From NCBI GenBank assembly GCA_002197995.1, contig NGZR01000006.1, positions 1,426,001-1,490,000 of the forward strand: DNA of 64,000 bases, written 5' to 3'. Shown piece after piece: positions 1 through 64,000 of this stretch. The DNA comes from Gaeumannomyces sp. JS-464 (Eukaryota; Ascomycota; Sordariomycetes; Magnaporthales; Magnaporthaceae). The stretch's first letter is position 1. Every line of letters begins with the position of its first letter. The notes below the pieces were generated by a model, which saw only the letters and a list, made by a program, of their open reading frames with translations, did no database searches and was not told the DNA's origin. Both the position numbers and the translations under genes were made by a program.

Positions 1-785
1 AGCAGCTGAACCTTCAAATTCCCCATAAAATTGGACCGCACGACCATCCTTGCGCGTTTCCATATCGTGAACTGCACACAAAAAAAAAAAAAAAATTCCC
101 TGTGCGGCGGCAACTCCCGCCACCCGCGCTCGGCAAACACGCCGCACCAGGACTCCCGAAAAGGGTGCGCAGGAGGACTGAAGCCCAAACCTCGAATGTA
201 ACCGTGAACCAACAACCGCGGCTGTGCGCGGCAACAGCACAGCCGCTGCTAGGCACACAGTCAGCAGCCGTGCGGCCATTTGCCACGGCAGCACCACGCG
301 AAGCCTATTGTGCGCAGCAGTCGCTACCACCATTGAGCTCCCAACACCATTGATGCATGCAAGCAACCCTCAACATTGGCGCTTGATGTTCGCTCCAACC
401 CTCTTGGCATCCGCGGGACCTCGGCCAGACCACCTTGATTCTTTACTATTTTAGCTTGCAGTACCAGTAAGCTTGGCGCCGTTTCGATCTGGAATTGGAG
501 GACCAAGATGTCCAATTGTGGCACCTTGCTCGGCGCGTGTTGGTTATTACTTGCCGCCAAAACCAAAGGCTGCGGGTGTAGTAAAACTAGGTAGGTACCT
601 CCCTAAGGAAAAGAAATGCCAACAAAGCAACCATAAATTCATCATCGTCTTTTTTTTCTTCAAACGAATCCTCTCCTGCGTCGTTCCCGTTTCTTCCTCA
701 TTCTAGTACCCATCACCATACAAACCGGCGAAGCATCAAAGACTACCAGAATACCAACAATCCCACCCCCATCAACCCCTTCACA
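1..785. other. Upstream non-coding stretch
   Basis: I see no convincing coding region. There is an A-run near 80-96 and pyrimidine-rich sequence before the ATG at 786, which would suit a promoter and leader for the next gene. Confidence 0.4.
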
Positions 786-2377
786 ATGCGGGTTAAAAGG
801 CTCACTGCGCTAGTTTTACTAGCAAGACCGGTTCAACCAGCCCCGGTGCCAGCACCGGAACCCCGGCCCATGCCGATCGAGATCGACGGCAATGCTGTGG
901 CCGTGGCTGCGGCAGGTTTGACTACATTGTTTGGTTGTAGCACTGTAAGTGACATTTTCGATCTTTGAACCGAGTGCTCCCTCTCTCCCTCTCTCCCTCT
1001 CTCCCTCTCTTCCTCTCTCCCTCTCTCTCTCCCTCTCTCCCTCTCTCTTCTCCCTCTCTCCCTCTCTCCCTCTTTTCCCTCTTTTCACCAGTGGCAAAGA
1101 GATGGGGATTCAAGGATACATACTCGAATTTCCGCTTAGGGTTGATTGATCATAGTCCTTTCTTTGACGTTTTTCCAAAGCTTTTTACCCTCCGCCCTTC
1201 ATTTATGTACCCCATGTGCATGGCGTGAACTAACTTGGTACCTTTCCAGATCCTTATGCAGCAAATTACTACCAGCCGGTCGAATCGAAACGCTGAGCGA
1301 ATCGCTCTAGATGTACGTTTTGGAACCTTCTTATCTCCCTCGTTGAAAAGGTGCCACATTTCGGCACTAATTATTCGAGCGATCTCCTTACTAACCTTAT
1401 TTTTCTCCTTCATTGAACCATAAAACCAGGCCCAAAGTCAAAGCCAGGCCACTATGATAGATGGCTACTTGTGGAGGTGCATTGACCGGGTACGAGAACT
1501 GGACCCGGCGCACGGCATGCGGCTATCCAACCAAGCGATCAGCATTGCAGCCGGACGACCGAGCACCCCCAGGAGCGAAGATGTCGAAAGTCAGCCGCTG
1601 CTTGCAAGCCCCCAGCAGTGTCTGGATACACTTACCAAACAGCTCGGGGAGTGTAACGCGATCCTCGAAAATCTATCCAAAAGGCTACTGCCACCAGGTA
1701 GTCGACCGGGGTCCTCTGGGACCGTGGCTGGGCCCTCTGGGACTCAGCCCGGAGCCCCTGGATCTGGGGGCGGATCTTCTATGGGGGATCCGGGGAACAA
1801 CAACGACAATTTCAGGATGCAGCGGCCAGCCGGAGCAGGACACTATGGTACGTTTGGCGATAGTCAGTCTCAGTCTCCGCCCAACTCGCCAAACGCCAAT
1901 GCCCTGTCGCGACAGCCACCGGCGAGCCCCCCGTCCAACGGCAAAGGAAAGGAACGCGAGGGGACGACAGCTCAGACCAATCCGAACGAGCAGGGGAAGC
2001 AGCAGCAGCAAAACCCGCCACCCGGGCCCGCAGCGGGTCCTTCTTCTACCGGTAAAGGAAAGGAGCCAGAGGGGGCTGTTGTCAAGACTGACCCGAAAGA
2101 GCAGGGCCAGCAACAGCAAAAGCCGCCGTCCGGGCCTGCACCAGGCCCCTCGTCAGGCGGCTCTGGATCTCAAACAGACCCTCCGTCTAGCGGCAAGGGT
2201 AAGGAGCCAGAAGGGACCATAGCTAAGACCGACCCGAACACTCAGGGACAGCAGCAGCAACAACAACAAAAGTCGCCACCGCCGACGACAGAGGAGAAGA
2301 AGGACCAGCCCTCGAAACCTCCCACCACAGAGGCGCAGCCGCCCAAGCCCGAGACCAAGCCCCTCCGCCGGAAATAA
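786..2377 (+). CDS. Gln/Pro-rich tandem-repeat protein with signal-like N terminus
   Basis: I do not recognise the family. Three exons fit in phase: 786-944, 1250-1312 and 1430-2377, with donors GTAAGT and GTACGT, acceptors CCAG, and a CTAAC branch site in intron 2 (389 residues). The N terminus MRVKRLTALVLLARPVQPA resembles a signal peptide or anchor, and a second hydrophobic stretch lies near residues 36-50. The C-terminal half is low complexity: three imperfect copies of a block that starts GKGKExEG, contains a poly-Gln run and ends PPxGPAxGPSS. Intron 1 contains a CT microsatellite. The stop at 2375-2377 may be artificial: the +1 frame continues with the same Pro/Lys-rich composition to a stop at 2658-2660, and removing one C from the C4 run at 2360-2363 joins the frames. 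Exon structure is fairly sure; function is unknown. Confidence 0.55.
968..1083 (+). repeat. CT-rich microsatellite in intron
   Basis: About 115 bp of nearly pure CTCTCCCT pyrimidine tract inside intron 1 of the Gln/Pro-rich gene. It gives long Ser/Leu/Pro or Arg/Glu/Gly reading frames on both strands that are not genes. Confidence 0.85.
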
Positions 2378-3223
2378 GCCGTCCACGCCTCCGAACCCAC
2401 CTCCCAAGCCGGAGGCCAAACCGGCCACGCCTGAAAAGAAGCCTGGCCCTGCAGCAAAGCCGGCGGCTGAAGACCGTGGTGGGAGGAGCACCACCAAGGA
2501 CAACCCGCCCAGCTCAAGGGATCGATCGCGGCCCAAGTCTCAGGGAGGCAGGGGCAAGCGCTAGAGGGAAGAAAGGCTCAGGTCCGGGACACCATGGTCC
2601 CCGCTGGCTTTGTCGGCTTCATCCTCGGCAACGTGGGATTGGGGAGGGCGAGCGGATAGTTTCTGTTACTCTTGGAATTCCGGGGAATTATGGGTTGGTG
2701 CGCGGTTTGGCTACGAACAAGGGACGGCGTTTTTTTGGCATTTGGGTAATGAATATGCATTTTGAAGATTGGGGAATACTCCATGGTGCTGAGTAACTAT
2801 AGTGAGGACACTCGTTGACAAATCTCGTTTTAAACTTGGCACAGGCCCAGGTCCATCATAGCCACTTGCAACAACAGGTGACACGCCCTTCCAGACCGAA
2901 GCCCCTGGTTCCGATATTTCGTGCCCCCAACCTATTCCATCCTCGGGACTGCGGAAAAAAATCCCGTCAGACCAACACGAAGTCAACCTCAGGTTGGTTG
3001 CCTCCAACCCCCGGGCCGATGCTGTCCATTCCGTGGCGTCGGGCAAGCCCGTGGACATACCCGTCCCCAACCAAATGACATTTCATGGATCGGCGGGCCG
3101 CAAAATGACCGGGAGATCGCTGCCGTACGCACGCACGCGAAATCCCCCTTCTGGCAATGCTTGGGGCCCATGCGACGTATCCTCGCGCAGTCACAAACAC
3201 ACGGCGATCCTGGGACATGATGC

Positions 3224-5089
3224 TTACTTCGGTGAGGAACTTCTTCGCGTATTCAGGGACGTGGAGAGATTCCTCGTGCTTGAGATCCTCCAAGGAAGGG
3301 CACTTCGACGCCAAGATTTTTCTGACGCTTCTTTAGGCAGGAATGCCTCCTCAGGATGTGGCGCGTCGTTCGGGAGAGGGAACAGCTTGTGGAAAGCATC
3401 ACCAAACTCGGCCGGGGCATGCACCTGTGAGTCTGTGTAGATGCTGTCCTGGACCAGCGTCCGCCAGATGGCGTCCTTGAGGTACGCCTGAGTGCCAACA
3501 AAGCCAGCCCGTCTGCCACCATTGCGCAGTATGTAGGCTCTTTTGGACCCGTAGATAAATCGGTGCACTGCCCCGGCGGTAGCTGAAAGCCCAAGCTTAA
3601 CCAAATGGAGATAGGAGAGGGCCAGCCGCAGGTCCAAGATCGCGCTTTGTTCCTTGACAAAAACGATGGCATCCACGGCATAGCCTTTTGCCATTAATCG
3701 ACTCGCCGAGGACGCCCCCTCAGCCCCATCCAGAAATCGCACCTTGGGCGAGAAGGCATAGCCCAGTCCGTTGCCATTCCTGATGGTATTCTTCGTCTGC
3801 CATTGTACGCTGTCGTCAAAGTCTGGGCACCACGAAGGCAGTCCTGTTGTCAAAGGCGGAGTCGAGCGGTTGCCTGACAGGATGTCCAATGACCCCTCGA
3901 TCCTTATGCAATGCGTGACGAGATCCTGATATAGTTTGGTTATGGTCATCGCCTCGCTGTAATCGGGTACATTGTCGGTACGAGCGGACTCGTCGCATAG
4001 TCCCAGAAGCGCATAGATCCGATCTCGTGGGTCTGTCACCCGGTTTCCGCGTGTCAAGCCAAGAAGCGACCGTAGCCTGCACCCGTGCATGATATCGGGG
4101 TTGGGGAAAGTCGGATCCCACTTTTCTTTGTTCTCAGAGGCCACAGATAGGCAATAAACTAGGATGGCGCCAACCGTTGTGAGGAATGTCGGCTTGCCAA
4201 TGTCAACCTGGGACGTGGCTGGGTTTGCACGGATGGTATCCTGGACGATAAGGCGGGCCAGCCTAATGTAATGTTCAATCCTTAGAGCACAGCCGCGTCC
4301 AGCTACGCGGGAGAGGACCACACACTTGCTTGCAACCGCCAGTTCTTGAATGATCCAGGTCCGGGTCCAATAGTCCCGTTTTAAGAATCTGAGCAGTGAC
4401 GGTCGCCATGGTACTGAAGGATCATCGAGCGCGAGTGGGTCGGGGATTTTGAACTTTGGATCCTCGGTTCTTTGGAGGACGGAGGCTATTTGCTCTAGCG
4501 CCTGCGCTTCATCTTCTTCTTCCTCTGTTGCAGCTGCGCCGCCCAACCAGGCCAACACGCAGTCGGCGCTACGATAGACGTCGCGCATGAAGGTGGCCTG
4601 GCTGTTGCGCTCGTCGATGTCGCTCTGGTTGATGCATATGGCGTCGACCCAGATCACCGTCTCGCCGTCGGCGTGGCAGAGGGTCTGCAGGGCGTCGAGG
4701 AGGTTCTCGCGGACCGGCACGCGCTCCCCGTCAACGATGATAGCCTGTCCTTCTTTGTATATCGGCTCACCCCACGTGTAGGAGAGGGCTTCGTAACTCG
4801 GGACGTCCAAGTCTAGGGAGGCGTAGATGAAGGAGCAGTGGAGGACGGACTTGCCCCCGTTTGTCGGCTCGATTTTGAGGATGCGTATTTCGCGGCGAGT
4901 TTTGTCCAGGGGTCTGTAGATCGAAGTGGGAACAAGAGTAGAGGCAACAGGCGGAGAAGACGCAGAAGGCGCAGCAGCAGAAGGAACAGCGGCAGAAGGA
5001 ACAGCGGAAGAAGGCATGATGGGCTTTGGTGGTGGGCGTTCGCAGTGACGTGGAATGACCATATGTCTGGTGGAATAGAAGGTGATCAC
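3224..5089 (-). CDS. HET-domain protein with frame-broken C terminus
   Basis: Heterokaryon-incompatibility (HET, PF06985) family protein; known members trigger programmed cell death on non-self recognition. The HET signature is clear: SYEALSYTWG (about residues 78-87), a WVDAICINQSDIDERNSQ block, the VYRSADCVLAWLG block, then DPRDRIYALLGL and PSWCPDF. A likely start is the ATG at 5017, just before an Ala/Pro/Ser-rich leader; the frame opens at 5089. The frame stops at 3224, but homology goes on to about 3030 in other frames: RRVFVTARGY, then GPKHCQKGD, then YGSDLPVILRP, then CHLVGDGYVHG, which is the usual HET-protein tail order. Four single-base losses explain this, at the T5 run 3317-3321 and near 3170, 3128 and 3085. 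It is either a recent pseudogene or an assembly error. No intron is needed. Confidence 0.85.
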   Translation of the reverse strand: MITFYSTRHMVIPRHCERPPPKPIMPSSAVPSAAVPSAAAPSASSPPVASTLVPTSIYRPLDKTRREIRILKIEPTNGGKSVLHCSFIYASLDLDVPSYEALSYTWGEPIYKEGQAIIVDGERVPVRENLLDALQTLCHADGETVIWVDAICINQSDIDERNSQATFMRDVYRSADCVLAWLGGAAATEEEEDEAQALEQIASVLQRTEDPKFKIPDPLALDDPSVPWRPSLLRFLKRDYWTRTWIIQELAVASKCVVLSRVAGRGCALRIEHYIRLARLIVQDTIRANPATSQVDIGKPTFLTTVGAILVYCLSVASENKEKWDPTFPNPDIMHGCRLRSLLGLTRGNRVTDPRDRIYALLGLCDESARTDNVPDYSEAMTITKLYQDLVTHCIRIEGSLDILSGNRSTPPLTTGLPSWCPDFDDSVQWQTKNTIRNGNGLGYAFSPKVRFLDGAEGASSASRLMAKGYAVDAIVFVKEQSAILDLRLALSYLHLVKLGLSATAGAVHRFIYGSKRAYILRNGGRRAGFVGTQAYLKDAIWRTLVQDSIYTDSQVHAPAEFGDAFHKLFPLPNDAPHPEEAFLPKEASEKSWRRSALPWRISSTRNLSTSLNTRRSSSPK

Positions 5090-7276
5090 AGCAGCAGAAG
5101 CCCGAAACAGGTGGTGGCTGGCTGTAAAGCTACGGCAGGCGTCCTAATTCCTGGCGGGCTTCCTGCTGGGTTTGTTGTTTTATTATCCCTTGGCGGCGAT
5201 CAAAAGGGTGCGGTGCCGACCGATGCCGGACGCCTTTCCTCCGAGCCTCCCCATTCTTCTGCTGCAAAAATGCACTTTCATGTCGGGGAACTGGCATCAA
5301 AATGCGCTGCCTTTATTGGCCTGCACCTGAACACATTCGAGCGACGGCCTGTATTGGTCGTCATCATCTTTGGCAGAACCAATTACAGCCGCATCCGAAT
5401 GCCACGATTCTGCCTTGCAGATCAAAACAAGAAGAAAAAAAGACCACGCGCGACAAGCGGGGGTCAGTCCTTCTATCCTCCTATCCGAGTTGGAGCCCCC
5501 GTCGCAGCTGCTGGAGGGTTCAAGCTGCCGCGCTGCACGGACGACGTTCCTGAGCCCGTGCAATGTCCCCGGGCAAGGAAGGCGGCTGACCGCCCAGCGC
5601 CAAAGGCAATGAATGTATGGAGAAGGAGGAGTCGCGACAGATCAAAAGCCAGGGAGAAAAGGGGCAGTTGGTGCGCTAGCCACGCAAACCCACCGTCCGC
5701 GCACGCCGATCGGATGGACGGCAATCGGTGCTGGGGAGGTCACCCCCACACAGTAAGCCGGACACTTCGGCGCCGCAGAATTACCGGCGCCCCACAACGT
5801 GTTGGCTGCAGCCGGTCGATCGATCTCGCGGGAGACAGCTCCTGGGCTGGCCAGCCAATGACCCGTGCGCCCCGGTACGGGGATCATTGTCGACATGGAA
5901 TGCAGGCACGTTGTCTGAGTAAGGACGGACGCACTGGGCGGGTAAGGATTTGCTTCCTAGCTTTTGTTCCCAAGTGCAATTGCGTCAGATCGCTAGGACA
6001 TGGCATGGTTTGTTCGAGACTCAAAAATGCCTGTGATTTGCTATGGAGAATGAAAACATGAACCTCCTCATGAGACGACGTCCACGACATCGTTGTCCAA
6101 AGTGGACAGCCGACAACCAAAAATATCAACCAGGTATCTCACCACAAAGAGAAAAAATGGGGGCAATTAGATTGCAAAGAAGCGAAGATAAGTAAAAACA
6201 AATGCCCTAACAATGGACAAGAATGAAGAGGAGAAGAAGGGAAGGGGTTATGAGAATAGGGTACAGGAGAATAGAAGGTTTCTTCCCTCTCGACAACCGT
6301 TTCCCGGCGCGAACCGAGGAAGTGGCGAGGAGAGCAAAGCGACTTCCAGAAGGCGGGGGCGGCGTGTGAGATCAGGCGCGCCGGTGTTGCACCGGGGTGG
6401 TTTGGTTATAGCGGCGGAGGAGAGGGGACAAGGGGGTATCAATAAAGGCGGAGGGTTAGATGGTTTTATCCCACGATGGTTCGAAGAAAAAGAGCCAAAA
6501 TGAGGCAAAGTTGCAGCGATCCATTATGGTGCGCATCTGGGTGGTAAAGTTTTGGTGAAGGGCGTCAAGGCACACGCCGATCAGGAATAACGGGGTTCCA
6601 GCCAGGCAAAAGCTTGCACAAATCGCTTGCCGAGACCAACTCGAGGAATGACGCGGGGAGTCGACACCAGCGTGTAGATGAGGAATGTGACCAAGCTGGC
6701 TGGGAGAACGAATAGGATGGAGGAGTGAGTAACCAAGACAACGGTTTTGGCCAAGACGAGGGAAGCTTGCGCTGGCGGCAGATCAGATCAGATCGACATG
6801 AGATGATCTGGCCAGCTGCTAGCGCGCGAGCATTGGACTCAGCCAGCCACGCATTGTCTGGCGTGAATGCAAATTCAATGCGAAACAAAAATACGCACAA
6901 GACAAAGAGCTTTTTCTTTCCAGTCCCCTGCCTCAAGTGAAGAGGGGAAGATATGCCGAGGACAGGGGGCAAGGCAAGCAAGCAAGAGTTTGCCCCGCCC
7001 CGTCCGATAATTGTTTCATGGCGGCGGCGCGCCACAGTGCTGGCGATCGGCCGTCGAGAACAAGTGAATAAAGTTTATAAGTTGGTAGGGCCGGTGGGTG
7101 CCGCCGTCGTGTGGGTTGTCGTTCATCGTCGTGAATGAAAAAAAAACCAAGAACCCGCCAGAAAATGCTGACGCACCAAAGAAATGAGAATGACGGTGAT
7201 GGTATGTGGGTGCGCGCGACGCTGGGTATCCAAGTTGCGCGCGCGCTTGGTATAATGGCGATGCGATGCGGTGCGC
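5090..7276. other. No recognisable gene
   Basis: Normal-GC sequence between the HET gene and the GPI-protein gene. Open frames here have no recognisable motif and mostly mirror each other on opposite strands. The left part is presumably the HET promoter; a purine-rich stretch lies at about 6210-6520. Confidence 0.4.
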
Positions 7277-7651
7277 TTACAGCAGCGCAGCGGCGACGAT
7301 GCCCGCGACACCGAGGGCGGCCAGGTTAGCAGCGCCCAGCGACCCGGCGCCCGAGTTGCTGTTGCCGGTGGGGACGGCGGGCGAGATCGGCGACCGGGTG
7401 GACGACATGGTGGAGGTGGTGGACGGCAGGCGGGTGACGCCGGTGCCGGTGCCGGTGCCTGTTGGGAAGGAGGCGGTCGAGTTGCCGTAGCCGCCGACGG
7501 TGGTGGTGGCGACGACGCGCGCCAGCTTGACGGTGCGGGTCATGGTCGCGGTCGAGGTCATAGTCGTGGTTTGACTGGAGGCCGACGACGACTGCGCGCT
7601 GACTGCCAGCAGAGGCAGAGCCAGGGCAGCGAGTATCGAGTTGAAGTGCAT
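7277..7651 (-). CDS. Small GPI-anchored Ser/Thr-rich cell-wall protein
   Basis: A 124-residue intronless protein. The N terminus MHFNSILAALALPLLAVSAQ is a textbook signal peptide with cleavage probably after SAQ or near it. The middle is Ser/Thr-rich (TTTMTSTATMTRT, TSTMSSTRSP) and suited to O-mannosylation, with one N-glycosylation sequon (NST). The C terminus has a small-residue omega region (GNSNSGAG) followed by the hydrophobic tail ALGVAGIVAAALL, typical of a GPI attachment signal. It has no cysteine. Small GPI-CWP-like proteins of this layout are common in filamentous ascomycetes and are usually wall structural components; the exact role is unknown. Confidence 0.8.
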   Translation of the reverse strand: MHFNSILAALALPLLAVSAQSSSASSQTTTMTSTATMTRTVKLARVVATTTVGGYGNSTASFPTGTGTGTGVTRLPSTTSTMSSTRSPISPAVPTGNSNSGAGSLGAANLAALGVAGIVAAALL

Positions 7652-10600
7652 TTTTGCGGTTGTGCGTGTGTGCGAGGTTGCTGAGCTGAAGCGATTGTAT
7701 TTTTGCGATGCGATGCGATGCGATTTCGATGCGCTCGCGTGGTCTTCGAGACGGCGGATGTCAAGATCCTCTTGTTGTCGCGATGCGCGCTTCGTTTGTT
7801 GTTCGAGACCCTTCGCGGCTTGTTCTTCCTTGCCCTATTTTTGGTTTCCCGTTCTCTTTCTTTCCTCCAAGCGGCGCAAAGAATGTCTGCGTTCGTCAAG
7901 AAGCTATTTTCGGCGGGCAACAGAAACTCTGGGCTCGCGCTCAGGGCTGTTTCCAAAATAACGCAAAAGAAAAGGTCGACCTGGAAGTGCTAGCGCTTCA
8001 AGATCAAACGATGGTGGATGGAGTAGACTTTGCCAACGAAGCCTGTGTGTGGTTGTGCGGACTGGTTGTGCGACTGGCGAACAAGAGTGAGCGAGGTTGT
8101 GGTTGAGTGGGAAAAGGAGGGAGAAAAGCAGACGTGCAGAGGAGAGCGGGAGATGCGCGGCAATATCTCACGATGGAGGGCCGCATGCGACGACCCCCCA
8201 GCCGAGATTAAAAGAAAAGACGTGTGGGTGGGCGGCACCGGCAGCGCAGGGCAGTGACACAAAGCGACCAGACGGGTGGGGATGCGGCCCCGTGGAAAAG
8301 CCTTTCATCGTCAGCCATGGATCCCTTGTCGTCGACCCTCTGCCGTGCTCGCCCAGTCCCCCCAATCGTCGTCACTGGACGTCCGTCGGGGTTCCACAAA
8401 ACTGGCAGCGATGCGACCTTGCCGCCCAGGCACCCCAATCCCACACACACACACGTCCTCCGTTGCGCTTTTTTAGCTCGGGTACCTGCGCTGGCGCGCC
8501 TTGCCTCTTTTTGGAAGGGTGCATTGGTGTGGTGCGGCGGTGCGTTTGTGCGTGTGTGTGTGTGCGATCTTTTCTTGCCGTCGCTGGTGTGGTGGGGATC
8601 CCTAAGAGCGCCTCGCTGAATGCAGACCCATCGCTTCCTGCACAGACCAAGCCTCCGTCTGGATGTAGCGGCTACTTGGCGCGTGCGCGGGAAATGAGCA
8701 TTGACACCCGGCAGAGAACCGCTAGCCAAAACGTACCGTGAACTTCGGCCTGCTGTGACTTGCCCGGAAATTACAGGCTCGGCACAAAAAGCAACGCGCC
8801 TTTCTGGGGCCTTCCCCGTCCACAAAGCGGATCTGCCTTTGAAGCGATGCGTCAGGGCATCGCCATTCTGAGCCTAGTGCGTTTAGACGGTGAGTGATTT
8901 TGGTTCTTTTTTCTTTGGTACCTTGCGTTTTCTTTTCGCGCCTCCTCTTGCGCGCTTCAGGGAAGTGTGTCACGGCAGCGCGCCAACTTTTTGCGCTTCG
9001 TGTCTACATAAAGCAACGACGTGGTGCCGCCGCCAGCGGGGAGGGAGTTCTGGCTGAGGCAGAGGCGCCTGCCAGTCCGCCAGGTTTGCGCGATTTCTCT
9101 TCTTTTATCACGCAATTTCCATGGAATTGTCGATCGGGAATTATCCCATCCAGATGATGGCATTCCCGCCTGCCCCGCCGTTCACCTGCCAGTCTGCGCT
9201 GACGGTAAAATGCCGAATTAAATTGATGTCGCCTTTAACGCCTTGGTAAATGGCGACGCCCCGTCCGATGGATCAGGCGCGATCAGATCACAGATTGCCC
9301 AATTTCCCCACGACCGACTGGCCGCCATGTTTCAGGAGGCCACCACATTGATTGGCGACAAAGGGCTGATCCCAGGCTTTCTCTACAGGCCTTGTGTGTG
9401 CGCTTGACAGGCGCCCAATCACCCGTGCTCCTTTTTTTGATCGCCCTTTGCGCCGGCGCCAGGTTTCAATCTGGGGGCGGGATGACGCTTGTTTGCGCCG
9501 TTCGCAAGCGCAATGTTTCTTTTCCAATTTTCTGTGCCACACTCAAACAGCCAAAACGCGGAGAGATCTATATGGAGATCGCTATTCTTTCACCGGCCAT
9601 CCACCCTCCGTGCCCACTCGTGCCCCCGTTAACTGGGAAAGGTTTGCGCGCAAAATATTATTCTCTAGCTCCTTTTTACCTCTTCCCCCCTCTATCGCCT
9701 CGCTTGGGCGAGACCGAGCTGTGCATGGAAACCCTATCCAGGCCCGAAAATCGGTGGGGACCGACCAGGGCTTTCTTTTGCTGCCCCTGGCCAATCCAGG
9801 GGCCGTGGGTTGTGCCACGTTGTATGCAGACGCAGGAACAAAGGCCGCCAGGCAGCGACGCGCGCTGGACAGCGCATCGGCTGGGCCAGCTCAATTCTGC
9901 GCGCGCCCGCTCCATCGTGTTGGGGAAAGGAAATTGAAGCCCAGCGAGCTCAAGTGGCGGTGTCCTGCGCCGAGCCCGTGTCCGACAACGGCACGCGCCC
10001 ATGCCGAGGGGAATAGAGGAAAAATATGGCGACGTGCATGCGACGGTTGTGCGTGCGTCACCATGCTATCCGGGAGTGCACAGGGTGATGCATAAAAACC
10101 CAGGTGCAGCGGACACCACGCGTACATAGCAGAAAGAAAGGTGTGGCCGACACGCGCCCTGGGTGCAACCGCACCCACGAGCGCACCCATGGTCAAACAA
10201 ATTCCATACCTGCGCACAGAAGCCTTGACCCGCAGCGGCTTCAGGGGTGATGGGTCCTTTCTATACTAGGCAAACGCGATGCAGGTGATAATCGACTGTT
10301 AAAGCTCCATTTGAATGGTTTCAAAACGAGGGCTTTGGCTACCACGCGTTTCGAGGCACGAAACAAATATGGAGGAGGTCGTGTGGCGCAGGCTTCGTCC
10401 ATGACTTGTGGCTGACAGCCGACCTTGCACTGTTGCAGCCACATCCCAATCTGCAGCAGCGCCGAACCTGGCTCGGCACACACAAGGGCCTAGCACCTAG
10501 CACAGGACGCGCGCCACGAGGCGCATTTCAGTCCGATTTCTGTACAGAAATAAAGGTCACTATTACCCTGCTTCACCCTTGAACCAAGGACATCAGATGA

Positions 10601-12047
10601 ACCCCAGCAGCCTTACGCTCCGCAGGCGGGGAACTCTGAGCTAGGCTTCGGAAGCTTGACGAGTAAGGACGGGTGTCAAAGCTCGATGGCCACCTCCTCA
10701 GACGAGGCGAACGAAATGATGCTATTAATATCAAAACGGGTGATACAGTCTGGGTAAATCAGCCTTTCTGTTTGGCAAAGCTGTTTCACCGGCATGGATC
10801 ACTTGGAGGGCAGGTCAAGAACGTGCGCAGAGATGAAATGGCCCGGACTCGACAGTCTGCGGTGTTATAGAAGAAGACTATTTATCTCCCTCGCTCGCGG
10901 CACTTTGAAGGAATGCCCCTCAGCCGGGCTCGGTACATTACCTATGTAGATACGTCAGCACATGCCGACTCATATCGGGTTGTAGTGTCATATCCACACT
11001 GGACCTGTTGGACGCGAGTCCGGAAGCTCCCAGCATGGACATTGACTACAGCTAGTCTAGCACAGACCTCGCCAACCGCTTCCAAAAATGGTGAATGCCG
11101 TTTCGATGAGGTCGTGAAGTTTCAAGGGGCCCTGTGCAGATCCCCGCGGGCCGTTTCCGCTGAAGAGTTTGTACATAGATGCCTACAGGCCGGGGTCGAG
11201 TCATGCGTCCGCGCGGAACGTTGGGAATGCTTAATTCCACGTCAAAAATCCAGGGGAAAATTGCAGTGACTTGTCGTGCATCAAAGCCATAGTCACAACG
11301 CCGCACCAGTCTTCTGCAGACGCGGCAAATGTCGGGTTTTTGCCGACAGGGGCGGGACGGCCAGGGCCCAATTGGTGCGAGACGACTCTAGCTGTTCTAG
11401 CGGCTGGGGCACACCATTGGCTGTGGGCGGCTAGGTGGCTTTGAGAGAATGCGTCACAGCTGGCCGCAATGGGCGGACAAACTCCTGAAAATGAGGGGGC
11501 CATATGCAGCCACAAGTGCAGCTGTTCTGTGTGATGGAGGGTGGACAAAACCCGCATATTGCCCGACCGGGCGGACAAACCAGCGAACAAAACAGGAATC
11601 CGGACACCCGGCCCGAAAGCGGTCAGGGATACATGTGGACAAATTCAGGAAAACAGCCACTCGCGGCTCATGTATGTGCTGGCTTACGCTTTTGGCTGGC
11701 CAACAGGATGCGAGGAATCAATCGGGCTGGCTGCAGCGCGAACAACCCCGCGATTCTGGTAGATCAAGCTGGAAGAGGGGAAGAAAACAGGGAGACCAAA
11801 GTGCGATTTTGTGCCGATGTGAGGATAGGAGTACGAGAGGATGAAAGACGGCGTCGGGCTGATCACGAATATAAATACCTTCCAGCTTTCCACCAAGATC
11901 TGGCTCCTGGAAGACACGATGTTCCATCCTCCGCAATACACAATACAAACAAAGTCTTCTTATGTCAATCCCTCGTTTTAGCAGCACGAAGGCCGTCTGC
12001 CGACGCCGTCGCCATCAAGCAAAAAATCCCGCTTGCCCACCGCCACA
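7652..12047. other. Long stretch with no recognisable gene
   Basis: About 4.4 kb of GC-normal DNA. Frames of up to 233 codons occur (9394-10095 on plus, 8208-8825 on minus), but none shows a motif, a signal peptide or a plausible intron structure, and they overlap on both strands. Short CA and TG runs are present near 8440-8570. It includes the promoters of the GPI-protein gene and the Clr5-ankyrin gene, and could hold non-coding RNA or lineage-specific genes that I cannot see. Confidence 0.35.
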
Positions 12048-15000
12048 ATGTCGTCGCGACGCACTGTCCCCAGTCGCAGATGGGAGGAGAAAAAAGACAT
12101 CATACTGGCCCTCGCAGCAGACAGCTCCCTGAAGCAACTTGCCAAACTGATGAGGGAGCAGCATCAATTCACCGCCACGTAAGTTGAGCCATTACGCACT
12201 TCACCCAGGGTGCCGGGCTAATACGATAGCAGTCTTTCGCAATATGAATACCATCTGAAAAATGGAATGCTCCTCCCAAGAACCTGAAGCGCGGCGACTG
12301 GGCGAGAGTGATCGCCGCATACGACTCGCTCGCGTCTCGGCATGGGGCCGTCAGGGTTCTTGTCAACAATGTCCCTATTTCGACCTCCAAGCTTCAGAGA
12401 AACCGGCGATTATATGCCTCCGCTGCATCTAGTTCTCGCCGCAATCCTACTCGTACGTACCCATCTTGAAGGCTTTGGAACGCCATACCAGGAATTGCGG
12501 TTGTCCAGCTAACGCTTACTTCACCCTCGAATCTCAGGCAGAGAAACCGCCTTGCCCAAGATTGTATCCTTCCAGCTACACTCCTCGGATGGGGTATGGC
12601 TGCCACTTGAGCCAGGTCCCCGAAGCAGAGAGACTGGTGACGAATCAAGCCTCGAGCTGGTGTACATCGGCGATACAATCCCAATGCCCGATCCAGCCTC
12701 TGACTTCCTGGGAGCAGGGGCCAGGTTACACGAAGAAGACACGAGTATTTGGACAACAGCTTCCTCACTCGGCAGCTTCAACTCAGGGACTTTCAGTGAT
12801 ATTTTGCCTCGCTCCCTTGCAGCAAATGGCAGCCTGATTTCCCCTGAGGAGCTTAGCCTTGCCAATGGCCTCAATGTCCAGCTCTTCTCGGGCTTATCAC
12901 CGGCCCCGCCAAGTCCACCGTCGCGGTTCCATGGAATTGACATCGACGCAATTGCCGAGGACTTTCAGGTTGTCGCTGTTGCCGGGTTTCCGTTCGAGAA
13001 GCCAGCCGAAATACTTGCTCGGCAGTTGCAATCGATGTTCTTTAACTTTGGGAAGCATCCGATACACAGCGGTATGTGGGAGCTCCTCTCGCTAACCTTG
13101 CCACTCTGTTGTAAACTAACAGCCTGCAGACTTTTGGGGTTTCCATCCGGGCCGCACAGAATCCAGGGGATCCTTCCCATCCTATGGAGTCGCCAATTAT
13201 CATCCGACGGAGCGCAGGCATGACTTCGGGGACAGCGTGCCGCAGCATAACCGCCACCTCCTTCCGGGAAGTCGTCTCGGCACCATCGGCTATGCAGAAT
13301 GTCTGGAAGGCAACATGCCGGGCACCGACATCCCGCGATGGGTTCTGTTCGCCATGGCGAACAACCTTGCAGGCTTAAATGATGCCAAAATCAGCGAGAT
13401 TATCACCTTGATCACTCAATCCAAAAACGGCAGCTCGCTCATCCAGCAGTTGCTTCGGGACAAGAAAAACCCCCACGTCAAAGCAATGGCGGAAAGTCTT
13501 CTGAAAGCGTGTATCGAAGCCCAGAGGGTCACTGCCTTCCGGCAAATACTGGCCGGTGGGGTTGTCGATATCAACGCAGTTGTTTGCTTCGTCGACGAGA
13601 AGAGGTATTCTGTGCTCGAAAGAAGCGCCGCCTTGCAAAATCTTTCCCTCGTTCGGACTGTCCTGGCTGTCCAACCCAAGGTTGAAGAATCCGGTGGGGT
13701 CCGAGAGCGGGTCACCTGCGCCTTCGATTGTCTCATCGGATCCCTCAAGCACAGTGCCTCTATTAGCTCGGATTTCGAACAGATCGCAAACCTTCTTCAC
13801 ACGGCCGGTGCTTTTATCAATCCCGCTCGCCTATTCGACCTGTTGTGGAAAGGTGAGCGAGGGCTCAAGCTTGCGCTCAGCCTTTCCCTGAAAGTGGCGC
13901 CGATAGATCACGGACTGTTTATCCTGGCTGGAACTTTACGACCTGCCATTGAAAGCTTCCCAGACGAAAGTATGGCCCTAGGCTTCCTCAAGGGCATACT
14001 CGATGCCTGCTATGACGAACACCAATCGGCCTGCGTTCGCCAATGCCACTTGGAGCTTGTGGAAAGCGCCGAGGCGGGCTACTTCAACGTAGTAAAGCTA
14101 CTACTCCCTTCAGTACACATGCCGAGCTGTCAAGGCTGCTTTGCGTATCTATTTACCGCGGGAACCAAGAACTCGTCGACGTACTCCTTTCCGGAAACTC
14201 GAGCTCATGCATATTTCCGCGTGGTGCAGTCATCGGCGTGATGGTTTTACAACACCCCTGGCTGAAGCAATATGGGCTCAAAGAGAGGACCTCATTCGAG
14301 TTTTTGAAGGGAGGGGTTGCTTGAAATACCTTCGACTGGATGGGCATTTCGAAGCCGCTATCACCGCAGCGTCGGAAACTCGAAACCTGGCGTACGTGCA
14401 AAAGCTTTTACAACACCACCCTCAGTTCGACGTCGAGGATATACGAGAGGCGGTCAAGAATTCGAGGGAAGCAGGGCATGACGAAATAATATCTGCCTTT
14501 GCTACCGCGTGCCCGAAAGGGGACCCCCTGATTACAGCGATCTCCTGGGGAGACTGGGCCATAGTACATGCGATCCTAGAATCTGGCCCCGACCCCCTGC
14601 GCCCGCAAAAACATTACGACCGACTCAAGGGGAACACAAGAACAGGAGAAGCAGAAGAATGCGAACTTTGGGACGAGTTGTTTGCACACCTGGTTCAAAC
14701 GGGTGACCGGCAACTAATCCTAAAGGCAGCCAAAATGTTCCCTGTGAGAACGAACTGGGACAGACATTGGGAGGTCCCTGGGAAAGCATAAACAGAGAGG
14801 TCTTGCCGTTTCTGTGCGAACAAAACCTTGTCTCACGGGTCGCACTTACAGATTATCTCTGCCGGGCTCTCGAGAAGAAGGATAACGGCATGGTCCATCT
14901 ACTTACTGAGCTTGGAGCGAATCCGATCGACACATTTGTCTTACAGAAAGCTGTAATTCACAGCCCGCATCTCCTGCCCATGCTTCTAAAGCAGGTACCA

Positions 15001-15945
15001 CGGTCGGTGATCGAGTTTGTGGCAGCTGGATGTGAGACTGAGGAGTCACGCCATATCACTAGCGGGCTTGCAATAGATGCGGCGCTCGAGCGAGGACTTT
15101 CAGGCCTGCCATCGCTAAAATGCTTGTTCGAATCTGGTATAGTTGGTAGGCCACATCTCCAGACATGGTTTTGGGCGGAAGATACCGGGCTTCGCTGCCT
15201 TGCCGATCTCAGAAGGGCTATCATGGCAACACAAAGAGATCACGGCAGCCTCGCCGTGGTGAGATTTCTTCTCGACAGTGGGTGCGATCCGAATACACCG
15301 GAGTTCGCGGGCAAATTTGAGCTCTTTGGAGTCAAGTCACAACCCACCGCTCTTCTCGAAGCAGTCGTCACGAAGGACGCCGACCTGGTCGAACTGCTGA
15401 TACACAGAGGCGCCAACGTCCACCAAAGGACAGTGAAAGACATCAACAGAACCCCGCTGCAAAAGGCCGCCGAGTTGGGCTATCTCGATATCGTGAAGTT
15501 GCTGCTCGATCGTGGCGCCGACGTGAATGCACCGCCGGCTAAATGGAGTGGTAGAACGGCGCTGCAGCTCTATCATGGCGCCGACGTGAATGCACCGCCG
15601 GCTAAATGGAGTGGTGGAACGGCGCTGCAGCTGGCCGCTATCAGCGGAAACTGTGCCGTCGCTTGCGAGCTGCTTGAACGAGGCGCCGATTTGCACATGG
15701 CGCCGTGTGAGGTCGAAGGGAGATGGCCGCTCGAAGGGGCGGCCGAGCATGGTCGGATGAGCATGATTGAGTTTTTATGGGAATATTGCGGGGGAAACTT
15801 TCCGGACAGTGTCGTGGATCGGGCAATGGGGGTGGCAGAGTGCAATGGTCACATGGCATGCAAAGAGCTGCTCGGAGGCCTAAGGGCAGCAAAGAGGCAG
15901 CTTGATGATGCTACCTGCATAGATTGGATGGCACCTGTATTTTAA
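12048..15945 (+). CDS. Clr5-domain ankyrin-repeat protein
   Basis: Fungal protein of about 1,234 residues with an N-terminal Clr5 domain (PF14420) and C-terminal ankyrin repeats. Exons: 12048-12178, 12233-12452, 12538-13071, 13130-15945, with donors GTAAGT, GTACGT, GTATGT. The Clr5 domain starts WEEKKDIILALA, continues across intron 1 (TLSQYEYHLK) and ends near GDWARVIAAYDS. Ankyrin units are clearest at 15370-15700 (TPLQKAAELGYLDIVKLLLD, then GADVNAPP). The frame is broken four times by apparent one-base losses: in the A5 run after LSQYEYHLK (about 12262), in a C run near 14106, near 14240 and near 14735. All can be bridged, and similarity or ankyrin character continues across each. It also carries a 63-bp internal tandem duplication at about 15514-15639. 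Known Clr5-ankyrin proteins are large fungal paralog families of unclear function. Confidence 0.75.
15514..15639 (+). repeat. 63-bp tandem duplication inside ankyrin region
   Basis: Two nearly identical 63-bp units (21 codons, starting GADVNAPPAKWSG) with very few differences. The unit is shorter than a 33-residue ankyrin repeat, so one repeat is truncated. The frame is kept. Confidence 0.85.
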
Positions 15946-16264
15946 GGAGTTGGTCGGATCGGCGTTCTTGGAGCGGGTTGATACTTCCCCCTTTGCATTT
16001 GAATGGATTCCACGTATTTCATGTCCAAAGTGATAAGATCCCACCCGTGGAAGCTCCAAAATGGGCAGCTCGCAGATCAAGGACACTCTCCAACAATGAA
16101 TGTTCATGGGTATATCATTGCGGACCTGCGATTGCTTCCCTACATCTCAGCGAGGAACGGCAAGTGAACAGCGACATTACGATCCCATCCTGAGGCGGAT
16201 ACCAACTTCAAGCGAGCTCGCCTTTCTTGGCCTCTGTTTGACAACCTTGCCCACGATCCTCCCA
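15946..16264. other. Convergent 3' ends
   Basis: Short interval between the ends of the Clr5-ankyrin gene (plus) and POP7 (minus). No gene seen; presumably 3' UTRs. Confidence 0.4.
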
Positions 16265-16974
16265 TTACGCCCCCGTGGCCCTTGGGAGGAACAGTGGCCG
16301 CCACAACCCCTGACATGGCAACATCGGCACCGCCACCCCCCCGTCGTCGCTTCCGTCGTCATCATCGCCGCTTCTCTCCTCATCGCACTCGTACGTGTCG
16401 ACTCCGCTCACGGTATTGGTGTACAGACGGACGACACAATCCCGCGGCGCTGGAACACGGCGGCCGTTTTGAGCGCCTTCTCGATGTTCTGCCCGCCCGT
16501 GCCGACAACAAGCACATCGAACCGCTCATCCCCTGCCGCTATCCCGTCGTCTTCATCCCTCTCCCTCTCACCGCCGCGACCCACGTGACCACCACCGCCG
16601 CCGCCCCTGGCGCCGCCTCTCCTCTTGCCAGCGGCGGCCCCTGTTGACGACGGAGCGGTACTGCCGTGAAGGCTCTGGGAGAGGATGCCGCGCGGGCTCT
16701 TGTCCAGCAACTTCTGGACGCGCTTAAGAACTGCGACAAGCGGGGTGCCGCGGCGGATTTCGATGCGCCGCTTGGGCGCGAGGTGCGGGTCCTCGCGCGT
16801 CGCGTTGGCCGGCGGCCGGTTGCGCGCCGTATTGAGGCTCCGACTTATTATCTTGGCGCCCTCCGGCAGCCGCGCCTTCTTCACCGCCGCTGGCCTGGAC
16901 GGCAGCTCTGCCATGGCTGCGGGTTGTGTTGCTGGCGCCGAGCCTGCCGCGGCGTCTGCTGGCGGGTTTGCCAT
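16265..16974 (-). CDS. POP7: RNase P/MRP protein subunit Pop7 (Rpp20)
   Basis: Subunit of the nuclear ribonucleoproteins RNase P and RNase MRP, which process pre-tRNA and pre-rRNA; Pop7 pairs with Pop6 on the RNA in yeast. The Alba-like core is visible: KRRIEIRRGTPLVAVLKRVQ KLLDKS in the first half and FDVLVVGTGGQNIEKALKTA in the second, separated by a Gly/Arg/Asp-rich insert. The start is taken at MANPPADAAA (16974). The open frame ends at 16408 just after VSSVCTPIP, but the neighbouring frame carries the expected next strand, VRLYTNTVSGVD, followed by an acidic tail and a TAA at 16265. One lost base at about 16425-16435 would restore it. An assembly error is more likely than a real lesion in a conserved gene. 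It is divergent from RAV2. Confidence 0.7.
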
Positions 16975-17532
16975 TTTTTTGGGGTTGGATTTGCAGGCGG
17001 ACAGGGAAGACTGTTGTCTTGCTGAGCGCCCCAAAGTCCTACGATACTATCCAGCGGATGAGCGATCCAAACAGGCGCTATGGTCTGGCCTGTGTAATGA
17101 CCGGCGGATGGTACAAAAAAGGACAGGATTGATGTTCGTGTGAAACGTGATCCACGTGCAAGAGACGATGCAAGCCAGGCGAAACCCAAATATGTGCCCA
17201 GTCCCAGGCATCTGGCGCAAAGTGACGGAAGGCCCCACTTGGAGGTCGGCGCTAGCCCATACCGCCTGCCGTTTATGGACGCGCAGTACTGCCCGCACTG
17301 GCCAGCTGCGTCACACAGGTGGAGCTTGTCCCTCAGGCGAGCTGCCGTCGCGCGCAACGGCGTAACGCCAAAGACGACAACTTCAATGGACAGAGTGTTT
17401 GTTTGACTTGGAGGCAGCAACCATTTCTCCAGGCTTCCATCCGAGCTAGGACTAGGACTAGCAGCTTCGAGGATGCCTGCGTTCAAGGCCAGCGGCTGAT
17501 TGACAAAGGGGACACATCAACGCCATCCGACA
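16975..17532. promoter_or_regulatory. Shared divergent promoter, POP7 / RAV2
   Basis: A 558-bp interval between two divergently transcribed conserved genes. It must hold both promoters; I see no strong TATA box. Confidence 0.45.
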
Positions 17533-18860
17533 ATGTCCGTCGCAATCTGGCCACCTCTGTCCGCGGCCGACCTCAAAATCGCCGTCGAGGACACCCAGGT
17601 AGGTCGCCTGCCCTCTTCGCCTTCTCCGTCTCCTTCCCCACGGCAGATGTCTTGCTCGGTTCAAGGGGCAACCGGAACCATGCTGATCGACATCGCGACC
17701 GGCCTCAAGCGCCGGAGCTAGAGTGGCCTCCTGGACGAGCTGCACGCCACGCTCAAGAACCTCAAGCACGGGCTCGAGGACTGCTACGCCCTGCTGGCCC
17801 CCATCGACCCGGGCTCCACCCTCGTCGTCAGCACCCCGCGCAACGAGGCCGTCAAGGGTCACATCACCCGCGTCGGCACCCGCATCGTCAAGGGCACCTT
17901 GTCCCTGAAGCTGCGCACCATCCCCTCGCAGACGCTGTCGCTCGACCCGAACCACCCCATCCACCTCGCGCCCCTCACCCACCTGCACGAGCTCCTGACC
18001 GACGCCCTCGACGTGCTCACCCAGACCCTCGCCCACCTGCCGGAGCCGGGCGCCTCGGGGACGGCAAGAGCAAACGACCCCCTGAGGTCCCCCAACCCGG
18101 GCGCCGCGGCCTTCGTCTCGGCCCAGCTCCGCCTCCTCTCCGCCTCGCTGGCCGAGGCCTCGGCCGTGCTCAAGGGCCCGCCCGTGACGGCGCCCGACCC
18201 GGCATGGACGACCCTGTCCGCCGCGCCCTCGCACTTCCTCCCGCCCGCCGCGCCCCCGCCGTCCCACAACCCCTGCAGAGCCTGCAGTCCTCCCTCCCAT
18301 TTTCCACCGGCGGCAGCAGCGACCACCATAACCTCTCCTCCTCCCATTCACATCACCAAGGGTCGGATGCGGCAGCAATGGCCGCGGCCATGCAGAACGT
18401 GTCCGTCTACTTTGGCATTCAAGAGTCTGCCCTGGTTCTCTGGGTGCGCGCCCTGGAGCCCGCCGACGCCCCCGTCAGCGTCGGAATGAAGTTCGCCCTC
18501 GCTATCGGCACAGCCAGACGCCTCGAGCACGACGAGAGCGAGCGCATCTTCGGCTACTGCTGCGCGGGGCTCGACGGTCGCCCAGCCGTCCACGGCGCGG
18601 GGAGGTCACACGGCCCGGGCTCCCCGACCTCCCTCAAGCGGTCCATATCGCAGCAGTTTCTCGGCGGCGGTGGCGGTAGTGGGAACGGTGGCGGTGCCAA
18701 GACGGGCCCCGCGCAGGTCTACGTGCGCGAAAAGATTCGCGTGGAGAGCGCCGACCCCAGCCTGCTCTCGCTGTCCGCCAAGCTCGGCGCGTTGAGCAAC
18801 ACACTGAGCATGGCCAGGCGGAATCTCGCCGCCGTGATGGGCGAAGAGATAGAAGAATGA
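17533..18860 (+). CDS. RAV2: RAVE complex subunit Rav2 / Rogdi-like protein
   Basis: Member of the Rogdi leucine-zipper family (PF10259). In yeast Rav2 is part of the RAVE complex that reassembles V1 with Vo of the vacuolar H+-ATPase. Exon 1 is 17533-17598 (MSVAIWPPLSAADLKIAVED), the intron 17599-17709 has a GTAGGT donor, and exon 2 runs to 18860. Family landmarks: LKHGLEDCYALLAP, DPGSTLVVSTPRNE, VKGHITRVGTRIVKG, then a C-terminal half ending SLSMARRNLAAVMGEE. Exon 2 in phase meets a TAG at 17719-17721; reading APELEW then LLDELHATL needs one base gained near the acceptor and one lost in TGGCC. A further one-base loss in the C5 run at about 18252-18256 separates the middle from the C-terminal half. 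The gene is probably functional and mis-sequenced. Confidence 0.7.
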
Positions 18861-19208
18861 GGGACATGTCAAATAACCCAGCGTAGGGTGTAATGCGAGA
18901 CGAGCAGGCAGTTATGATGGCATCTTCCATTCTGGAGAGGATATGCTGTATGATAACCAGAGATTTAACCAAACACGCCGACCGGCCAGACCACAGAGCA
19001 AGAATATCTGCAAAGGAAACTGAAAAACGTGTGGTACACGGACACAAGTAGAATTTCGTAAGCGCCACGATGCTCCCACATAAACACAATGGCGGCGAGA
19101 CGGTTTGTAGAGTGTGTCTCTAGGAACCAGACAAACACCGCTCGCAAGCGTGCGGTCGCGTCAAAAAAGTAGCCGTCGCCAACCGCTCAACAGCCACGAC
19201 GTCCGAGT
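18861..19208. other. Convergent 3' ends
   Basis: About 350 bp between the stops of RAV2 (plus) and the NIPSNAP gene (minus). No gene seen; 3' UTRs expected. Confidence 0.45.
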
Positions 19209-20412
19209 CTAGGCGACCGGGGACCAGGGCATGGGGACGAGGACGCGCGACTTCATGCTCTGGATCAGCGGCACCGTCTTGTGGACCGTCTCGCTCCAGC
19301 CAGGGATGCTCCAGCTCTTCTCGCGCGTGATCTTGCGCTGCTCCAGGTCGGCAAACTGCCACAGGTGGTGGACCGTGTTGAGCTCGCCGATCTGGACGAA
19401 CCAGGCGCCGACGCCCTCCATGACCTCGCGGCGGGCCTTGAGCCCCCGCCGCCAGTGCGTCTCCCACTCGAGCAGGTTGCCCGGGTGCAGCGTGTACGAC
19501 CGCAGCTCGAAGACGCCGCCGAGGTGCCGCGGGGGCGTCGTGGGCCAGAACGAGAACTCCTGCATCAGCGACGAGTTGTTGGACCTGATGAGCGAGTTGA
19601 GCTTCTTCTCGAACCCGGGGAACTCGGGGTGCCGCGAGATGGTGTTCAAGGACGCGTGGTATCCCGTGTACCGTTGGTACTCCCAGATATGGACTATGAG
19701 AGGGACAACACGTGTCAGATCTGAGAGCCATGCTTTGAAGGAAGACGGGTGGTGCATCGCTCGCCTTACCAAAAGTGTTACAGTCGCCAACCTCGGTGCG
19801 CCAGCTCCCCACAAGATGAACCTTATTCTCGGGATCGGAGGCTATGCGGGGGTACCACTTCCCGACCAGGTCCATGTACTCCTCGGTCTTGTCGTGCTTG
19901 ACCTCGTGGAAGACGATGGTGTGGACGTACTTGCCGCGGGCGAGGACCTGGCTGAAGCTGGCCTCGATCTGGGCGTCCATCTCGCGGCCCTCCTTGGTGC
20001 CGTAGATCAGGTTCGTTAGCGGGCCGAGCTTGCGCGCCGGCTCGTGCGACGCTGTCTCGGCCGCTCGCCCTTTGGCGGTGCTGAGTGAGCCCAGACCCTG
20101 GACGGTGCCGGGGATGAAGCTGTCCGCGATGGAGCCGCCGTCGCCTTCCTTGGGGGCGGACGACGACGACGCGGAGGAGTAAGGGGCAGGGGAGGGCTTG
20201 GGAGTGGACAAACTGGCATCGCGCTGCTTCTGCGCCTCTAGGAGCTGCGTCCTGAACGCCTTCTGCTTCTCGACGAATTCTGCCTGCCGGTCGGGTTCGA
20301 TGTCGGCTAGTGATGGCGTGCGCTTCTGCGAGCGAGCCACGGCCGTGGTAGCGAAGCTCCGGGCCCCGCGTAGCGGGGCAGCCGCCTCTCGGAGGACACG
20401 ACGGGAGAGCAT
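19209..20412 (-). CDS. NIPSNAP family mitochondrial protein
   Basis: A 375-residue NIPSNAP-domain (PF07978) protein. Exon 1 is 20412-19770 and exon 2 is 19693-19209, joined G|TC to give VHIWEYQRYTGYHASL; intron 19694-19769 has a GTAAGG donor. The N terminus MLSRRVLREAAAPLRGARSF is Arg-rich without acids, a likely mitochondrial presequence. Two ferredoxin-like NIPSNAP halves are visible: YVHTIVFHEVKHDKTEEYMD with VGSWRTEVGDCNTF, and GGVFELRSYTLHPGNLLEWE with GELNTVHHLWQFADLEQRK. Animal NIPSNAPs are mitochondrial matrix proteins linked to mitophagy signalling; the fungal role is not settled. The frame is intact. It is divergent from ATP18, another mitochondrial gene. Confidence 0.85.
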
Positions 20413-21675
20413 GGTGGGCGGCGGGTATAGATAAGGGATGTGGTATGCTCGACGGATATCAGGCACCTGGACAGCGACTTTCCGAGCGAGTATTCACGTC
20501 CGACTGAATGGACAAGGTCGCCCGAAAGGTCTCGGGCGGCCTATCCGTTGCGCCTGGAGCGAAGCCGAGGTTTGCGTGTTGCGGAAGAAATTGAGCCCGT
20601 GTTCCTCAACGGTTGGCGACAAAGCTAGCCAAGCACGAGGTGTCGCTTGGGAAAACGCCGAGGATGGCTCGGAATCCTACTGGTGGGCTTTGGGTTGGGG
20701 CGCGCGTGCGTGGGTGTGGTACGATCGATAGCGGGCGGGCAGGCAGACAGGGAATAGCAGAAGACGTCCGGGTGGTCAAGCAGGCTCCTAAAAGCGGTAG
20801 ACGGTGGTAGCAGCGACAGCAGAAGAGCGAGCGATGCACAGCACAGCCAGAAAGGTTGGGTAGGGTAGCAGCCAGTCGGCAGCAGCAGCGGGCGCAGGGT
20901 ACAACGCGGTATCTCGGCGTGACCTGCAGGTAAGGGGCGAGAGGCTTGTAGGCGGGTAAGTCGCACGTCCCGCGGTAACGACGCAGCGCACGGCACGGAA
21001 CTAGCAACGACGAGAGAAGGGCCGCGACAGGCAGGGCAAAAGTGGTGAGGGGAAAACGCGGAGAGGGATGGCGAAATGGAGGGTGAGGCTGGTGGCTAAT
21101 TGGATGGATTGTATTGGCGAGAAGTCGGGAATCTGGGACGAGTTAAATGCAGCTCATAAAGCACCCCGCACTTGGACTGCGGTTCGGGGGGTGGTGAGAG
21201 CTCTGGTCTCGAGACGGGAGGGAAGATGGTTGCAGGCGAGAGGAGCCGGTGGAGCGCCAAGCGGAAAGGGGACGGTTCTAAGCACAGGCCGGTCCAGCAG
21301 AGGGAGCTCAGCTGTGCATGAGCGCAGATTGGTCGGCCCTGGCGCCAGCTTTCATTGAGTTTGCGGGGGAATCGGGTGACATCACCCTGCCCCATGTCCC
21401 AGCTGGGTGGAGCTGGCCGGCCGGCAGAAACTGCACTGGGCTGACTGCCTGACTCTGGGTAGCAGTGCACGTGCCACGGCACGCCCCTGATTTAATCCAG
21501 CCTGAGGCAGCAATCTCGGCTCCGGACGGCCCCAGTTGCGAAAAAGACTCGTTTGGTTTGGCGGCGGGAAAGATGACAACAAGGGAAGCTCCAGTTCAGC
21601 CCACGACATCGCCTCCAGTACCGCCTTTCCAAAACCGACCAAACGTCCCTCACAGCCGTCAATCGCACCGTCAAG
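20413..21675. promoter_or_regulatory. Shared divergent promoter region, NIPSNAP / ATP18
   Basis: About 1.26 kb between two divergent genes for mitochondrial proteins. No coding region is convincing. Co-regulation through this interval is possible but unproven. Confidence 0.4.
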
Positions 21676-22139
21676 ATGTCTTGGCTCGGAGTTGCCGCCC
21701 CCAAGAAGTTCCCGACGCCAGTCCGTACGTCAATTGCCGCCCGCCGACTCCCTGCTCTCCCCTACTCCCCGCGAGCCTCTTCCGAACCCAGCAGCTAACC
21801 AATTCCTCGTATAGTGAAGCCGCTGGCGCCCTTCTTCGCTGCCGGTATGTGATTGTCCGCGCCCGACTATGGTCTCGAGCGACCTGCGCGCCGTGCCCAC
21901 GCTTGGGCCCTATTGGGAGGCAATCGAGAGAAGTCGATCCGGACGATCTTCGGCGCTTGGATTCTGACACGCTGCAAACAGGCCTGGTCATCGCCTACGG
22001 CATCAACAGCGCACAGAACGCCATGATGAAGGGTACGTTGCACACGCTGTAGCCTTGGACACAACGACCGGCCCGCTGACAGCACTTTGCAGGCGACGAG
22101 TGGAAGAACGACCCCAGGAACAAGGGCGCGAAGCACTAG
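21676..22139 (+). CDS. ATP18: ATP synthase subunit j (Atp18)
   Basis: A 58-residue membrane subunit of the mitochondrial F1Fo ATP synthase, split over four tiny exons: 21676-21724, 21815-21844, 21982-22032 and 22093-22139. Phases agree at every junction and donors are GTACGT, GTATGT, GTACGT. The spliced protein begins MSWLGVAAPKKFPTPVLKPL, continues with the hydrophobic stretch APFFAAGLVIAYGINSA and ends with the charged tail GDEWKNDPRNKGAKH. The single N-terminal membrane segment and length close to the yeast protein fit the subunit j family well. Because every exon is under 52 nt, simple ORF searches miss this gene. Intact. Confidence 0.9.
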
Positions 22140-22998
22140 ATACGGGACGCGAGGAAAGCAACCGACTCTGAGGCGACATGATTTTATCATCGGCACTGCT
22201 TGGTCCCCGCGGGGTCCGGCGCGCCCTGTGACCGCTTAGAATTTGGCGCAACTGTACCATAGAGGTCGAAACAAAAGGAACGATGCATCAACGCTCGTCT
22301 TGACAAACCGTCAGCAACGCAAGAGCGGTGGCGTGGACGGAAATCATGGGAGATGTTCGCTCCACTTGGCCTTGTGGCTCCTCCGGGACTTGGGGAACAA
22401 ACTCTCCGAGTGCGACTGTTGACGGACCTCCCTTCTTCCGTGTTGCACATCAGCTCGAACCGGCAAGACGCCGTGCGAGGCTATCGTAGTCCTATCTCCA
22501 ATCCAATCGAAACCTTGATCTTGGCCGCGTCGACATGTCGCGCTGTAGTCTACGCGGGAAACGTCGGGAACAGGACTCGGCGAGGCCAGTTAGAACACAC
22601 ATGACAAGGGAAACCTGGGGCGTAGCCGGCCTCCGAACCTACGTCTGCTGCCAGGCGAATTTATTCTTGCAACCATTGTAACGGTAGAATAACCCACGAA
22701 CCAAGAATATCATTGTCTGGCCCTGCATGCGAGATTCGCTGGTGTCCCATTCCGTGATGACTCTTTCGCCGAGGGTGGATTGGTTGTCTCCAAACAGCTG
22801 AAAGGGCGTTTCAAACAGTTGGGTGTGGAGCTGACAAATGTGGCACTCCCGGCTGATAAAAGTATGATCCAGCCCAGCCCTCTTCGCCGGATGACACGCA
22901 TCGCATTCCCGTGTTTGAAAGCTAGATTGTCGCGCGTCAATAGTAGGAGGATCCCTGGAGTAGCAGCCGTTTTTATCACCAGGCGGGTTTGCACGACA
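22140..22998. other. Intergenic, promoter of the serine hydrolase
   Basis: ATP18 3' region followed by the upstream region of the FSH1-type gene. No additional gene seen. Confidence 0.4.
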
Positions 22999-23970
22999 AT
23001 GGCATCGTCCGGCAGCCAAACGCCACAGTCCGGCGCCGATGCCGGAGCCACCAGGAAGAAGCAGCCCGCGGCGGCAAAACCGGCGAAGAAAGAGATTAAA
23101 ATACTAATGCTTCACGGTAAGGACAGCATTTACGGTCTAGTCAATTTTTTGGGGGGCATCGTGCCAGGAGATATAGTGGTTGATGGATGAGCCCGCACCG
23201 AACTCGTACCCCCACCAACCCATCCCAAATGCTAACCCCGTGCAGGCTTCACCCAGTCCGGCCCGCTCTTCCACGCAAAGACACGCGCGCTGGAGAAGCT
23301 GCTGGTCAAGACCCTGAGCCCCTGGAACCTGCTGCCGGTCCTGCACTACCCGACGGCGCCCAACCGGCTGCAGCCCGCCGACATACCCGGCTACTCGGGC
23401 GACGCGGACGAGGACCCGCGCGCGCAGGACTCGTGGGCCTGGTTCCGGCGCGACGAGTCCTCGGGCTCGTACCGCCTACTGCCCGAGGGGATGCGGGCCA
23501 TCGTCTCCGCCATCCGGGACCTGGGCGGCGTCGACGGGGTGCTCGGCTTCAGCCAGGGCGGCGCCGTCGCCGCCGTGGTCGCGGGCGCGCTGGAGCAGGA
23601 CCCGGCCCGGCCCGCGCCAGCCGACCAGGACCACGACTGGGCCTGGGTGGCGGAGCTGCGCGAGGCCAACGGCAACAGGCCGCTGAAATTTGCGGTGGTG
23701 TACAGCGGCTTCCTGGCCACGCCGCCCGAGCTGGCCTGGCTGAGCGAGCCGGCGCTGGCGACGCCGACGCTGCACTTCATCGGCAGCCTGGACACGGTCG
23801 TGGACGAGTCGCGCAGCCGGGCGCTGGTCGCGCGCTGCAGGGACCCCGTCGTCGTCGAGCACCCGGGCGCCCACTACGTGCCCATCAGCAAGGAGTGGGC
23901 CATGCCGCTGCTGGGGTTCGTCAAGAAGCGGTGCGTCGACGACGAGCAGGCCAAGGAGGCCAGGTTGTGA
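22999..23970 (+). CDS. FSH1-type serine hydrolase
   Basis: Alpha/beta-hydrolase of the FSH1 family (PF03959; yeast Fsh1-3, human OVCA2). Exons 22999-23116 and 23246-23970, joined G|GC to give HGFTQSGPLFHAKT (280 residues). The catalytic triad can be read: nucleophile Ser in GFSQGGAVAAV, Asp in FIGSLDTVVDESRS, His in HPGAHYVPISKEW. The N terminus is an Ala/Lys-rich extension before the first strand IKILMLHG. The substrate is unknown; family members are esterases, and fungal relatives also occur in polyketide clusters, but no cluster genes lie nearby, so a general esterase role is the safer reading. Frame intact and GC-rich. Confidence 0.88.
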
Positions 23971-24456
23971 TGGGGGCCTGAAGAGAATGAAAGGAAATAG
24001 GGCCTTGGCAGTGCGGGTTTCGAGCCATAGAGTTAAAACAAAGACACGCACATCACAAGAATAGACGATACACAAGACACCACCGTTGCCATGGACTATT
24101 TCCCACGCTTTCCAAGCTTGGCCCATGTATATCGGAGGGAAAGACACGACTCCGGCCTTGTTGGTTGAAGAAACAGTGGTTCTATGCCGTCCCCAAAACC
24201 GTCAAGGGGCCAACCAAATTCTAGTAGAATCAAACAATTACGCCCGTCTTGTTATTCTTTTTTTGGTCACTGAACACCGAGGAAGCCCGCTTAAATGCGA
24301 AAAAGAGAGAAAAGGTCCAAGTCCGCCAATTTGGTCTCTTGGCCCACCTTGCTCGTCCAGGGCCCGATGTCGTCACCTTATGGGCGCTAATTACCGCCCT
24401 AGCTCTAGCGATGCCTTGAGACGCCTCGCTCCCCCAAAGGCCCAACCCTTTCCCCT
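23971..24456. other. Convergent 3' ends
   Basis: Between the stop of the serine hydrolase (plus) and the stop of RPN5 (minus). No gene recognised. Confidence 0.45.
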
Positions 24457-26152
24457 CTATTTCACCTTCGTCGCCTGCCCCTTGCCCTTGTTGCTCTCTT
24501 TGCCGGCCCCGGGCTGGATCCGCGCCATCATCTCCTCCTTGGTGATCAGGTGGTCGATGCGCTCGAGCAGGCCCAGGAGCGAGCGCATGTTAGAGCTCCA
24601 CTCGTTGAGCACGTCGTCGGCGTCGCGGGGGCGGGCGAAGCTGACGACGCGGGCGGGGCGGTCGATTTTTGCGTATACCGTCTTGGATGTGACGAGGTCG
24701 CTGATGTACTTCTCCGTCTCGTCCTCGGTCAGGTCTAGAAGCTGCGTGAGCCGGCCCATCTCGACGCGTGTATAGTAGCGCGCCACGACGCGCACGTTGT
24801 GCTCGATGACGCGCTTGCGCAGGTCTGCCCACCGCCGCTGTGGCTTGGGCACCGCCGCGGCGTCCTTGGCCATCGAAGTCTTGAGGGCGGGGGGCGCCTC
24901 AGCGTCGAACACGTCTGTCGAGCACAGGTGCGGGCCGAACGTCTTGGCTACCTCGGGCCAGCGCATCAGCTCGTGCACCGTGAAGAGCTTGAGAAGCTCC
25001 GCGTCGAGCGGCACCTGGGAGTTGCGCGTGTCGCGGTGGATCCTGTGCAGCAGATCGTGTTGCTCGTTGTCGTGCGGGGCAAGGATGATGAAGTAGATGA
25101 TGCGTTGGAGAACCTGTGACATGACACCACGTTAGTCGAGGCCGCTGGCACTTTCGTAGTGGTTTGCAAACGGGGGTTGGGTGCATATTCTATCGCGACG
25201 TACTGGACGGAGCTTGGCGGGGTCCTCCTCGACCGCCTCAGTGTCCAGAACCTGTCGGTAATGCTTGCAGACATCGAGGTACTTATCGTCGTGCTGCGCG
25301 AGAACAATCTGCTGCTCGTAGTAGCGCAGCTTCAGGTCTGTGGTATCGTCTTCCTTAACTTCGGGTACCGTCTCACCCCTCTTCTCCTTTTTTCTCCCGG
25401 TCCTTGCGCTCCTTTTCCAGCTGCTCGGGAGTCTTCTTGGGCTTCCGTGCCAGGTACTTGGTGCTGATCTTCCTGCTCAGAATTCCTGCCTGGGCCCAGT
25501 CGCCCATCTCGATGCAGAGCGCCACCTGATCCAGGATGAACTGCGTCTTTTCCCTGCGCTCCATGGACCCAAATGTCTCGACCTGCAGCTCGCACAGGAT
25601 GTCGGTCGCGGCCTTCAGGTCCCCTTGCTCCTTCTTGATGTCCGACAGGATCTTGGTCACGCGCGCGCGCTCGACCTCGACAAAGATCTTGCCCTCAGTC
25701 ACGGTGCGCAGCGTCTCGATGACGGACAGCTTGGTGTCGAGGTTGGGGGTGGCGTCCAGGAAGCCCATGACGGTCTGCACCATCCTCGTTATGGCCTGCT
25801 TCAGCTGGCTGTGCTTCTTGGATAGCAGCAAGACCTGGTCGTTGAGCGTGCTCCATTCCCCGGCATCTTTGCATATCGTAGCGATGGCGATGAGCACTCG
25901 TGATGTCGTGGCGAGGTCTGAGGCCTAGAGAGGGCGTTTGGAGGGGAAATCGTAAGCTTCAGATCAGTCCAGTCGCCCACGCCGTCCGTGAGCCTCCGCT
26001 AGGCAACCAACCTGGCGAGCGAGCTTCTCGAGCCCACTAAGCTTCTCGATCGCCGCCGTGAGGTCCGACTTGGCCAGCTTCTCGGCTTCCGGGATCAGCT
26101 TGTCGGCGTCTTTGGAGAAGTCCTTCTCCGGCTTCAGCGCGGCGTCCGCCAT
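24457..26152 (-). CDS. RPN5: 26S proteasome regulatory subunit Rpn5
   Basis: PCI-domain subunit of the proteasome lid (PSMD12 in animals). Three exons: 26152-26012, 25924-25204, 25113-24457; donors GTTGGT and GTACGT, acceptors CTAG and ACAG; about 505 residues. Landmarks in order: KPEKDFSKDADKLIPEAEKL, ICKDAGEWSTLNDQVLLLSK, VIETLRTVTEGKIFVEVERA, DILCELQVETFGSM, RKISTKYLARKPKK, DLKLRYYEQQI, YFIILAPHDNEQHDLLHRI, and the PCI region RVVARYYTRVEMGRLTQLLD. Exon 2 is 721 nt where phase requires 720: one extra base in the A6 run (T6 on plus, 25388-25393) creates a stop after KKGEEG, and deleting it restores ETVPEVKEDDTTDL. Because Rpn5 is essential in yeast, this is most simply an assembly error. Confidence 0.92.
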
Positions 26153-26760
26153 TCTGGGCGTCTGAGGGAGGGATTTGCGGCTGCGGTATAGGTCGGTTTT
26201 GCCCGGGTCGGTGGGACGCAGTGAATCGCCTGCGGATTTCGTGCGTGGTTTGCGGTTTGCTTAGTTGCTGGCGTCGCTTGCAGTCCCTGCCGTCTGCGGA
26301 GGTTGGCGGGAAGCAGCCTCGCAGGCAGAGCCACTTGCGTGGATGCAGACCTGAGTGGGGCACTCGCGCCCGAGCTCCAAGGCCCCACTTTACTCCCAGC
26401 GGCAAGGTTCCACGTGACAGCTTGCAACGACCTCCGTCCCTAGCCACGGCCATCGAGGGGCAGGCCCACGACTAGATGCAGTGCGAACAAGGACAATATG
26501 GGTGTCCTACATAGCAAAGCATCACCAATCTGCGTTGGCCGCATTTTGCTCTGTGCAGATTCCACTCAAAGAAGGCACAGAAAAAGCTTGGTGGGTAGAG
26601 CATCGTTTAAGCGGGATCGAACCGAGAGCTGCTCGCGCTAAAAATTACCAATTGTAAAACAGTCGTTGGTCGGTTAGCAAGAAAAAAGATATTCCTCCGC
26701 TGTCGTAGCATTTCGATTTGAAGAGGTCCGTTCCAAATTGAGAGAAAAGGCAAGATAAAA
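26153..26760. other. RPN5 promoter and tRNA-like scrap
   Basis: Upstream region of RPN5 (minus). At about 26607-26625 the minus strand carries a good Pol III B-box-like sequence (GGTTCGATCCC) followed by a T5 run near 26580, but no foldable tRNA can be drawn around it. Confidence 0.3.
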
Positions 26761-26920
26761 GAAAAAAAAAACAATTAAGGGAGGCCCCGGGGAGCCTGGA
26801 CGGGGTGTCCCCCATCCGGGCTCGAACCCGGGGCCTCCCCCCGTACTCCATGGAACCAAAGTGGAGGAACTTACACTTGTAAACCCCTAACCACCTGGAC
26901 CACGTTTCCGGGACGGGAGC
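26761..26920 (-). ncRNA. Putative Pol III transcript, tRNA-like or SINE-like
   Basis: On the minus strand an A-box-like sequence (TGGTCCAGGTGG, near 26888-26904) is followed about 70 nt later by a B-box match (GGTTCGAGCCC, near 26817-26829), then a T10-class run at 26762-26771, the order expected of a type 2 Pol III gene. The B box lies inside a strong inverted repeat, GGGAGGCCCCGGG at about 26779-26791 against its complement at 26827-26840. No complete tRNA cloverleaf forms: the T loop would have 6 nt and the acceptor ends do not pair. So it is a decayed tRNA, a tRNA-derived SINE head or a structured small RNA. Confidence 0.35.
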
Positions 26921-28900
26921 TCTGCTCCAGACCAAGCTTATCAAGGGAGAGGGGAGGGGTCAGGTCCTCCCCACGACTCCCAGATATCAGATACTCACAC
27001 CCGGGGGTAAGTATAAAGACCAAGGCGAACACGCGCGCCCCACCCAACCCAGGCTTTGGAGCCTTTGTGGCCAGCCACCCAACTGTCGGTACGTTCCGTT
27101 GCCCGCCGTCAAGCATGCTTCCAGATCCTACCTCGCCGACGCCCCTTGATATACATTCCCATTAGCTATGACACGATCAGTCCACGCCTCGTCCTGCCAT
27201 CCAGTCTCGTTCGTCTCTGCAGCCCCCACAAGCACGGTTGCAAGGTGTTTGCCGGCTCTCTGCTATTCATTGGGGCGACAGGAAACATGCCACGAGTCGG
27301 TATATCTTAGCTTGCTTTTGGCACACTCTGGCCTTGATGTAACAAACCCACTTGTCAGCCCACAGGCCTGAAGAACTCGGAGCGTCAACCATCACGGATT
27401 GTGCAAAACACATATTAAGTCTGAAGACTATCGAGGCTTCAAGGCAGAAAGCCGTCGCGCTGGAGGTTAAGGATCTCCGTTAACCGATTTGTGTGGGAAA
27501 GATATTGGATCCCTTGCAATGCTTGCCGCGTGGCATTGCTGGGTGGCGAAGGTGCCTGCCCAGAGCGGAATTTGTTCAGAACGGCGAAGGGACTTTTATT
27601 GGCTAATGGATTCTTATTCACCAAGCGTTTTCCCTGCTGCATATTGGCCCAGTGTCCCATACAAAGCTTTAACAGCGTGACAAAGAAGGCTTTCGGGGGT
27701 GGGCGGAAATAATAGGGTCCGGCGGGAGCATTCTTTTCCAACAAGGATCGAGACCTTTTTACCCTCAGTGTACATGCCCATATGGCCGATTGCTAATAGC
27801 CACGCTCCCCGCCACATCTATTCCAATCAGGAAGTCACGACTTTGCCACAGATTACCTGAGGATTGAACAGGCTTGATGGGGAGTATTATTCAACCCAGG
27901 CTACATGGTTACGAGAATTCTGGGCGCTAATTATGCTTTCCCACACAGGCTGTGACTCCGGTGACCCCATGAATGCAGTGTATTGACCGTCTGTGGATGT
28001 TCATAAAAAAACAATAAGAGACGCGTCTCCCTTCCGTGACTTCTACAGAGCCCCGTTATGTCGCCCTTTATGACCCCCGCAACTTACTAGCTCTCGGGTG
28101 TCCTTTTACATCAAACCATTAGTATCGAGCTAGAGCCCTTTAAGCTTTGGAATCTCGGGCGTTTTCACTAGGCTGGGTCTCCTTAGGGCTGGTGCCGGTT
28201 CCCTTGGGCATGACCAGAGGTTGCATGGGCTTTGTGCTCTTGCGCGGTTGGCCGCCGGCCGCGCCGTCTTCGCACCGCATGGACTTGAGCCAGGGAGGGA
28301 TCGGGCTCCCCCAAAGATCTTAAAGGAGTGGTGCAGTGATCGGCTGGAACCGCAGGGACGGGAAGCGGGGCTCGCCCGGACTGTAGCCAGGCGTGCCGAT
28401 GCGACCAGGGCCGCCGCCATCGGGCCTGTCGAGAGCGTCAGCCGCACGAGAAGACGGACGCGGGTGTCGATGCTGGGCGAAGCTGATGCTAACGTGGTAG
28501 CGAGGATAACGGCGGTGGATGGACGAAGATTTTGTTTGTTCTGTGGAGAAATGCTACGTGATTGTAGGAGAATGTAGGGAAATGGGAGAAGGAGACAGAG
28601 GAGGAGAGTATGGAAGCTCGACTGCGTGATGGGTGAGGAACGCTAAGGACGAGTAACTGATCGAAGTGGGATTGCTATGATGGCTGTAGGCCGACGGCGC
28701 ACTCGACTCGGAGCTTGCCGAGTCCGCGTCTGTGTTTGATGTCGACGTCGCAGTGGCATCAATGTCCTCCAGGGGCAGCTCCAGGCTTGCTGCTGGGCAG
28801 AAACTGCGCGTCTCCATCAAGGGCAATGCAAACAACATCCACGTCAGCCTGCCATTGGAGACTTGTCGCAAAGGATATTTGACCCAATTGTCGGCCACCT
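26921..28900. other. No recognisable gene
   Basis: Mixed-composition sequence before the broken kinase-like gene. No frame shows a familiar domain; the right-hand part (28560-28900) may be the degraded upstream half of that gene. Confidence 0.3.
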
Positions 28901-28930
28901 GGTTGATAGGCGGGGCTTCGCTTTTAGCCT

Positions 28931-29837
28931 GTGGGGCGCAGTGGGATTTTCACGAGACTTCCTGAACTGGCAGTCGGCTCCGAGGCGCTCGTCAACAAGC
29001 TCAAGCACGTCAAACACGGGGCAGGGATCCTGCCGTGCCGGGGCACTATCAAACACCGCGACGCCGAGTCCGACCGCCTCACCTCCTTCGATCTCGCCTT
29101 TAGCGTTGTCGGCGTAGCGTACACGCCCAGGAGCCTGCGTCAGCTATTGCTCGAGACGAGCACCACGCCGACGCGCTGCAGCCTATCCGCCGTCCTGACT
29201 GTGGCCCACCAACTGGCCGTGGCCGTTAGCTTCCTGCGCCCGTGCGATAGTGTGAACAAAAACATCCGGCCCCAGGCCATCGGGCTCCTGGGTGCAGAAT
29301 CAATTCCTGAGGATAACGATGGTCAGGGGCACGAGCATACGCTCGCGTACGCGTCCTTAGTCAAGTTCGATTCCTTCCGCGGCGCGGCCTCGCACACGGC
29401 CTGGCCCGGCGACGACGACAAGCGTGACCTGCACCGCCACCTGTTACGGCAAGGCCTGCTCACAGAGAAGGGCTAGATCATGCAGCACGGGGTTTGCGGC
29501 CTCGGCGGATGCCTGCTCATACTCGGCCTCGGCCGCAGCTCAGTCGCCTTCCCGAGGGGAGCCGCGGATAAGGAACGACGAGGATACCCGAGCGACACGT
29601 TTCTGTTGGAGAGCCTCGGCGCGGACAAAGGAAGGCGGCACGGGGCATTGGTGCTGTTATGAAGGCATTCCGGCGGCGTGTCTGGGCGCAGGTGGCATCG
29701 CCACCTCGGACGGCGTCGAGATCAAGGAGCACCTGGTCCCGCTAGCCAAAGCGCGGCTGCTGGCGCGCATAGAGCTGTTGCTGTTTCTTCTTGTGTTCGT
29801 TGGCCGTGCCGTGAACCGCAGCTATTTTTTGTGCTAG
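28931..29837 (+). pseudogene. Broken kinase-like gene (fungal HeLo-associated type)
   Basis: Resembles the degenerate kinase-like domain found in many ascomycete proteins behind HeLo/prion-forming-type N termini. Visible landmarks are an LTVAHQLAVAVSFLRP helix, a catalytic-loop-like VNKNIRPQAIGLLG (family usually HKNIRPE), RDLHRHLLRQG, and after an in-frame TAG at about 29474-29476 the continuation IMQHGVCGLGGCLLILGLG, which matches the usual MQHDIYSLGVCLLEIGL. A later frame (to 29837) carries GVEIKEHLVPLAKARLLARI, matching the family's C-terminal helix. At least one stop and two frame changes make it a pseudogene. The position next to the AT-rich block suggests loss in a dispensable region. 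The N-terminal domain is not recognisable. Confidence 0.55.
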
Positions 29838-30337
29838 CTGGCACGCTAGTGATTAATGGAGGCAGGGTCTCGAAAGGGGAAGCCCTGCAACCAGAAATCG
29901 AGGACCCATATGCGACACACAGAGAACTTGGGGTTTCATAGTCATGCTAGCCTGAACAATGCAGTATATACGAACAGAAAAAAACTTGAGCACAAACTGG
30001 TGAGCGCGCATTTCCAAATGGAATCACATTAGCATTTTCACGGAAATGGATGGCAGGAGCAAGCCACCTACTTACGTGCACATATGCGGCGTGATACTTG
30101 CGTACCGTGTGTTGGCAAGAGTGAAATTGATTAGCCTTTGCCGGTTAGAAACCGTTCTTTAGCCGGCTCGTCCACACTGGTTATAAAACAGGAACCCGCG
30201 AATGATCGGCCGAGCTTAAACTCCGTAGAGAACTCCATACAACGATCAAGTGCTTGCAGATCCTCCAATAAAAACCTGAATGTTGTGGTGAAAAAGTTAG
30301 GCACTAGAAAAGGCCACCTTCCGATGAGTCCCTCATC
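29838..30337. other. Transition into AT-rich DNA
   Basis: No gene seen. Composition drops towards the AT-rich tandem array that follows. Confidence 0.35.
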
Positions 30338-31582
30338 TTAGTAGGCGTCATCGCCGGCGCCCTTTTTAATAGGGAATTAGCATTTTTATTTTGAAACATG
30401 GAGTTGGAAATGCACGTACCTTCTTCTGGAAATGCGTAAGCAGCGAGGTTACCGGCTAATACCGAAAACCCAAAAGGGAAAACACTTACATCAATGCTAT
30501 AATGTGAGTTAGTATTACTGTTACCGGCTAATACTTAAACTGTGACCAAGGGAAAGCGCTTACATGCTACAAAGGTGTTAGTAAAACGGCTATTAGCTAT
30601 TACTAAAGTATAAAAAGGGGAAAACTTACTTTTTGTGTAAAGGGTTAATATAGCCACGGCCAGCCAGCATTGAAATTTAACAAGTAAAAAAGCCAGCTAG
30701 TATTAAAATTTTAAAGAGATAAAAGCTGGCATCCTAAAAAAGCGTTAGTATAACGTTAGCTAGTTAAAACTTAAATATTTAAAAAGGGAAAACTTACAAT
30801 TTGAAAAGCTGGTTAATAGTGCTATAACTGGGACTATTTATTTTATATAAAAGAACACTTGCTAAAATGGAGTTGGCATTGTAATTAGCATTTAATGTTT
30901 AAAATCCAAAGGAGGGAAAAAACGCACCGTTTGTAAAATGGGTAAGTATAACCGCAGTTAAAAGTATTTAAATTTTTAAACGTAAAAACTTACGAATTAC
31001 AAGATAGGTTGGAATTGTAATAATTAAGCAACATTTAAACTTAACATGAAAAGTCTTTTTTAAAAAGCATTTACCGGCTGTAAAAATTATTAATAAAATT
31101 GTTGCCGGTTAATGTTTAAACGGGCTTAAAAACACTTCCAGCTTGAAAAGCACGTTAGCGATATCGCAGCAAGTTAAAATTTAACACTTGAAAAGGGAAA
31201 CACGTATTTCCTGTAAAACGAGTTAAATTACTATTATCAGCTGGTGATAAAAACCTGGAAAGGAGGGCACTTACACCTCATAGAAGTATTAGCGTTAACA
31301 ACCACGACTAACATACGAAATATAAAGGGGAACACTTACCGACTGGAAAAGGGGTTGGTCTTAAAGTTATTATGCAATTTTAAAGGTTTAAAAGGAAAAA
31401 AACTTACAGCTTATAAAGTGCGTCAGCGTTACAGCTACGAAACACTACCAAAGATAATACCCAAAGTTTCAGAAAGGGAACACTTACATGCGCGCCCAGA
31501 GCGTGGCTTCCCTGGGTCATAACATGGGGGCATCAAGTACCAAAGCGGCCAAAGCCATCGACAGTGCAACAGAAAGCTTCAT
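30338..31582 (-). CDS. Candidate secreted micro-exon gene (speculative)
   Basis: On the minus strand an ATG at 31582, in a favourable context, opens a signal-peptide-like sequence (MKLSVALSMALAALVLDAP). The first exon would end at 31488, directly before a GTAAGT. Beyond it lie about 16 intron-like units with donors ending at 31487, 31407, 31339, 31274, 31074, 30993, 30927, 30797, 30629, 30563, 30489 and 30419 plus several decayed ones. The sequence between acceptor and next donor is usually 3 nt (for example TCG 31342-31340, CCG 31077-31075, CAT 30566-30564). A possible terminal exon from 30361 reads GAGDDAY and stops at 30340-30338. Exon 1 has an in-frame TGA after 21 codons, possibly a RIP change. 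It could equally be a dead gene or an intron-derived satellite. No homolog is known to me. Confidence 0.25.
30362..31490 (-). repeat. Diverged ~67-bp tandem array of intron-like units
   Basis: About 16 AT-rich units, spaced 64-81 bp (one gap of about 100). Read on the minus strand a typical unit is GTAAGTGTTTTCCC, an AT-rich middle, a CTAAC-like motif and a TTTNCAG or TAG, then about 3 nt before the next GTAAGT. Twelve of the 16 positions keep a GT donor. Units 30629-30567, 30563-30497 and 31407-31343 have all three splice signals; others have lost single bases, several as acceptor G-to-A. Confidence 0.75.
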
Positions 31583-32375
31583 GTTGAAAGAGATTAGCAA
31601 AAAGGTGCAAAATGCGAGGGTGGGCGGGGGATGTAAAGAAATAGCGGCAGAGCTTGGAAATGCAGTGGGAAAAGGATTGTGAGGTGGTACCTGGTGCTTC
31701 TAGTCGAAACTACAAACGGGCGTGAAGATGGTCAATATATAAAGACGGGAGCTGCGTAGAGAAGCAGACAAACCAAAGCTCCGAGGAGTGCTATCAAGTG
31801 CGGAGACTGAATCGCGGCTGGTCGAGGTTCATGGCATTGTTCAAGGATGGCAGCAAGGGTGTATTTGCATGCCCTGTTTGCCGGCACGAGCGGTCTGCAA
31901 TCACCCGTTGACGTTGCCGCCGAGGCCAAGGGTGGAGTAGTTTGGAAGGATGCAGTAGTAAGCCCCGTTGTTTAGACTTTTCGAAGTAATGGCAGTGCTT
32001 TCAAAGTGTATCTAGCGCGGGGGACGAAGCGGGCTCATTTGGCGGGGAGGACTCGGCATGATTGTAGCACGCGGCCATCGCCGACGCGGGCCGGCCCGCT
32101 GCGACCTTGCACCCTCGGAAGCTGTTGAGTCCGCCAGTGAGATTATTAGGCATGTCGGCATCACAGGGAACGGTTCCGTTCTTCAATTGAAGTGTTGCAA
32201 ATTGATAGGACAAGGGGACAGCATTCGGGGTGGGGCACGGGGTTGTAAACTCTAGCCCTGCTCGGGCCGACGTTTTGATTCAGGCCGTGCCTCGAATGGC
32301 GACAATTTTCTGTGTAACGAAATTTAGTGGCCCTTTTTACAACCGATCCACTGTTCAAAGCGGAGATGGCTCCTC
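31583..32375. other. No recognisable gene
   Basis: GC-normal sequence right of the array; it would be the promoter if the minus-strand gene is real. A TATATAAAG lies at about 31736-31744 on the plus strand. No supported coding region. Confidence 0.35.
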
Positions 32376-32860
32376 GTACTAGACGATATTCGCACCAGCT
32401 CCACGGCTTTCCTCCCCGGCAGGGATCCCGTTGTTAAACGCGTCAAAGCTCGTGCCGCGGAGTTCCAGGGCTACACTAGTCGGCGAAACAACGAGGCGTT
32501 GCAGCTAACAAGGTACAGTGTGGGCCAAGAATACAAGGCACATTGGGATCACACTTGGCGCGGCGTCCCGTCCGACGAACCAGAGCGGATGACTACCATC
32601 TTTGCTATCCTAAAAGCAGATTGTGACAAGTGCGGCACAAATTTCCCATCCTTGTTTGTCGATTGGTCCAAAGAAGATTAGGAGTGGTGTACGTTTGTTG
32701 ATTGCGGGTAGAAGGATGGCGTCATTATAAGACCTATCCCCGCAATGCGCTGTTTTGGAAAAGCCTGCATTCCAACCGCACTAGAGATACTAGGACCCTT
32801 TACGCCGGGCTTCCCCCGAGAAGGGTGTTAAAACTGGGCTAAGTATCTGGATTTTGGGTT
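32376..32860 (+). pseudogene. Prolyl-4-hydroxylase-type 2OG-Fe(II) dioxygenase remnant
   Basis: Clear remnant of the P4Hc dioxygenase family. The frame from 32376 reads LDDIRTSSTAFLPG, DPVVKRVKARAAEFQGY, LQLTRYSVGQEYKAHWDHTW (the HxD iron-binding pair is HWD), then MTTIFAILKADCDKCGTNF and FVDW. It then meets a TAG at about 32679-32681 and another soon after; a frame change leads to ALFWKSLHSN and TLYAGLPPRR. The family has His in place of that Tyr (usually LHAGLP), the third iron ligand, so CAC-to-TAC has removed it. The lesions are C-to-T or G-to-A transitions as in RIP. Upstream exons are not recognisable, so this is a fragment. Confidence 0.7.
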
Positions 32861-33239
32861 GAGCTTCTTTAACCAGGCAGAATGAAGTATGTTTAGCTTT
32901 TATGTTTTAGCTTCGCTAGCCAGCTTCTTGTCACATTTGTAAGCTGTGCTTTAAGGCGAAGCTAGCTTGATATTCGGCTTTTTTCCTTAATAATACGGGT
33001 GACTTTCTTTTAGTTCGGACGGGAACTTGTAAACCGCTGGCGCTTGCCCTAGGCATCTTTTACCTGTACTGCTTTCCTCTTGTAGTAGAGTATATAGGGC
33101 CCCGACAATTTTTTCTGTTACAAATTAGAGTGTGCGAGTCCCTGTTCACTGTGGTCGGAGCCTTTCCTGTCCGCTGTACACTGCCTTTAGCCATCAGCGT
33201 GGAGACACCCAGGCCACGCCGCCACTTCGCCAGGGGTAC

Positions 33240-34030
33240 ACGTTGTTTCGTTAGGGAGTACTACCTGACGTGCTGCTTAAAACGTTTATAGAAGCGGTCC
33301 CAATTATAAGGAAACTCGGGATACCGTACTTTTGGATCGACTCGCTCTGCATTATCTAGGTAGAACCTGGCGAAGACCAGTGCCTTGCATTGACTTACGA
33401 GTCGGACATCAAATCTGAAGAGTTAAAAATCTCGAAAAGGGCTTCGGTCTTCTAAAAGCTGTCATTTACGCCACGGGTTTTATTTTACGCACATGACAGA
33501 CTGTACTAGTAGTCGCATGATTTTAAAGGCCCAGAAGGAATGCTTATGGCGATGGTCCACTCGGACCTTCGGGGAGTCGTCATGCCGCTTTACCGCTGCT
33601 TGACGAAGCTGCATGCGGAAAACAACCCGTGGTGTAGCGATAATTGGAGCTAGCTCGTTAACAAGTTTTACAGAAGCGCCCGACCAGGTTCTCGGATAAG
33701 CTGGTGGCCGTGGCCGGCTTTGGTTGTAGAATTTCGGCCAGAGTATGGAAAAACGCGGCGTACCTTGCCGGTTTGTGGAATTTCCGACCAATTACGCTAA
33801 GGCCTTTTTTGGAGGTCCCAGGGGTTTGGCCTTTTACAGTAGTTGCTCTTACACCGCACCGTTTCGATTATGGCCCTTTGTGGACACCAGATGTTATTTC
33901 CATCTATTAGGCTATTATCGGTACAGCGAAGGGCTTTTTGAGGTACTTGATGCTAGCGCGCAGCTTTCTGGGGCGTTTGACCTTTACGACCGGATTGTTG
34001 GCCACTGGTGGAAGCACTTGTGTCGCCGTT
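33240..34030 (+). pseudogene. HET-domain gene remnant
   Basis: Second HET-family locus, heavily decayed. From about 33262 one frame reads FIEAVPIIRKLGIPYFWIDS LCII followed by TAG where the family has Gln (CAG-to-TAG). Further on, DKLVAVAGFGCRISARVWKN AAYLAGLW (33696-33780) matches the conserved mid-C-terminal block of HET proteins, and another frame holds YRYSEGLFEVLDASAQLSG and DLYDRIVG (33920-34000), matching the C-terminal part. The N-terminal SYxWG block is missing or unrecognisable. Multiple stops and frame changes; no product expected. Confidence 0.6.
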
Positions 34031-35283
34031 AACCGGCAAGGAAACGGCGTTAGGCGGTTGGGTAGCCAGATTTGACGCCGGGTTAGACTGAAGGCTTGAG
34101 GGCAGCACGGGCATGCTGATAGAGGTGCCGACAAGGGTTTGGTGGGATGACAAAGCAATGACCGCGTTTATCCGAGCTGTTGCCGTTCACCTTGCTCCCC
34201 ACAAGCTTCTCCCTACCCGGCAGGGGTTGACTTTGGAGGGCCTGATATTGACACTGATAGCTATGTTACGGGAGGGCCGGTGATGCCACTATTGAGGGGC
34301 TGAAGAGGCGAAAGAAAGCCGCCGCAAACGGCCTCGCTTTGAGACCATAAAAGGAAAATGGATGCGAAGACGGGAAACTCCGATCCGTTTCACTCAGGTG
34401 ACCTGTACCATAGCAGAATTATCGATTTACGGATACAATGGATTCTTTTGTGTTGTTTAACATAGGGGCTTCGGACTGGGCAAAACAGGAAACCCACTTT
34501 AGCGACCAGCCTTCTTTGACGTTTCGCTAGAGACTGGAAGGACTGAACATCCAGCGCTCCATGGTCGGGCACCGCGTCTACTTCCTGTTCAAGAAGGCGG
34601 CGGCTATAAGCTCCGGATCGACGGCGTCCTCGACGACACCCTCGTCTTCTGGCACGGTAGTGTCGCAAAGGGCCACTTGACCATTTAGAAAGCCAACTTC
34701 AAGTTCGCCTGGCGTACGGGCTGTATAGGCGTGCACAGCAAGTAACCTGTTCCACGTTACTGCGGGCAAGGCCGTCCCCCTTCCGCCAGCTTTTTGGCAA
34801 TGCCTTCGACCCCGGCCAGCTGGTGAGCTGCATGATCGACTACGCGGACGGCAAGGAGGTGTGGGGGCCCGACGCGACGCAGAGCGACGCCAACAACGTC
34901 GTTTCCAAGTGCCGAGGTGCGGGTGCCCCCGGGGCGCTGTGGTCTGGCCGGCAGTCTCACTGGACTAGGGAGTGCGTTTGGCATGGGCGATTGTTAGGAT
35001 ATTGTGTCTAGCAGGCAGTCGCCCGATTGGATGACGGTGATCCCTAACTGGCGTGCGAGCAAGTTATTCCTGGTCAGCCCCTAGCTACGATAAAGCTAAA
35101 CTCGGATGCTAAAACTTAAAACTGGTGGTGCCCTCGATACGATCCTGAATTTTGAACGCGGGATCGGACGAAGCCCAAGGGGCATGACGACAACCAGGCC
35201 AACCATCCTATAAATGATAGGCTTCCTGCATTTCGACGGCTCCCAAATGCACGCCAAGGATTAGGAGTGACAAAAATATCGAG
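34031..35283. other. Unidentified remnants and MFS promoter
   Basis: No intact gene. At 34560-35000 the plus strand looks codon-biased (for example MIDYADGKEVWGPDATQS near 34831) with stops in between, so it may be another broken gene, but I cannot name a family. The last 250 bp would be the promoter of the MFS transporter. Confidence 0.3.
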
Positions 35284-36665
35284 ATGGATGAGCCCAAGCC
35301 CACACCATCACCACCCCCGCCGTCGATAAGAGCAGACCCAGAAGCGGCCCAGAAGGCGGCGACTTCGCCCTGCCCGCCGCCGCGGCCGCCACGCAAAGTT
35401 GCCCAGGCAAAATGGGCCCTCCTAGCGATGGCCTTCTTCATGGCTGACGTCAATAACGCGATCGGCCCCCCTCGGCGTCTTCCTCCAGGAGCACGGCTGG
35501 GCGCCCGGCCCATCGGCTCCGTCATGACCGCCGGCGGCGTCGCGGCCTTGGTCGCGTCGACGCCCATCGGCGCCCTCGTCGACGCCACCACGCACAAGCG
35601 CTCCCTGTCCGCGGCCGGCACCCTCGTCACCATGGCGGCGCTGGTCGCGACCCTGTTGGGGCCGCGCGTGCCGCCGCTCGCCTTCGCCGCGCAGGTCGTC
35701 GGCGTCGTGGCCGGCAGCGTGCTGATGACCGCGCTCGTGGCCATGACGCTGGGCGTGGCGGGCGGCCGCGACGGCTTCGCGCGCCTCAACGGCCGCAACC
35801 AGGCCGCCAACCACGCGGGCAACATGACGGGCGCGGGCTGTCGGCGCTGCTCGGCCACCGGTACGGCATGCCCGCTGTCTTTTACCTGGCTTGGGGGTTC
35901 GGCTGCGCCACCGTCGCGGCCGTGCTGTGCGTGCCCCGGGGCGCCGTCGACCACCGGGCAGCCCGGGGCCTATGTGGCGAGCTAACGCCACCGGGACTGG
36001 GAGAGCAGGGGTCACCGCAAGGGGATACCGCCGGCAAGGGCCACGCGGAAGCATGGAAACGGCTGCTGCGGCACCGAGAGCTCGTGGTGCTGGGGCTCGT
36101 GCTGATGGCGTATCACCTGGGCAATGCCGCGTTTCTGCCGCTGTACGGGCAGGCCGTGGTGGCAGAGCGCAAAGCGGACCCGGCGGCCTTCACGGGGTTG
36201 ACGATCGTGGTCGCGCAGGGCACCATGGTTGTCATGGCGCTGGGCGCGTCGTGGGCCGTGGCGCGTGGGCTTTGCGGCTACTGGCCGGTGCTTCTCGTGT
36301 CCTTCTGCGCCCTGCCGGTGCGCGCGGGGCTGGGGGGCACCTTCATCAAGGCTTGGGGCGTGTGGCCGGTGCAGGTGCTTGACGGCATCGGGGCCGGGCT
36401 GCAGAGCGTGGCGGTCCCGGGGACCGTGGCACAGATTCTCGCGCACACCGGGCGGGTCAACGTCGGCATCGGCGCGGTTGCGACGGCGCAGCTTGTGGGC
36501 TCGTCGCTGTCCCCGCTGCTGGCGGGCTGGATTGCCCAGGTCCGGGGCTACAGTATTGCCCTGTACGTCTTGGGCATTTTCCCCCTGATATCCATCGCTT
36601 TGTGGGTTTCAACTCCTATTGTATCGCATATCAAATCTCGAAGACTTGCGGCGGCGGAAAGATGA
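35284..36665 (+). CDS. MFS transporter with three single-base frame breaks
   Basis: Major facilitator superfamily permease (about 12 membrane helices expected; MFS_1-like). Segments in order: ALLAMAFFMADVNNAIGP, then in the next frame LGVFLQEHGWAPGPIGS, then back to VMTAGGVAALVASTPIGALV DATTHKRSLS, SVLMTALVAMTLGVAGG, then from about 35845 AVFYLAWGFGCATVAAVL, LVVLGLVLMAYHLGNAAFLP LYGQ, PVLLVSFCALPVRAGLGG, VLDGIGAGLQSVAVPGTV and ALYVLGIFPLISIALWVS. The breaks fit one extra C in the C6 run near 35466-35471, one missing C near 35508 and one missing base near 35842. It is most likely one intact transporter with mis-called homopolymers. The substrate cannot be told; the helical content resembles drug/small-molecule efflux types. 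Confidence 0.7.
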
Positions 36666-37602
36666 TATGGGACACCACACAAAATCCGGCCGCAGAATGC
36701 ACGCAGAAAGAAAAAGACACAAAAAAACTATAGGCTTCGGGGTGGCGATTTTCTCGGCGCTCGGCTGTGAAGTCTAGTCACGCGGGGCAAACGAAAGGGC
36801 GGGCTTAGCGAGGCTGGTGTCTTGGGGGCGCACAGGCGACGGTGGTGTCGGACGAGCCCGTGGTTACGTCATGGTGACTGAACAATGAGACTTGGCTGTG
36901 GCTGAGGTTCCTTTGCCGGCGAAGTGGCATTGCACCTGCTTGCCAGCCAAGCCATGGCTGACCTTGTCCTTGACCGCCTGATGTCGATCGGGGGCCAGGC
37001 ATTTTGTCCACTGGTTTCGAGCAAATCATTCAAGAGCTGGAATGTAGGGCGTTTTGCGCCCATCCCCTGTCGATGGCTGTGCAAGCCAGCGTGTCGACCA
37101 CAAAGTGTGGCTACGTGCTTGCATATGCCAAGGCAGCCACGGGCTGAGGGCTGATAAAAGGTAGGGCGTGGTTTTTAATATAAGTTGTGCAAACGCAATG
37201 GGGGCTGCGCGCGGTCACCAAGGAAAAGTAATGAGAAGATAAGAGAGCTGCTCCTATTTCCCAGTTTAAACGGTGAGGAGAACCAGGAAATAAAACTAAA
37301 CGCGCGTCAAAAGGCTGTGGCCGAGGTGCTGAATGCTTCACGGTCAGGCTGGATTTCGAGCGCAACCTCGAAGGTACACGCCCCGACGTTAATTATCTAC
37401 CCATCAACCACCAAACCATCTTAGGCTTCTTTGCCAACCTTCGTGCAGGAACTACACGCGAAAGATTTGACCGGTTTCAGCCATGTCTTCGGGATCTATC
37501 TACACAGGCGTGTGGAGAAATTACAACTGTATGCCCCCATCGGCGCATCGTCACCATCGTCACCCATCATCTTCGGAGTCAACGTGAACTAATTTTATTG
37601 GG
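36666..37602. other. Intergenic
   Basis: MFS 3' region and upstream region of the membrane-protein gene. No gene recognised. Confidence 0.4.
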
Positions 37603-39807
37603 ATGACAGACGGCAACGGATCCACCCTTATCCTAACAGTCACTCCCCAAGTCGGCGCCCTCGTCACAGCCTTTTTAGCGCTCTTTGTGAGCCTGTCTCT
37701 TGGCCACCTGTGGTCAATCCTCGCCTTCGCTCTGCATCAAGCCCGGTCCACGCAGGCACCACGCTCTGGCCTGCACCATCAGCGGCAAGTTCTCCTTCGG
37801 AACTCGACGACGGCGGGATCGACGGCTTGGATGTCCATCAAGCTGGCGTGGACATGGAGAGGCAAATCCCCAGGGGTTCTCGGCGGCTCCACAGCCCTGC
37901 TATCCGCGGCCATTGCGTTTACGGCCCTGCTTGTCACGTCATCCCTGCTCTCGTCGCAAATCCAGCTCGTCGGCGGCGACGCGCTTTTCTCTGGGCGCGA
38001 ATGCGGTTGGCTGAACTGGACAGAAATTCCTGAAGCTCCGGTATCCCTTTTTCAAAAGTGGTTGTTTGACCGCGCCGAACAGTACAGCCACGGTTGTTAC
38101 GCCCAGAATGCCGCAGATAGGTCGGAGCCGAGCGCCTGCGCCGATTTCTCTTCCCCAAAAATACCCGTCGCTGCCTCCATTGCTCCATGTCCATTCAATA
38201 AGACCATTTGCGCCCAGCATGATGCGTTCCGGTTAGACTCTGGATTCATCGACTCCAACGAGCACCTGGGGATCAACAGCCCACCGGAGGACAGAGTGCG
38301 CTTCCGCAAAATCACTACTTGCGTGCCTATCGAAACTGAAAAACACTCGAGCAACTGGAACGAAACACCGCCTGTCGATACGACATACGCTAGATCCCCA
38401 CAACCTCCTGGAAGCTTTTACAAAGCGTACTATCTCGGACCTAACTTTCTCAGACACACATGGATAGTGAGCAATCGAACGCAATCTTTTCCAGAAGATT
38501 TGGGCACGGTAGACCTCCCTTACCGTTTGGAGTAAGTGTTGGTGCCGTGGCTGGGACGTTTGCGCGGTCAAGAAGATTAACAGTCGGGGTCAAATCGGGT
38601 AGAATTATCAGATGTTTGTTCGAAAAGAGCGAGCGGCTGAAACTGCTAGCTAAAAACCCAGATAAAGGCCTAAAAGGGCATCTTGGTTTAACGCAGAGAT
38701 CGACCTGGCGGCCGATTAAGGAACTCGAAGTTCGCGATGCCGATGTTACACTTCTCGTCCTGAGAAATGAAGCAAGGTACCAGGTCCCGGTACAGGACCC
38801 CTGGTTCCGTGCCACCAGCACAACGGACCGGACTGGCGCGGGACGCCCGAGCGAGACCAATTACAGGAATTACACCATGTCGGACCAGACCTCAGCCACG
38901 CTTGCCTGCACCGAGCAGTACCAGGTCTGCAATACGACGACTTGCTCCGGCCTCAGCGGCCTCCCCGCTCATCAGGTTTAAAAAACTGGGACGTGGAGCT
39001 GAACGGCCAGCAGAGGGCCGCGATCAACCTCCTGTTGACGCTGGGTACGGCAACCTAGAAGACCTCATCCGGCAAAAGCCTCAGCTGCTGCGTGCCTCCG
39101 ACCACCTTTTCCTCTCCAGCTGGTCGATTACCGGCGGCAACTCCTTCGCGTCGCTCGGACTCCCAGACACCCAATGGCAGCTGGAGCTCTCCAACATGTT
39201 TCATAGCACCCTCGCGATGATTCAGCTCCTCGCAACCTGGCTCGCGGCACCGCCAGACATGCCAGTACCTTGGACCGACCGTAGCGGTCGCAAAAAGAGC
39301 CTCCGCGAGTACATGACGCCCCTCAGAGACGACTTCAACTACACCTTTGACGCGATGGAAGCTAGACGCACGGGCAGTTCCGACATTTGCTTTCGTGTCC
39401 GGACGCGGAACCTGCGGCACACCAACTTTGCCTTCGCCCCTTTTATTACGGTCCTGTGCGTCGGAACCGCCATCATGGCCATCAACTTGTTTTGCATCCC
39501 CAATGTTGTCTTTTGGCTGCAGCGCAAGTTCCAAAAGGCATGGCTATATCGGCAGCGGGAATGGGTGCAAGGGCACGTCTTCATGCTTCAGCGAGCCAAG
39601 TTTGAATCGGAGGGTATTGTTGGGTGGCAGGCCAAAGAAGGCAGCGAGATCCCTTGGTTGGCTGTGCAGCCGAGCGACAACATACCTTTGGTTAAAAGCC
39701 CACAATCGCAAAGTTGCAGGCCGTCCTTGGCTGGCGACGAATACTCGGAAAGCGAGGGGTGTTCGTCCGTCGGGGACGGAAACTTGCAAAGGAGCGGACA
39801 GGAATAG
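37603..39807 (+). CDS. Polytopic membrane protein of an uncharacterised ascomycete family
   Basis: Belongs to the large group of fungal membrane proteins with two N-terminal helices, a long glycosylated Cys-containing ectodomain and a C-terminal helix. Helices: ALVTAFLALFVSLSLGHLWS (about residues 18-37), ALLSAAIAFTALLVTSSLLS (about 97-116) and FAPFITVLCVGTAIMAINLF near the C terminus. Ectodomain landmarks are WRPIKELEVRDADVTLLVL and YQVPVQDPWF, followed by SATLACTEQYQVCNTTTC, with several N-x-S/T sequons. A plausible intron is 38532-38698 (donor GTAAGT, phase-consistent). Two one-base losses break the frame, near 38979 (after PAHQV) and near 39047 (LGTAT|LEDLI). The function is unknown; the gene is probably intact apart from base-call errors. 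Confidence 0.6.
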
Positions 39808-40808
39808 TTGGCCTGGCCGAGGGGATTGCCACGTCGGCGATTTCGCCTACATCCTTTCCTGGGCAAGTCTTCCGACCAATAGACCGATAGCGGGTGGTGC
39901 GCCTTGGACACATTTGCCATTCTGGCGGATAGCGCATCCTGGACCGTTGGCGTCCTTTGTTAGAGTGACGTGCGACATCCTACTGCTCCCCTTATTATAT
40001 CGACAGCCACGGCACATCCGCAGAGTTGCCTATAACATGCTTGGTTACTCAGCCTGCATTGTGTTAGTTTGAGGCGTGTTTGGCGGTAGAGGTTTATTGG
40101 TTGCTAGGTTTATTCCAGGATTATAAAATATTTGCCACTATGGAAACAGCTCCAAGGGTGGCATTATGTGTTTTACAGTACCGTATGGGGCTTCTTTCTA
40201 TTCTGGAGCCTAGCTTTTATCGGAAACGCCGAAGCCCCGATTTTGCACCTTTTAAAATATAAAAAGCCCGCTGTTTCCCTTTTCTTAAATTTTTTTAAAT
40301 CCCAAAGTTCGGTACATTCCTGGGCTCAGCACCTATTAAGGCCTTTCACTTTTTAAAACTGAGCACTTCTCAAGGCTTGGCACCTCGCAGGGCACCTCTT
40401 AAAGCACTTCCACCCTAAAACTTGGCACTTCTCAAAGCATCTCCCAGGGCCTGGCACCTTTTAAAGCTCAGAATTTTCGTAACTGGTAAAATTGTTATAA
40501 GCACTTAATCGCTATTAACCACCTTTTCACGGTTAAAAGAATCAACTAAATTATTGCCCTAGTAAAATCCAGATTAAAAGCTATACGTGGTTTGCGAAGG
40601 TTGAATAAACGCGACTTAATGCCCTAATTAAAAGTACATTTAGCGGGTTTAAACTTTTATTAAGCTTTTGCAGGGTTTAAAAAGTCCCTAGCTTTTTTTT
40701 AAATCAGCTGGTTAATAGCGGTTAAATGGATTTTTATTAAATAAACCAGTAAACCGGCTACCGCTAAACACGTCCTTGGTCTTTTAAAGTTCCTTCCAAT
40801 GCTACCTA
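39808..40808. other. AT-rich flank of the transposon
   Basis: From about 40050 composition becomes AT-rich, with many TTTTAAA strings and no gene. Between about 40315 and 40475 a short GGCACxTxTxAAAGC-like motif recurs irregularly about nine times. Confidence 0.45.
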
Positions 40809-40851
40809 AGTCGGTGGACCCCCTGTCCGGCCACCCCCCTGTCCGGCCACC
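40809..40851 (+). repeat. Left terminal inverted repeat
   Basis: 43 bp beginning AGTCGGTGGACC, with two tandem copies of a CCCCCTGTCCGGCCACC block. Confidence 0.92.
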
Positions 40852-40953
40852 TTGTCAGCCCCACAGCCTCGATCGTCGCGCGTACTTCAATTCTACGGGA
40901 TTCCATCAATTTTGATACGTTTTCCTTACTTTTTGTTGCATTCGAATGCTGAG

Positions 40954-42560
40954 ATGCCGGAGAAACAATATACAAAAGAAGAAGTCGAACGGGCTGTTGC
41001 TGAGGTGCAAGCGGGGGTCTGAATCCGGAAGGCTGCCCGGACCTATAGGATACCAAAGTCAACCTTACAAAACCGCCTTAAAGGCGCCCTACCTATCCGG
41101 CAGTCGCAAGAACCCTATCAACGGATACGCCCTGAGCAGGAGAAGCGCCTAGCGGATTGGATCCTCGTGCAGGCCTCTCTAGTGCTCCCGCCAACGCATG
41201 CAGAAGTCCGGTTTTTTGCCCAAGAGATCCTCCGCGTCGAGGGCACCTCCCGGCCCCTCGGGAAGCACTGGATCCGTGGCTTTTTGGGCCGGTATCCAGA
41301 GATCCGGGTCGGGAAAGGCCGGCGCATAGACTCGGCCGGTTTTAAAGGGGCTACTACGGATACAATAAAGGCCTGGTGGCAACGCCTCGAGGTCCTGGAG
41401 GTGGCCGGGATTAAGCCGGAAAACACGTACAATATGGACGAAGGCGGCCTCCAGGAGGGCAAGACGGGTAACGGGCTTGTTCTAGGCCTCGCGGAGGCCC
41501 GGATTTTGCAAAGAAAAGAGCCCGGGATTCGCGTTTGGACGAGCTTTATCGAGTGCATCTCGGCCACTGGGATCTCGCTTCCTCCCCTCATCATTTTCAA
41601 AGAAAATACGTGCAAGAGCAGTGATTTCCGGAGGGCTTAGGCCAATTCCCGGGCTGGGAATTTACCGCAACGGAAAACGGCTGGACTTTTGACCGTACCG
41701 CGGTAAAATGGCTGCAAAAGGTCTTTCTCCCTTGCACTAAACCCCCTACTTTTAAAGCCCGGCTTTTGATCCTAAATGGCTATGGATCCCATATAACTAA
41801 AGATTTTATGTTTTTTTGCCTGCAAAACAACGTTTATCTCCTTTATGTACCCCCTTATACCTCGCACGTTTTCCAGCCTTTGGATTTATCTATTTTCAGC
41901 CCTTTTAAACAGGCCTACCGCCAAATAACCGGCTCCCAGGCTTTGTTTACCTGCTTAACTGTGGCCGGAAAACCTTAATTTTTGCAGGGCTATGCCTTTG
42001 CAAAATCAAAGGCCTTTACCCCTTATATAATTACCTCGGGGTGGAAAGCATTTGGCCTTTGGCCCCGGAATATTAACAAGCCCTTTAGGAACCGACTGTT
42101 ACTAGAAAACTTGCAACGAGACGACCGAAAATCCCAAATTCAACAATCTGCAAAGGATAATAGGGCCAAACAGCGTTTAACGGTCCCTTTCAGGCTGTCC
42201 AGGTGGCTTGGGAGACTCCCAAACAAAGTCGAAAATTGGCCTCACAAATTAGCGCCTTTAAAGCCCGGCATCCGGCAAGCCTTACGGCCCGACTTTTCCT
42301 CCGGAAGGTCCAAAAAGCCTACGAAATGCACGAATACGACTTTGCTGCCGCTCAGCTAAAAATTAGGCAATTAGAAGCCGAATTGGAGGCACAACGGCCT
42401 CGCAAAAAAGCGGGTGGTACCGGATCCCAATGAGACCTTCGTGAATATCCGGCGGGTTGCAGAGGCAAGGGGGCAAGTTGAGGAGGCAAATGATACAGCG
42501 TCTGAAAGAGCGTCAAATTCTGATCAGGAATCCATATACTCTTGTATTGAAGTTAGTTAA
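40954..42560 (+). pseudogene. Inactivated pogo/Fot1-type transposase
   Basis: Order of parts: N-terminal helix-turn-helix (KAARTYRIPKSTLQNRLKG), CENP-B-like second DNA-binding part (EKRLADWILVQ, FAQEILR, GKHWIRGFLGRYPEI), then the DDE-superfamily nuclease core with YNMDEGG (first acidic residue), LILNGYGSH where active relatives have Asp instead of Asn, and FQPLDLSIFSPFKQAY (third). Stops interrupt it: TGA at about 41023 and, in the restored frame, TGA where the family has Trp (EQ-W-FP) near 41615. There is also a frame change around 41600 and another near 41978. The Trp-to-stop and Asp-to-Asn changes are G-to-A transitions, as expected of RIP. No transposition activity can be expected from this copy. 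Confidence 0.85.
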
Positions 42561-42618
42561 ATTGAGGTAGAAATTTGCAGTTGAATGCGCTAGGTTTTAT
42601 CGGGATCCGATGCGGTTT

Positions 42619-42660
42619 GGTGGCGGACAGGGGGGTGGCCGGACAGGGGGTCCACCGACT
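42619..42660 (-). repeat. Right terminal inverted repeat
   Basis: Inverted copy of the left end, one base shorter (one G of the inner GTCCGGCC is missing). Confidence 0.9.
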
Positions 42661-42876
42661 TATTTGGTAAATGTCGGTGACTTCTCTTATAACTGTGTTT
42701 GATAAGTTCCAAGCGGTAGAGAGTATCTAAGTGAAGGTGCTGATAGCTATGTTGAGGCTCCTTGTATCTTCATTACGCAAGAATGGTAGCTGGTGCGATG
42801 CGCATGGTATGCAGTCCTCCCTGGCTCGCACGCCCTTATCCTTTGGGCGAGAACGGGAAATCGCGTTCCTTCTGCG

Positions 42877-43618
42877 TCACCCAAGCCAGGTCCACAACGA
42901 GAAGCCTCGGGGGTACGTGGGAAAAATCGCCGAGCACGAAAGTATCCCGCACTTCATCGCTGGTTTTCCAATATTTTTCGCGCTGAACTCGCCGAATGCG
43001 CCATAAGGACAAAGACTGACAACCGGAGCGCGTCCCTCTGCACCATTTCGGCTGCTAGGAGCGCCCCGAGAGCCGGGTGTGCCGACGCGGAGGTCGATGA
43101 GAAAGTCGACGAGGAGGCCCACATGGGGCCCCTTGCCATCCTCGTCGTCGGCGTAGGCATCTGGGACGGTCGGGCACATGTCCATGACGTCGAGCTCAGG
43201 TGGACGGTGAGCCCGCCGCCGGTCTCGCAGGGGACCACGACGCGGTACACCGACAGATACGCGGCGCGGCACTCGGCGCTGACGCGCAGGAGCGCCGGCG
43301 AGAGGGCCGACCAAGCCAGGCGGCGGCGGCGGGCGAGGCCGCGGCCTCCGCCACAGTCGAGCTCCGGAAGCCAGAATCCGGCGTCGGGATGTCGCCCAGA
43401 GGCGGCCGCAGCATCACAGAGGGCGCATCGTGGCCGAGCGTGAGGGTGAAGTAGATGAGGCGGTGCGGGAGCTGAGCAATGGCCGTCTTCCAAATTTGGG
43501 CTCTGATTTCGGGTGAAAGCCTGGAAAAGAGTGTAAATTGGCAGTTGCTGTTGCCTGGCGCCCGAGCGCTGTGCCCGAATTGGTCGTTGAACAGCGGGCG
43601 GTCTTGCACCGCGGTCAT
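42877..43618 (-). CDS. 2EXR-domain protein, frame broken
   Basis: The 2EXR family (PF20150) is an expanded fungal group of unknown function. From the ATG at 43618 the protein reaches the hallmark FTLFSRLSPEIRAQIWKTAI, then LIYFTLTLGHDAPSVML. The next expected block, ALLRVSAECRAAYLSVYRVV VPCETGGGL, lies in a second frame, and the third, ELDVMDMCPTVPDAY with HVGLLVDFLIDLRVGT, in a third frame ending at 42877. Two one-base losses, at about 43322 and 43203, would join them. The gene sits 216 bp right of the transposon, so it may be decaying, or the assembly may be at fault. No intron is needed. Confidence 0.6.
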
Positions 43619-44013
43619 GGTGTTTGAAGCTATGGGCGACGCTCGGAAAAGGCTAGTCGCTTCGGATCGCTAGGGCTGGCGAAGCACAGTCGTGTTGCGG
43701 CTTGATAGCGGGATTGACGCGCTGTTGGGTGGTGTTTTTTTTTTTTTTTTTTTGGTCCATCCAATCACGCTACACGGCCTCCTGAAGGCAATCACCTGCC
43801 ACACCTATGACCTACTTGCTCAGACATCTACACTCTACATTTTGACCGTCAAGAGAACAAGCAAGGGTCGGGTGCGCAAGAGATAAGACGCGGGGAAGTT
43901 TTCGAGAGTTCATTGGCACGTATGCGGCGGAGAAAAGCCGTTAACATTACAAACTAGGACATTAGGGCAACAAGACATTATTCGTAACCTCACAACCGGA
44001 GCCATCCCTGCCG
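43619..44013. other. Intergenic with T-run
   Basis: 2EXR promoter (minus) and subtilase 3' end. It contains an 18-class T homopolymer at about 43736-43754. No gene seen. Confidence 0.45.
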
Positions 44014-46871
44014 CTACCTGGCTGCCGCCGTCGCCGTCCCGTTCGAGTACCGGATCGAGAACGGCACCGTCTCCACGACGTCCCAGTCGGCCGGCACCGA
44101 CTCGTCGCCAAAGATGCGCAGCGCGCTGGCCACCATCTTGTACGAGCCGGCGGGGAGCACCGAGCCGTCCTCGAGCAGGCCCGTTAGGTACACCCTCTGC
44201 GCAAAAGCGGCGATGAAGCGGAGCGGCGACCCAACGGGCTCGCCGACGCACGGGATGCCCGTCGCGTCTTCTTGGTGTTGCTGCCCGCGTCCGACAGCGA
44301 CGCCACGTGCACGTGCAGCACGCGCGTGCCCAGTGACAGGCCCAGCAGCATGTTGGGCAGGCGGCCATTGTCGTCCAGGCCGGGCACGCGCTTCGGGTCG
44401 GGCGGGAGCGTGTAGGACGTGTTGGCGGCCGCCGGAGAGCCGAAGTTGGCGAGGTACGAGTTGCGCGCCGGCAGGACGGGCGTGTCGTGCATGCTGCCCA
44501 CCATGCCCAGGTAGGGGAGCACGAGGTGCTCGGCCCGCGTGCTGTTGACGCTGACGTTAGCCGCTGTAGACGGGCAGGCGCGCGTGGCGTTGACCCCCTG
44601 CGGCGGCGTCACCGTCACCTTGACCTTGGCCGAGCCGCCGGCCGGCACCGTGACGGTGGCGGGGCTGAAGCTGAGCTCGGCCCAGGCGTTCACAATGGGG
44701 TTGGGGAAGCCGGCCGGCATGTCGCCAGTGAGGGTCGAAACGGTGGTGTACATGGTCGGGGTCCTCATGTGGCCGACCTCGTAAGTCGCCTCCTCGGAGC
44801 CCACGTTCTGGATGGTGAAGGTGTGCTCGGCAACAAAGTGGTCAGAGTCGTTGAGCGCGATGTTCCGCACGTCGAACACGGTCTCGGCGAACACGGCGTC
44901 GTAGCCCTGCACCAAGCCCGCGCCGACCTGCGCGACCGGTGCGAGGGTGCCAGGGCTCGCGGCCTTGCCGTCGAACCAGGTCAGGGCTTGGCGGTGGAGG
45001 AGATGATGCGGCTGAAGAGGTCGCCGTCCAGCTTTCCTCCCCTCGCCTCTCCCATCAGCGCGACCAGGCCCGCCACCAAGGGGCTGGCCATCGACGTCCC
45101 GCTCATGACGCGGTAGCTCCCCATCGGCACGGGGTACGTGGAGAGGATCCTGCCGCCCGGCGCGGCGACGTGGGGGTTCAAATCCAGGTCCCAGTTAGGG
45201 CCCCACGAAGTGAAATCCGCCGCAAACCCGCCCTTCTCGTTATCTTCAAGTTCCACAAGCATATCTACAGGAGCATCAGCTTGCTTTGGAATTGTGACGT
45301 TGACCTGGATCCCGCGACCCAACATGTCGATCCAGGCGGCGCCCTGCTGGGGTGAGACCGAGGTCACGCCCTTGATTCCGTCCACGTAGACGAACTGGGC
45401 ATCCCAAGTGCTAGCGGCACTGTCAGTAATCTTACCATGCACAGGGACTCGTGAAGCGCGCGACCTACGTGTTGGACAGGGCATAGTATGCGATATATTT
45501 ACCACCCTTTGCCAGGATGTTCTTTCCCTGGTCCTGAGGAAAGCACCTGCGCGTCCCGGGCACGCGCAGCAGCACGAGCTTGTCAGAGAGATCGGGCGTG
45601 TTGTCAGGAAGCGGGCTGCAGGCGTCATTAACGGACGTGGTGTCGTTGCCGATGGACCAAAGCGACAGGGTCACGGCCTCGGCAGGGTAGGGCGACCCGG
45701 CGAAGAAGCCGTAGACTTTGTCCGCGGCGGACTGGTTGCGACTGCTGCTGCTGCTACTGCTGCTGTCGGCGTCGGTCCTGTAGGTGCCGCGCGAGACGAA
45801 GATGGGGTCGATGCGATTCTGCACAGCGGCGACGGATTGCACTCCCTTGCCGCTCGCGGGCGTCGAGGTGCTGAACAAGCCGCGGCCGCCCGAGTTGCCG
45901 CCCGAGATGATGACGGGGACGCCAGTTTGGGCGATGCGGCCGGCCACGAGGGACCAGGGCTCGTCGGCCCAGCCGCCAAACTCGTAGATGCCGTTGGAGC
46001 ATTGGATGATGTCGGCACCGTCCTCATAAGCGCGCAGGAACGAGCCCACGAGGATCTCGTTGGATCCGACGCCCGCGCAGTTCCAGCACCGGTACGACCA
46101 GAGCTTGGCTCCTGGGGCCGCGCCGACGAAGCCATACTTGTTACCCTTGGCCTGGGCCGCGATGCTGCCTGCGACGTGGGTACCATGGCCGAAGCAGCCG
46201 TCGTAGGGGTCGGCATCGGGCTGGGGCTCGCCGCCGCGGGGCGCGTCGCCGACGAAGTCCCAGCCGTGCTCCACCAGGCAGCCCGGGCCGAAGCAGCCGC
46301 CCAGCGCCGGGTGCGTGTAGTCGACGCCCGAGTCCATCATGGCGATCTTAAAGCCCTTTCCGGTGATGTTCTTGGCGTGGAGCCTGTCGATCTGCGTCAT
46401 GAGATGCGGCATGAACTTGTCGATTGGCGAGGACGGGTCGACGCCGAGAGGGGTGTCCTGCCGTCTGTGAAGGCCCGGAGCGTGTGCTGGAGCTGTCAGG
46501 TTCGCGGGATCCTCCATCTTGGCCATGCTGAGCGTCAGCTTCCGCACCGGCCAAACCGCCTTAACGGAAGGGGTGGCTGTAAGGAGATCCATGAGCTGGG
46601 TGTCGTTGTGGCCTGCCGCGTCCAGGACCTTGAAGGAGGCGCCATTGAAGATCTTGGATCTGCCCAGGCTCATGCGCTCCTGGGTCTTGATGCCGTGGGT
46701 GCTCGAGAGGGCCTGGTAGAAGTCGGCAATCTTCCCGTTGGACTCAAGCTCCACGATGTAAGAACCGTGGACCAAGTTGGACGAGGCATCAGGGGCAGCA
46801 GCAACCGCCGCCGCCTGTGCGCTGACGCGCACGACTGCGAACAGCGCGCAAAAAATGCCAAATACCCTCAT
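44014..46871 (-). CDS. Secreted subtilisin-like serine protease
   Basis: S8 family subtilase of about 936 residues with inhibitor propeptide, protease domain carrying a PA insert and C-terminal Fn3-like domain. The signal peptide is MRVFGIFCALFAVVRVSAQA at 46871. Propeptide: HGSYIVELESNGKIADFYQA. Catalytic triad: Asp in AMMDSGVDYTHP, His in GHGTHVAGSIAAQAKG, Ser in SGTSMASPLVAGLVALM; oxyanion Asn in IISGGNSGGRG. One 49-nt intron (45468-45420; GTAGGT donor, CTGAC branch, ACAG acceptor) lies between SNT and AASTWDAQF. Exon 2 (45419-44014) needs two added bases to stay open, one after STAK near 44987 and one after SNTKK near 44267, and its length agrees with exactly two losses. Likely role: extracellular proteolysis for nutrition or host contact. 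Probably intact in the organism. Confidence 0.85.
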
Positions 46872-48885
46872 CTTGTCGATCTTCGTGGAGGCGTCACGAT
46901 GGATGGACAGACAACAAGCCCAGCCCTCGACTAGGACGGCGGCCCAGCCCGTATAAGTAGGTGCCCCTTTGATGACCCCTAGCCATCTTCCCCATATCCA
47001 CCAATACGAGCTTTTTCGATGCCGCTGAGCGGAGAATGTCGTATTTTGTGGGTGATCTCCCGTTTGGCCATGGCGTCGCCCGGGCCAGCTGGGATGGGGT
47101 GGAGACAGCGCATGAAGTCCAATTTCCATCTCGGCCCCTCGACGTCATGACAACTGCGCCTTTCAACAGAGCCGTTGGACATCGCGGGAGGTGGCCCAAA
47201 TACGAACTGCATAGTATTGTAAAAGAGTCGCGGCCTGTAGGGCTGACGGCAATCGCTGCTCTGCTCAACGAGTTGGACTAACGGCAGAGTTGGAGACTGC
47301 TGCCGCCGCTCCACAACCGCCGAGCGGGGCCATGCGCATGCCGGGGTGACTGGACCGCATCGCCTGTCGAGTAGGCCTGGAATCACCGCTGGTAAATGAT
47401 CGCCAGCATATCCTATTCCCCTTCCCGTCCGGGAGGATGGCCTGTAGGACGAGGAGAGGACATCAGCGCGGAGCGCAATCAGTACGCAACGCCCGGTCGT
47501 CGGGCAGGCCGCCCCGCCACGGCTTTTCTCCCGACTCAGGGCGGCTAGTTCTCCATGCCATGGCCGTTTCGGTCATCCACAGTCACCGCGAGATGCCATC
47601 GACGTATGTGTCTTCTGTGACAACCGCTGGCAAATAGGTAGCGATTGACTTCGTAGGCGGCGCACTTCGCCCGTATTGCTTCTGCAAAATACGTGGGAAG
47701 GAGCTCCGAAACTGTCGAGTGCCATTGATTGCTTGTCGCCCCAGAGATCATCTGAGCCGGTGCTGGCCAAATCTGCGTCAAAAAAGAAGAGAATCTTTGA
47801 ATTGTGTGGCTGGAAGACCGTATCGGTGCAAAATTCCAAGCCACTGGTCGTGGTTTTGATGGAGCCATGGGCTACAAGAGGCGTTGTCAAGGAGAGGATT
47901 TCCCTTGTCGTCTGTTCCTTCGCATGGGATATATTTGACCTCGTATCTCCTGCTAAGGTTGTGCCGGTCGCGCGGGAAAAAGACGCCGGCCCCGGCCATA
48001 CGCCGTCATATTTTCGGACCAAGACATGGGCAGAAATCACCAGAGGTGTCATCTAGTGACGGTAGGAAAGCGAGCCACCGGCACCACAAATATGGGTGCT
48101 CGCTAAATTAGTCGATGATCTTGATGAGTGCCCGGGCGACATGGCTCTGCAGAGTATAATTCCTTGGTGACTCTAAGACATCTCGGGGAGTTAGGCTGGT
48201 ATCGAGGCCGTAGTTGATGATGAACCGCAAGAGATGATACGCTCATCTGGGGTTTGCTTAGTTAGTGGACAATGCCGGAACGTAACAGTTTAAAAGACGG
48301 AGAGGGGGGGGGTCAACATCAGAAATCGAAGTTTGGAAAGGCTAGCTGCGCGCTGGCCGTTAGATATGCGGCGGGATTATGGAGGGCAAAAGCATTAGGA
48401 TGGATGATTGGTGCTAGCATGGGCCAGCTCACTGCAAAGCCGAGATCGATCGCACCACCGGCCGGATAATGGACCATGCATCCCTGGAGATGGTCGAGGC
48501 CAGTGCTTGGCGGCCACCGGGCGCTTGTGGGGTTTGAGGTCGTGCCAGGGCTCTTGCACGAATATGCAGGCTGCGGACAGGACACGGCCAAGTGGAGCGC
48601 GATAGTTGACGGGCCTTGGTGTGCCTGTGGCTTGGGCTGTGAGAGAATAGGTGGTATTATTTTTAAAAGGTGGTTGGCCCAAGGCGTCCGTCCCTGCCAA
48701 TCGATCTAATCGGTATATATCAAGACCAAAACGGGGTTCGGCCAACTTGCGCGGCCGCGGCCCCGTGCGGGGTTGGTGTTATTCCTGGACGGGTCGAGGC
48801 AGCAGCTCGCGCTACAAACAGGTCTCCCAATCCAGGGAAGCAGTGGCATCCCGGTATCTCCTAGCACCCGGCCCCGGCGTCGCAA
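46872..48885. other. Intergenic, no supported gene
   Basis: About 2 kb between the subtilase start and the carbonic anhydrase stop. Overlapping frames at 47573-48056 on both strands have no recognisable motif. The first few hundred bases are the subtilase promoter. Confidence 0.35.
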
Positions 48886-49833
48886 TTAGTCCTTGCTGAG
48901 GTTGTAGATCTTCATAACATCTGACAGCATGCCCAGATGGTCGACCTTGAGGTCCTTGAGGATCCCATCCTTGAAGCCAAAGACCCAGCCGTGGACGATG
49001 GGGAAGCGCTTGGCCTCGTACGACTGCTGGACGGCGGCCGTCTTGATGACGTTGCGGCACTGCTCCATGACGTTGAGCTCGACGAGGCGGTCGTAGCGCG
49101 CGTCCTCGTCCTCGATGGCGTCCAGCTCGGCCTCGAAGAGGCGGTAGACGTCGCGGATGTTGCGCAGCCAGGGGTTGAGGATGCCCATGTCCTTGGGCTG
49201 CATGGCGGCCTTGACGCCGCCGCAGCCGTAGTGGCCGCACACGACGATGTGCTTGACCTCGAGGTTCTGGACCGCGTAGTTGATGACGCTCATAACGTTG
49301 AGGTCGATGCTGCACACCAGGTTCGCGATGTTGCGGTGGATAAAGGCCTCACCGGGCCCCAGGCCCGTGACCTGCTCGGCGGGGATGCGCGAGTCGGAGC
49401 AGCCGATCCAGAGGTAGTCGGGCTTCTGGCCTGCCGCGAGCTTGAGGAAGAAGTCGGGGTCCCTCTGGCGCTGCTCCGCGGCCCACGTGCGGTTGTGCTG
49501 GAAGACGCGGTCGTGCGTCTGCCGGAGGTAGTCGGCGATCTCCTCGCGCTGCTCGGCCATTGTGGCGGCGCGAGGGGTGTTGCTGTTCTTGGGGAGGGAT
49601 GCGCTGCTGCGCCCGCTGCCGTCAGCTGTGGTGGGGTCCCCGTGCCTGGGTGGCGGGACCGATGACGATTGAGACGGTGCTGGCCTGGATGGCGACGCAG
49701 AAAAAAACTGTTGTGGGGGAGCAGCAACAGCAAAATGTGCAGGGCGGGAAACCACGGAGGCGGGAGACGGTCGCGTCAGTTGGGGAAGGGACAGGCAGCC
49801 CGACCTCGGGCGGGGGAATCCCAATTTAAACAT
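48886..49833 (-). CDS. Beta-class carbonic anhydrase, likely mitochondrial
   Basis: Zinc enzyme interconverting CO2 and bicarbonate; the yeast homolog is Nce103. Intronless, 315 residues, start at MFKLGFPRPRSGCLSL (49833). The first ~90 residues are Ser/Pro/Arg-rich and poor in acids, a probable mitochondrial targeting extension; an internal Met (MAEQREEIADYL) at about 49562 is where short cytosolic forms begin, so dual targeting is possible. Catalytic signatures: WIGCSDSRIPAEQ (Cys and Asp-Arg dyad) and HIVVCGHYGCGGVKAAM (His and Cys ligands). The tail VHGWVFGFKDGILKDL is typical. The frame is intact, unlike several neighbours. Confidence 0.92.
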   Translation of the reverse strand: MFKLGFPRPRSGCLSLPQLTRPSPASVVSRPAHFAVAAPPQQFFSASPSRPAPSQSSSVPPPRHGDPTTADGSGRSSASLPKNSNTPRAATMAEQREEIADYLRQTHDRVFQHNRTWAAEQRQRDPDFFLKLAAGQKPDYLWIGCSDSRIPAEQVTGLGPGEAFIHRNIANLVCSIDLNVMSVINYAVQNLEVKHIVVCGHYGCGGVKAAMQPKDMGILNPWLRNIRDVYRLFEAELDAIEDEDARYDRLVELNVMEQCRNVIKTAAVQQSYEAKRFPIVHGWVFGFKDGILKDLKVDHLGMLSDVMKIYNLSKD

Positions 49834-51069
49834 GGCAGCTGCAGGTTTCGGAGAGAGCCGGAGAAGGAGGGGAAATGGGCAAGGAAGGAGGTGGTGGCAC
49901 GAGAAGAAAAAAAAAACCAAACGCCGAGGGGTGTGTGCTCGTGTCCAGGAGAATGGCAAATCTCGCATGCGCTGGTGCGATAGCGGTGCTTTCGCGGACA
50001 GGAAAGCAGGACGGGATGGGAAAGAAGGAAAAATCGACGTCACCCACATGCGAATCGTTGGGGAAATCCCATGCTGCAGGCACGCAGCTCCTCGCAGTGG
50101 AGGATGGCGCTAGCCTATCTTGGAGCCCAGTCCTGTTGAGGGGCTTGGCGCGAGTCAATATTGAACGGGATGGTACCCGGAACGGACTCCTGCTGATAGG
50201 TCTGCGGCTAAGACATTGTGCGACTATCGCCTCTGGCTGGCAGCTGGTGTTGAGCGGTCGTTTGACCATGGTGAGTGGTTTTTGCGACAAGAAAACAAGA
50301 AAAAGGAGCAAATTAGACCTACACCCCATCGGCAGCTGTCTCAGACCCTATCCAACGAAAAGACAAGCACCGAAACCAATCGACTCGACCAGCACAGGCA
50401 GATCCCCGAGGGGCTCCGAGGTGTTGCGCGATATGCAAAGCCAATCCGCGCGGGACCTGCAGTGCCAAGTTGGCCAAGCGGCATGTGCCCTCCACCGGAA
50501 CTCCGGAGACCACGGAGGCGCCAGGACAGGATTGGGCTCAGTCTCAATGCCGAGCCAAGAGCGAGCGGTAATTGGGTTGCAGCGGGTTGCAGCGGGGAAG
50601 CGACAATGGGTGAGCGTTGGTGTCCTGCAACAAGAAAAAAAGTAGTAGCATTATCTTCACACCGCCGTTGCCCGGCGGGATACAGACGTGCCTTGTCCGT
50701 CCGGCTTGAATCCCGAGGTCCGCCAGCCGGCCGTGCGGCCCGGAGGTCACGGACACCGCCGCAGAAATTTTCGGCGGATAAACCGGGGTAAAACGGGGAC
50801 AAGACGAATGCGATGCCAGTACGTGTGTGCGCGAACAGCGGCCAGCCCGGATCTGCCCAGCCTCGAATGCGCGCCCTGGAACCCATCCTCGAGCAGATAG
50901 CAATGGATGGCAGTTGGCTGATACAAGTAACAGGGCCAGACACTTGGCCTCGTCACCCCACAACATCGTCGCGCGTGCCGTGCAAATGCTGATATCTTTT
51001 TGACATGATCTAGACGTGGACCTGCAGGGTCGTAAAGTACAGGAGCGGAGGGCGCCGCCGCCTCGAGAC
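49834..51069. other. Carbonic anhydrase promoter and bS16m 3' region
   Basis: No additional gene supported; open frames on both strands lack motifs. Confidence 0.4.
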
Positions 51070-51672
51070 CTAACTCGAACTCGGGGCAGGCTCCGACTTT
51101 GGGGGCTTGAAGACTTTTGGCGGCTTGTAGTTCGGTTGTGGCCTGTACTTGGGCGGAACGATCCCGACCTGTGTTGTCGCGTGGGAAGGCGTCAGCACAG
51201 GCGAATTGGAAAGGAGGGAGACTGGTCCTGCATCGCCCACAACGGCCAGCCGAAAGGCAACGCGCCGGGGGCCGGCCGGCAGCGAAGAGAGGCACGCACC
51301 ATCGACAATAACCTCCACACGGTATCAGTGGGCTGCGCGCCGACGCCGATCCAGTACTTTGCGCGCGTCATGTCCAGCCTGATGTCTTTGTGTAGCTTGC
51401 CCGACCTGTCATATGAGTCCTTCTTCGGGATCGGGTCGTAGGTTCCAATCACCTCCATGGGTTTGGAGTTGCGCGCGGTCCTGTAGAATGAAGCAAGCAA
51501 GCGATGTCAGCCCTGCTTTCTTTTTTCCTTTTCCTCATACTCCCTCTCCTCATTCTTCCCACACAGTTGGCGGTGATGGCAGCCCGGCTACGCACCTTGC
51601 CTGAGCTATAACGATATTGAAGAAGGGCGCGTTGGTCCGCCCGAACCGGGCGAGGCGCATCTTGACGACCAT
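51070..51672 (-). CDS. MRPS16: Mitochondrial small-subunit ribosomal protein bS16m
   Basis: Homolog of bacterial S16, a 30S assembly protein, here for the mitochondrial ribosome; 118 residues. Three exons: 51672-51596, 51480-51300, 51168-51070, all in phase with donors GTGCGT. Spliced order: MVVKMRLARFGRTNAPFFNI, VIAQAR joined to TARNSKPMEVIGTYDPIPKK, RLDMTRAKYWIGVGAQPTDT, VWRLLSM joined to VGIVPPKYRPQPNYKPPKVF. These match S16 blocks (IRLxRxGxxxxPxY, IGxYDP, WxxxGAQPTDxV). It is divergent from NNR1 over 635 bp. Intact. Confidence 0.9.
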
Positions 51673-52307
51673 GGCGGCGGCGGCAGCAGCGGCGTGGCCT
51701 CCGGGGGTGGGATGGAAACCGCTGCCGGGCAGGAAGGGCTTCGAGGCGGGGTTCGTCGCGGGGGCTCGAATCGGTCGGGAGAGGACGGCGGTTCCGTGGC
51801 TCAGAGAGTCTTCGGGCAGGTGTTTCCAGCTGCCTAGGCGCGCCGTCTCGGTTGTCGCTCGGCGAATCTGCCTGGGTACCTTTCCGTCCACCACAACGGT
51901 CCTCTGCTGTGAGGCTCTGCAAAACGCCCGCCGGCGAAATTTTGGGTGGGGCTCCAGCGTGGCTTGCTCTTTGGGGCTGTCAACGGGCCAGATCAAGGCA
52001 CGTGGTCTTCCCCGTGACTGGCCCGTCCGACAGCGCCAATTCGCTTTCTACCCCAGCTCGGCATCCCATTTGTAGCCCCCCTTTTATTTTCGTTCGATCC
52101 CATTGGAGCACTGGAGTGTTTCACACACCTACAGCACCAGCCGAGGATCTCGATAGTCGCGTGAGGTGACGTCAGCCTGAGCAGCGCAACGGCGATCCCA
52201 CCCTCCACCCAGAGATGTCACTTTAGAGCGGAGAGCCTCTCCTCGTCCTCTATGCGCAGTTCTCCCATTTCCATTCTTAATCTGTTTTAGCCAGGCGCAG
52301 AATCACG
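51673..52307. promoter_or_regulatory. Shared divergent promoter, bS16m / NAD(P)HX epimerase
   Basis: A 635-bp interval between two divergent conserved genes. GC-rich near bS16m and pyrimidine-rich (TCTCCTCGTCCTC) near the epimerase ATG, as is common for fungal leaders. Confidence 0.45.
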
Positions 52308-54280
52308 ATGGCTCTCAAGGTAGAGATTAGCCTCTTGCTTCCCCGCCCCCTTATCCCCGCGCCCGTGACAATCACAAACCCCGAGAATTTTCCATGTCGA
52401 CAACGTGCTGACCAGGCCCATCCAGACGCTCTCGGCAAAGGCCGCCACCGCTCTGGACCAGGAGCTCATGAGCACCTGCGCCTTCTCGCTGGACCAGCTG
52501 ATGGAGCTAGCCGGCCTCTCCGTGTCGCAAGCCGGTGCGTCCGAGCCCACCTCTCTTCCGGATACATGGCCGGGCTGTAGTGGTAGTCCACCACCAACCC
52601 CCCACACCTGCTAGGCAGGCATCCGTTCCCTGGAAACAAAAGCCTATATGCGCTGTCACCATTGCGTCTCCATCACGCTGCGCCTTTCCTGCTTGCGCGC
52701 GGCCAGTGTTATGGGCGGTGGGTCAGCGGTTCATCATCTCTGGTCCTTGCGCCCCGCTTCGGGGAAAAAGGGGTGGGGACCATGATCTCCCCTTCGCTAT
52801 TGCCGTCAAACAAACCATCGAGATGCCTACTCCCTTCAAGCCAGGCAGCCAGTCGCACAAAAGACCGACGACTCCTTACCCACAGCTCGGCTGACGACGT
52901 CGGCCCCAGTGTTCCGCGTGCACCCTCCTGCCAAGGGCCGGAGGATCCTCGTCGCGTGTGGTCCGGGCAATAATGGTGAGTGCGCCGATCCCCCGGTCTT
53001 TGATGTCCGGTGAGGTCTGTGAAGAGGGGAACGGCCAGCCCTGGCTCACACCCGGGTGTGGAAACAGGGGAGACGGCCTCGTTGCCGCCAGACACCTCCG
53101 TCACTACGGGTACCAGCCGGCGATCTACTACCCCAAGCGCGGCAAGAATGACCTGTACCAAGTAAGTCCCCTCCATTGCGCGTCATACGTTGCCCCTCGC
53201 CTGTTGTCCGGTACCTGGGCCGGCTCGGAATGGAGCCAAACATGGTATATTGTTGTTGCCTCGATCTTTGTTTTTTTTTACCTTGTATTCTTTTTTTTTC
53301 TGTGTTTGTGACCCCTGGGCAAGCTCCCAGGGGCGAATTGGCGCATTTAGTGATTGGAGATGGTCCCTTCCACCGAGAACTCGCCCGCCCTCGACAGTGT
53401 TCCGTATACATTATGCTGTCTTCCGAGGGCGTGTCCTCCTGATCTTCCTCTTCCCAGCTCGTTGAGCCCCAAGCCACCCCCAAAAATGGGCGTTCCCTCT
53501 CATGCGCCGCAAGCCGCTTATCGTTTACGCAGCGACTCACAAAGCAGCTGGAGGACCTCGAGGTCCCCTTCGTTGACGACTTCCCGACCGCCCTGAAGTC
53601 GTCTGACCATGTCGTCGACGCCATCTTCGGTCAGTTGCCCTCCCTGTGCGCCGTCTATCTCAAACAAGGGGCAACAGCGGCCGGTGTTGCAGCCCCCGTA
53701 ATGTTGGAAGGCCCCTTCTTCCCATCTTGGTTGTTGTTGTTGACATGTTCCACCAAAAACACCAAAAAAAACAGGCTTCAGCTTCTCGGGCGAGGTGAGG
53801 GAGCCGTTCCCAGCCGTCATCCGCGCCCTCGAGGAGACCCAGGTGCCCGTCACCTCGGTCGACGCTCCGTCGTCGTGGGATATCGAGAGCGGTCCGCCAA
53901 AGTCCGGGCTTGGAAGTAACTTCAACCCTGCCGTCCTCGTCAGCCTCACGGCCCCAAAGCCACTGGCGCAGCACTTCAAGGGTCGCCACTTTGTGGGAGG
54001 CCGGTGGGTTTCCCCTTAAAGTCGTCATCGCACCTGGTGTCCGTCGCCCGTATCGCCGCTGCGATACTTGGTCGTCGGGTGTGGGGTATTGGGGATGGTG
54101 TTGTACATGATCGTCGGTCTCGGTGACGTCGTCGTCGCCACCCCTCTTGTTGTTGCTCGTCTAACAGTCCGATTTAGATTCGTAACGCCCGCCATCGCCA
54201 AAAAGTATGGGCTCGAGCTGCCAGAGTACGAGGGTATCGACCAGGTCGCGGAGATTGGGCCTGGGGGCCAGAAGCTCTGA
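52308..54280 (+). CDS. NNR1: NAD(P)H-hydrate epimerase (YjeF N-domain)
   Basis: Repairs damaged NADHX/NADPHX by interconverting R and S forms (NAXE in animals). Seven exons: 52308-52319, 52426-52534, 52911-52976, 53068-53161, 53533-53629, 53775-54003, 54178-54280; about 236 residues. The first exon is only MALK. Landmarks: [40 protein letters not shown] (nucleotide-binding loop), VVDAIFGFSFSGEVREPF, VTSVDAPSSWDIESGPP and LTAPKPLAQHFKGRHFVGGR, with the Asp of VVDAIFG. The exon 3 to exon 4 join lacks one G: the acceptor is followed by GGGAGAC where GGGGAGAC is needed, in the G4 run 53067-53070, another homopolymer loss. Intron 4 is unusually long (371 nt). Gene identity is secure. Confidence 0.9.
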
Positions 54281-57200
54281 ACAGCCTCCACCACTGTCGT
54301 CGTCGTCTTCTTCGTTGGAGCCGCCGGCGGGCCCCTGTTGTCTCGATCGGGCTTCCACTGCTCTTGACAGTCACGTCTTGTGCGCCACGGAGGTCGGCCC
54401 TCGCCGGCCCGTGTCATATCACCTGGCATCCGCCGGTTCTGCTGTTGGGGCAGACTGGGCTTGGGCATTTCCCAACCACCATCTCAGTGACCACGGTATC
54501 GACGCCGCGGGGGCACACCAGGAGAGGGGGTGGTAGGCGTAGCAGAATGCGACATATACCATGTACTCTTTCTCGCAGACTGAGCATTCGGCCATGTGCT
54601 CAGTGCACATTAAGGCATCCGGGAACCCCCCGACGGAAGAGCTCGGTGTCCGTCCAACGGCAAGAGTAGGGCGCCGGGTTGCTTCTTCTGTTGTTTTTCC
54701 TTATCGTTCGCTCGTCGTGGCGGCTTTCGTGCTGGCCTGGAGGCGGCTTTTCCTGGCGCAGGAGGAGAGAGACGGGTACCATCAGGGTCTTGTGTGGTCG
54801 AGCATTAAAAAGGGTAGACCACTGACAGGAAAACGAATAATAAAATCACAACTAAGGGAACTTTGGGCAAGGCGAAGGAACGTTGAAAATGAAGATATTT
54901 GAAGGTGTGGCTGATAAATTCGCGGCGGTCGTGCAGAGAAGGGGAGATGTGGCGCGAGTTGGCAAGTTCAGGGACAGTCGCTCCAGGCTGACTCCGCCGA
55001 CACGGGAGGTTTGCTGCGGCGCCAGGGTGGAACAGCTTTGCAGCCAGCGAGTCACTGGTGGTGCGTGCTGCGCGGGCTTGTTTAATTTTTTTTTCTTTTG
55101 TGCCCCTGGCTGCAGTCGGGTTTTCACGCTGCTACTCTGCTGGGCCTGACGGCGCCGGCCCAGGGTGGTTGGATCAACGGGACCGACCCTCCTGTTCCTT
55201 TCCGGTGGGTTGCGCTAGGGGGCGAGCTTCGCGGTACCCAATGGAGAGGAAGGGCACAGCAAGAGAGCCCTAGAGAGCCAGCGTTCGCCACCAGGGGTTT
55301 TTTCTTCTTCTTTTTTTGTGAGGATCAATGGGCGTTAGAAGCACCAGCCCCGCAAGACCACGCCGTGGCAAACTCATAGCATTGTCGGTAGCGCACGCGT
55401 GTGGGATGGGCAGGGCGGCGGCACCTGGAGGCAGGGACGGACGGCTCTGCTCGGGAGGCGAACTAGGGGCGTGTGTGTGCGTGTGTGCGAGTGGTGGTAG
55501 GCTTGGGTGCGAGGCAGTGAGAGGCAGGTCTCCCCTCCTGGTGTGCCGTGCCTTGGCCGAAGGTGTCTCTGTCGGTTGGTAGGCCAGGTGGCAGCATGGG
55601 TTAGGCGGTTAGGTGGCTGGCGGGCAGGTAGTGTATGCGTGGTGCTGATGGTGTTAGGGCAGGGCGAGATAGCTGAACAGCAGTTCGTGAATGGGCCCTC
55701 CCCCGTCCCTCGTCTCCCCTTCCAGGTGCCACCTTCCATGGCCACCCCTCTATTGCGTGCTCTTTTTTTTTCTTTTTCTGCAGACGGTCAGAATGGGCAC
55801 AATTTTCCCCCTCCCCCTGTTTGCCGCTTCTCCTCTGCGTGTGTACGGGCAGCGAAGCGCAAGGCGGGAGGGAGCTCGTCCGTACGCCAGCCCGGGGAGG
55901 TCACTTCGGGGGACGTTTGCGCCGGAGAAAAAGCTCCTTGATGGCCCTGATTGGTCGGACGGCTCGACCATGGGCTTCGCGCTAGCGTTCTAGATCGGGG
56001 GCACCGCGGCGCCCACTTTCCCTGTGAAGCAACGACGACAGCAGCACCTTCTTCCGCTTCCAACACCCCTGTCCTTACCGTCCCTCAAGTCTCTTCTGGA
56101 AATGGCTGTGGGTGTAATTGAGTTTGCGGCTCGGTGCTTAGCTCCCGTCCAGCTCCAGGGCATTTCTTTTATCTTTGACGTCTGGAAAAGCCATGCGCGG
56201 CCCATGGAAATCTGGAGAAATTTCGACCACGATTCATCGCGAGAAGACGAACGCATTGCTTCCCCAGCTGCGCACCTGGAATCACCTGGATGCAATCGCC
56301 AGCCTCCTGGTCCCTGGCTTTCAGGGACCATCGTCGAGGCCAGACATCCCCGCAGTGGTTTCGGCGGGCCATTTCAGTGGGTCCCTCCTCTCGACACAAG
56401 CGCGCTGCTGAATCTTCAGCAGACGCCCGATTCCAATTGCTTCGTGACCAGAGCTGTGTATTTGGAGATGCGCCGACATGGATAATCCATGGGGGACGGG
56501 CAAAAACATCGTTTTGACGAGATAGTAAGAAATTAAAGGTAGGTTGCAACGTGCGGGCGTGTACAAAGCAATTGGCAGGGCGGGGAGAAAAAAAAAACCA
56601 CGAAGATCTGCCCAGCATGCTGACCAATCGGGTGGGCCCGAGGGCCATTGGGGATCTCGACCGCAACCCAACGACCAGCCCTCCGAGGCGCGCTGCCCAG
56701 CCGCCCAGCTCATATTTCCGGACACGGCCAAGTGGACCAGCCAGGCAGGGCCGACGACCTCTCACGAGACTGATCAGTTTCTCGGGGAAGATCGCGGCGC
56801 TCCCAGTATCTCCTGATACGGAAACAAATGTCGGTCGCCGCCTGGCCTAGAAGCGCGAAGGTCGCCGGGATGCCAGGCGCCCAAAAGAATTTTCCGATCA
56901 CGCATTGGCTTTGCTGAGTGGAGAAGGGCCCCGGTGAGTTGGCAACGGCAGAGAGACACGAGAAGAGCAAAGACGACGCACGAATTCCGAAGTCTGTTCC
57001 TCATTCATTGCGCACTCTGACGGGTTGTGCTGGCTTGCCCCCCATCGGCATGGCCCAGTCAGCCGAAGCCGAGAGGACGCGACCTTGCGACGATGGCGGG
57101 GCAGGGTCCCCAAAAGCCCGGGTCTCCGGCAACGCGCCATTCATCGCCCTGGTTTGCCTCCATTCGGAAACCGTTGGACCCTCTAAGTCCAGACGAACAT

Positions 57201-59199
57201 GGTGTCGGGAAGGTCCGAGTCGGCATAATGCTGTGATGACGTCAGTGGCCCCTCCATCGCGCCATATACTTCGTCGGAGCGAGATCCATGGTTCCGACAG
57301 CATAAAGCAACGCATCCCTTATGCGAGGCAAAGCAAATCAAGGTTCGCAGCCGGGAAAGAAGATCGAGAAGAGAGACATCGTCCTCACGTCCAAGGTAAC
57401 GAGCTGTGCAAAGACGTGACGTGACCCCCACTACTCGCCCTGGTCCCTGATGAACTTTCGCCCCTCCAGGGACCCAAAACCCTTTCGCCCTGCTCGGCGC
57501 GCCGGCGTCGTCTCCCACTAATCCGGAATGACGTGGCAGGGTGGGTGGGCCTTGTTGATCGCTGCAGCCTTCCCCCGGCCACAGCAGTCAATGTCCAATG
57601 AGGGGCGTGGTGGTGCTGTCGTCCCGCCTCGCTTATTAGGTTGCGGACGGGATGGCGCGACATGACAGACACAGCCCGCAGCCACCCAGCCGCCGTGGTC
57701 CCTAGCATATGCTCACCGCAGATTGGCTGGCAACCGACGCCTCAGCTTGCGCCACAAAAACGCGGCGCCACACAACGGGTCTTTCTGCAGTAAGGGAAGC
57801 GATTGGCCGGCGAACGCCGTGATGGGCTACGCACACATTAGCCGCGACAAGCCGAGGCGAAAGACCAACTTAACCACCCAACCGCAGGTCAAACCTGGCA
57901 ACTGGATACACGGGAATGCGTCCTCACGGTTGGGCTAAAAAGCCTCGCTCTGGCCGCCGTATTTGCCACCAAACTTCCCGCGCCCTGGTTGGAAGCAGCC
58001 CGGCGCTTCTACGCAACCTCTCCCGTTGCCCATCAGCCCATGTTCATGCGTTAGGAGGAAAATATTCGTCTTGCCTCAACCAGGAGACAGCTAATCGACG
58101 CTTGGCGCTGCAAGCCCACGCAATCCACGGTATCGCCACCGACCGCGGAAGGCCAAGTTGCCCTGCAACAGGTCCGCCCAAACGCCTAGCTCAATATCTG
58201 AGCGCCGCCTGGAGGCCAGGGAGACACGCCTATCTTGCGACGAGGCGCGAGCCGCTCCGATAGTTGTACATAGGGCACTCTCTCAACAGTCATCTGGAGG
58301 GTTCGCCTACGCGGACTGGTGAGGGAAGCTTCGAGATCGCACTCCCGAGTCAGGTTCATCCCCACCCACGCTCGCCTTGTCTTTCTCTGACCCGCAACCG
58401 AGCCGATCTCCGCGGACGCACTTAAAAGCAACGACGAGTAACCAGCACGAGAGTTCTGCGCCGCCAGCGGGGTGCCTGAATGCGCAATTACGTCACTATC
58501 AAGCGCGCCGGGGATTGTTCCTAAACGGGCTACCGACGTCGCCTCGTCGCCACTCTGGAGTTTTATTTAACCCCTTGACACATTGGCGCACACCCGCCCT
58601 TTGCCGCCTTACATACAAGCTTGCGGCAACTTCCGTCGGTATTGACCCCGTGGGAGGAGGTGTGGCCTTGACGAACCCACAGGCACCAAGTGCCCCGGCC
58701 TTGGACAGCTCACTACCATCACCGTGATTCACAGTTCCGGCCCACCTTGTTCTTTTGTTTAGAGTCCGGTTTGCTGAGTCGATATTTATCGTTAAAACTA
58801 CTCGCGAGTCAAAAGAGAGGGAAAAAAAAAAGAGCGGGAAAAAAGCTCCAGTCTTGAATAACAATGCAGAGAGTGCACTCTCCTTCTGCAGTTTTGCGGT
58901 ACAAGCCTTTTCATCGGGTTCTCATGCATCACCACGTAATGCTGCAGCCCGGTTCAACCCTTTTTCTCTCTGCCTGTGCCGTTTTAACCCGCCAAATCCC
59001 TTCTCTCTCGCCAGTCCCACCTTGCCAGTCCAAAATCGACCATGTGTCCTCAATGCTGTGAGGAGTGCAAGGCCTCGCCTCCCTCTCCCAGACCCTTTTC
59101 CACAGGAGATACGAACTCTTATTGCTTCCGCGCAGCCAAAACAGGAGGATGCACCTCGCAGCGCGCAACGTCCGAGACCTTGCAGGTTCTCGAGCCCCT
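54281..59199. other. Long stretch with no recognisable gene
   Basis: About 4.9 kb of GC-normal DNA. Many overlapping frames of 60-200 codons occur on both strands, but none has a familiar domain, signal peptide or intron logic. Local features are T- and A-runs near 55080, 55300 and 56590 and GT runs near 55470. It may contain long UTRs, non-coding RNA or orphan genes that cannot be told from chance here. Confidence 0.35.
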
Positions 59200-59326
59200 C
59201 CCACATGGGAAGTCGACCCTCAGTCCAGCTCGCCGCTCTTTTCCAAGATCCCTAGCGAGATCCGTGTCCAAATCTTCGGCCATGCCCTCACTCCCTGGGT
59301 TTTTTAGCATCCATACGATCGTACGT

Positions 59327-59360
<34 letters not shown>

Positions 59361-60345
59361 CTCAATCGTATGAAGCCCATCTACACCGGTCGGCCATGGG
59401 ACGAGCACGCAAACCTGGAGCTCTCCCGGTTCGATTTCCGCGTCAGGCCCAATCACGATGGCCACCGCGACGATGACTTGGCCGGAGACCTCGATACACT
59501 CCCTGACATCCTCCCTGACCCCCCTTGCGGATTCTACTCTTCTGGGTGGTGTCGGCCGGATTGCCATGGACGATCCATCCTCACCATCACTCTTTTACAA
59601 AACCTGCCGCCGCGCCTTCATTGAAGCTCGCTCGCTTGTATTTGAAAGCTCGCGATGCCATTGGCCGGACGGTGTAATGAATCCACGCCACTCCGTGCCG
59701 GAATGCAGACACGGGTTCGAGTACGGACCAGTATAGGCATGAGCTGAGATGGGGCGAACGGCGACTGGAATGGGAACAACGGTTCAAGGCAGTTTCGATT
59801 TATGCCGATCCCCACATTTACCGCGTCTTCAACCCGGACTGGCCGCTCTCCTCCAAAGTAGAAAGCATTACCTGCTTTGTTAGCGCCTGGAAAAGCGTTT
59901 ACTAGCAAGCCTTTTTGGGGAGAGATGAATCAAAGGATCGACCCCACATCAATCTCTACGCCCGCGGCTTGATCAGCCCCAAAAAAGCTGACGTAGACGT
60001 CGACATGGGCTTGACGGCAAGCTTCAATCTTTCCGAATGCCTCGCTCGAGACCAGTCCCCGCCGGGCGGGCGCCCAGGCTGGCTTCCCCCCGGCGTATTC
60101 TTCCGTGAAAACGCTTGGGGGTGGTCTTTCATCAACTGCACCTTCACTCTCGTGATCGACGCTCTGGAGGAATACAAAGATCTAATGGAGCGGCATGTGC
60201 AGTGGGCGTCCAGGACATGGCAGCTGCCGCTGGACCCCGAGATCAATGGCGGATGTCACTATCTCTCTGCCGATGGCAACCCCATCCAAAGGACTCCTGG
60301 CGCGGCCCTACCGTCGACTGGCGAAGTACTGTGTTGGATGTAATG
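59200..60345 (+). pseudogene. Degenerate gene of a 2EXR-like fungal family
   Basis: Pieces follow the layout of a large uncharacterised ascomycete family related in style to 2EXR. Start-side motif SSPLFSKIPSEIRVQIFGHA LTPW at 59224-59298, then TAG. After a 33-bp G tract, a frame at 59530-59660 reads SLFYKTCRRAFIEARSLVF. From about 59735 a long frame reads RWGERRLEWEQRFKAVSIYA, DPHIYRVFNPDWPLSSKVES, a TAG where the family usually has Trp, PHINLYARGLISP, and the C-terminal FTLVIDALEEYKDLMERHVQ. Stops and frame changes make it non-functional as read. The G tract may lie in an intron, since GTACGT at 59321 precedes it. The TAG fits a G-to-A change. Confidence 0.5.
59328..59360 (+). repeat. 33-bp poly(G) tract
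   Basis: An uninterrupted run of 33 G, flanked by an 8-bp perfect inverted repeat, CATACGAT (59312-59319) and ATCGTATG (59364-59371). Confidence 0.95.
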
Positions 60346-62255
60346 AAGAAATCAGTTTGCCCAATGCCGGGTGTAAGGAGCACACGAGAATAGCAACTTT
60401 GTTCCGTAAGGGACTGGGCCCTCGGATTTATTCGTGGAGTATCACATGGACAGCGAGGACTTATAGCAAGCAGCGGAGCTTTAGCGCATGCTATTTACCT
60501 CGTGGGCACCCACCACTGTATTATTAGCGAACCCTTCATTTAGAAAAAGCCATTTTTATAACGATGGAAGCGGAAGTTTGCCCTGAACAAAATATTTCTG
60601 TTAAGGATTAAAAAACATTTAACAACTTTATTGTACTCCGACTTGTGCAAAGGGGGATGTGCTAAAGTACTGCTCATTACATATACTACAAGATCCAACA
60701 GTTCAATCACTTTGTGTAACGGGAACGATGGGAACCGAGGCAGGGCTACAGTATACCCTTCATTATTGTCACGATCTAAAGCTAAGGAAGTAAAAACAAT
60801 TGCGCGTTGCGACACGCGTGCGCACAGAGATTAGTATGGCATCCGATGGTCCTTGGTCAGGTGACTTTAGGGCCATCCTTGCAACCATGGCCCAAGCGCC
60901 CGTGAGGGCCGGCCGTGCCATGACACTTTGTGATTAAACCTTTTGGCACCACTGTGCATAAGCCCCGAAGCCCTTGTAGCCAGCGTTGCAGGCGACCCTG
61001 TTACGGCTTGTTTGAAAGAAAATCTCGGAGCAACTACTTCCAACAAATTGCAAGCAAAGCTGAAAATAAAGGATTAATTTAGTTTTAAAAGGGCATATTA
61101 CTTTTAAGAATTTAAAAAAGAGGAAAATAAAACCAGCGTGGAATATATTTAAACCCATACGTCGCTCGGATAACTTTTAAAAGCTGTTTCCATAACTGTA
61201 TAAGCACTAATACGCGGTTGTAAACAAGGGTTTCGAAAAGCTTATAATTAAACCTACAAAAAGTTGTGCCTTGCGCTTTCGGACTTAATACTTTTAATAT
61301 AACGAATTACCAAACAAACGAGTGCAGTACATTGCTATTCTTTAAACTTAAGTACCATTACTTTAATAATAGCAAAAACGTTAAGAGCGGCAGTGTATCT
61401 CAGGAAACACGTGTGTAGTGGCATAAATGTCTCGTTATTTTCCGGGCGCTTTTAAAGCCGCAAGCCGCGCTTTCCTAAAGCCGAAAGCGTTTTAAACCTG
61501 TTTTTAGCACTTAACAGCAACCGGTTAACTATATGATTTTGCCGCGCTGCACATTGCCTCATTGGATAGGCTTCGCGGCGGTAGCTTAGGGGGTTTGTAG
61601 TTTGCCTTGCCGTGTAGTTGGGATTTAACGTGTTAGCTTTTATTTATTATTTAAAAGAAGTTTTAACAAACCGATAAGGGTATATAATAAGCAAAGAACC
61701 CGGCGTATTACTATTGAATTACAAGGGATGCAATAGCCGTCCTGTTATTATTTTTAACAGTACGACTATGCTGGGTTTGAAAAAAATATTTAAACTACGT
61801 GCTACATTGGTGTGTTTGGATACTGCGGTTCCGTAATGTTTTAAATATATTCCATTTTCCGACAGGCCTTTCCCTCTTTCCCATTCTGCCATCTTAACAA
61901 GCCCTTTATTTTTTTTAAAAAAAAATACTGTCCCATTTCTCGCCGAGGTGTAACTTAGATAGGCTAAACGCTTTTAAACCAAGGGCGTAGCTAAATGTGC
62001 TAATTAAGGTATCTATTTTCGTTATTTTATTTAAAGAAAAAAAAGTAATATAACACAACCAGCTTTGATAATAATCGTACTGCGCGAGGCATTTGTGAAA
62101 AAGGTGCAATGAGCGAAAACTCCAATTTTAAACAAAGGCAACTAAAGGGGACAACAGCGCCGAAACTCTTCCACACACAGCATTTGTGAAACTAAAATTT
62201 GCGTACAAAAGGAGTTCCTCCTTCCCACACAAAGTTCTCCTATGCCAAACTAACC
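60346..62255. other. AT-rich gene-free block
   Basis: From about 60540 to 62200 the sequence is strongly AT-rich with many TTTTAAA strings and no coding potential. It looks like heavily mutated repeat DNA; no ends or family can be assigned. Confidence 0.5.
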
Positions 62256-63335
62256 ATGGCTTCTCTTTCACCTAGCCTGGGCACCAGCAATGCCGTGTAT
62301 ACGCTGCCATCCTTCCCCAATTTCCAATCACTTGCGTCGCAGATCAGGCGCATGGTCTGGGAAGCATTTCTGATGGACGCAACGCCCATGATTTATTTAT
62401 TTAAGCTCTTTGAGCCAATCCCGGCCCATGACGGCAGGCGCTCTGCGCTCATTCGATGCGCCTGGCCCGGACGGACGAGAATAGTCGTGGGACAACATGC
62501 TTCGAGCCACACTGCCCACGCGATCCGCTTCAGAGGCCTGCTTAGAGTCTCGTCAAGTTACGCTCAGCCTGTTCCCAGACAACCTGCCATTCTACAACCT
62601 CCTCGATCGGGACTAGTGCCCGCAGGAACCACGCTCGAGGTGGAGATACAGGGCTCCCAACGTCACTCGCTCAGGTTCAACAGTGCCCAAGATGTCATTG
62701 TGCTCGAGGCGGACTGGGACGCCCAGGAGGCTGCTGTCAGCCACATGAGGGCGCAGAAGCAAGGAGGAAGCAGCAGCCGCGGCAATAACCCCCTGTCTGT
62801 GATCCAGCACGTCGGGATCGCAGTGGGCGACCCGGAGAGTGGCCGTCGCGAGGGCCCTAACACCCGCTCTCCTACGGCACGCCGCTCGAGGAGTGCCGCT
62901 GCGGCACGGACGAGTGCAGCGACGCCTGCCGCCTGGAGCCGCTGCCGGCCTTCCTCACGCTCCTGTTTCCGCGGCTCAAAGCATTCTGCATCGCGAGAGT
63001 GGCGCCCGGCGGCGACGACTATGGCGACACGGACGAAGACGAATGGACGAACCTGGAGGACGGCGTCTATCACTGTGTGTGGGGGGGCCAGAGCGACGTG
63101 ACTAACGAAGGTCTTGGTTCCCCGGTGCCCGGACATACCTGGCCGACCGCCAGGGCAGCGGGGTGTCGACGGGATGTGCGTGGCATGGGACGGGCAGACG
63201 GGGTGCTTCCCGACCGACTACGTCGTCGATCACATCCAGGCGTTCTGGAGCAGGCACTTTCCGTACTACCGCACATTGGGCCATTTTGACATCAAGTTCC
63301 TGCGGCGGATCGACCCTGGCGGGGAGGAGGCGTGA
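62256..63335 (+). CDS. 2EXR-domain protein, frame broken
   Basis: Starts at the ATG 62256 (MASLSPSLGTSNAVYTLPSF). The 2EXR signature follows immediately: FPNFQSLASQIRRMVWEAFL with PMIYLFKLFEPI, then HAIRFRGLLRVSSSYAQ and the second block HSLRFNSAQDVIVLEADWD. After about 62860 the expected continuation YGTPLEECRCGTDECSDACR and PAFLTLLFPRLKAFCIARVA lies in a second frame. The end, GMCVAWDGQTGCFPTDYVVD HIQAFWSRHF, lies in a third frame that stops at 63335. Two single-base losses (about 62865 and 63110-63170) would join all three. The Cys-rich middle is unusual for the family. It borders the AT-rich block; whether it is a real pseudogene or a base-call problem is open. Confidence 0.6.
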
Positions 63336-64000
63336 GGGGTTCGATGACAAGAGATCCGAGTGGGAGGGCAGCCTATTGGAACATCCAGGAACTCTACATC
63401 ACGCTGATTTCTCGACGGGGGCCAAATCGGCGGGCGGCCAACCTGGGCATCAGCGCCCTCAATCGAAAATATGCAGGAAGGGTCGATAGATAGACAGACT
63501 GGGCGTCGCGGGGTGTTGGCTGCGCACGAGCAAGCCGCCCGCCCTGCGCAAAGTGGGGACCGCCACAAATGGGAAAACGAAAACATAACTTCCCGATATA
63601 CCTAGATGGAAAGAATCTGAGAATCTGGACGCTTGTAGGTTGCTGAGGTGGCGTTGCTGCGGGAGTCTTGTGACAGCCAGTTCGGTCGGCTCGTTGGAGG
63701 CACCGTGGTCGCAAGGGGTTTCTCGCAGCGCGGTGGGTGTTCGCGGCGAAGATGATTTCGGTGGACCGGGAACAGCTGCGGTGCAAAGTGGAGTAGCAAG
63801 AAGCAGATGACCAAAACGAAGAGGATTGCTGGTTGCGATGTTTCATACAGGTGTAGGTACCGTAATCCGAAAAAAGGTGGCCGAGAACGAGCTGGGCGTG
63901 ATGATTCCATTCTGCTCAACGTTATTGGTATGGAGTGCTTCAAGTCGCTCGAGTCAACTGCAAGGGCCGGAGGATGTCAAGGCGACAGTGCCCGCTATCA
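63336..64000. other. No recognisable gene
   Basis: Right end of the window. Open frames on the minus strand (63602-63943, 63394-63846) lack motifs. Confidence 0.35.

What the first reader, a model, noticed from the sequence alone, without database searches (positions are those of the whole stretch)
30338..31582. Tandem array of ~16 intron-like units, mostly one codon apart, behind a signal-peptide exon
Seen: on the minus strand GTAAGT-type donors recur every 64-81 bp; many are preceded by a CTAAC-like motif and a CAG/TAG, with typically 3 nt between acceptor and next donor (TCG, CCG, ACG, CAT and others). Several failed acceptors differ only by G-to-A. An ATG-led signal-peptide-like exon (31582-31488) abuts the first donor, and a short exon ending GAGDDAY-stop (30361-30338) follows the last. 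Known: fungal introns are this size; introner-like elements multiply introns but usually not in tandem. Inference: either a secreted protein assembled from one-codon micro-exons, or an intron plus 3 nt that expanded as a satellite and is spliced out whole. I know of no described fungal gene of this form.
Basis: partly seen in the sequence, partly recalled or inferred. Interest (0 to 1): 0.88.

Follow-up and report, generated by a model that had tools for sequence, protein, structure and literature searches.

The report
Intron string with one-codon spacers
In a filamentous fungus, the single intron of a small secreted-peptide gene seems to have been copied in tandem into about 16 intron-like units set one codon apart, now decayed, and an unrelated gene in the same genome carries a cleaner string of seven introns spaced the same way, which suggests that fungal genes can be strung together from one-codon exons.

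Summary
On the minus strand 31487-30362 holds 16 homologous intron-like units: 8 GTAAGT against 0.7 expected; acceptor-like to donor-like spacing is 3 nt in 7 of the 11 pairs found at 0-12 nt. Two paralogs in the genome (C12; C31 near 1.1677 Mb) have ONE intron at that site, so the array replaces a single phase-0 intron. The array alone is RIP-like and decayed: 12 of 16 units keep GT, 9 of 16 an AG in place, and exon 1 has an in-frame stop at codon 22. This copy is probably a pseudogene, so 'a secreted protein made of micro-exons' is not supported today.
The idea behind it is. An unrelated kinase-HET gene on C1 shows seven consecutive introns with six one-codon phase-0 exons (V-Y-G-P-L-S); 0 of 2000 random sequences came near its chain, and 3 of 39 anchored homologs have Y-G at the same spacing. 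An aspartate aminotransferase gene has a one-codon exon too. No RNA evidence. I read this as tandem intron amplification with a one-codon spacer: a new variant of known intron gain.

The parts
31488..31582 (-). Exon 1: ATG and signal-peptide-like start, MKLSVALSMALAALVLDAP, then TGA at codon 22 in the ATG frame; the downstream half reads in another frame (CPHVMTQGSHALGAH) and resembles both paralogs there
   Evidence: paralogs; DNA match to L003 71% and L009 69%
30362..31487 (-). Array of 16 intron-like units (whole)
   Evidence: GC 0.33, RIP-like indices 1.64/0.75; only match found in the genome is itself
31408..31487 (-). unit 1 (GTAAGT; AG shifted, slot TAA|GCT)
31340..31407 (-). unit 2 (GTAAGT ... 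CAG|TCG), live both ends
31275..31339 (-). unit 3 (GTAAGT ... TGA|GGT or GAG|GT)
31208..31274 (-). unit 4 (GTAAGT ... CAG|GAA), next donor lost
31140..31207 (-). unit 5 (donor lost, ATACGT; acceptor slot CAA|GCT)
31075..31139 (-). unit 6 (donor lost, GGAAGT; CAG|CCG)
30994..31074 (-). unit 7 (GTAAAT; acceptor slot TAA|TTC)
30928..30993 (-). unit 8 (GTAAGT; acceptor slot CAA|ACG)
30861..30927 (-). unit 9 (GTGCGT ... TAG, next donor degraded)
30798..30860 (-). unit 10 (donor degraded, weak GTGTTC; acceptor slot CAA|ATT)
30733..30797 (-). unit 11 (GTAAGT ... TAG, no donor after it)
30630..30732 (-). unit 12 (donor lost, 103 nt, acceptor slot CAA|AAA)
30564..30629 (-). unit 13 (GTAAGT ... TAG|CAT), live both ends
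30490..30563 (-). unit 14 (GTAAGC ... TAG|CATTGAT, 7-nt spacer)
30420..30489 (-). unit 15 (GTAAGT ... CAG|AAGAAG, 6-nt spacer; AAGAAG is also the start of exon 2 in paralog L009)
30362..30419 (-). unit 16 (GTACGT ... AAAAAG); its last 6 nt AAAAAG read KK in frame with GAGDDAY
30338..30361 (-). C-terminal exon GAGDDAY-stop; paralogs have KKDAVDDDGY-stop (L009) and KRDVNDNGYQ (C12)
30160..30275 (-). Downstream block conserved in all three paralogs, probably 3' UTR, with a possible hairpin

Best explanation
The array is the single phase-0 intron of a small secreted-peptide gene, amplified in tandem about sixteenfold with a unit of 'intron plus one codon'. Shown: paralogs with one intron at the same place; homologous units; register of 3 nt; RIP-like composition in the array and not its flanks; loss of acceptors and donors; stop in exon 1. 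Inferred: the first duplications kept an acceptor, one codon and the next donor together, so that every added copy was removed by ordinary intron-definition splicing and cost only one in-frame codon; because length stayed a multiple of three the expansion was nearly neutral; once the copies were many, repeat-directed mutation (RIP) struck the array and the gene decayed. The C1 kinase-HET gene shows the same arrangement in an unrelated, apparently working gene, which argues that one-codon exon strings are spliced in this fungus.
For: Paralog L009: one 61-nt intron between ..KVNAR and KKDAVDDDGY*; paralog L003 on C12: one intron at the same place, whose core scores 5.3 against the units (shuffled -1.2, sd 0.7), as high as unit against unit. 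Unit homology and register. With the units re-cut in the middle, donor columns keep 0.95-1.50 bits and the branch A is 15 of 15 (the single best column); the three spacer columns are the lowest run of three, mean 0.05. RIP-like indices 1.64/0.75 in the array against 0.82/1.16 and 0.76/1.28 in the flanks and 0.94/1.18 in the C1 array; transitions 0.53 of differences against 0.32 expected. C1 array: longest chain 6 with 3-nt spacing, 0 of 2000 random sequences above 2; all phase 0, six spacers without stop; 76 of the 120 homologs listed carry kinase and HET domains in one protein; Y-G at the same distance from the W anchor in 3 of 39 anchored homologs and Y at -8/-9 in 13 of 39. One-codon exon in aspartate aminotransferase.
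Against: No RNA was available. The window array itself fails a strict chain test. Conservation is not confined to splice signals: a mid-unit T column also has 1.50 bits and single non-spacer columns are as low as -0.11. CpA preference of C/T differences appears on the array's own strand only; the matching TpG preference does not appear, so RIP is likely but not proven. Genome-wide there is no large excess of one-codon junctions: 10 against 8 in the reversed control, 11 against 5, 9 against 13, and among the 27 loci saved from these no chain above 2 other than the C1 array. The L009 intron is only weakly like the units (core -2.8 against -5.8, sd 0.7). The C1 introns are only weakly like one another (-1.9 against -4.9, sd 0.8), so tandem duplication is not shown there. 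Intron-like composition alone raises such scores: unrelated C1 introns against window units gave -5.0 against -6.6, sd 0.28. 36 of 39 anchored homologs lack Y-G at the exact place.
Confidence: 0.62

Rival explanations
1. Intron-born satellite that was always spliced out whole: first donor (31487) to last acceptor (30362), about 1.1 kb, in frame; the inner splice signals are passengers copied along with the unit.
For: Exon 1's second half ends in the same phase in which GAGDDAY begins, so joining first donor to last AG stays in frame. Many inner signals are dead, yet the end donor survives. Strict chains are short.
Against: Donor and branch columns are better conserved than most of the unit and the spacer is the lowest run of three columns, which a passive satellite would not be expected to give, although mutation bias and alignment could contribute. 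The paralogs' introns are 61 and 67 nt. The C1 array with diverse introns and 3-nt spacers is not an obvious satellite.
Confidence: 0.22
2. A working micro-exon secreted protein: the array is spliced exon by exon today and the one-codon exons give a variable linker between signal peptide and the acidic C-terminus.
For: Promoter-like upstream sequence and good start context (judged by eye); C-terminal exon conserved and stop kept; spacer columns hold almost no information, as a hypervariable linker would.
Against: TGA at codon 22; 7 of 16 units without AG in place and 4 of 16 without GT; RIP-like decay. A base error in the assembly at exon 1 cannot be excluded.
Confidence: 0.08
3. Stepwise gain by insertion (introner-like elements) with a 3-nt target duplication each time.
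For: The exact 3-nt spacing in two unrelated arrays.
Against: The array's DNA matched nothing else in 53 Mb and the C1 array likewise only itself, though both searches skip common words; introner families have many scattered copies (recalled; PMC4457414 seen only in the listing).
Confidence: 0.05
4. Chance: AT-rich, RIP-mutated DNA that happens to look intron-like.
For: GC 0.33 and RIP-like indices; by the strict chain test the array is not far from random (13 of 1000).
Against: 8 GTAAGT against 0.7 expected, 0 of 5000; 7 register pairs against 0.3, 0 of 5000; paralogs carry an intron there.
Confidence: 0.03

Closest known systems
Cryptococcus neoformans CNN00420: introns gained by expansion of an intron-containing DNA repeat (PMC2395259; abstract and passages seen)
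   Same: New introns arise as copies of neighbouring introns in the same gene by repeat expansion; fungal.
   Different: Two gained introns, identical to three others in the gene, in a repetitive region; I saw nothing about one-codon exons in the passages. Here the unit is an intron plus about one codon, 16 units, diverged and RIP-like.
[quoted passage not shown] abstract and passages seen)
   Same: Tandem duplication supplies the splice sites; the source copy is identifiable; in fission yeast several repeat copies lie in one gene.
   Different: There one intron spans several repeat copies, or one intron is gained; no string of introns with one-codon exons in the passages seen.
Single-nucleotide exon of Fusarium CYP621A (PMC12940212; abstract and passages) and the 20-nt Xlr2 microexon of Trichoderma (PMC11121469; abstract and passages)
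   Same: Ultra-short exons in filamentous fungi; [quoted passage not shown]
   Different: Isolated micro-exons supported by RNA; here six in a row on C1 and a longer decayed string in the window, without RNA support.
Stwintrons, spliceosomal twin introns of Hypoxylaceae (PMC9024468 passages; PMC8469720 listing)
   Same: Complex fungal introns removed by consecutive splicing.
   Different: Stwintrons nest one intron in the splice signal of another; here introns lie side by side with whole codons between.
SNORD115/116 host gene SNHG14, 48 tandem and 29 consecutive introns (PMC11608373; listing with start of abstract)
   Same: Long tandem arrays of repeated introns.
   Different: Each intron there carries a snoRNA-like RNA in a mammalian host gene; no Rfam family matched in this window, and the spacers here are about one codon.
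Schistosome micro-exon genes (recalled; PMC5825161 only in the listing)
   Same: Secreted proteins built from many tiny in-frame exons.
   Different: Their micro-exons are mostly longer than one codon (recalled); no homology tested.

Membership tests
GT-AG spliceosomal introns (window units) | GT donor, branch motif, AG acceptor in each unit | tested here: inconclusive
   GT in 12 of 16 units, AG in place in 9 of 16, a very loose branch-like motif in 16 of 16; strict chains only 2 long
GT-AG spliceosomal introns (window units) | removed from RNA | not testable with these tools
   no transcript data at hand
GT-AG spliceosomal introns (C1 array) | consecutive donor-branch-acceptor sets in one phase joining two parts of a known fusion protein | tested here: met
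   the automatic chain holds 6 of the 7, the first intron's donor GTACAG lies outside its donor pattern
GT-AG spliceosomal introns (C1 array) | removed from RNA | not testable with these tools
   no transcript data at hand
Constitutive micro-exon (C1 array) | encoded residues conserved in homologous proteins | tested here: inconclusive
   Y-G at exact spacing in 3 of 39 anchored homologs (of 120 listed), Y at -8/-9 in 13 of 39; most others have different linkers
Constitutive micro-exon (aspartate aminotransferase, C1:3258050) | one-codon exon needed for a conserved motif | tested here: met
   GAT exon supplies D of GPPD; the peptide joined by hand matches solved aspartate aminotransferases; no RNA
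Intron gain by tandem duplication | units homologous to each other | tested here: met
Intron gain by tandem duplication | paralog or orthologue with a single intron at the site | tested here: met
   L003 and L009
Introner-like element | near-identical copies at unlinked places of the genome | tested here: not met
   array DNA hit only itself (search skips very common words)
Stwintron | one intron interrupts the donor, branch or acceptor of another | tested here: not met
   spacing is 3 nt between complete units, not nested
RIP-mutated repeat | high TpA/ApT, low (CpA+TpG)/(ApC+GpT) in the repeat and not its flanks | tested here: met
RIP-mutated repeat | C-to-T in CpA context on both strands | tested here: inconclusive
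   CpA preference seen on one strand only
Dikaritin-type RiPP precursor | UstYa-family gene nearby | tested here: not met
   0 of 10 PF11807 matches on C31

The most novel reading that the evidence does not exclude
This fungal lineage builds 'intron ladders': strings of short phase-0 introns with exactly one codon between them, in unrelated genes, by a process that duplicates or inserts intron plus codon; the strings are spliced step by step and give linkers made of single-codon exons, which annotation pipelines break. The window array would be the one with most rungs, caught after RIP; the C1 kinase-HET gene a living case, perhaps shared with Gaeumannomyces, whose annotation splits the gene just there.
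Probability: 0.35. Interest if true: 0.86.

Novelty: new variant of a known kind. Interest (0 to 1): 0.72.

Why it matters
How spliceosomal introns are gained is an old open question with few caught events. Here the source intron (paralogs), the product (array) and its later decay are all visible in one genome. The C1 gene makes a direct test possible: can a spliceosome ligate six consecutive one-codon exons? If so, exon-size limits and gene annotation in fungi need revision; kinase-HET and small secreted proteins are classes where such genes would be missed.

Tried and rejected
Dikaritin/RiPP precursor: no UstYa match on C31 among 10. Homologs of the small secreted protein: none at E<=1 among 20 candidates, none at E<=10 among 42 for a two-sequence alignment. 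Known RNA families in the window: none at gathering scores. Other arrays in the genome: one search gave 154 matches against 4 in the control, but odd GT/AC-rich small contigs fill its list and only the first part was listed, so I do not use its total. Searches gave 10, 11 and 9 places. My first chain scan and printout read one strand only and so missed minus-strand loci; one search repeated the scan on both strands of all 27 saved loci (L045-L071): chain 6 in L047/L056 (the C1 array), chain 2 in L045, L046, L050-L052, L055 and L062, otherwise 1 or 0. L045 and L050-L052 are GTAAGT microsatellites; L055 and L062 were not looked into; by eye only L046 and L047/L056 are convincing one-codon exons. 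Literature: searches (2 of 2 listed; 20 of 35,693; 13 of 13; 15 of 123; 8 of 8; 8 of 8; 15 of 459; 15 of 19) listed no paper whose title or abstract start describes strings of one-codon exons or intron-plus-codon arrays; the lists are capped and subscription journals are mostly missing from that library.

Full report
What is there. The window is G000:C31:1426001-1490000 of a 53.0-Mb genome in 34 contigs. HET, ankyrin, Rogdi, subtilase, carbonic anhydrase and proteasome-type genes lie in the window, and the nearest named relative of a gene elsewhere in this genome is Gaeumannomyces hyphopodioides (59% identity over half and 75% over a third of the query), so I take the organism to be a Magnaporthaceae-like ascomycete (inference). 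On the minus strand 31582-30338 there is an ATG with a signal-peptide-like start, then 16 intron-like units (31487-30362), then GAGDDAY-stop. Eight GTAAGT stand there on the minus strand and one on the plus; random sequences of the same first-order composition gave 0.68 on average and never 8 in 5000. Acceptor-like YAR and donor-like GTAMRY lie exactly 3 nt apart in 7 cases, with single cases at 6, 7, 11 and 12 nt among spacings 0-12.

The units are copies of one another. Pair scores of unit cores without their ends are 3.6 on average, shuffled cores -1.5 (sd 0.39). Cutting the array in mid-unit and re-aligning 15 pieces, so that the splice sites are not alignment ends, the donor columns keep 0.95-1.50 bits, the branch A is invariant in 15 of 15 and is the best column, and the three spacer columns (-0.03, 0.07, 0.11) are the lowest run of three among 66 columns. 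One mid-unit T column also has 1.50 bits, and a few single columns outside the spacer are as low, so the pattern is a tendency. Intron-likeness alone raises pair scores, but less: seven unrelated introns from C1 against the window units gave -5.0 against -6.6 shuffled.

The array took the place of one intron. Searching the genome with exon 1 and with the 3' part found two further members. L009 (C31:1167667, + strand) is intact: a 61-aa exon 1 ending ..KVNAR, one 61-nt intron, then KKDAVDDDGY-stop. L003 (C12:2622683, +) has a 51-aa exon 1, one intron in the same phase and KRDVNDNGYQ after it, though no AG stands just before KR. Its intron core scores 5.3 against the window units (shuffled -1.2, sd 0.7), as high as the units among themselves; the L009 intron scores less. 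In the window AAA AAG precede GAGDDAY, so KKGAGDDAY-stop lines up with KKDAVDDDGY-stop. A block downstream is conserved in all three. Two of two paralogs found thus carry one intron where the window carries sixteen units.

The array has decayed. 12 of 16 units begin with GT and 9 of 16 have AG in the acceptor slot; in u7, u8, u10 and u12 the slot reads AA. RIP indices are 1.64 and 0.75 inside the array, 0.82/1.16 and 0.76/1.28 in the two flanks, 0.71/1.22 for the window, and 0.94/1.18 for the C1 intron array, so introns as such do not explain it. Transitions make up 0.53 of pairwise differences against 0.32 expected; C/T differences prefer CpA on the array's strand, but the mirror preference for TpG is absent. 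Exon 1 has TGA at codon 22 in the ATG frame; its second half reads on in another frame in which, by eye, it resembles both paralogs. A sequencing error cannot be excluded, but with the lost splice sites the simplest reading is a pseudogene. A strict chain scan finds only two-unit chains in the array, a length that 13 of 1000 random sequences reach: taken alone, the window array would not prove splicing.

The same arrangement elsewhere, in better health. A scan for GTAAGT..YAG-NNN-GTAAGT pointed to C1:3478793. There, in L042 2223-2831, seven introns of 68-103 nt follow each other with GTT, TAT, GGA, CCG, CTT and TCT between them, each intron with donor, branch-like motif and AG, all phase 0, joining a kinase frame (..KVPGNPNPT) to a HET frame (LDTNWKFEIDNQF..). 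The chain scan, whose donor pattern leaves out the first intron, reaches 6 at a spacing of 3 nt, at most 2 at any other spacing 0-15, and at most 2 in 2000 random sequences. In a search of 5.8 billion proteins (7993 candidates scored, 120 of 128 hits listed), 76 of the 120 carry kinase and HET domains in one protein; in G. hyphopodioides the two halves are annotated as two neighbouring genes, RB595_005222 and _005223, the first ending ..GNPNQTVVS where our array starts and the second starting at an inner Met. Of the 120 proteins 39 contain the anchor W-x(3-5)-[DN][NDS]-x-F before a CxxC; three (P0006, P0018, P0029) have Y-G exactly where the one-codon exons put Y and G, P0004 has Y-G two residues further out, and 13 of 39 have Y at -8 or -9. 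Most others have different linkers, P0003 among them, so this supports rather than proves the micro-exons. The C1 introns show only weak likeness to one another (-1.9 against -4.9, sd 0.8), so their origin is open.

One-codon exons are probably spliced in this genome. The match at C1:3258050 lies in an aspartate aminotransferase gene..VPQGPP | GAT | GCCATTCTGG | ITEAFKADTF (joined by hand). Joined, it aligns with solved mitochondrial aspartate aminotransferases over 25 residues (E 5e-6); without the GAT exon the D of GPPD would be missing. Such junctions are rare, however: CTAAC..AG-NNN-GTAAGT gives 10 places against 8 for the reversed pattern, CTRAY..YAG-NNN-GTAAGT 11 against 5, with GTATGT 9 against 13; among the 27 loci saved from these, scanned on both strands, no chain above 2 turned up besides the C1 array.

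Mechanism. I think most likely that a duplication with one end just before an AG and the other just behind the next GT created 'acceptor-codon-donor' between two copies; every further copy added one intron and one codon and was nearly neutral. Unit 15, whose acceptor is followed by AAGAAG as in exon 2 of L009, may mark such a joint (inference). When copies were many, repeat-directed mutation made the array AT-rich and killed splice sites. Whether inner introns were removed one by one or the string as a whole cannot be told without RNA; both keep the frame. The higher conservation of donor and branch columns over the spacers leans to the former.

What is known. Intron gain by repeat expansion is described in Cryptococcus (PMC2395259, abstract and passages) and by tandem duplication in vertebrates, fission yeast and potato (PMC4974935, abstract and passages). 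[quoted passage not shown] Stwintrons are nested (PMC9024468, passages). Tandem introns of another sort are known in the mammalian SNORD115/116 host gene (PMC11608373, listing). Eight literature searches (some lists capped) listed no string of one-codon exons. I therefore call this a new variant of a known kind: tandem intron amplification with a one-codon spacer.

Noticed in passing
L042:2223-2831 (G000:C1:3478722-3479330, +): Seven consecutive introns with six one-codon exons joining a kinase and a HET domain; G. hyphopodioides annotation splits the gene there.
   Followed up: yes
L046 around 1441-1616 (G000:C1:3258050, +): Aspartate aminotransferase gene with a one-codon exon (GAT) followed by a 10-nt exon (GCCATTCTGG).
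   Followed up: partly
window 30160-30275 (-), L003 2490-2605, L009 2990-3085: Downstream block conserved in all three paralogs (85% over about 53 nt between L009 and the others); folds to a long hairpin in L009 (z -1.98), 1 of 30 consensus pairs with a two-sided change.
   Followed up: partly
G000 contigs C3-C8 (for example L043): Contigs (C3 is 87.8 kb) of odd GT/AC-rich low-complexity sequence dominate the pattern search; some stretches recur on two contigs; possibly assembly artefact.
   Followed up: no
L055 and L062 (minus strand): Two-intron chains with a 3-nt spacer in the both-strand scan; not looked into.
   Followed up: no
L003 2700-5001: RIP-like AT-rich stretch (indices 1.39/0.64) next to the C12 paralog.
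   Followed up: no
L009 3500-3700: Open stretch resembling a retroelement integrase just downstream of the intact paralog (judged by eye).
   Followed up: no
window 59328-59360: Run of 33 G.
   Followed up: no
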